Shown here in pieces: positions 1 to 23,736 of a stretch of DNA of 23,736 bases. The stretch spans positions 1 through 23,736 of the IMG/VR virus record IMGVR_UViG_3300025736_000206; one strand, written 5' to 3'. Under the pieces are notes generated by a model, which saw only the letters and a program-made list of their open reading frames with translations, had not been told where the DNA came from and did not search any database. Each line of letters begins with the position of its first letter. Position 1 is the first letter of the stretch. Origin of the DNA: a virus. Position numbers and translations under genes: made by a program.

Positions 1-1695
1 GTCCTGGCCAAATATTAAAGTATCAGGATTAATGTTTGACCAAGCACTTGCATCACTAGTGAATACAGCAGTGCCATTCAACCATAATGTAGTACTAGAA
101 GATTCTCCAGTTAAAACCCACTCATTTTCTTCGTTTTCTAAAAAATAAGGTGCCCATGTAGAATATGCGGCGTCTCTAATTGTAGTACCGCCTAAAGTAA
201 CTCTAATTTTACCCTCACCAGTAAATTTGTATATTGTTAGATCATTAGACCCACCATTTACAAACATAACGCCAGCAGCTAAATCAGCAGCAAAATTAGG
301 GGTGAACTTTATCTTAAAGGTAATATTTGTAAGACTATTTAATCTACCTCTATTTTCCCAAATAAAATATGCTCCTGTTCCATTTAATTTTAATCCATCA
401 TCAACTTCTTCTGCACCGACCAATACCACCCCACCACCTTTCCAATAGCCAGTAGCTGAAAAATCATGCCTAGCTATAACATTTTCGTCTGGTGTTCTTG
501 GAGTCTGTAATTTAACGTCTGTCACTCCTTTAATATCATTATATGTAGAGCTATAGGTTAAAGCTAAATATGTATAAGAATATAATTTCTCTGCGGAATT
601 ACCCATAGCAAAATATAATGTTCCATCTTCATCTAGCCAACAATCTTCCACATAATCATTACCGGCTTCATTGAACGTTTGCTCTAAAGATAATGAACCT
701 GGCGTGCCTGTATACAAGTAAGCTTGAGTATCATCACTTGCAACAAGTAAATATCCATCTTTAGGACAAATACCTGTTATGTCACTACTAGTGTCACCTA
801 GAGATTGAACTGAGGCATAAGGTGTAGCCTTATTATAAATTTCAACTGTTCCATTACTTTGATCGCCTCCTACATAAATATAATCTCCGTGGAATCTTGT
901 GACTTCTACAGTACTTGTAATGCCTGCTAAGGTGGCTGTTAGAGTTGGAGCAGTTCTAGTTGATCTATCATGCAATAAAGCAGAATCGTCGTTTGAACCT
1001 GTTATCAATAAATCTCCCTGGGTGTCAATTGATCTAACATAATCAGTATGTGGTTTGTAAATATTCTGTGTAAGAGTAGCAATATCATAATAATAAATAG
1101 TGCCGTCTTTGTTCCCGTAATAAACGTACTCTTCTTCATCATCTATGTGTACTGCTCTTAAATGATCTATTCCAGGATCAGACGTTGCTGTGAAGTTTAG
1201 AATTAAAGTCTCTGTGCTCATGTCATATAAATAAGCCTCACCAGCGAAAACAAACGCCATATATCTTCCTTTGATACAAACTCTTTCAGCGGTTACAGCT
1301 GTCCCCCCGATTGTTGCGGCTAAACTCAAATCACTCTTTAAATACTTCCTTATTGCTCCTCCTGTTATTCCTGCAACATAAAGATACTTTGCGTCACCTG
1401 CTAACCCTAAAGGAACCATACCTAAATCTGTATCAGTAACGGCACTTAGATTATAAGCATCAGTTGTACCCCAAAATCTAAAATAATATTGCTTATTTAT
1501 ATCAAGATTAGTAATTTTACAATCAGTATCTTTCCCATGAAAACCTAAAATGCCATCAGTTTCTGATGATGGATATTCGTTTTCTTTATAACGTATCATC
1601 GTTTTTGTTGAGTCAACCCCAGCAGTCCATGAAAAACTGATACTATTATGTCCTCTATCTGTAATTTTTACATCTAATGGTGTACTTAATGCCAT
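1..1695 (-). CDS. Fibre/adhesin-like virion protein: FN3, beta-propeller, LamG (partial)
   Basis: An open frame starts at the ATG at 1693-1695 and runs off the left edge without a stop (565 codons visible). Residues 1 to about 80 look like a fibronectin type III domain (ISFSWTAG, then YYFRFWGTT). Residues about 85-395 form repeated short beta units with WD40/PQQ-like character (KYLYVAG, GTIYYYD, GDLLITGSNDD, YIYVGGD, GYLLVASDD), so a beta-propeller is likely. From about 410 to the edge the pattern is LamG/concanavalin-like (ARHDFSATGYW, LKLNGTGAYF, TLWLNGTAVF). These are carbohydrate- and protein-binding folds common in phage receptor-binding proteins. It is the last gene seen in the leftward virion operon, 2 bp after its neighbour, which fits a tail fibre or host-contact protein. 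The C-terminus is not in the window. Domain calls are by eye. Confidence 0.78.
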   Translation of the reverse strand, partial: MALSTPLDVKITDRGHNSISFSWTAGVDSTKTMIRYKENEYPSSETDGILGFHGKDTDCKITNLDINKQYYFRFWGTTDAYNLSAVTDTDLGMVPLGLAGDAKYLYVAGITGGAIRKYLKSDLSLAATIGGTAVTAERVCIKGRYMAFVFAGEAYLYDMSTETLILNFTATSDPGIDHLRAVHIDDEEEYVYYGNKDGTIYYYDIATLTQNIYKPHTDYVRSIDTQGDLLITGSNDDSALLHDRSTRTAPTLTATLAGITSTVEVTRFHGDYIYVGGDQSNGTVEIYNKATPYASVQSLGDTSSDITGICPKDGYLLVASDDTQAYLYTGTPGSLSLEQTFNEAGNDYVEDCWLDEDGTLYFAMGNSAEKLYSYTYLALTYSSTYNDIKGVTDVKLQTPRTPDENVIARHDFSATGYWKGGGVVLVGAEEVDDGLKLNGTGAYFIWENRGRLNSLTNITFKIKFTPNFAADLAAGVMFVNGGSNDLTIYKFTGEGKIRVTLGGTTIRDAAYSTWAPYFLENEENEWVLTGESSSTTLWLNGTAVFTSDASAWSNINPDTLIFGQD

Positions 1696-1697
1696 AT

Positions 1698-2093
1698 TTA
1701 TTTTGTTTCGTAAATTAATGTTAAACCTAATAAAACAGCTTCACCATCGTAAGTATCATCATCCGAATCAAAGTCTCTAATAACTCTCAGTTTCAGTAAA
1801 CTATGTTCGTTAGAAATAGATGGTAGCTTAGACATTTCATCAGCAAAATATTGTCTGGCAATACCTTGTGTCGTTCCAACATTTTGTATTTTATCTTCTG
1901 CTGGAAATTGGTTATTAGGTGTACTCCAAGTATGGTACAAATACCAACACACTTTCCCATGATTGTTAGTGTCTGGTATCCAGTGGAGTATTGGCACTAT
2001 TTTAGTACCTATTTTATAATCATCCGGCATGGGAACACTACCTCCCCAATTATCCTGCAATAATTTACCTTCGACAAAGATTTCTTTTTGCAT
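1698..2093 (-). CDS. Small virion-operon protein, unknown function
   Basis: A 131-residue protein that I do not recognise. It has no signal peptide or membrane segment. The sequence alternates beta-like stretches (VPILHWIPD, KVCWYLYHTW) and ends with SLLKLRVIRDF and LLGLTLIYETK, a pattern typical of compact beta-rich phage structural or tail-tip proteins. It sits 2 bp upstream of the fibre-like gene and 9 bp after the 267-residue gene, in a tightly packed leftward operon, so a virion role (fibre attachment or tail/head completion) is a reasonable inference. The start ATG follows an AT-rich leader without Shine-Dalgarno sequence, like most genes here. Confidence 0.7.
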   Translation of the reverse strand: MQKEIFVEGKLLQDNWGGSVPMPDDYKIGTKIVPILHWIPDTNNHGKVCWYLYHTWSTPNNQFPAEDKIQNVGTTQGIARQYFADEMSKLPSISNEHSLLKLRVIRDFDSDDDTYDGEAVLLGLTLIYETK

Positions 2094-2102
2094 ATATATA
2101 AA

Positions 2103-2906
2103 TTAAGAACTAGGTACCACAATATCATAATACCAAACTACAACACGAACCTTCATTAAATCACCAGAGACATTAGCGTCAGTCGTCAATGTAAAAGTAT
2201 CATTGCTTGCATTATATATTGGATTAACAGTACCATCATTATTTTTAGCACTATTCCCTGTCTTTCCTAAAGTAGTGCATGAAGCTCCATCAATAAATTC
2301 ATCTAAATTACCTCCGTTTGTTCTACCTATATCTAATGTCGTTGCTCCTCCACCTGGAGCGTCAGTTACGTAAAATGCTACTGCCAATATTAAACTGTTC
2401 TCTGGGGCAAGATGGGTTGATGAAGTTACTCCTGATACTCCTACACCTTTTGCAATTTCAATTTCTTCCGTAATTGTTTTGAGTGTAATATTTGAACCAT
2501 TTGCACCATTTAAAATAGAGTAATCATCAATATTTATTGAACCATCAACATCCCAAACACCAACAACTTTCGCAAGCCATTCTGTTGTAGAAACAGGCGT
2601 TAGTTTAATTTTATTTCCTACAACACTTGAAGCAAAATATCCTCCAGTTACACTTTCTATATCTCTATATTTTATTTTACTTCCACCTGGTACAGTAATC
2701 TTCAATTCACTAGCATGACCAACTTCAAACTCAAACTCTGTATAATTAATATCAGCTGTTGTTATTTCTGGTAATTCCAAATCAGTAGCAGCGATATTTT
2801 TGATTAATACAAAAGCATTTTCCATTAATAAAGTAATATTACCAGTAGCTTCAGCTAAACTTTTTCCAGTGTATGGTGCTGCTATTTTGTAATCTAATTC
2901 TGCCAT
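2103..2906 (-). CDS. Probable virion structural protein, unknown
   Basis: A 267-residue, Thr/Asn/Gly-rich, beta-rich protein with no signal peptide. The N-terminus (AELDYKIAAPYTGKSLAEATGNIT) and the C-terminal beta strands (TFTLTTDANVSG, MKVRVVVWYYDIVV) resemble phage beta-sandwich structural proteins. The final segment could pack on a partner: similar VxVxYxD endings occur in exported neighbours. Gaps are 9 bp to the downstream gene and 16 bp to the upstream one, so it is co-transcribed with the virion genes. No catalytic motif is seen. It could be a tail, spike-base or head-fibre protein. Confidence 0.7.
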   Translation of the reverse strand: MAELDYKIAAPYTGKSLAEATGNITLLMENAFVLIKNIAATDLELPEITTADINYTEFEFEVGHASELKITVPGGSKIKYRDIESVTGGYFASSVVGNKIKLTPVSTTEWLAKVVGVWDVDGSINIDDYSILNGANGSNITLKTITEEIEIAKGVGVSGVTSSTHLAPENSLILAVAFYVTDAPGGGATTLDIGRTNGGNLDEFIDGASCTTLGKTGNSAKNNDGTVNPIYNASNDTFTLTTDANVSGDLMKVRVVVWYYDIVVPSS

Positions 2907-2922
2907 AATATTTTATTAATAA

Positions 2923-3306
2923 TTAAGAATCTTTTGACCAACCATTACGAAAATATGATACTAACCATTGTGCGCCACCGTCAGAAGGTCCTTCTATAAG
3001 CATAACTGCGGTTCTTTTATTACTTCTAAAGTAACCACCAGCTGCGCAAACAGTTCCAGCCCCAACTCTAATTGTGTCTGTGCCATTTGCATTTATTTTC
3101 ACATATTCACCACTACTAACAACTTGAATTTTAAACATCATCCCTGCTTCCATTACTGGTAAATCAAACTCAACATCAGCTGTTAAGCCATATATTTTTT
3201 TACCAGAATCAGCAACAGTTAAATTATATGTTCCGCTAGATACTAAAACCACGTCAGTCTTTCCTTGGCCTCCAACATAAGGATTTACTGGTATATTATG
3301 TTCCAT
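2923..3306 (-). CDS. Small beta-rich virion-operon protein
   Basis: A 127-residue protein, unrecognised by name. It consists of short beta strands and Gly/Asn turns (VVLVSSGTYNLTVADSGKKIY, then FKIQVVSSGEYVKINANG, then TAVMLIEGPSDGGAQWLVSYF). This is the pattern of phage proteins in which a value is set out along a small beta-helix or jelly-roll, often head or tail-fibre decorations; the DSGK and NANGTDTIRVG turns recall such folds. No export signal is seen. It lies 9 bp downstream of the lipoprotein gene. Function is inferred from position only. Confidence 0.7.
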   Translation of the reverse strand: MEHNIPVNPYVGGQGKTDVVLVSSGTYNLTVADSGKKIYGLTADVEFDLPVMEAGMMFKIQVVSSGEYVKINANGTDTIRVGAGTVCAAGGYFRSNKRTAVMLIEGPSDGGAQWLVSYFRNGWSKDS

Positions 3307-3315
3307 TTTTAAATG

Positions 3316-4158
3316 CTAGTAATTAATTCTTCCTTTCAGGATAACTGTATTTGTTGCATCACCAGGAGTCAGGACAACACGAACATGTCTATAATTAATA
3401 TTATCAAAGTCCCATGTTAATTTAACTGTTTGTGCTGTTACTGTTTCAATTAAATTACAAACTGTACCAGTAACTAGTGTTACACTAGTTACCCCAGAAA
3501 CGGTTCCTTCTATTATCGGAATTGCAGTAGTCGCACTAGCTAATCCATTAATTTGTCCTTGAACATTAATCCAGTCTGCATTTGTAGTATCTTCATCATT
3601 TGTTCCTTGTACACTTAACGTACTAGAAACTGCATGAGCATCTATAAATTTACCAGTTAATGAGAAATTCTTTTTTCCATCCATTGTAAACCCTGTAGCA
3701 GATGGATAATATTGTGCTGCCGCTGCAACATTAGTTGTGTCAACATCAATAACACCATTTTCTAGTTCTTCATTCACTGGACTAATTTCAGAAACTTTTT
3801 GAGAATCAGTTGTTGAGTCATATGCTAGACTTTTTGTCCATAATGTTCCATCAGTATCTAAAAAGAATGGTGACCAAGTATTTTCAGAAGCAGTCTCTGG
3901 TGTACTTGAAACTACACCTATTGACCCAATAGCTCCATCAGTTGATGTGTATGATTCGTCATTAGTATAAATAATAGTATTGCCACTTGAATCAACAAGT
4001 TCAGCATCGACACTAACACCAGAATCCATTGTTACATCTGTTGCAACTCTTCCGCCTTGTGAAATTTCTTTTTCTGGCTGTGCTTCTAATGTACACCCTC
4101 CCAGCATTACAACAGCTAACAATAAACTTACAGTTGAATAAAATTTATATTTTTTCAT
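3316..4158 (-). CDS. Predicted lipoprotein in the virion operon
   Basis: A 280-residue protein with a classic lipoprotein signal: basic MKKYK, a hydrophobic stretch at 8-19, and the lipobox LGGC with Cys22 as the predicted lipidation site. The mature part is Thr/Ser/Val-rich and beta-rich (ITAVTLVTGTV-like strands near 215-240) and ends with WDFDNINYRHVRVVLTPGDATN, the same style as other structural proteins of this operon. A lipid-anchored protein among capsid genes is unusual. It could modify the host surface (for example superinfection exclusion), decorate a virion that contacts membrane, or be a moron. It lies 2 bp after the membrane-anchored gene, so it is translated as part of the operon. 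Confidence 0.75.
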   Translation of the reverse strand: MKKYKFYSTVSLLLAVVMLGGCTLEAQPEKEISQGGRVATDVTMDSGVSVDAELVDSSGNTIIYTNDESYTSTDGAIGSIGVVSSTPETASENTWSPFFLDTDGTLWTKSLAYDSTTDSQKVSEISPVNEELENGVIDVDTTNVAAAAQYYPSATGFTMDGKKNFSLTGKFIDAHAVSSTLSVQGTNDEDTTNADWINVQGQINGLASATTAIPIIEGTVSGVTSVTLVTGTVCNLIETVTAQTVKLTWDFDNINYRHVRVVLTPGDATNTVILKGRINY

Positions 4159-4160
4159 AT

Positions 4161-4658
4161 TTATCTATTATTAGCTGGTTTTAAATATAAAGTAGTAGTC
4201 CCAGTTCCAGTATAATTTGTAAGTAAGGCCCCAATATATCTAAAAATATTTGTATTTGCCTCATATTGTCTAACATCAGTAGTATTTGCTAATGTAATAC
4301 CTGTGTCACCATCAATAGCATTACCATTCTCTAAATCAATAACTTCAATAAAATCATATCTGTTTGTAGCAGAAGCTGCTGCATCAAAATCAACATCTAC
4401 CTGATTTGAACCAATAAATTGTAAAGTACCAGAAGCAGAAACTGCCGCCATAGTAATGTCAACGTTTGGAAAATCATTGACTAAAACTGGTGTGCTAGTT
4501 GTATAATCAGAACTAGCAGTTAACATTGTGTATTCGTCAGCACCATAACCAAGCTGATCTTTTGTTTCAGAAACTTTAGCAAATAAAGTTAGTGATAAAA
4601 AAATAAACAAAGCAAACAGTACCAAACAAATAAGAAGACTTTTTATTTTATCTATCAT
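4161..4658 (-). CDS. Membrane-anchored or secreted beta-rich protein
   Basis: A 165-residue protein with one hydrophobic N-terminal segment (residues about 7-26, preceded by MIDKIK), either an uncleaved anchor or a signal peptide, and then an extracytoplasmic beta-rich region (LVNDFPNVDITMAAVSASG, RYDFIEVIDLENG, IGALLTNYTGTG, TTLYLKP). It is the middle of three consecutive genes with export signals just downstream of the capsid gene. The ending YTGTGTTTLYLKPANN is reminiscent of phage structural beta-sandwiches. The start follows TTAATTAATTAAAT and no Shine-Dalgarno sequence. Function unknown. Confidence 0.7.
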   Translation of the reverse strand: MIDKIKSLLICLVLFALFIFLSLTLFAKVSETKDQLGYGADEYTMLTASSDYTTSTPVLVNDFPNVDITMAAVSASGTLQFIGSNQVDVDFDAAASATNRYDFIEVIDLENGNAIDGDTGITLANTTDVRQYEANTNIFRYIGALLTNYTGTGTTTLYLKPANNR

Positions 4659-4686
4659 ATTTAATTAATTAAATAAAAATAACATT

Positions 4687-4719
4687 GCTCCGCCCCCACT
4701 CAAAAGAGAGAGAGGGAGC
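4687..4719 (-). terminator. Possible intra-operon attenuator hairpin
   Basis: On the minus strand GCTCC pairs with GGAGC (4715-4719 with 4687-4691) around a CT-rich and G-rich interior. It is followed by a weak U-rich stretch (ATTTTTATTT) before the next start at 4658. It could lower expression of the genes downstream of 4728. The helix is short and the U-run is interrupted, so this is tentative. Confidence 0.3.
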
Positions 4720-4727
4720 GACTCAAA

Positions 4728-4931
4728 TTACTTTAAATCTTTGAGTTCTTCGTCAGTAAGAAGATAAGAAGATCCAGCTATATCAACAACACGGTTGAAT
4801 TCTTTTCTATTAACAAATTGTTTTGAAACATCCATTATTAGTTTTGAATCTAATTTTTTACCGTACCAACTTGGTTTGTTCTTCTTAGTACTTTTCTTTT
4901 TTACTGACTTCTTTTCAAGTTTTTCCTTCAT
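4728..4931 (-). CDS. Small lysine-rich protein
   Basis: A 67-residue, very basic protein. Residues 1-20 are almost only Lys, Glu, Ser and Thr (KEKLEKKSVKKKSTKKNK), followed by a more ordinary helical part ending LLTDEELKDLK. A basic tail of this kind could bind DNA, RNA or acidic capsid surfaces. The gene lies 1 bp after the exported 254-residue gene and is followed by a hairpin at 4687-4719. I do not recognise a family. Confidence 0.6.
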   Translation of the reverse strand: MKEKLEKKSVKKKSTKKNKPSWYGKKLDSKLIMDVSKQFVNRKEFNRVVDIAGSSYLLTDEELKDLK

Positions 4932-4932
4932 A

Positions 4933-5697
4933 TTATAGGTCCATTACATAACGATACTTGAATCCCCATTCACCTGTCCAACCTCTATTAGTAGAGGTAA
5001 CGGCTTCACAAACTGAACCATCACAACCATTGTTATTAGTAACAAGTTGCTGTGTAACAACACATTCCCCATCAGCAACTCTTGTTAACTGAGTACCGTT
5101 TGTACCGGCGTCAGCATAAGAGTTGTAAGTTGGATTAAGTGTGCTTGTTACCATGGAAACAGCATCTATAATGGTCGAGAAAGGCGCAGTTGTATATAAA
5201 GCTAAACCGTTTTCGGTAGAAGTAGCCATGTAAAAAGACACGGTTGTACTTACTGTACCAGAAATATTGTAAAAAGCTTTTTCTACAAAAACATCATTTC
5301 CTCTGTCATTACACCAGTAATCAGTGGTTGAGGCTGTGGTAGGCAAATCGCCTTTCCAGTAACCTTCTACCATTGTTTCTAGTCCATTATTGATTCTGAA
5401 AGCCAATTGATAAACAGGAGATTCGTTTGACTCGTTATTTAGATACGCACTACCCATTAAAGCTCCATCAAGATTATCTTGGCCTACTAGATAGACTCCA
5501 AGATATTTAGCAATTGAACTATTTGGATTACTATCCAAATATGTTACTAGTCCTCGAGCAACAACATCTTTTGTCGCAGGCTCTGCTTGAACGAACATAG
5601 GTAGTGCCACTACAGCTATAACTAACATCAAGGCAAAACCTATTGCTGAACCAAACAATTTTTGTTTAGTTTTCGCTTTTAGTTTCTTAAATTTCAT
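4933..5697 (-). CDS. Exported beta-rich protein downstream of the capsid gene
   Basis: A 254-residue protein with a typical signal peptide: basic MKFKKLKAKTKQK, hydrophobic core at about 16-34, and VQA|E at 36-39 as a likely signal peptidase I site. The mature part has several Cys (YWCNDRG near 127, then CVVTQQL and NNGCDGSVCEAV near the end) that could form disulfides outside the cytoplasm. The ending WGFKYRYVMDL is aromatic and beta-like. It directly follows the major capsid gene (19 bp gap). Either the virion passes through an unusual export route, or the phage makes envelope proteins in the same late transcript. The family is unknown. Confidence 0.72.
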   Translation of the reverse strand: MKFKKLKAKTKQKLFGSAIGFALMLVIAVVALPMFVQAEPATKDVVARGLVTYLDSNPNSSIAKYLGVYLVGQDNLDGALMGSAYLNNESNESPVYQLAFRINNGLETMVEGYWKGDLPTTASTTDYWCNDRGNDVFVEKAFYNISGTVSTTVSFYMATSTENGLALYTTAPFSTIIDAVSMVTSTLNPTYNSYADAGTNGTQLTRVADGECVVTQQLVTNNNGCDGSVCEAVTSTNRGWTGEWGFKYRYVMDL

Positions 5698-5716
5698 AAT
5701 AGAAAACCTTAATTAA

Positions 5717-6709
5717 TTAAGCTGATAAGTCACCTTTACTTAGGACGATCCATTTAGGATCAGTAATCTCAATACCGTAAGCAGCACTTGCTTTAAACAA
5801 CCAGTCATCATTATCAAAATCTTCAGAATTTTTTCCAGGAGTAGGTGATACCATGTGTGGATTTTCTGAAATTTCTAAAATAGCATCTGTATGAGATTTT
5901 TCTGCTAACATCCAATACTTCTCTTTTGTTGAGTCAAAGTTACCACCATTGTCAGTTGCCAAAAGAGGCAAGATAATATGGTCGTATTTACTTTTGTAAA
6001 CATTAGCAACACCAGAGTTGAGTGAAGATGGGTTGGCAGTTGATTTCAAATACTCTTTAACAGTATTAACAGTATTTGGATCTTCTGTGGAAATAATAGT
6101 ATCAGGCATTACAACTACCTTAACACCAGCACTGTTAATCATTTGGGTTGCAAATAATTTTTCAGCGGCTTCTAGTCCAGACCTTGAAAAAGCTGGATTA
6201 TTAGCAATGATATTACGGTAAGTAGTAGAACTACCCTTTACAGTATGTGCAGAATAAAATAGTGCAAAACCATCGCCAACAGTAGTTGAAACGGCAACAC
6301 CATTTTTATCAGTGTAAGAAGTTGCTGTACCAAAAGTAAATCTATGAGTCAAATCTAACTCCATTCTTTGTGATACTGCTTCTCCTAAACCACTCAAAAC
6401 TCTACTAATTTCACGATATTTATCGTAAGTTCGCATTTCCCAAGTGATGACGGCTTTTTCACCGACTCTATACTTAGTCATTGTCTTTGAGTAATTTTGT
6501 GTAGGATTTTCTTGGTGGTAATCATCTCCTTCAGTCTTACGATTAGCGTAAGTGAATCCATCAAGTGAACTGTGCTCAGTTGTTAACAACTGATTGTGAC
6601 TAACATCATAAAGTTGTTTTGCTCTTAGAGGAACGCGCTCGAAACCACGTCTCCACATAACAGTAGCATTCTTTACGAAGTCATTAAACGTGCTTGTATT
6701 AATTTTCAT
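5717..6709 (-). CDS. Major capsid protein (Mu gpT-like, HK97 fold)
   Basis: A 330-residue protein. The central part has the pattern of Mu-like major head subunits: GDGFALFYSAHT, then YRNIIANNPAFSRSGLEAAEKL, then VVVMPDTIIS, and the end EITDPKWIVLSKG. The N-terminal region (FNDFVKNATVMWRRGFE) and GEKAVITWEMRTYDKYREI match the N-arm and E-loop style of this fold. Size is normal for the family (about 300-350). It is preceded, in transcription order, by a decoration-type gene and scaffold-like genes, the usual order of a head module. No separate protease gene is evident. The start ATG at 6707-6709 lies 9 bp after the previous stop and has an AT-rich leader. The identification rests on motif recognition and context. 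Confidence 0.82.
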   Translation of the reverse strand: MKINTSTFNDFVKNATVMWRRGFERVPLRAKQLYDVSHNQLLTTEHSSLDGFTYANRKTEGDDYHQENPTQNYSKTMTKYRVGEKAVITWEMRTYDKYREISRVLSGLGEAVSQRMELDLTHRFTFGTATSYTDKNGVAVSTTVGDGFALFYSAHTVKGSSTTYRNIIANNPAFSRSGLEAAEKLFATQMINSAGVKVVVMPDTIISTEDPNTVNTVKEYLKSTANPSSLNSGVANVYKSKYDHIILPLLATDNGGNFDSTKEKYWMLAEKSHTDAILEISENPHMVSPTPGKNSEDFDNDDWLFKASAAYGIEITDPKWIVLSKGDLSA

Positions 6710-6718
6710 AAAGTTTTA

Positions 6719-7147
6719 TTAAGTGGTTGCTATGAAATGAGTATCATAACTAGCATTTAGAACAAAACGACCCTTTGTTGAGGAAATAAATCCGACACAA
6801 GTAACTACTAATTTTGATGTATTGCCTTGATCAACTACCAATGCGGTAGATAGATCGTAAGCTACACCAACAGAAGTGGTTACTAAAGTACCTGTAACAT
6901 CAGCTTCAAACTCACATTGTTTATCAGCTGGAACTTCAACTTTAATAGCTACTGCGGCTGTTGCGAAATTGTCATCAGTTGATGCGACGTCTTCGATACA
7001 AATTCCAATATGATCACCGGAAGTTGCGTCAGCAGGAGCGACTAATCCACTTACCCAATAGACCAAAGAGTCTGCGGTAAATGTAGTTGAAGCTGTTCTA
7101 GGATACTCTCGTATACGGGTTCTACCCTTTATCCATTTCATTGTCAT
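6719..7147 (-). CDS. Probable head decoration/stabilisation protein
   Basis: A 142-residue protein rich in Thr, Ala and Val, with the repeated beta pattern of small capsid cement proteins: TFTADSLVYWVSGLVAPADATSG, GICIEDVASTDDN, IKVEVPADKQCEFEADVTG, and a final GFISSTKGRFVLNASYD. It lies 9 bp upstream of the capsid gene, where decoration proteins (lambda gpD-like or DUF2190-like) are normally encoded. No enzymatic motif is present. A structured non-coding stretch precedes it. The assignment comes from position and general fold pattern, not a specific motif. Confidence 0.65.
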   Translation of the reverse strand: MTMKWIKGRTRIREYPRTASTTFTADSLVYWVSGLVAPADATSGDHIGICIEDVASTDDNFATAAVAIKVEVPADKQCEFEADVTGTLVTTSVGVAYDLSTALVVDQGNTSKLVVTCVGFISSTKGRFVLNASYDTHFIATT

Positions 7148-7164
7148 ATAATATACAAGATAAA

Positions 7165-7345
7165 TTAATTAAATCTCGTATGCCACAAAAAAACTGGCAT
7201 ACATACAGTATCCAGCTTTTTTACAGAGGGTTCACCTCGAGGAATACAGACCTTTTTTACAGTGGTATGGTACCACGATAATTGTCTGTGCCTAATACAC
7301 CTAGGCTTTGGGTTACAGTGCTCAAAATATTTAAGCACTGCGCCC
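7165..7345 (-). ncRNA. Structured intergenic RNA element
   Basis: The gap between the glycosyltransferase and decoration genes is packed with inverted repeats: 7316-7322/7334-7340 (7 bp), 7290-7294/7302-7306 (5 bp), 7246-7251/7284-7289 (6 bp) enclosing 7262-7267/7271-7276 (6 bp), 7226-7229/7235-7238 (4 bp), and 7178-7185/7195-7202 (8 bp). The 11-mer CTTTTTTACAG occurs twice (7216-7226, 7252-7262). A 60-codon frame crosses it, but its Cys/His/Pro-rich product does not look like a protein. As part of the leftward transcript this could be a processing, stability or regulatory element upstream of the most abundant products. No known RNA family is recognised. Confidence 0.45.
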
Positions 7346-7350
7346 AATGT

Positions 7351-8082
7351 CTATGAATTTTTGTTTTTATGTTCGTTTCCTACTTCATTAATTTGCTCGT
7401 CTGTTAGAATTATAGTATTATATTCAACCTTAAGTTTATTATAATCAATATAAGACGTAATGTCAATATTGATTTCTGTTAAATGTGAGCATAAAATCCT
7501 TGGATCGCACAACATTTTAATTGGTTGAGCTTTTTTAAAGAAAAATAAGTCTTCACCATAAACAATATGACCATTTTCTATTTTCATCTCAAACCAAGGT
7601 CTCCATACTTTATTATAAACCTCTATTTTAATCATTAAACAGCCGTAGCCAGCGCCTTTAACTTCAAATGGTTCATCAAGTGGAAATCCAGCTGCCGGGA
7701 TAAAGTTTCCTTTTTCCTTATTATATGAAGTGTAGACGTGTGGTTTAAATGGTGGTTTTTTCCAAGTATATAGACCTGTGACTGCGTCTAATTTCTCATC
7801 TTTTTCAAACAACTCTATCATATCGCCTATAACAGAAGGTTTGAAAGTCATGTCGGTGTCGAGCCACATTAAATGAGTAGTCTCACCATTGAGAGCTTGT
7901 ACTACAAGACCGTTTCTAATAGAATCAATCTTCCATCCACCCATAACAACTGTTGATAATTTGTGCTTATTATCATTTTGTGCATTGTAGGCGTAGAAAG
8001 AATTTACAACCCCTAACAAACTTATAACAAACTGTTTGTTAAATACTTGGTAGTTGTGTGGAATACAGAGTTGAATGTTCAT
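7351..8082 (-). CDS. GT-A fold glycosyltransferase
   Basis: A 243-residue protein with the features of a family-2-like nucleotide-sugar transferase: a metal-binding DxD in LMWLDTDMTF (residues 75-77), a GAGYGCLMI acceptor-side strand near 143-151, an ED pair in VYGEDLFFFKKA (177-178) as the likely catalytic base region, and a late His in CSHL (200) as often used for metal. It lacks a membrane segment, so it acts in the cytoplasm. Lying inside the virion operon, between scaffold-type and decoration-type genes, it may glycosylate capsid or decoration proteins; host surface or DNA modification are alternatives. The gene stops just before a structured non-coding stretch. Donor and acceptor cannot be told from sequence. 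Confidence 0.75.
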   Translation of the reverse strand: MNIQLCIPHNYQVFNKQFVISLLGVVNSFYAYNAQNDNKHKLSTVVMGGWKIDSIRNGLVVQALNGETTHLMWLDTDMTFKPSVIGDMIELFEKDEKLDAVTGLYTWKKPPFKPHVYTSYNKEKGNFIPAAGFPLDEPFEVKGAGYGCLMIKIEVYNKVWRPWFEMKIENGHIVYGEDLFFFKKAQPIKMLCDPRILCSHLTEINIDITSYIDYNKLKVEYNTIILTDEQINEVGNEHKNKNS

Positions 8083-8083
8083 A

Positions 8084-8497
8084 CTACTGGTTATTTTCCC
8101 AGTCGTGGATTCTTCTTTCTATTATGTCACCTACGCCAAACAAATTGTTAATGGCATTTTCTTCCGTACAACTCATTTTGGTTAACAACTTTTGATTGTA
8201 GAATGGAAATTCTTCGATGCTAACATCAAGTTCTTTTAGAACTTTATAGATTTTATCCACAACATATACACCTCTACGATTTCTAGCTTCAGACAAATCT
8301 GACGGCTCAGTTGTAGCCACTGAATTTAATTCCCATTCAGGAATACTAAATTTCTCTGCAACGTCTTTTGATCCATCTTTATTCTCAGTTGGTTTTTTAA
8401 GTTCAACTGTAACTCTCTTATAACCAGGTGTTTTTTTTGAATTTTCGATATTGATAATTTTCTGATCAATATAATACATTTGTGTTTTTTCTTCCAT
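8084..8497 (-). CDS. Unknown protein, head module
   Basis: A 137-residue, charged, soluble protein with no recognised motif. The first half is beta-like (YIDQKIINIENS, YKRVTVELKKPTE); the second half is helical (YKVLKELDVSIEEFPFYNQKLLTKMSCTEENAINNLFG). It ends one base before the glycosyltransferase start and begins 10 bp after the 159-residue gene. Its position between scaffold and capsid suggests a head assembly or neck role, but no family is named. Confidence 0.6.
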   Translation of the reverse strand: MEEKTQMYYIDQKIINIENSKKTPGYKRVTVELKKPTENKDGSKDVAEKFSIPEWELNSVATTEPSDLSEARNRRGVYVVDKIYKVLKELDVSIEEFPFYNQKLLTKMSCTEENAINNLFGVGDIIERRIHDWENNQ

Positions 8498-8507
8498 AAT
8501 TTTATGT

Positions 8508-8987
8508 TTAAGGGTTAATAAATATTGTCTTAATCATCATTATTGGTGTCTCCAATTTGTATTTTGTAGCTACTTCTGGTGGAAGTTCTACTTTAGATTC
8601 TTCCAGGCCGTGCATCAAAATTTTCAATTTAACTCTTCCGTGTGATTTGGTAAATTGTGAATAATTAACAGCCTCTTCTTTACCATCAAGATATGTTAAA
8701 TTAATTAAAATCTTTTCTTGCTCAGCTGATTTTGCCTCAGCATTGTATAGTGAGTAATCTAATTTACCCCAAGCTACAACAATTTTGCCGTCTATTTCTT
8801 TTAGATAACAAAATTTCTGAGTATTATCTTTTTGAGCATCTTTCCAACTGGCAATTTTATTCTTGCCGGCCATTTCTTCAAACATGTCCACCTTAGCAGT
8901 GAGTTCCTTGTTTTGCTTGATAAGAGTCTCTGCCCAAGCTGGGATTTTTTCCGGAGTTTCCTCCAGTGTTATATCTTTTTCTACCAT
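8508..8987 (-). CDS. Unknown protein with N-terminal coiled coil, head module
   Basis: A 159-residue protein. Residues about 14-42 form a short coiled coil (WAETLIKQNKELTAKVDMFEEMAG), followed by a compact mixed region (KFCYLKEIDGKIVVAWGKLDY, KILINLTYLDGKEEAV, RVKLKILMHGLEESKVEL) that looks like a small beta-barrel. Proteins of this design lie near scaffold genes in other phages of uncultivated low-GC bacteria as I recall, but the function is unknown. Gaps are 8-10 bp on both sides, so it is one operon unit. Confidence 0.62.
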   Translation of the reverse strand: MVEKDITLEETPEKIPAWAETLIKQNKELTAKVDMFEEMAGKNKIASWKDAQKDNTQKFCYLKEIDGKIVVAWGKLDYSLYNAEAKSAEQEKILINLTYLDGKEEAVNYSQFTKSHGRVKLKILMHGLEESKVELPPEVATKYKLETPIMMIKTIFINP

Positions 8988-8995
8988 ATATTTAA

Positions 8996-9652
8996 TTAAG
9001 CTAATTTAACTTCTTTGCCAGAACTTTCATATTCCTCATCAGAAATATTAAATTTCTTGCCCATTTCTTTTGTTGACTCTGTTGCCTTACCTGAATCGGG
9101 AGCAGATTCTCTTGGGCCACCTCCGTTAAAATTACTTGGTAGTGGATTATTAGAAACTGGTGCGGACAAGCCTGACGCGCCAATTGCTCTGTTAACGTGA
9201 GTTGCTACTGAAGCCATATCTATTTTTTCACCGGCAGTTAGTTTGGCATACATATTATTAACAACTTCTTTGCTATCGCTGTCTAAATGAGCTATCAACT
9301 TATCTTTTTCAGCAGAAATCAAAGTAGCCAGGGTTGCCTGACTTGCTGTGTTTGAAATTTCCTCCTGTGACATTGCCTCTGATTTTTCTATGACGTTGCC
9401 TTCTTCATCTAGTTTTTTTCCAGCAGCTCTTAGAGCATCTTTGGATTTCTTTAAGGCCTGTCTTAGATTTTTTATTCCTGCTGCTCCTGGCTGAGTTCTT
9501 AATTCTTCCAGCTCAGTTTTCTGAGTCTCAATTAGTTTAGATAGCTCTTCGGTGCTACCTGCTTCCTCCGCTTTTTTAGTAAGAGCATCCAGCTCTTCTT
9601 GGGTCAAAACTTCACGCTCTGAACCATCTTCCAGAATGATTTTTTCCGGCAT
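8996..9652 (-). CDS. Scaffold-like acidic coiled-coil protein
   Basis: A 218-residue, Glu/Lys/Ala-rich, mainly helical protein. There are long heptad-like runs (LTQEELDALTKKAEEAGSTE, then LSKLIETQKTELEELRTQ), a Gln/Ala-rich centre and a low-complexity C-terminal linker (SNNPLPSNFNGGGPRESAPDSG) before a short charged tail. This composition, length and site between portal and capsid are typical of phage capsid scaffolding proteins, which fill the procapsid and leave on maturation. No protease motif is visible. The start ATG at 9650-9652 follows AAATTTAATAT. A pseudoknot-like non-coding element lies just upstream. Confidence 0.65.
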   Translation of the reverse strand: MPEKIILEDGSEREVLTQEELDALTKKAEEAGSTEELSKLIETQKTELEELRTQPGAAGIKNLRQALKKSKDALRAAGKKLDEEGNVIEKSEAMSQEEISNTASQATLATLISAEKDKLIAHLDSDSKEVVNNMYAKLTAGEKIDMASVATHVNRAIGASGLSAPVSNNPLPSNFNGGGPRESAPDSGKATESTKEMGKKFNISDEEYESSGKEVKLA

Positions 9653-9664
9653 ATATTAAATTTT

Positions 9665-9719
9665 GCCCTACACGAGATAGTACAAGCTCTCGGTGGCTGA
9701 CGGGCTAATTAAAACAGCC
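9665..9719 (-). ncRNA. Pseudoknot-like intergenic element
   Basis: In the 103-bp gap before the scaffold-like gene, GCCC/GGGC (9665-9668/9702-9705) encloses CGAGA/TCTCG (9673-9677/9688-9692). GGCTG (9695-9699), inside the outer helix, can pair with CAGCC (9715-9719) outside it, which is a pseudoknot arrangement. It lies in the leader of the scaffold-like gene and could influence its translation or mRNA processing. No known family is recognised. Confidence 0.35.
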
Positions 9720-9755
9720 TGTAATAATACTAGCTAAGTATCACTTTTGTTTATA

Positions 9756-10250
9756 TTAAATTGCTGAGTTTGGATTTTTCGGTTCTTCTGTTTTTTGTTT
9801 TTCAACAGGAGATATTTCTTCTAATCTGTTTTTAAATGCTTGGAGCGCAACTGCCGCGGTTCTCATATTTCTAACTTCTGTGAATTTTTTTGATTCTGTT
9901 AATGACTTCTTAGCTTCATTTACCGTCAAAAAATTAATCTCATTTTTTATAACAGGATTACTAAGAGCTGCTCTGGCGTTTTGTTGATACCTAATTTTCT
10001 CAGCATGATCTAACTTTTCATAATCAAACCATTTTACTTCATTATTTGAAAACAAATAATTAAGAACATTTTTAGGATCTTTTGAATATTTAATTTGATC
10101 TTGCAGTTGTTCTTGTAATTCATTTGTAAGATCTATCTTTATTAATAATTCTTCCTGCAACTCAACCGCTGTATTAGTAAGCCTTTCAATTTGCTGTAGA
10201 AGATCTTTATTTAACTTTTCAGCTAAAATACGTTTTATTTTTTCAAACAT
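9756..10250 (-). CDS. Coiled-coil protein next to portal
   Basis: A 164-residue, helical, Lys/Glu/Leu-rich protein. Residues 1-60 are a long coiled coil (LAEKLNKDLLQQIERLTN, TAVELQEELLIKIDLTNELQEQLQ), followed by a helical globular part (YEKLDHAEKIRYQQNARAALSNP, VNEAKKSLTESKKFTEVRNMRT) and a polar tail. It lies 15 bp after the portal gene. Position suits a head assembly, neck or minor capsid function, but there is no specific motif. Translation starts at ATG 10248-10250 without Shine-Dalgarno. Confidence 0.62.
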   Translation of the reverse strand: MFEKIKRILAEKLNKDLLQQIERLTNTAVELQEELLIKIDLTNELQEQLQDQIKYSKDPKNVLNYLFSNNEVKWFDYEKLDHAEKIRYQQNARAALSNPVIKNEINFLTVNEAKKSLTESKKFTEVRNMRTAAVALQAFKNRLEEISPVEKQKTEEPKNPNSAI

Positions 10251-10265
10251 GTTTTTGGTTTTTTA

Positions 10266-12293
10266 CTAAGCTCTACTTATAACATCATTTGTTTCTGGTT
10301 GTCTTACTTGTCTTTGAACTGACTCTGTCAGTTGACCGCCTATACCAGAACCACCTTGAGACTGAATTTTCTTTAATAAATCTTGTGCCTCACCTTTAAC
10401 CTGTTCTTGTTCAGGATTTACAATCGGTTGTATTTGATCCGGCGGAGTTTCCTCAAACATATCTTTATCTTCCCAAATATTTTCCAAGCTCTGAGCGACT
10501 TTGTTCCAATTAACTTTAATTTTTCCTTGACTAGCTGTTTCAACTTCTAGTGCTTGAGTTGTTTTCTCTCTCTGCATTAATTTGTCTACCGCTGAACCAG
10601 CTCTTTCTTTTTGAACTGGAATAACATACCAAAAAATAGGAATTGAATTTAATTTTTTTGTATTTATTGTAGAAAATCTAACAGATTTACCTTGTTTTTC
10701 TAATTTTTCTTCCAAATTAAACATCGCATCAGTTTCGTCATTTGTAATATCACGATCCATAAACCTGATAACTCTTCTACCTTTTTTTCCACTACCTATA
10801 TCAGCGCCGTCTAAGGTAAATTGTTGGAATTTATTTATAATTTTACCTGTTTCTTCTTGTAATTTTTTGCCAACAGGTTTAGTAAAGTTTTCTAATACAT
10901 TATATATACGTAAATATGTCATGTCTCTTCTCATTCTCATTACCGCCAAAACAGTTAATCCCATCATCTTAATTGATTGGTTTAGTTGCTCTAATGTTTC
11001 AGTAGCTGTCTTTGTTCCTTGAGATGAAAGTCCTTGAGTAATCCTAGAAACACCAATAAATTCTTCAGTAATTCCATTAATAAGAGTGTACATCGCCATT
11101 TCACTGTTGGTAACACCACTGTGATCAATAAGTTTCTCGTGTGTGCCTTTAGTAAGCCCTTGTGTGACCGCGCCGGCGGTCCAAATATCCCTTGAAAAAA
11201 TAGTTTTTGACTGGGTGGCCATAGGTGGTTCGAGTGCCTGTCTAAATTTTCTGATAAGATTCCTTATAGTTTCATTTTCCAGCGCTTGAATCGTTTTAGC
11301 TGATGCAATCGGTGGTTTACCATACGCAAAATCAGCCCTAATAGGTTTATTAACGGTCATTGTTATGTTATACCCTTCATAATTCCATGGAAGTTTTGTT
11401 TTAGGTGGAAGTAGTGGGATTCCGTTGGCAATAATCTGCCATTCGCCATCTGGATAACTATAATACCTGATAATTTCAACTTCGCCTTCACCTAAATCGT
11501 GCAATCTCCAAGTATAATAACCATCCTCATTCATTCCAAAAGAATTATTTTGTCCGCCGGCCTGATTACTTACAAACTTCCAATTATCATATTTAGAAAG
11601 TATTGTTCTGGCTTCTGGATAAGAAATTCTGTCATAAATAGAAATGTATGGCTGTTCATTAAACCTTGAGGCTGCTAAATTTATATCACCTAAATAAACT
11701 TTACGCCCGGGAATCAAACGTTTTTCTGCTTTTCTAGTAGTAAATGGCTTGCCATTTTTAATAACTGTCTTTTCAATAAACTTCTCCTCAATGAAAACAG
11801 CTCTTTGACTAATAAGTTCTCTTACAAAACCTTCCCACTTATCCTCTTCTTTCTCCATTATATTAGTTCTGGTAGTAATATCCGAAAAATCCCTACCAAG
11901 TTGGGCTATTTCTAAATCATCCTTATCATGCGCTCTCACTTCCTGCTGGATATTCATACTCAATATCTCATTCATCATCGCTTCCAGCTTCTTTTCAGAG
12001 GTTGCAGTATTCACTCTCACTTCATCATCATTCCTTTTTGGTGTTAAATATGTATTTGCGGCATCCAAATTAAACTGATAGTCAGCCATATAACTCATAC
12101 CATCAAATTCACGGTGGCTTTGCTCTCTGTTTTGTCTCGCCCGGTCTAATCTTTGTAAAATAAAAGAGCGATATTCCTGTTGCTCTGTAGAAAGTACATC
12201 TGGTTCTGTTTTCTCACTGTTTTCCTCCATCATAACGCCAGTAGACCTTTTAGTATCATTTGTATTTGCTTTTTGGATGTTATTTTTTGGCAT
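10266..12293 (-). CDS. Portal protein
   Basis: A 675-residue protein, in the size range of large portal proteins such as those of podoviruses. Portals form the dodecameric ring through which DNA enters and leaves the head. The N-terminus is polar and disordered. Features include the PYISIYDRISYPEARTIL segment, the conserved helical part with TEEFIGVSRITQGLSSQGTK (GISxxxxG-like), TETLEQLNQSIKMMGLT, a long stem helix with MRRDMTYLRIYNVLENF, and a Gln/Glu-rich C-terminal region. It lies 5 bp downstream of the terminase gene and upstream of scaffold and capsid genes, as in most tailed phages. The exact portal family is not determined. Confidence 0.8.
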   Translation of the reverse strand: MPKNNIQKANTNDTKRSTGVMMEENSEKTEPDVLSTEQQEYRSFILQRLDRARQNREQSHREFDGMSYMADYQFNLDAANTYLTPKRNDDEVRVNTATSEKKLEAMMNEILSMNIQQEVRAHDKDDLEIAQLGRDFSDITTRTNIMEKEEDKWEGFVRELISQRAVFIEEKFIEKTVIKNGKPFTTRKAEKRLIPGRKVYLGDINLAASRFNEQPYISIYDRISYPEARTILSKYDNWKFVSNQAGGQNNSFGMNEDGYYTWRLHDLGEGEVEIIRYYSYPDGEWQIIANGIPLLPPKTKLPWNYEGYNITMTVNKPIRADFAYGKPPIASAKTIQALENETIRNLIRKFRQALEPPMATQSKTIFSRDIWTAGAVTQGLTKGTHEKLIDHSGVTNSEMAMYTLINGITEEFIGVSRITQGLSSQGTKTATETLEQLNQSIKMMGLTVLAVMRMRRDMTYLRIYNVLENFTKPVGKKLQEETGKIINKFQQFTLDGADIGSGKKGRRVIRFMDRDITNDETDAMFNLEEKLEKQGKSVRFSTINTKKLNSIPIFWYVIPVQKERAGSAVDKLMQREKTTQALEVETASQGKIKVNWNKVAQSLENIWEDKDMFEETPPDQIQPIVNPEQEQVKGEAQDLLKKIQSQGGSGIGGQLTESVQRQVRQPETNDVISRA

Positions 12294-12298
12294 ATATT

Positions 12299-14053
12299 TT
12301 AAATAGGACTAAAAGGATCATTACATTGTGGAGTTGCAATTTGATTGTCATCACCATTATACATTATTTGACCTCTTCCTGCAACATAAGTTCTAACTTC
12401 TGTAGCTCTATTCGCATGCTTAATGCCTTGCCAGCCAATCATTGCCGACATAAGTAGGTCCCAATGTTTTGTGTGCTCCTTATTTGATCTTATTGTATTA
12501 ATATCCTCTCTTTCATACGTTCTCATCTCCATTAAAATGTTCGCGTCAGCGATTTCAAACACATCCTCATTTAATGCGGTGTTATAATCAAAAATAATCT
12601 GCGGTTTGGTAGCTGTATTTGAATGCCAACCCAACTTTTCAGTCTGAGTGTTGGTAGTTTTATCCTCTTTTATCTCTTTATATATCTGATAAAGTGGGTA
12701 AATGTCCTTTAATTTTGTCAATACTGCATGTCCGTGGTTGTTTCTTTCCACAATTATAAGCGCTGTTGAGTATAATATCCCCATATTTTTTAACTCAAAC
12801 GCAAAAAGATCCGGTGGAGTCTTATCATTTTGAAAAGTTGCCACCACCTTCGGTTTAGTTGGTGTAAAATCCCAGATTACGGCCGCGGAGGCGTCCCTGC
12901 CGGTCCCCTCAGAAGGGTCTGCACCAATAACGTAATTATGGTTTGGTTTAGCTTCGTGAAAAATTTTCCAAGAGCCTTGTACTTTTGGATTTGTATTTAC
13001 GTATTTCTGTTGTTTAGAAATATTATCAAGACTGAACAATTTACTCGAACTCGTTTCAAACGCTTCCTCTGGGGTTGTAGGGTACTCTTGCTTGAGTAAA
13101 AAATCATTTTTTGAAAGTGATTCCCACTTTAAGAAATAATAAGAAATTTCTATTTCTGATAGATTGTGTTTCTCTTTATAATCTTGAAACTTCTTCGGCA
13201 TTTGTTCTGTTGGAATTAATGGTGACTTTGCTATTTCCTTATCGTCCCAAGTCCAATTATAAAAATGTGCTTTTAAATCTGTTGGATTGAGTTTTTGTGT
13301 GGTGGGCCGGTTATATGCGTTCCAGAACATATCATGAAAATACCCAAAATCTCCTTCAGCTGTTGACTCAATTGTAAGGCCTCCATCCATAGGAATTGTT
13401 GGAAGTGTTCCTGAGATTATTTCTGTAGCTCTTTCCGGGAATTTTGAACAAATTTTACCAAATTCAGAGATATGCACATTACGAAACATGCCTGACCTGC
13501 CTGATGTTTTCACTGATATTGATGAGTAGATGCAGAGAGGTTTTCCGTTTTTAGGCGGCGGTTTCTTTGGGTCTGGGGGTAGTGGGAAGCCAAATTTGAG
13601 CTTATTAGCCCTTTCTGAGTCTAAAATGTACATGTTCTTAAAAATGTTCGGGTAATGCTCCCAGGCAAGGGAAATTTTATTATCAAAAATATCAACAGCG
13701 TCGTCAGCGGTCTGCGCGATAAGGAGCGAGTCGTGATTCCTCGTCCAGAGCGTTGAGTCAAGCATGTCTATACACATTAGTGTCGTAAAGCCAAGCTGCC
13801 TGGACTTAAGGATGATATTTCTTGTGTGTCTGTTTTTTAGAAAATGTGCTTGCGCTCTATTAGGTTTAAATACCGTCAACTGAGTATCCTTATTTTTTAT
13901 CCTATAAAAATGAGAAAGCCGGAAGTCTTTACTCTTTATCCTCTCTTTATTTTCTGGGGTGAGGCCGTAGGGATTAGACTTTGATTTATGTGGTTTATGT
14001 TTCTTTTTATGAGGTCTGCCTTTTCTTTTTATTTTTTCCGGTTTAAGTGTCAT
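12299..14053 (-). CDS. terL: Terminase large subunit (ATPase and nuclease)
   Basis: The packaging motor protein, 584 residues. The N-terminal ATPase has a non-canonical Walker A at 82-91 (LKSRQLGFTT), Walker B with catalytic Glu in VHISEFGK (E197), and the coupling motif LTIESTAEG (226-234). QEYPTTPEEAFETS (321-334) is a usual linker signature of the family. The C-terminal RNase H-like nuclease has Asp378 in VIGADPSEGTGRDAS, Glu435 in IIVERNNHG and Asp531 in KHWDLLMSAMIGW. The N-terminal 30 residues are strongly basic. It starts by ATGA overlap with the upstream membrane-protein gene. The matching small subunit is not adjacent but lies at 17492-18037. Confidence 0.93.
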   Translation of the reverse strand: MTLKPEKIKRKGRPHKKKHKPHKSKSNPYGLTPENKERIKSKDFRLSHFYRIKNKDTQLTVFKPNRAQAHFLKNRHTRNIILKSRQLGFTTLMCIDMLDSTLWTRNHDSLLIAQTADDAVDIFDNKISLAWEHYPNIFKNMYILDSERANKLKFGFPLPPDPKKPPPKNGKPLCIYSSISVKTSGRSGMFRNVHISEFGKICSKFPERATEIISGTLPTIPMDGGLTIESTAEGDFGYFHDMFWNAYNRPTTQKLNPTDLKAHFYNWTWDDKEIAKSPLIPTEQMPKKFQDYKEKHNLSEIEISYYFLKWESLSKNDFLLKQEYPTTPEEAFETSSSKLFSLDNISKQQKYVNTNPKVQGSWKIFHEAKPNHNYVIGADPSEGTGRDASAAVIWDFTPTKPKVVATFQNDKTPPDLFAFELKNMGILYSTALIIVERNNHGHAVLTKLKDIYPLYQIYKEIKEDKTTNTQTEKLGWHSNTATKPQIIFDYNTALNEDVFEIADANILMEMRTYEREDINTIRSNKEHTKHWDLLMSAMIGWQGIKHANRATEVRTYVAGRGQIMYNGDDNQIATPQCNDPFSPI

Positions 14054-14304
14054 AAAATGTATTTAACGATTTCGATAACTATTTTCCAAAATAAATATGT
14101 ACCAAAAAAAATTGCACATAGGAACAACATTATTTCTAAACTTTTACTAGTGCCTAATTGTTCAACTCTCTTATCAATGAACTCTGGAATCTTATTATAA
14201 CCTTCTATCTCAATCCACAGATCGAAGCTGTAATCACAGTTATCTTTCTTATATTCAGCTTCTACTTCTTCGTCAGTATATTCTTTACCTTGTTTTATAT
14301 ACAT
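14050..14304 (-). CDS. Small C-terminal-anchored membrane protein
   Basis: An 84-residue protein. Residues 1-50 are acidic and soluble (YTDEEVEAEYKKDNC, LWIEIEGYNKIPEFIDKRVEQLG); residues about 56-80 form one membrane helix with aromatic residues. It is the first gene of the late operon, directly after the structured leader, and its TGA overlaps the ATG of terL. A holin-like, membrane-anchor or regulatory role is possible, but there is no family match. The small soluble N-domain and one helix would also fit a packaging or lysis accessory protein. Start ATG 14302-14304 has no clear Shine-Dalgarno. Confidence 0.6.
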   Translation of the reverse strand: MYIKQGKEYTDEEVEAEYKKDNCDYSFDLWIEIEGYNKIPEFIDKRVEQLGTSKSLEIMLFLCAIFFGTYLFWKIVIEIVKYIL

Positions 14305-14555
14305 ATGAGGCTGAAAAGCTGGTGTATTTCAGAGACGGAGGTGTTAGACCACCTTGTGGCCGTCTCAGCTATCCAACAAAACCTTATTGGTAATGTCAAT
14401 TTAAGTCGACCTGGTCGAGGATAGATAGACTTTGGCCGCTCCTAACTAGACTAAGTTGTTAGAATTTTTTGGATGATCACTCCAGACTCCACACCATATG
14501 AAGTCCTGTAAAAGATGACCGTTTCTTTCTTGCGAAAGAATCTGGAATGATCATT
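14305..14555 (-). ncRNA. Structured 5' leader of the late virion operon
   Basis: About 250 nt between the predicted start of the late transcript and the first gene. In the minus-strand RNA a 14-bp helix (14541-14554 with 14473-14486) closes the 5' end. It contains one G-U pair that would be a mismatch on the other strand, which supports transcription leftward. Next is a 7-bp hairpin with a GCAA tetraloop of the GNRA class (14523-14529/14534-14540), stacked on that helix. Nearer the gene, GAGACGG/CCGTCTC (14332-14338/14360-14366) encloses two mutually exclusive hairpins (14339-14343/14350-14354, or 14349-14352/14356-14359). A structured RNA at the head of a late phage operon recalls put antiterminator RNAs or a packaging RNA, but no family is recognised. 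Confidence 0.55.
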
Positions 14556-14561
14556 GGATTT

Positions 14562-14591
14562 ATTATAGCATATTAGGGGGTTTTTATGCAA
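14562..14591 (-). promoter_or_regulatory. Extended -10 promoter for the late operon
   Basis: The minus strand reads TTGCAT (14586-14591), an 18-bp spacer, then TATAAT (14562-14567) preceded by TGC, i.e. a perfect extended -10. Predicted transcription start is near 14555, exactly at the base of the 14-bp leader helix. It points at the whole leftward virion operon. Confidence 0.65.
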
Positions 14592-14625
14592 AATATGTGA
14601 TTTTTGAAAAATAATATCTTAATAA

Positions 14626-14658
14626 AAAAAACCATTGAGCTAGAGTCAATGGTTTTTT
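14626..14658. terminator. Palindrome: bidirectional terminator and operator copy A
   Basis: An A-run and T-run flank CCATTGA-N7-TCAATGG (14632-14652), giving a 13-bp stem with 7-nt loop and T-run on either strand, so it can act as an intrinsic terminator both ways. The 21-bp core, read on the minus strand, differs at one base from the operator at 18199-18219. It then also contains TTGACT with a weak -10 (TTTATT) at 17-bp spacing toward the late operon. Both roles are possible. Confidence 0.6.
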
Positions 14659-14709
14659 CGGCCAAAAATGGTCAAAACAGGCCCTTTTAGGCCCTTTTTG
14701 ACGTTTTCT

Positions 14710-14985
14710 GTGAGGTTTTTACTACTCTCTGTGAGGTTTTTGTGAGACTTTTCTTTGCTAGGTTAAGCCTTTAAATCACAAAACCTCACAAATAGTAAAA
14801 ACCTCACGCTTTTTTTGAAAACTTTTACAGAATTATCTGTTTTTCTATCTATTCTAAAAACTTTTTAAAATAAGTAACTATTTTTACTACTTTTGTTAAT
14901 TTAAGAATTAATTTGGCTAACCTTAGCCTTAAATCAGACCTTCAAAACCTCACAGAAACCTCACAAAGTATAGTAAAAACCTCAC
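14710..14985. repeat. Iteron-like array of AAACCTCAC repeats
   Basis: Seven copies of AAACCTCAC, or its reverse, lie in a very AT-rich stretch: 14710, 14731 (both reverse), 14781, 14799, 14945, 14956 and 14977 (starts approximate for the 9-mer). Three are extended to the perfect 15-mer TAGTAAAAACCTCAC (14710-14724 reversed, 14793-14807, 14971-14985). The second and third clusters also share a preceding AGCC-TTAAATCA. A GTGAG half-site lies at 14742-14746. Between clusters the DNA is nearly pure A/T. This is the layout of an iteron replication origin, a partition site or a cooperative repressor array. Two AGGCCCTTTT repeats lie just left (about 14679-14698). No gene is seen from 14659 to 15098. 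Confidence 0.65.
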
Positions 14986-15034
14986 AGAGAATATTATAAA
15001 TTCACACCCAATTCTGTTATGTTGGCTTAAAAAA

Positions 15035-15055
15035 GGGGCAGGGGCGGCGGCGGGG
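15035..15055 (+). other. G-rich tract
   Basis: Three GGGG runs plus two GG pairs in about 21 bases, inside an otherwise AT-rich region, followed by GGAAGG and a poly-A run to 15083. It could form a G-quadruplex on the plus strand. A second G tract (15149-15163, eight consecutive G) lies inside the left end of the first insertion sequence. Confidence 0.45.
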
Positions 15056-15098
15056 CGAAGGCAGCGAGGAAGGCAAAAAAAAAGGGCCTTTTGAAAAT

Positions 15099-16377
15099 TG
15101 TGGCGTATATAAATTGAAGTGGTTAAATATATTAATCAAAATATTTTTGGGTGGTGGGGGGGGCTTCAATACATTATTTACAGCATCTCAAGTACCACAT
15201 GTACCAGATGACCACATCGTAGACAACCCCATAGTTTTTTCCGAGTATTCCAGAGGTGTTAAATAATTAAGTGATTCGTGGGGTCGGATACTGTTGTATT
15301 CAACTAACCAGTTAGTAAGTTTTTTGTTGAATACACTAGTATCAGGATGAAAATTACCCCAATTTAAGAATTCTTCTTTTAGTGTTCTGTTAAAGCGTTC
15401 GTTTCCAGGATTATCCTTTGGTGTTCTAACTCTACTCCACCAGTGTGTTAGCTCTAGTTTTGTGATAGCTTGGTCAAAGTGTTTGTGAAATTCACTACCA
15501 TTGTCTGTATGAACATTTTCTATCTTATCTTCAAGTAGAAAGTTCAGTCTTTGGAAAAAGTCCTTGGTAGATCCAGAGCTATGACTTTTGTACATTCGAG
15601 CATAAGCTATTCTAGAATGATCGTCTATGGCAGTTATGATATATCTCTTAGTATTCATTAGATGCAACACTATTGTGTCTAGGTGTAGTAAAAATCCTGT
15701 GGTTGGCTTAATCTGACACTGTGTTATCCTTTTCTTTGTTTGGCTTGTTTTACGTTGTGTATAGTGTTTTTTCTTCTTTTTAAAATATAGTTTGTATTCT
15801 TGTATTACTCTTTGTACATACCAAGAACTAATTGTTTCACCATGTTCACGCTCATATATGGTTTTAATCTTCATTTTACCAAAGTATGGATACTGTTTGC
15901 GTAAAGCAATAATTCGCTCATCTTTGACAGGCACTGCCTGTCTACCTCTTACCCTCTTTGGCTTTCGGCTTTGGTTCTCTAGTAAACGAAGATTACTATC
16001 ATCAAATCGTTTGTGCCATTTATGGAATGTGCTCAATCCTATACCAAAGTGTCTAGCCACCAGAGAGGCATTATTACTTCCCTTAGTTTCATAGAATATT
16101 ATCCATTCTAGTCTGCACTTAGCTTCACGGCTTAACCTAAGCTTTTTGGTTATTTCTCTCCATCTCTCATACTTACTCATTAACTCTCTCTTTTGAGCAT
16201 TACGGTATTGTTGGTAGACCATATTTAAACAAGATTACATAGTAGATTACTTCTTGGATTCTACCATACTGGTAGTATCCAATGTGTCTACGATGTATCT
16301 CATCTTATTCACCACATAATTATCACTAACTCATGTATTTTTTGTCAATTTTTATTCAACAGTTAAAATACGACACA
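15099..16377 (-). mobile_element. IS481-like insertion sequence 1
   Basis: An element of about 1279 bp carrying one transposase gene. Candidate ends are TGTGGCGTATATAAA (15099-15113) and the inverted TGTGTCGTATTTTAA (16363-16377), matching at 12 of 15 bases and beginning with TGT as usual for this family. An inner perfect 12-bp inverted repeat, ACATCGTAGACA, lies at 15214-15225 and 16285-16296; the left copy is inside the 3' end of the gene. I could not see a target duplication, so the outer ends remain provisional. A hairpin upstream of the gene (16256-16280, 6-bp and 4-bp stems) may shield it from outside transcription. Confidence 0.55.
15188..16222 (-). CDS. IS481-like DDE transposase
   Basis: A 344-residue transposase. 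The N-terminal HTH (about 25-75: SLVARHFGIGLSTFHKWHKRF) binds the element ends. A second basic HTH-like segment (about 104-146) precedes the integrase core. The catalytic triad is Asp182 (LLHLDTIVLHL), Asp240 (VHTDNGSEF) and Glu275 (NPGNERFNRTLKEEF), with 34 residues between the last two. IRPHESLNYLTPLEY is the usual C-terminal signature. Length is normal and the frame is intact, so it may be active. It is transcribed leftward, in the same direction as the virion operon, and lies between terS and terL. Confidence 0.88.
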   Translation of the reverse strand: MVYQQYRNAQKRELMSKYERWREITKKLRLSREAKCRLEWIIFYETKGSNNASLVARHFGIGLSTFHKWHKRFDDSNLRLLENQSRKPKRVRGRQAVPVKDERIIALRKQYPYFGKMKIKTIYEREHGETISSWYVQRVIQEYKLYFKKKKKHYTQRKTSQTKKRITQCQIKPTTGFLLHLDTIVLHLMNTKRYIITAIDDHSRIAYARMYKSHSSGSTKDFFQRLNFLLEDKIENVHTDNGSEFHKHFDQAITKLELTHWWSRVRTPKDNPGNERFNRTLKEEFLNWGNFHPDTSVFNKKLTNWLVEYNSIRPHESLNYLTPLEYSEKTMGLSTMWSSGTCGT

Positions 16378-16420
16378 CATACCACTTAAAATATAGCTAA
16401 GCATAGCCAAGTATTGGCCT

Positions 16421-16496
16421 TGTGTCGCACAACATAGATTAGCAGACTCTTGAATATAGGCTTACACTAGCTAATTAGCCAATATTATGCGACACA
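16421..16496. repeat. Short inverted-repeat element resembling IS ends
   Basis: TGTGTCGCACAACATAG at the left and the reverse complement TGTGTCGCATAATATTG at the right (16480-16496) match at 14 of 17 bases, 76 bp apart in total. Both resemble the right end of insertion sequence 1 (TGTGTCGTA). It may be a MITE-like remnant or a nested pair of IS ends. The left arm may instead be the true left end of element 2. Small hairpins in and beside it (16406-16418, 16502-16508/16515-16521) add to the structure. No gene is seen from 16223 to 16629. Confidence 0.4.
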
Positions 16497-16576
16497 ACAA
16501 AAAACACGCTAATACGTGTTTATGTGTTGTTGGTGTAAAGTATCAACTATGTGTATAGTTACCCATAGGTGGTAAC

Positions 16577-16626
16577 ACTTTGCTAGAATAGGGGTTACAA
16601 AGGGTAACCATAATAATAAGCAAAGT
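16577..16626 (+). promoter_or_regulatory. Structured leader of transposase 2
   Basis: ACTTTGC (16577-16583) pairs with GCAAAGT (16620-16626), four bases before the ATG at 16630, and encloses GGTTAC/GTAACC (16593-16598/16604-16609). Just upstream AACTAT/ATAGTT and GTTACC/GGTAAC hairpins occur. Pairing up to the start codon could hold down transposase translation, as known for several IS families. Confidence 0.4.
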
Positions 16627-16629
16627 AAT

Positions 16630-17523
16630 ATGAGAAAAAGAGAAGTAATATTTCCACCAGAATTACGTGGTAGATGGTATCTACAAGTAGAAAAGCATAA
16701 GAAAAGTGTTACTGAAATATGTAAGATATTTGGTATATCTAGGAAAACATACTACAAATGGTACAAGCGAGATCATCCAGTAGGAAGAACAGGAAAAAGA
16801 CCAAGGCGAATACATCCCCATACGAAGATTTTTGGGAATATACAAGTTTTTATTGTTGAGAATAAAATGAAATATAATTATGGACCAAAAAAGATGAGTA
16901 TTTTCATTAAACGTGAACTGGGCATATATATATCTCCACAAGCAATTTACAAATTCTATAAGAAAAAGAAATTAATACGTAAACCACAAAAACAACAAAA
17001 GTGGTACACTCCACTTAAAAAACCATATTATGCTGTAATACCAGGAGAAAACGTGCAATTAGACGTAAAATACGTACCAGGCAAAGAACAACAATGGTTA
17101 TACCAATACAGATTTATAGATACTGTGACAAACTTACAATACTCTGTCGATATGGAGAGTAGAGATGCTCTTACAACCATTACTACGTTTAAACAAGCAA
17201 AGAAGTACTTTCCATTTACCATACATGGTATACAAACAGACAATGGAGGAGAGTTTAGAGGAAAGTTTCATGATTACCTGGTTAGAAACAAAATACCACA
17301 TAGATATATACCAAAACGTAGTGCTCCATGGAACGGTAAAGTAGAAAGGGCAAACAGGTCTGTTGATGATGAATATTATCTTAATCACACAAGACCATGG
17401 AAAACAATAACTCAATATACTAAATGGTATAACTATGAAAGACCTCATCTTGGTAAAAAAATGAATGGACATACTCCATACCAAAAATACCTTAGTTTTT
17501 ATCCACAAGGTCTCCATCAATAG
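16630..17523 (+). CDS. IS481/IS3-like DDE transposase
   Basis: A 297-residue transposase with an N-terminal HTH (about 24-47: SVTEICKIFGISRKTYYKWY) and a second HTH-like region (NYGPKKMSIFIKRELGIYIS). The catalytic residues are Asp145 (NVQLDVKYV), Asp204 (IQTDNGGEF) and Glu239 (WNGKVERANRSVDDEYY), with 34 residues between the last two. YNYERPHLGKKMNGHTPYQKY is the C-terminal signature. It differs clearly from the transposase at 15188-16222, so the two elements are not copies. It runs rightward and its last 32 bp overlap the 3' end of terS on the other strand. The reading frame is intact. The start ATG lies at the end of a structured leader. Confidence 0.85.
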   Translation: MRKREVIFPPELRGRWYLQVEKHKKSVTEICKIFGISRKTYYKWYKRDHPVGRTGKRPRRIHPHTKIFGNIQVFIVENKMKYNYGPKKMSIFIKRELGIYISPQAIYKFYKKKKLIRKPQKQQKWYTPLKKPYYAVIPGENVQLDVKYVPGKEQQWLYQYRFIDTVTNLQYSVDMESRDALTTITTFKQAKKYFPFTIHGIQTDNGGEFRGKFHDYLVRNKIPHRYIPKRSAPWNGKVERANRSVDDEYYLNHTRPWKTITQYTKWYNYERPHLGKKMNGHTPYQKYLSFYPQGLHQ

Positions 17524-18037
17524 CCTCTTGATTACTATTTAACACATTATTCATGAAAGTGTTGATATTAATATTGACATTTGACTCTATTTCATGCGTG
17601 TCTTTCCATTTATGGTTATTCTTCAATTTAAAGATAGATCCGATAGGACTTTTGCCTGAAACTGTCAAATCCTCTTCGGTCATATTCTCACACAGCGCCC
17701 TTACCCTCTTTATCGTGTTGAAAAACTTCTGTCTTTTCCCATAGTTTATTATTGTTGTTCTATCAACCCCTAAAAAGTAAGCAAACCCTGACATTGTAAC
17801 AGGTCTACCAGTCTTCTCAATATATTTCCTATAAATATCAATCCTAACCTCCAAGTCTTCTTTTTTCTCCCACAGCACTGGTCTACCACCTTTATCAACC
17901 TCACCAAACCCAACTCTATTCATCTTATCAACTTCAACTAAAAAACTATGCTGTTCACCACGTTTCAACTCTTCTCTTACATCTTCCAACTTCTTCCACC
18001 CTTTTTTTTTGGCTAATAACTCAGTCCGTTGACTCAT
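17492..18037 (-). CDS. terS: Terminase small subunit (P22 gp3/Terminase_5-like)
   Basis: A 181-residue DNA-recognition subunit of the packaging enzyme. Residues about 60-101 hold a helix-turn-helix (SGFAYFLGVDRTTIINYGKR) preceded by the helical DLEVRIDIYRKYIEKTGRPV. Residues 131-151 (PIGSIFKLKNNHKWKDTHEI) are the typical signature of this family, where GAIFxLKNxxGWxDKxE is the common form. Unusually, it is not next to terL: two insertion sequences and the repeat region separate them by 3.4 kb. Its last 32 bp overlap the convergent transposase, so the polar tail (VLNSNQEAIDGDLVDKN) may come from IS DNA. It has its own promoter at 18076-18105, flanked by two operator-like palindromes. Confidence 0.82.
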   Translation of the reverse strand: MSQRTELLAKKKGWKKLEDVREELKRGEQHSFLVEVDKMNRVGFGEVDKGGRPVLWEKKEDLEVRIDIYRKYIEKTGRPVTMSGFAYFLGVDRTTIINYGKRQKFFNTIKRVRALCENMTEEDLTVSGKSPIGSIFKLKNNHKWKDTHEIESNVNININTFMNNVLNSNQEAIDGDLVDKN

Positions 18038-18053
18038 AACACCACTAATAAAA

Positions 18054-18113
18054 CCATTGATTTAAAATCAACTAAATTATACCACAAACAAACCATTAAT
18101 ACCAACTCAATGC
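18054..18113 (-). promoter_or_regulatory. terS promoter with two degenerate operators
   Basis: The minus strand has TTGGTA (18100-18105), 18-bp spacer, then TATAAT (18076-18081) preceded by TGG, an extended -10. Palindrome D2, CCATTAA-N7-TCAATGC (18093-18113), covers the -35. Palindrome D1, CCATTGA-N7-TCAACTA (18054-18074), begins one base after the -10. The same 7-7-7 layout as the exact operators suggests control by the same regulator, with centres 39 bp apart. Confidence 0.6.
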
Positions 18114-18146
18114 AATAAACCCCGCACAACTCAATTCCAAGCGTCG

Positions 18147-18152
18147 TATAAT
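18147..18152 (+). promoter_or_regulatory. Possible rightward -10 box
   Basis: A perfect TATAAT on the plus strand, but the expected -35 (18124-18129, GCACAA) is poor. AACTCAAT half-sites (about 18105-18112 and 18129-18135) lie upstream. It may be a second early promoter or only part of the AT-rich control region. A TTATCCACT (18184-18192), one base from a DnaA box, lies downstream. Confidence 0.3.
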
Positions 18153-18198
18153 ATAGATAACATAACATAAGTTATTGCACAAGTTATCCACTACCAAA

Positions 18199-18230
18199 CC
18201 ATTGACTCCAGCTCAATGGTTTGATATAGT
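18199..18230 (+). promoter_or_regulatory. Early promoter with operator copy B
   Basis: TTGACT (18202-18207), exactly 17 bp, then TATAGT (18225-18230) preceded by TGA: a strong sigma-70 promoter with extended -10. The exact palindrome CCATTGA-N7-TCAATGG (18199-18219) contains the -35, so a bound protein would block polymerase. It reads into the small-gene cluster starting at 18260; the expected start of transcription is near 18237. Confidence 0.75.
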
Positions 18231-18259
18231 ATATATGTAATCAATTAACTATAAACCAT

Positions 18260-18382
18260 ATGAAACTAACCCCAAAACAAAAGCTAACCATAATCAAAAG
18301 AGAACTTGAAAGGCTAGTCACTCAATCGGAGTGTAACTATACAATAGAAAAATTACTATCATTAATTAAAAAATACCTTTAA
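18260..18382 (+). CDS. Small basic helical protein, 40 residues
   Basis: The first gene after the early promoter. Its start lies about 23 nt from the predicted transcription start and has AACCATATG rather than a Shine-Dalgarno. The 40-residue product is mostly helical and basic: LTPKQKLTIIKRELERLV, then TIEKLLSLIKKYL. The spaced Leu/Ile/Lys pattern suggests a small amphipathic pair of helices, perhaps a peptide that acts on a host protein or on the phage's own regulation. Its size and first position make an early host-takeover or regulatory role possible but unproven. Confidence 0.5.
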   Translation: MKLTPKQKLTIIKRELERLVTQSECNYTIEKLLSLIKKYL

Positions 18383-18392
18383 CCACAAACAT

Positions 18393-18569
18393 ATGAAAAA
18401 ACAACTAAGGGAAATGAATGAAAAATCTAAAGGTATATGCGGGTATTGTAGATGTGCGGAGTGTTTAAGGAATGAACGAAAAGCGTTTGCGTGGAAGACA
18501 ATAAACAAAGCCAAACATTTAGCAATCTGCGAGTTATGCTTTAATAAACTAATAACCACAAACATATGA
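18393..18569 (+). CDS. Small Cys-rich (zinc-ribbon-like) protein
   Basis: A 58-residue protein with six Cys in the first and last parts: CGYCRCAEC (residues 16-24) and CELC (46-49). Two CxxC pairs about 25 residues apart are what a zinc ribbon needs, so it may bind nucleic acid or a host transcription protein. Basic residues lie between (RNERKAFAWKTINKAKH). Starts at CATATG; the TGA overlaps the next ATG by four bases (ATGA), so the two are translated together. No family is recognised. Confidence 0.6.
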   Translation: MKKQLREMNEKSKGICGYCRCAECLRNERKAFAWKTINKAKHLAICELCFNKLITTNI

Positions 18570-18724
18570 AAAATATCTATATAATCATATTACAACATCT
18601 CACACGCCTTGACGGAGCAACATTAAAAAGAGATAGCAAAATAAAAAAATACATAATAAGAAAAATAAAAAAACCAATAGGATTCTATTTCAGAAAAAAA
18701 CTATATGAAATTAAATATAAATAA
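18566..18724 (+). CDS. Small basic protein, 52 residues
   Basis: It overlaps the previous gene by four bases (ATGA). The N-terminus is hydrophobic (MKNIYIIILQHL), followed by a very basic stretch (LKRDSKIKKYIIRKIKK) and an aromatic end (GFYFRKKLYEIKYK). It may be a membrane-associated or nucleic-acid-binding peptide. Low complexity from the AT-rich sequence limits confidence, but the tight coupling and the CATATG start like those of its neighbours argue that it is real. Confidence 0.45.
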   Translation: MKNIYIIILQHLTRLDGATLKRDSKIKKYIIRKIKKPIGFYFRKKLYEIKYK

Positions 18725-18733
18725 TATAATCAT

Positions 18734-18784
18734 ATGAACATTGAAACCTTTTCAAACCCCCTTAACCTCCCTACAAAGCCCTAA
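18734..18784 (+). CDS. Possible 16-codon ORF before paired hairpins
   Basis: A CATATG start and a 16-residue frame (MNIETFSNPLNLPTKP). Hairpins CTCCCT/AGGGAG (18767-18772/18796-18801) and GCGG/CCGC (18808-18811/18818-18821) overlap or follow it. It may be a leader peptide with an attenuator-like structure, or only a chance frame in a non-coding gap. Nothing else is seen to 18843. Confidence 0.22.
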   Translation: MNIETFSNPLNLPTKP

Positions 18785-18843
18785 AACAGCCTTACAGGGA
18801 GCAATAAGCGGATTTAACCGCACACACACCAACTATTAACCAT

Positions 18844-18948
18844 ATGATAAACAAAAGAAAACTAAAGAAACTATACCGCAATAACAAACAATCAATCCTC
18901 GCACATACCGCAATCATAATTATACTAGTATTTTTATTCCTTAATTAA
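18844..18948 (+). CDS. Small single-span membrane protein, 34 residues
   Basis: Residues 1-16 are basic (MINKRKLKKLYRNNKQ) and residues 17-34 are one hydrophobic helix (SILAHTAIIIILVFLFLN), giving a cytoplasmic basic N-terminus and a membrane anchor. It starts at CATATG like the surrounding genes. Small phage membrane peptides of this type include exclusion proteins, holin-like pieces and envelope-stress modulators; which applies here cannot be said. A run of Ile/Leu/Phe codons is easy to get by chance in AT-rich DNA, so the basic leader and shared start context are the main support. Confidence 0.5.
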   Translation: MINKRKLKKLYRNNKQSILAHTAIIIILVFLFLN

Positions 18949-18955
18949 TAATCAT

Positions 18956-19300
18956 ATGAAACTATACCACCATAAAACAGGAGGGGGAGCCGAATACTTA
19001 ACAGACAAATTTATCACCGCACCCAACGGAGAAAAAGAAGGAGTTTTTAAAGGGTCAAAATACATTGTTAGAATTGACGGCGATATAGCAAAAGACGCAG
19101 AGTTAAATTTTGACGATAGTATCACAAAAGAACAATTCATGAACTACTTTAGGTCAGACAATTACAATCAAGAATTATCAGCAGACGATTGCATAGAAGT
19201 GTTTCAAACCTCACTCAAAGGTCAATCAGACATAACATTTGAGTTGCTAGACAATCTATGCAACGACTACGGAGTGAATCTAAAAGAATTAATTAGCTAA
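18956..19300 (+). CDS. Unknown early protein, 114 residues
   Basis: An acidic soluble protein. The N-terminal half has small beta strands (MKLYHHKTGGGAEYLTDKFI, SKYIVRIDGDI); the second half is helical and acidic (ADDCIEVFQTSLKGQSDITFELLDNLCNDYGVNLKEL). It may be a small DNA-mimic or an inhibitor type protein, but no family is recognised. Follows the membrane peptide gene by 7 bp; start context TAATCATATG. Codon use is the same AT-rich style as neighbours. Confidence 0.65.
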   Translation: MKLYHHKTGGGAEYLTDKFITAPNGEKEGVFKGSKYIVRIDGDIAKDAELNFDDSITKEQFMNYFRSDNYNQELSADDCIEVFQTSLKGQSDITFELLDNLCNDYGVNLKELIS

Positions 19301-19310
19301 CCAAAACCAT

Positions 19311-19625
19311 ATGTCTTATACACACCAACAAGCAATAAAACAACACGAAGAATACCTATTCAAACTGGCTAAAGCTACTTTAAAATGGGTAGGTTTTAAA
19401 TACACTCAAGAAGAGTTGGCGGATCTAGTTATGGGAGAGTTGTTTGAAATTGACCAGCCTAAACCACTACAACAACAAATCAAAAACCTTATTAAAGACT
19501 ACACTAAAATAATAGAAGAGACAGAAAAAGATCAAGAATCAAATGAATTTGAGGACGACTATGCAACAGGACATACTGACGCCTCACAGTCAATCATAGA
19601 CGACCTTGAGATTTTAATCAAATAA
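19311..19625 (+). CDS. Unknown early protein, 104 residues
   Basis: A helical, charged protein: HQQAIKQHEEYLFKLAKATLKW, then ELADLVMGELFEIDQ, then an acidic end (IIEETEKDQESNEFEDDY and ASQSIIDDLEILIK). No motif is recognised. It lies 10 bp after the previous gene and is the last of the seven consecutive genes that start at CATATG. Its acidic tail and helical build could suit protein-protein contact. Confidence 0.62.
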   Translation: MSYTHQQAIKQHEEYLFKLAKATLKWVGFKYTQEELADLVMGELFEIDQPKPLQQQIKNLIKDYTKIIEETEKDQESNEFEDDYATGHTDASQSIIDDLEILIK

Positions 19626-19640
19626 CTAACCAACAATAAT

Positions 19641-20192
19641 ATGGGACTTGACATGTACTTATACAAAGAAACTCACGTTGAAAACGACAGCTACCAAAAA
19701 CCAGAAGAAAAATATAAAATAACAATCAAGAAGAATAACAAAACAATCAAAAGTATTAAAACAAAAAGAATATCATATATCATTGAAGAGGTGGCTTATT
19801 GGAGAAAAGCAAATCAAATACACAATTGGTTTTTAGAAAACCTTGATGGCTTTCAAGACAATGGAAATAAAGTTTATGTATATTTTTCAGACTTACAAAA
19901 ACTTTTAGACACAGTAGACACAGTTTTAGAACATTCAAAACTTGTCAAAGGTAAAATAAAAAATGGTGAATCACTCAAAAATAAAAAATGGATACCAAAC
20001 ATGGAAGACGGAAAATATATTAAAGATTCAAAAAAAGCTATAGAACTGTTACCAACACAAGAAGGATTCTTTTTTGGTAGTACAGATTATGACCAATATT
20101 ATTATGAAGATTTAATTTATACTCAAAAAATGTTAACTGCTGAACTAAAAGAAGATGACGACGCTACTTATTATTATAGTGCTAATTGGTAA
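19641..20192 (+). CDS. Conserved phage protein of unknown function (MGLDMYLY family)
   Basis: A 183-residue protein. The N-terminal MGLDMYLYKETHV and the central YWRKANQIHNWFLENL are a combination I recognise from many phage and prophage genomes of different hosts; its function has not been established to my knowledge. The region IKKNNKTIKSIKTKRISYI is a variable basic insert. The C-terminal part (EGFFFGSTDYDQYYYEDLIYT) is aromatic and also typical of the family. It lies in the early cluster, 15 bp after the previous gene. No signal or membrane segment. Confidence 0.72.
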   Translation: MGLDMYLYKETHVENDSYQKPEEKYKITIKKNNKTIKSIKTKRISYIIEEVAYWRKANQIHNWFLENLDGFQDNGNKVYVYFSDLQKLLDTVDTVLEHSKLVKGKIKNGESLKNKKWIPNMEDGKYIKDSKKAIELLPTQEGFFFGSTDYDQYYYEDLIYTQKMLTAELKEDDDATYYYSANW

Positions 20193-20241
20193 ATATATAA
20201 ATCAAAAGAGGAAGTCAAAAGATAATTAATTAATCAATATT

Positions 20242-20454
20242 ATGCTCTACACAATAAAACAAGCGTCAAACTTTCTTCGAGTCCATCCATCAACATTGAG
20301 GAGATGGGAAAAGGAAGGTAAAATAATACCACACAGAATAGGAACTGGCAAACACAGAAGATACACTCCCTATCAACTAAATGAACTACTTATTATAATT
20401 GATCCAGATCATGACCTTAAACGTAAAGAGGTCAGAAACGGCGAAAGATATTAA
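20242..20454 (+). CDS. MerR/excisionase-like HTH protein
   Basis: A 70-residue DNA-binding protein made of one winged helix-turn-helix: YTIKQASNFLRVHPSTLRRWEKEGKIIPHRIGTGKHRRYTPYQLNELL (residues 3-50). This is the pattern shared by MerR N-domains, BldC-like regulators and phage excisionases. The size favours an excisionase or small regulator, with no effector domain. It is preceded by TTAATTAATC and no Shine-Dalgarno. It is the only clear HTH regulator on the early side and so one candidate for binding the palindromic operators, although those 21-bp sites would suit a larger dimeric repressor better. Confidence 0.72.
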   Translation: MLYTIKQASNFLRVHPSTLRRWEKEGKIIPHRIGTGKHRRYTPYQLNELLIIIDPDHDLKRKEVRNGERY

Positions 20455-20455
20455 T

Positions 20456-20776
20456 ATGAAACAAGAAACAATACTAAAAAAAGCTATAGAGAAAGCTAAT
20501 TATAAAAGTAAAGAAGTAAGCGAATTACTTAATTTTTATAGATCACTTGATATCGCAGATACAGCCACTGAAGCGAGTGAATTTGGTTATAGAATAGGGT
20601 TATTAATTAATACTATAATCTTCTCACACGACTTTGCCAAGGCATTTTGGGGAGAGAGTAGAGAGAGCAGACAATTAGATGTTAATGTCTATCTAGACCA
20701 GACAGCTTGGCAATACCATCTTCAAACAATGGTACTCGAAGAAGAACCTATTAAATATTTAGAAAAGTTTATATAA
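20456..20776 (+). CDS. Conserved-type phage protein, unknown function
   Basis: A frame open from 20399 also exists, but the ATG at 20456, two bases after the preceding stop and with the usual AT-rich context, gives a cleaner 106-residue protein (MKQETILKKAIEKANY). Residues include LLINTIIFSHDFAKAFWGE and WQYHLQTMVLEEEPIKYLEKF, a combination typical of small phage proteins of unknown function in many hosts. It is coupled to the HTH gene. No catalytic motif is seen. Confidence 0.68.
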   Translation: MKQETILKKAIEKANYKSKEVSELLNFYRSLDIADTATEASEFGYRIGLLINTIIFSHDFAKAFWGESRESRQLDVNVYLDQTAWQYHLQTMVLEEEPIKYLEKFI

Positions 20777-20822
20777 AGAGATAAAACCTACAATAGATTA
20801 ATAATTAAATTAATAGAGAAAT

Positions 20823-21110
20823 ATGAACTACATAAATAAAACAAAAGACTTACTTGAAGAAGAACTTAAAATGAAAGGGACTAGTTACGAAGATTTGTTA
20901 GACGTTTATGCCTTGCTAGTTTTAACTGTTGGAGAAAACTGCACCAACGAACATATCCACAATGCTTGGTCTGTTTGGCAAAATAAAACACAACCAGAAC
21001 ATAAATCATTAAAACCATTCAAAAAACTTACTAAGGAAATACAAGACTTGGATGAGCTTTACCGCCAAGCCGTTTTAAAGGTTGCAAGATTAATAAATAA
21101 GATTAAATAA
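20823..21110 (+). CDS. Conserved phage protein, unknown function
   Basis: A 95-residue protein with a pattern found in phages of several phyla: YEDLLDVYALLVLTVGENCT, then HIHNAWSVWQNKTQPEHKSLKPFKKL, then EIQDLDELYRQAVLKVA. It is helical and soluble. To my knowledge no function is established. A 1-bp gap to the next gene and an AATAGAGAAATATG start show it is part of the same transcript. Confidence 0.7.
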   Translation: MNYINKTKDLLEEELKMKGTSYEDLLDVYALLVLTVGENCTNEHIHNAWSVWQNKTQPEHKSLKPFKKLTKEIQDLDELYRQAVLKVARLINKIK

Positions 21111-21111
21111 T

Positions 21112-21468
21112 ATGGAAAAATATCCTGTAAATACAAAGTTAAAAGAAAATGATAGTAATGATAGTAAAGCTACCTTAGAAATAATAAAAATTGAATTACG
21201 AAATGCTGTATATTGGGTTAAAGACGGAGATGGAGATATAGAATGGCAAAATAAAGAAACACTAGATATTTATTTCACCATCATAGAACAACCACAATGG
21301 AAACCGGAGAAGAGTGGTGATCGTTATTATTTCTTAAATGACCATGGGTGTAATAATACTTCTAAATGGCTAAATGACGAAATTGACACCTTCCGCCTCA
21401 AAACAAACAACGTCTTCAAAACAGAAAAAGAAGCCCAAGCTAAACTTAATTCAATAATGGAATCTTAA
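21112..21468 (+). CDS. Unknown early protein, 118 residues
   Basis: A mixed alpha/beta protein with aromatic strands (IIKIELRNAVYWVKDGDGDIEW, TIEQPQWKPEKSGDRYYFLNDHG). YWVKDGDGDIEW and ETLDIYFTIIEQP suggest a small beta-barrel; the end (FKTEKEAQAKLNSIM) is helical and resembles the 'FxTxEEAxA' ending seen in many phage accessory proteins. Unrecognised by family. It follows the previous gene by one base and is followed by a short gap with only marginal frames. Confidence 0.65.
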   Translation: MEKYPVNTKLKENDSNDSKATLEIIKIELRNAVYWVKDGDGDIEWQNKETLDIYFTIIEQPQWKPEKSGDRYYFLNDHGCNNTSKWLNDEIDTFRLKTNNVFKTEKEAQAKLNSIMES

Positions 21469-21469
21469 T

Positions 21470-21526
21470 ATGATTAAAAAATGGATAGTGAAGAAACTTG
21501 GTGGTTTGTGCAACATCAATCCATAA
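21470..21526 (+). CDS. Marginal 18-codon ORF
   Basis: A frame starting at ATG 21470 encodes MIKKWIVKKLGGLCNINP; another, overlapping (21481-21561), encodes 26 residues. Neither is convincing; the first has an AATATG start like true neighbours and could be a toxin-like short peptide or a decayed gene. The 100-bp gap may simply be a spacer. Confidence 0.18.
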   Translation: MIKKWIVKKLGGLCNINP

Positions 21527-21570
21527 AAATGGTTTTACTGATGATAAACTTAAAAAAATAATAAAATAAT

Positions 21571-21720
21571 ATGGATATAGAAGATCTAAAATTAGAAATT
21601 AACAATTTAGAGGACAAGATAAAGGATTTGGAAGAAGAAAACAATAAACTGATAAAAGAGATAGGTGATTTTGTTTATAAAATTAGGGACAGACTGGATG
21701 ATTTAGCTAGATTAATATAA
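21571..21720 (+). CDS. Small coiled-coil protein, 49 residues
   Basis: A short protein with almost perfect heptads: IEDLKLEINNLEDKIKDL, then EEENNKLIKEIGDFVYKI and RDRLDDLARLI. This is a clear coiled coil likely to self-associate or bind a partner. It starts at ATAATATG, as other early genes do. It is the last gene before the second operator-promoter, and ends at 21720 just before the TTATYCCCA repeats. Confidence 0.55.
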   Translation: MDIEDLKLEINNLEDKIKDLEEENNKLIKEIGDFVYKIRDRLDDLARLI

Positions 21721-21753
21721 CCCTATGCTCTGCCCACAATGTTCAAAATAGTC

Positions 21754-21811
21754 TTATCCCCACATAACAGTCTTTATTCCCAAACTTATCCCCAATACCT
21801 ATTTATCCCCA
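21754..21811 (+). repeat. Four TTATYCCCA repeats upstream of promoter C
   Basis: TTATCCCCA at 21754-21762, 21786-21794 and 21803-21811, and TTATTCCCA at 21774-21782, all in the same direction within 58 bp. They differ from the DnaA box TTATCCACA by one or two bases. They end two bases before the operator/promoter at 21814 and may bind an activator, DnaA or a replication protein. Confidence 0.5.
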
Positions 21812-21813
21812 TT

Positions 21814-21845
21814 CCATTGACCACCAGTCAATGGTATAATATATA
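21814..21845 (+). promoter_or_regulatory. Promoter with operator copy C
   Basis: TTGACC (21817-21822), 17-bp spacer, then TATATA (21840-21845). The exact palindrome CCATTGA-N7-TCAATGG lies at 21814-21834 and contains the -35, in the same register as at 18199. It starts the second rightward unit (21876 onward). Confidence 0.65.
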
Positions 21846-21875
21846 CAATATATAGTTTTAACTCGCTTACTCGTA

Positions 21876-22460
21876 TTGGATTTAGTAGGAGCCGATATTA
21901 AAAGCTCTAAAAAGTTTATTTTTACGACTTGCCGGTACCATTTTAAATGTGTCTATATACATTCTTGGTCAGCTACTGACAAACATGATCAAGAATTATA
22001 TAATCATATTATGTCATACAAAGAAACAGATTTAGCCTCTGATATTTCAAAATGGATTAGAAATGAATTCAAGCAGTCGCAGACTGCTTACATTGATCTT
22101 CCTCCCCCACTCCAAAATTCAGCCCTACTTGAATACAAAATAACAAAAACAAACACATTTAATTACAAAAGTTGGTTAAAAAGTGAACCACAACAGTTTC
22201 ATAGCCTCAAAAAAGCAAAACATGACTATATTTACTTCAAATTATCTGATTTAGACCCAAGAAGAAAGCCAGCTGACGCAATGTTACTCGTGGCTTCCCA
22301 TGCCTACCTCACAATTTGTTGGTATAAAAAAAGAACTAAAAAACAAGTTTACTTTATTGACATTGATGAAATTGAAAAGGATATGAAGGTGAATAAAAGC
22401 TTGACTGAGAAGAAGGCTAAGGAGATTGCGGTTTATGATTTTAAGATAAAGAGTAGTTAA
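21876..22460 (+). CDS. Unknown protein, possible nuclease-like fold
   Basis: A 194-residue protein. A TTG at 21876, about 24 nt from the expected transcription start, is the best start (the first in-frame ATG is 45 codons later and would cut a well-patterned region). The C-terminal half, with KHDYIYFKLSDLDPRRKPADAM, LVASHAYLTICWYKK, VYFIDIDEIE and SLTEKKAKEI, resembles a phage protein type I associate with PD-(D/E)XK nucleases, but the usual acidic-x-Lys pair is not clear (ICWYKK). A recombination or DNA-processing role is only a guess. The N-terminal half is unrecognised. It is followed two bases later by the hammerhead-bearing RNA element. Confidence 0.6.
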   Translation: MDLVGADIKSSKKFIFTTCRYHFKCVYIHSWSATDKHDQELYNHIMSYKETDLASDISKWIRNEFKQSQTAYIDLPPPLQNSALLEYKITKTNTFNYKSWLKSEPQQFHSLKKAKHDYIYFKLSDLDPRRKPADAMLLVASHAYLTICWYKKRTKKQVYFIDIDEIEKDMKVNKSLTEKKAKEIAVYDFKIKSS

Positions 22461-22461
22461 T

Positions 22462-22617
22462 TAACATCAAAGATGCGCCGTGGGGAGTGTGGTAGCGCAA
22501 GACGAAGCCACCCAGTGTACACCTAAGACTGATGAGCTTTTAAGAAGTGAAACATTTAATGTATCTTAGGCTCTACAGGGTGGTTGTGGTAGAGACAAGG
22601 CTCCCCCTTCGATGTTA
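22462..22617 (+). ncRNA. 156-nt structured RNA enclosing the hammerhead
   Basis: Nested helices from outside in: 22462-22472/22607-22617 (11 bp with one A-C mismatch), 22482-22487/22601-22606 (6 bp), 22508-22513/22578-22583 (6 bp, plus a G-U at 22507/22584), then hammerhead stem I. The direct repeat TGTGGTAG lies on both sides (22488-22495 and 22585-22592). GCGC at 22475-22478 can pair with GCGC at 22494-22497. The ends abut the stop of the upstream gene and the leader of the next gene. No known class beyond the hammerhead core is recognised. Confidence 0.7.
22522..22570 (+). ncRNA. Hammerhead self-cleaving ribozyme (type I topology)
   Basis: All parts of the core are present in order: stem I CCTAAGA/TCTTAGG (22522-22528/22564-22570), CTGATGA (22529-22535), stem II GCTT/AAGT with loop TTAAG (22536-22548, closing pair G-U instead of the usual G-C), GAA (22549-22551), and A22552-T22562 as the invariant A15.1-U16.1 pair of stem III (ACAT/ATGT, loop TTA). 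The H17 base is A22563, giving the permitted cleavage triplet GUA. The predicted cut is between 22563 and 22564. Both ends leave through stem I. It would cut the early mRNA between the unknown gene at 21876 and the one at 22634, leaving a 70-nt leader on the latter. Confidence 0.85.
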
Positions 22618-22633
22618 GTTAATTAGTAAAAAT

Positions 22634-22846
22634 ATGGAACACATAGCTAAAAAAGTAAAAATAGTATCAGGAAAATACACAGGATTTTATGGCGTAATAA
22701 TTGCTTATAATAATATGTGGTTTACTGTAGCATGTACTTGTATTAATTGTGATCCTATGTACGAACATCTTATTAAAGTTAGACAAAAAGAAATTATGGA
22801 AGTTAGAATTGTGGAAACTAAGAAACTTGTAAGACTTGGTGGGTAG
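22634..22846 (+). CDS. Small KOW-like protein
   Basis: A 70-residue basic protein. Residues 7-25 (KVKIVSGKYTGFYGVIIAY) have the pattern of a KOW motif (V-x-V-x-x-G-x-x-x-G-x-x-G), a small RNA- or protein-binding beta unit seen in NusG and ribosomal proteins. The middle has CTCINC (a CxxxxC pair, possibly metal-binding), and the end is basic (EVRIVETKKLVRLGG). If the upstream hammerhead cleaves, this mRNA begins with a 5'-OH 70 nt before the ATG. A role with RNA or transcription is possible but inferred. Start ATG follows TTAATTAGTAAAAAT. Confidence 0.62.
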   Translation: MEHIAKKVKIVSGKYTGFYGVIIAYNNMWFTVACTCINCDPMYEHLIKVRQKEIMEVRIVETKKLVRLGG

Positions 22847-22858
22847 TGAACTTATTCC

Positions 22859-22881
22859 TAACCCTTCCTCTGGAAGGGTTA
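22859..22881. terminator. 10-bp hairpin after the KOW-like gene
   Basis: A perfect stem (22859-22868/22872-22881) with a three-base TCT loop lies 12 bp after the stop. It has no T-run on either strand (CAAATCAAATT follows), so it may be a weak or factor-assisted terminator, or a 3' stabilising hairpin. Confidence 0.5.
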
Positions 22882-22905
22882 CAAATCAAATTAATTTAAT
22901 TCAAG

Positions 22906-23007
22906 CGGTCGGGAAACGAGGCATTGGGTGTACTCCACCAACCGATCGGGCAACAGGCATGATACATATCTATCTATTATTATATAGCCGGATTGGATTA
23001 CCAGTCC
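22906..23007 (+). ncRNA. Structured leader of the pentapeptide-repeat gene
   Basis: CGGTCGG/CCGATCG (22906-22912/22942-22948, one G-U) stacks on TTGG/CCAA (22924-22927/22938-22941) with an 11-nt bulge. GGATTGG/CCAGTCC (22990-22996/23001-23007, one G-U) follows with an ATTA loop. The stretch is GC-richer than its surroundings. It lies in the 200-bp gap before 23048. No hammerhead core or known riboswitch is recognised; it may be a leader RNA of the pentapeptide-repeat gene. Confidence 0.38.
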
Positions 23008-23039
23008 CTTGATTGCTCTTTTCTTTAAATAATAACTTA

Positions 23040-23166
23040 AATAATATATGAAAAAACTAACTAAACAAGAAGCCCTAGATAAGATAGAAGAACTTAAAAA
23101 ATACATTGATAAGAAAGAGGAAAAAGGAATAATTATTTATAGAATAGATGATACTGTTTTATTTGA
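23040..23166 (+). repeat. 127-bp perfect direct repeat (other copy 23610-23736)
   Basis: Bases 23040-23166 equal 23610-23736 without a difference; the match starts eight bases before the ATG and is cut by the window edge, so it may be longer. The copies are 570 bp apart. Confidence 0.95.
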
Positions 23167-23593
23167 AAGTACAAAACAAACAGTAAGAGAAGCGGTTGAG
23201 GAAGCTGATTTGAGTGGAGCTGATTTAAGTAAAGCTAATTTAAGTGGAGCTAATTTACGTGAAGCTAATTTACGTGAAGCTAGTTTAAGTGAAGCTAATT
23301 TAAGTGGAGCTAATTTAATTAAAACTGATTTACGTGGAGCTAATTTATATAAAGCTGATTTAAGTGGAGCTTATTTAAGTGGAGCTAATTTACGTGGAGC
23401 TAATTTACGTGGAGCTAATTTACGTGGAGCTGATTTATATGAAGCTGATTTAAGTGAAGCTCATTTATATGAAGCTAATTTTGAAAATACTGAATTACAA
23501 AATGCAAAGTTTTATGGTAAAGGTGGAACTGCTAAAATAACTAAAGAGCAAGTACCTTTGTTTCTAAAAGCTTTTGGATTTATTGTAGAATAA
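23048..23593 (+). CDS. Pentapeptide-repeat protein
   Basis: A 181-residue protein. Residues 1-52 are a helical N-domain (MKKLTKQEALDKIEELKKYI, then a short beta part). Residues about 53-150 are pentapeptide repeats of the A(D/N)Lxx form (ADLSGADLSKANLSGANLRE and so on), which fold as a right-handed quadrilateral helix. The C-terminal part (FYGKGGTAKITKEQVPLFLK) is a short cap. Known members mimic DNA and protect or inhibit gyrase (MfpA, Qnr) but most are of unknown role, so a topoisomerase target is only a possibility. The repeat DNA is strikingly uniform (15-bp units built on GCT, A/GAT, TTA). A second copy starts 25 bp after its stop. Confidence 0.85.
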   Translation: MKKLTKQEALDKIEELKKYIDKKEEKGIIIYRIDDTVLFESTKQTVREAVEEADLSGADLSKANLSGANLREANLREASLSEANLSGANLIKTDLRGANLYKADLSGAYLSGANLRGANLRGANLRGADLYEADLSEAHLYEANFENTELQNAKFYGKGGTAKITKEQVPLFLKAFGFIVE

Positions 23594-23617
23594 TTAATTA
23601 ACTCTACCTAATAATAT

Positions 23618-23736
23618 ATGAAAAAACTAACTAAACAAGAAGCCCTAGATAAGATAGAAGAACTTAAAAAATACATTGATAAGAAAGAGGAAAAAGGAAT
23701 AATTATTTATAGAATAGATGATACTGTTTTATTTGA
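23618..23736 (+). CDS. Second pentapeptide-repeat gene copy (partial)
   Basis: A tandem copy of the preceding gene, cut by the right edge after 39 codons and two bases. The 119 coding bases and eight upstream bases are identical to 23040-23166, so only the conserved N-domain is in view and the repeat region is not seen. Identity without a single change points to a very recent duplication or to ongoing gene conversion. An assembly artefact at a contig end is also possible if the window edge is a contig end. Confidence 0.75.
   Translation, partial: MKKLTKQEALDKIEELKKYIDKKEEKGIIIYRIDDTVLF

Follow-up and report, generated by a model that had tools for sequence, protein, structure and literature searches.

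A type I hammerhead ribozyme motif at the tip of a long predicted RNA hairpin between two phage genes

The intergenic locus and its hammerhead motif

The window analysed here spans all 23,736 bases of the IMG/VR record IMGVR_UViG_3300025736_000206, which encodes recognisable large and small terminase subunits and a capsid protein. By capsid protein its nearest relatives are L005 (77%) and L006 (53%), with 31 more records at 41–53%. One of its two transposases matches only Patescibacteria (WWE3, Magasanikbacteria and one other), which tentatively suggests a patescibacterial host. An exact 127-nt repeat was found at 23040–23166 and 23610–23736, and the record ends within the second copy of the start of a pentapeptide-repeat gene, where the assembly probably broke at a tandem duplication.

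Direct reading of the + strand revealed a complete type I hammerhead between a gene for a 194-aa protein and one for a 70-aa protein, with every element where the first-pass annotation had placed it. The genes and the parts of the motif are as follows.

21876–22460, + strand: upstream gene, 194 aa, hypothetical, with homologues in three related phage records
22522–22570, + strand: type I hammerhead ribozyme, complete (direct reading, covariance model R1 and shuffle test)
22522–22528, + strand: 5' strand of stem I, CCUAAGA, partner of 22564–22570 (reading; pairing probability 0.87–0.99 in the unconstrained ensemble)
22529–22535, + strand: core CUGAUGA, C3 to A9 (direct reading)
22536–22548, + strand: stem II, GCUU-UUAAG-AAGU, 4 bp, closing pair G10.1-U11.1; arms GCTT (22536–22539) and AAGT (22545–22548), loop TTAAG (reading; probability about 0.73)
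22549–22551, + strand: core GAA, G12 to A14 (direct reading)
22552–22562, + strand: stem III, ACAU-UUA-AUGU, 4 bp, closed by A15.1-U16.1; arms ACAT (22552–22555) and ATGT (22559–22562), 3-nt loop TTA (reading; weak alone, probability about 0.24)
22563–22564, + strand: predicted cleavage site, 3' of A17 in the GUA triplet (established hammerhead chemistry)
22564–22570, + strand: 3' strand of stem I, UCUUAGG, predicted 5'-OH end of the downstream product (reading)
22634–22846, + strand: downstream gene, 70 aa, with a weak KOW motif (E 0.00093, below the Pfam cut-off), starting 70 nt past the predicted cut

The hammerhead consensus is CUGANGA...GAAA...UH. At the locus, the CUGANGA and GAA(A) elements lie at 22529–22535 and 22549–22552, A22552-U22562 forms the A15.1-U16.1 pair, and A22563 is A17, giving a GUA triplet with the expected H at position 17. 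Three helices of 7, 4 and 4 bp surround this core in type I order; stem I is a perfect 7 bp and all core bases are intact. The closing pair of stem II, as had been noted earlier, is G10.1-U11.1 instead of the usual G-C. A G10.1-C11.1 pair at this position is a strong preference in hammerheads, not a strict requirement. The annotation had further called the flanking genes early, which exceeds the evidence: apart from a MerR-like regulator, the genes of the + strand are small and hypothetical.

For a chance estimate, the window was dinucleotide-shuffled and both strands were searched with a descriptor. When this required the core, GAA followed by A, U-H and minimum stem lengths of 7/4/4 bp, 2 motifs arose in 31,754 shuffled windows (175 when the stems were loosened to 4/3/3), and the site at 22522–22570 is the sole descriptor match in the real window. 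Folding with the core constrained gave −55.8 kcal/mol against −56.1 kcal/mol for the free fold, the two being nearly isoenergetic (within 0.3 kcal/mol), and stem III is outcompeted in the free ensemble. Stem I has an internal loop, CA/CUC, and stem II the loop UUAAG; whether the two touch in a tertiary contact is beyond what secondary structure can show.

Several other features were observed nearby. A palindrome, CCATTGAC-CACCA-GTCAATGG (21814–21840), lies immediately 5' of a TATAAT sequence upstream of the 194-aa gene and is operator-like. Downstream of the KOW-like gene, 22903–23020 is rich in hairpins (CGGUCGG...CCGAUCG and GGAUUGG...CCAGUCC), with no Rfam match and a fold no better than that of shuffles. 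A delta-type ribozyme at 22906–22970, considered for a GGGCAAC after a 7-bp stem, was rejected, having no Rfam match up to E 10.

Covariance models and related phage hammerheads

Rfam reports no match at its gathering cut-off for the element at 22522–22570. The best match was Hammerhead_HH9 (RF02275), with 22.6 bits (gathering score 52) and an E-value of 0.0043 for 621 bases; the covariance search proposed in the first-pass annotation returned a hammerhead family, at a score under threshold. HH9, known from vertebrate introns, resembles the window element in its type I order and in a stem I prolonged past an internal loop, but differs in its eukaryotic intron context and in its sequences outside the core. 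At seven other phage loci holding about 20 clear hammerheads, Rfam likewise reports none at its cut-offs. The low score is therefore not evidence against the window hammerhead, and the Rfam gathering cut-offs are an unsuitable yardstick for phage hammerheads.

A covariance model, R1, was built from 27 phage hammerheads of the IMG/VR survey described below, with the window left out. In the window it gave one strong match, the element itself, with 41.3 bits and E 1.9e-11, the runner-up scoring 12.9 bits. Among 73 R1 matches in the window and the phage loci the element ranks 53rd, inside the score range of phage hammerheads. For the R1 alignment stem III was shortened to 5 bp and a 4-nt loop; no other helix is affected. 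Covariation within the helices of the alignment is strong, with 138 cells in which both sides have changed compared with 37 in shuffles; this describes the model and is no independent proof, the sequences having been chosen for pairing and stem III shortened.

To place the element among other phage hammerheads, IMG/VR was scanned with a loose pattern, followed by a helix check. At least 120 stretches were recovered (L013–L132); in most of them the type I hammerhead is complete, and a single phage frequently has several. Among the matches listed, the closing pair of stem II is G-C in 93 of 95 motifs and G-U in two, frequencies that are biased by a scan pattern demanding fixed stem II and stem III bases and a downstream GTA. 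At least one of these two is a clear hammerhead, one of six in L036, and has the same combination of a G-U closing pair and a GUA triplet as the window element. Stem II of the window element is almost identical to that of L080 (GCUUUUAAUAAGC) and of similar phage hammerheads, and phage and prophage type I hammerheads likewise have a 4-bp stem II with an A/U-rich loop. Also among the matches listed, the distance from cut to start codon has a median of 31 nt in the 57 hammerheads with a usable downstream gene (within 60 nt in 46 of them), stem I lies on or adjoins the upstream stop codon in many, none lies inside a long gene, and 19 motifs in type III order were seen.

The window element shares its core, topology, intergenic site and gene strand with the intergenic type I hammerheads of phages and prophages (PMC3088659 and IMG/VR). 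It differs from the surveyed phage hammerheads in its prolonged, rod-like stem I (mostly bare and about 6 bp long in the others), in its G-U pair and in the 70 nt to the next ATG, where the others have a median of 31 nt.

No homologue keeping the element was found with its DNA, the 194-aa gene, the KOW-like gene, the stem II/G-U pattern or the flank pattern as query, so no covariation could be obtained at the locus itself. R1 detected no hammerhead in 33 related phage records, many of which are fragments. The three related records with relatives of the 194-aa gene contain none by R1, and none is visible in the DNA that follows that gene. No close relative of this genome region is present in the collections searched, and the ribozyme looks like either a local acquisition of this phage or one shared with closer relatives that those collections lack. 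The first-pass annotation had proposed that a sub-threshold score with no homologues keeping the core would count against a ribozyme. For Rfam both were literally found, but the test is invalid because clear phage hammerheads also score below threshold and close relatives are absent from the collections searched.

Applied to 380 genomes from the phylum of G004, R1 gave eight weaker matches. Six of these pass a pairing check for the type III order; they are hammerhead-like motifs in genomes of the Patescibacteria group (L174, L175, L176, L179, L180 and L181), each near position 1500.

The identification made from the first reading is borne out: core and helices, together with independent covariance modelling and many phage parallels, give good support to a type I hammerhead with predicted cleavage. 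The element is a real further example of the already-known phage hammerheads (PMC3088659), in an unusual setting.

The flanking rod and the predicted fate of the cut ends

Downstream, 70 nt separate the predicted cut from the start codon, and the distance on the upstream side is 62 nt. In folds, the sequences flanking the hammerhead pair with each other, so that the entire intergenic region becomes one rod of about 170 nt with the ribozyme at its tip.

22455–22521, + strand: 5' half of the rod, prolonging stem I, with paired segments 22455–22468, 22482–22487, 22507–22513 and 22516–22519 (duplex energy, folds)
22571–22624, + strand: 3' half of the rod, in which 22611–22624 pairs with 22455–22468 (14 bp), 22601–22606 with 22482–22487, 22578–22584 with 22507–22513 and 22574–22577 with 22516–22519 (duplex energy, folds)
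22571–22594, + strand: alternative hairpin CUCUAC...GUAGAG, possible near the 5' end of the freed 3' product (fold of product)

The stop codon of the upstream gene (22458–22460) falls within the outer stem, and about 10 nt lie between the end of the stem's opposite strand and the start of the 70-aa gene. The duplex of 22461–22521 with 22571–22633 has an energy of −39.8 kcal/mol, equalled in 2 of 5,000 shuffles (4e-4) in a test made only after the rod had been noticed. The ends of the rod resemble an inverted repeat; a reading as a mobile element was rejected, the record containing no second copy.

Cofolding of the two cleaved halves gave −60.6 kcal/mol, compared with −31.1 kcal/mol for the separated halves, so that about 29 kcal/mol favours annealing. 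The cut is thus predicted to break the strand yet not by itself to part the ends. The first-pass annotation had the ribozyme separating the gene at 21876 from the gene at 22634; the predicted cut position stands, while the parting of the messages does not follow from it, because the halves are predicted to stay annealed.

A subgroup of the surveyed phage hammerheads, L041 (7153), L105 (the same site), L047 (1941) and L043 (12179–12223, − strand), also has flanks that can pair past an internal loop in stem I. The internal loop common to them, in which AUUU faces a C-rich segment, is absent from the window element, and there is no sequence similarity outside the core. The L043 contig, besides its prolonged-stem hammerhead, has an Rfam match to DUF2815 RNA at 9988–10047 (− strand, 73.5 bits).

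Probable message processing and alternative readings

Intergenic hammerheads of phages and bacteria have been shown to cleave both in vitro and in E. coli (Perreault et al. 2011, PMC3088659). What they do in phages is still debated (PMC6155905); one proposal has them dividing long transcripts into gene-sized messages (PMC3088659).

For the window element, we consider it probable that a cis-acting type I hammerhead processes the message of the 194-aa and 70-aa genes, the ends remaining annealed in the rod. Acting in cis on a message that spans both genes, the ribozyme would cut 3' of A22563; the upstream fragment would then end in a 2',3'-cyclic phosphate, and the downstream fragment would begin with a 5'-OH. 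A polycistronic phage message would in this way be processed so that each gene gains its own RNA end, as at other phage gene junctions. With stem I prolonged by the paired flanks, the ends would stay annealed until ribosomes, helicases or RNase III opened the rod. Cleavage, co-transcription and an effect on the two genes are here what we infer. We counted in favour of this reading the complete core, its rarity in shuffles, the R1 match, the L080-like stem II, the intergenic site, the near-equal energy of the core-constrained fold, the published cleavage by intergenic hammerheads and the rod energies, and against it the G-U closing pair, the short and weak stem III, the lack of a homologue, the 33 related records in which R1 detected no hammerhead, and the 70 nt to the start codon against a median of 31.

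An alternative that we regard as unlikely takes the rod as the working part, with the ribozyme cutting and re-joining reversibly within it and so adjusting the rod rather than separating messages; the rod might, for example, couple translation of the two genes or present a double strand to RNase III. The above-chance pairing of the rod, its inclusion of the upstream stop codon, its end just before the next start and the energy predicted to hold the cleaved halves together all agree with such a hinge, as does the efficient ligation by hammerheads with tertiary contacts (PMC6155905). Against it, no homologue preserves the rod, a Shine-Dalgarno sequence is not seen in the outer stem, and co-transcriptional cutting could come before the rod is complete. 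A more specific form, in which translation of the upstream gene opens the reversible hinge and the downstream gene, or the stability of its RNA, is governed by the state of the rod, seems to us quite unlikely.

We think it very unlikely that the motif is a degenerate, inactive hammerhead, formerly active but since weakened by its short stem III and its G-U pair, and now retained only as sequence or as the rod. The rarity of the G-U pair in the survey, the pairing probability of stem III and an R1 score in the lower third of phage hammerheads are what would be expected of such a relic, but the intact core and perfect helix I, together with the L036 hammerhead that likewise combines G-U with GUA, speak against it. 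Chance resemblance is hardly credible: in a scan of many windows a motif expected at 6e-5 per window will sometimes arise, and the element has no homologue, but its intergenic position, the extra rod pairing, the phage-like stem II, the R1 E-value and the frequency with which true hammerheads occur in phages all speak against coincidence.

The survey shows that Rfam cut-offs miss the phage hammerheads tested. Phage type I hammerheads typically lie on or beside the stop codon of one gene, with the next start some 30 nt further on, an arrangement consistent with message processing. The ribozyme type is already known in phages, and what is unusual here is its predicted seat at the end of a long hairpin. 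The locus is a compact case, and its rod yields a clear prediction, namely that the message would be cut but not parted.
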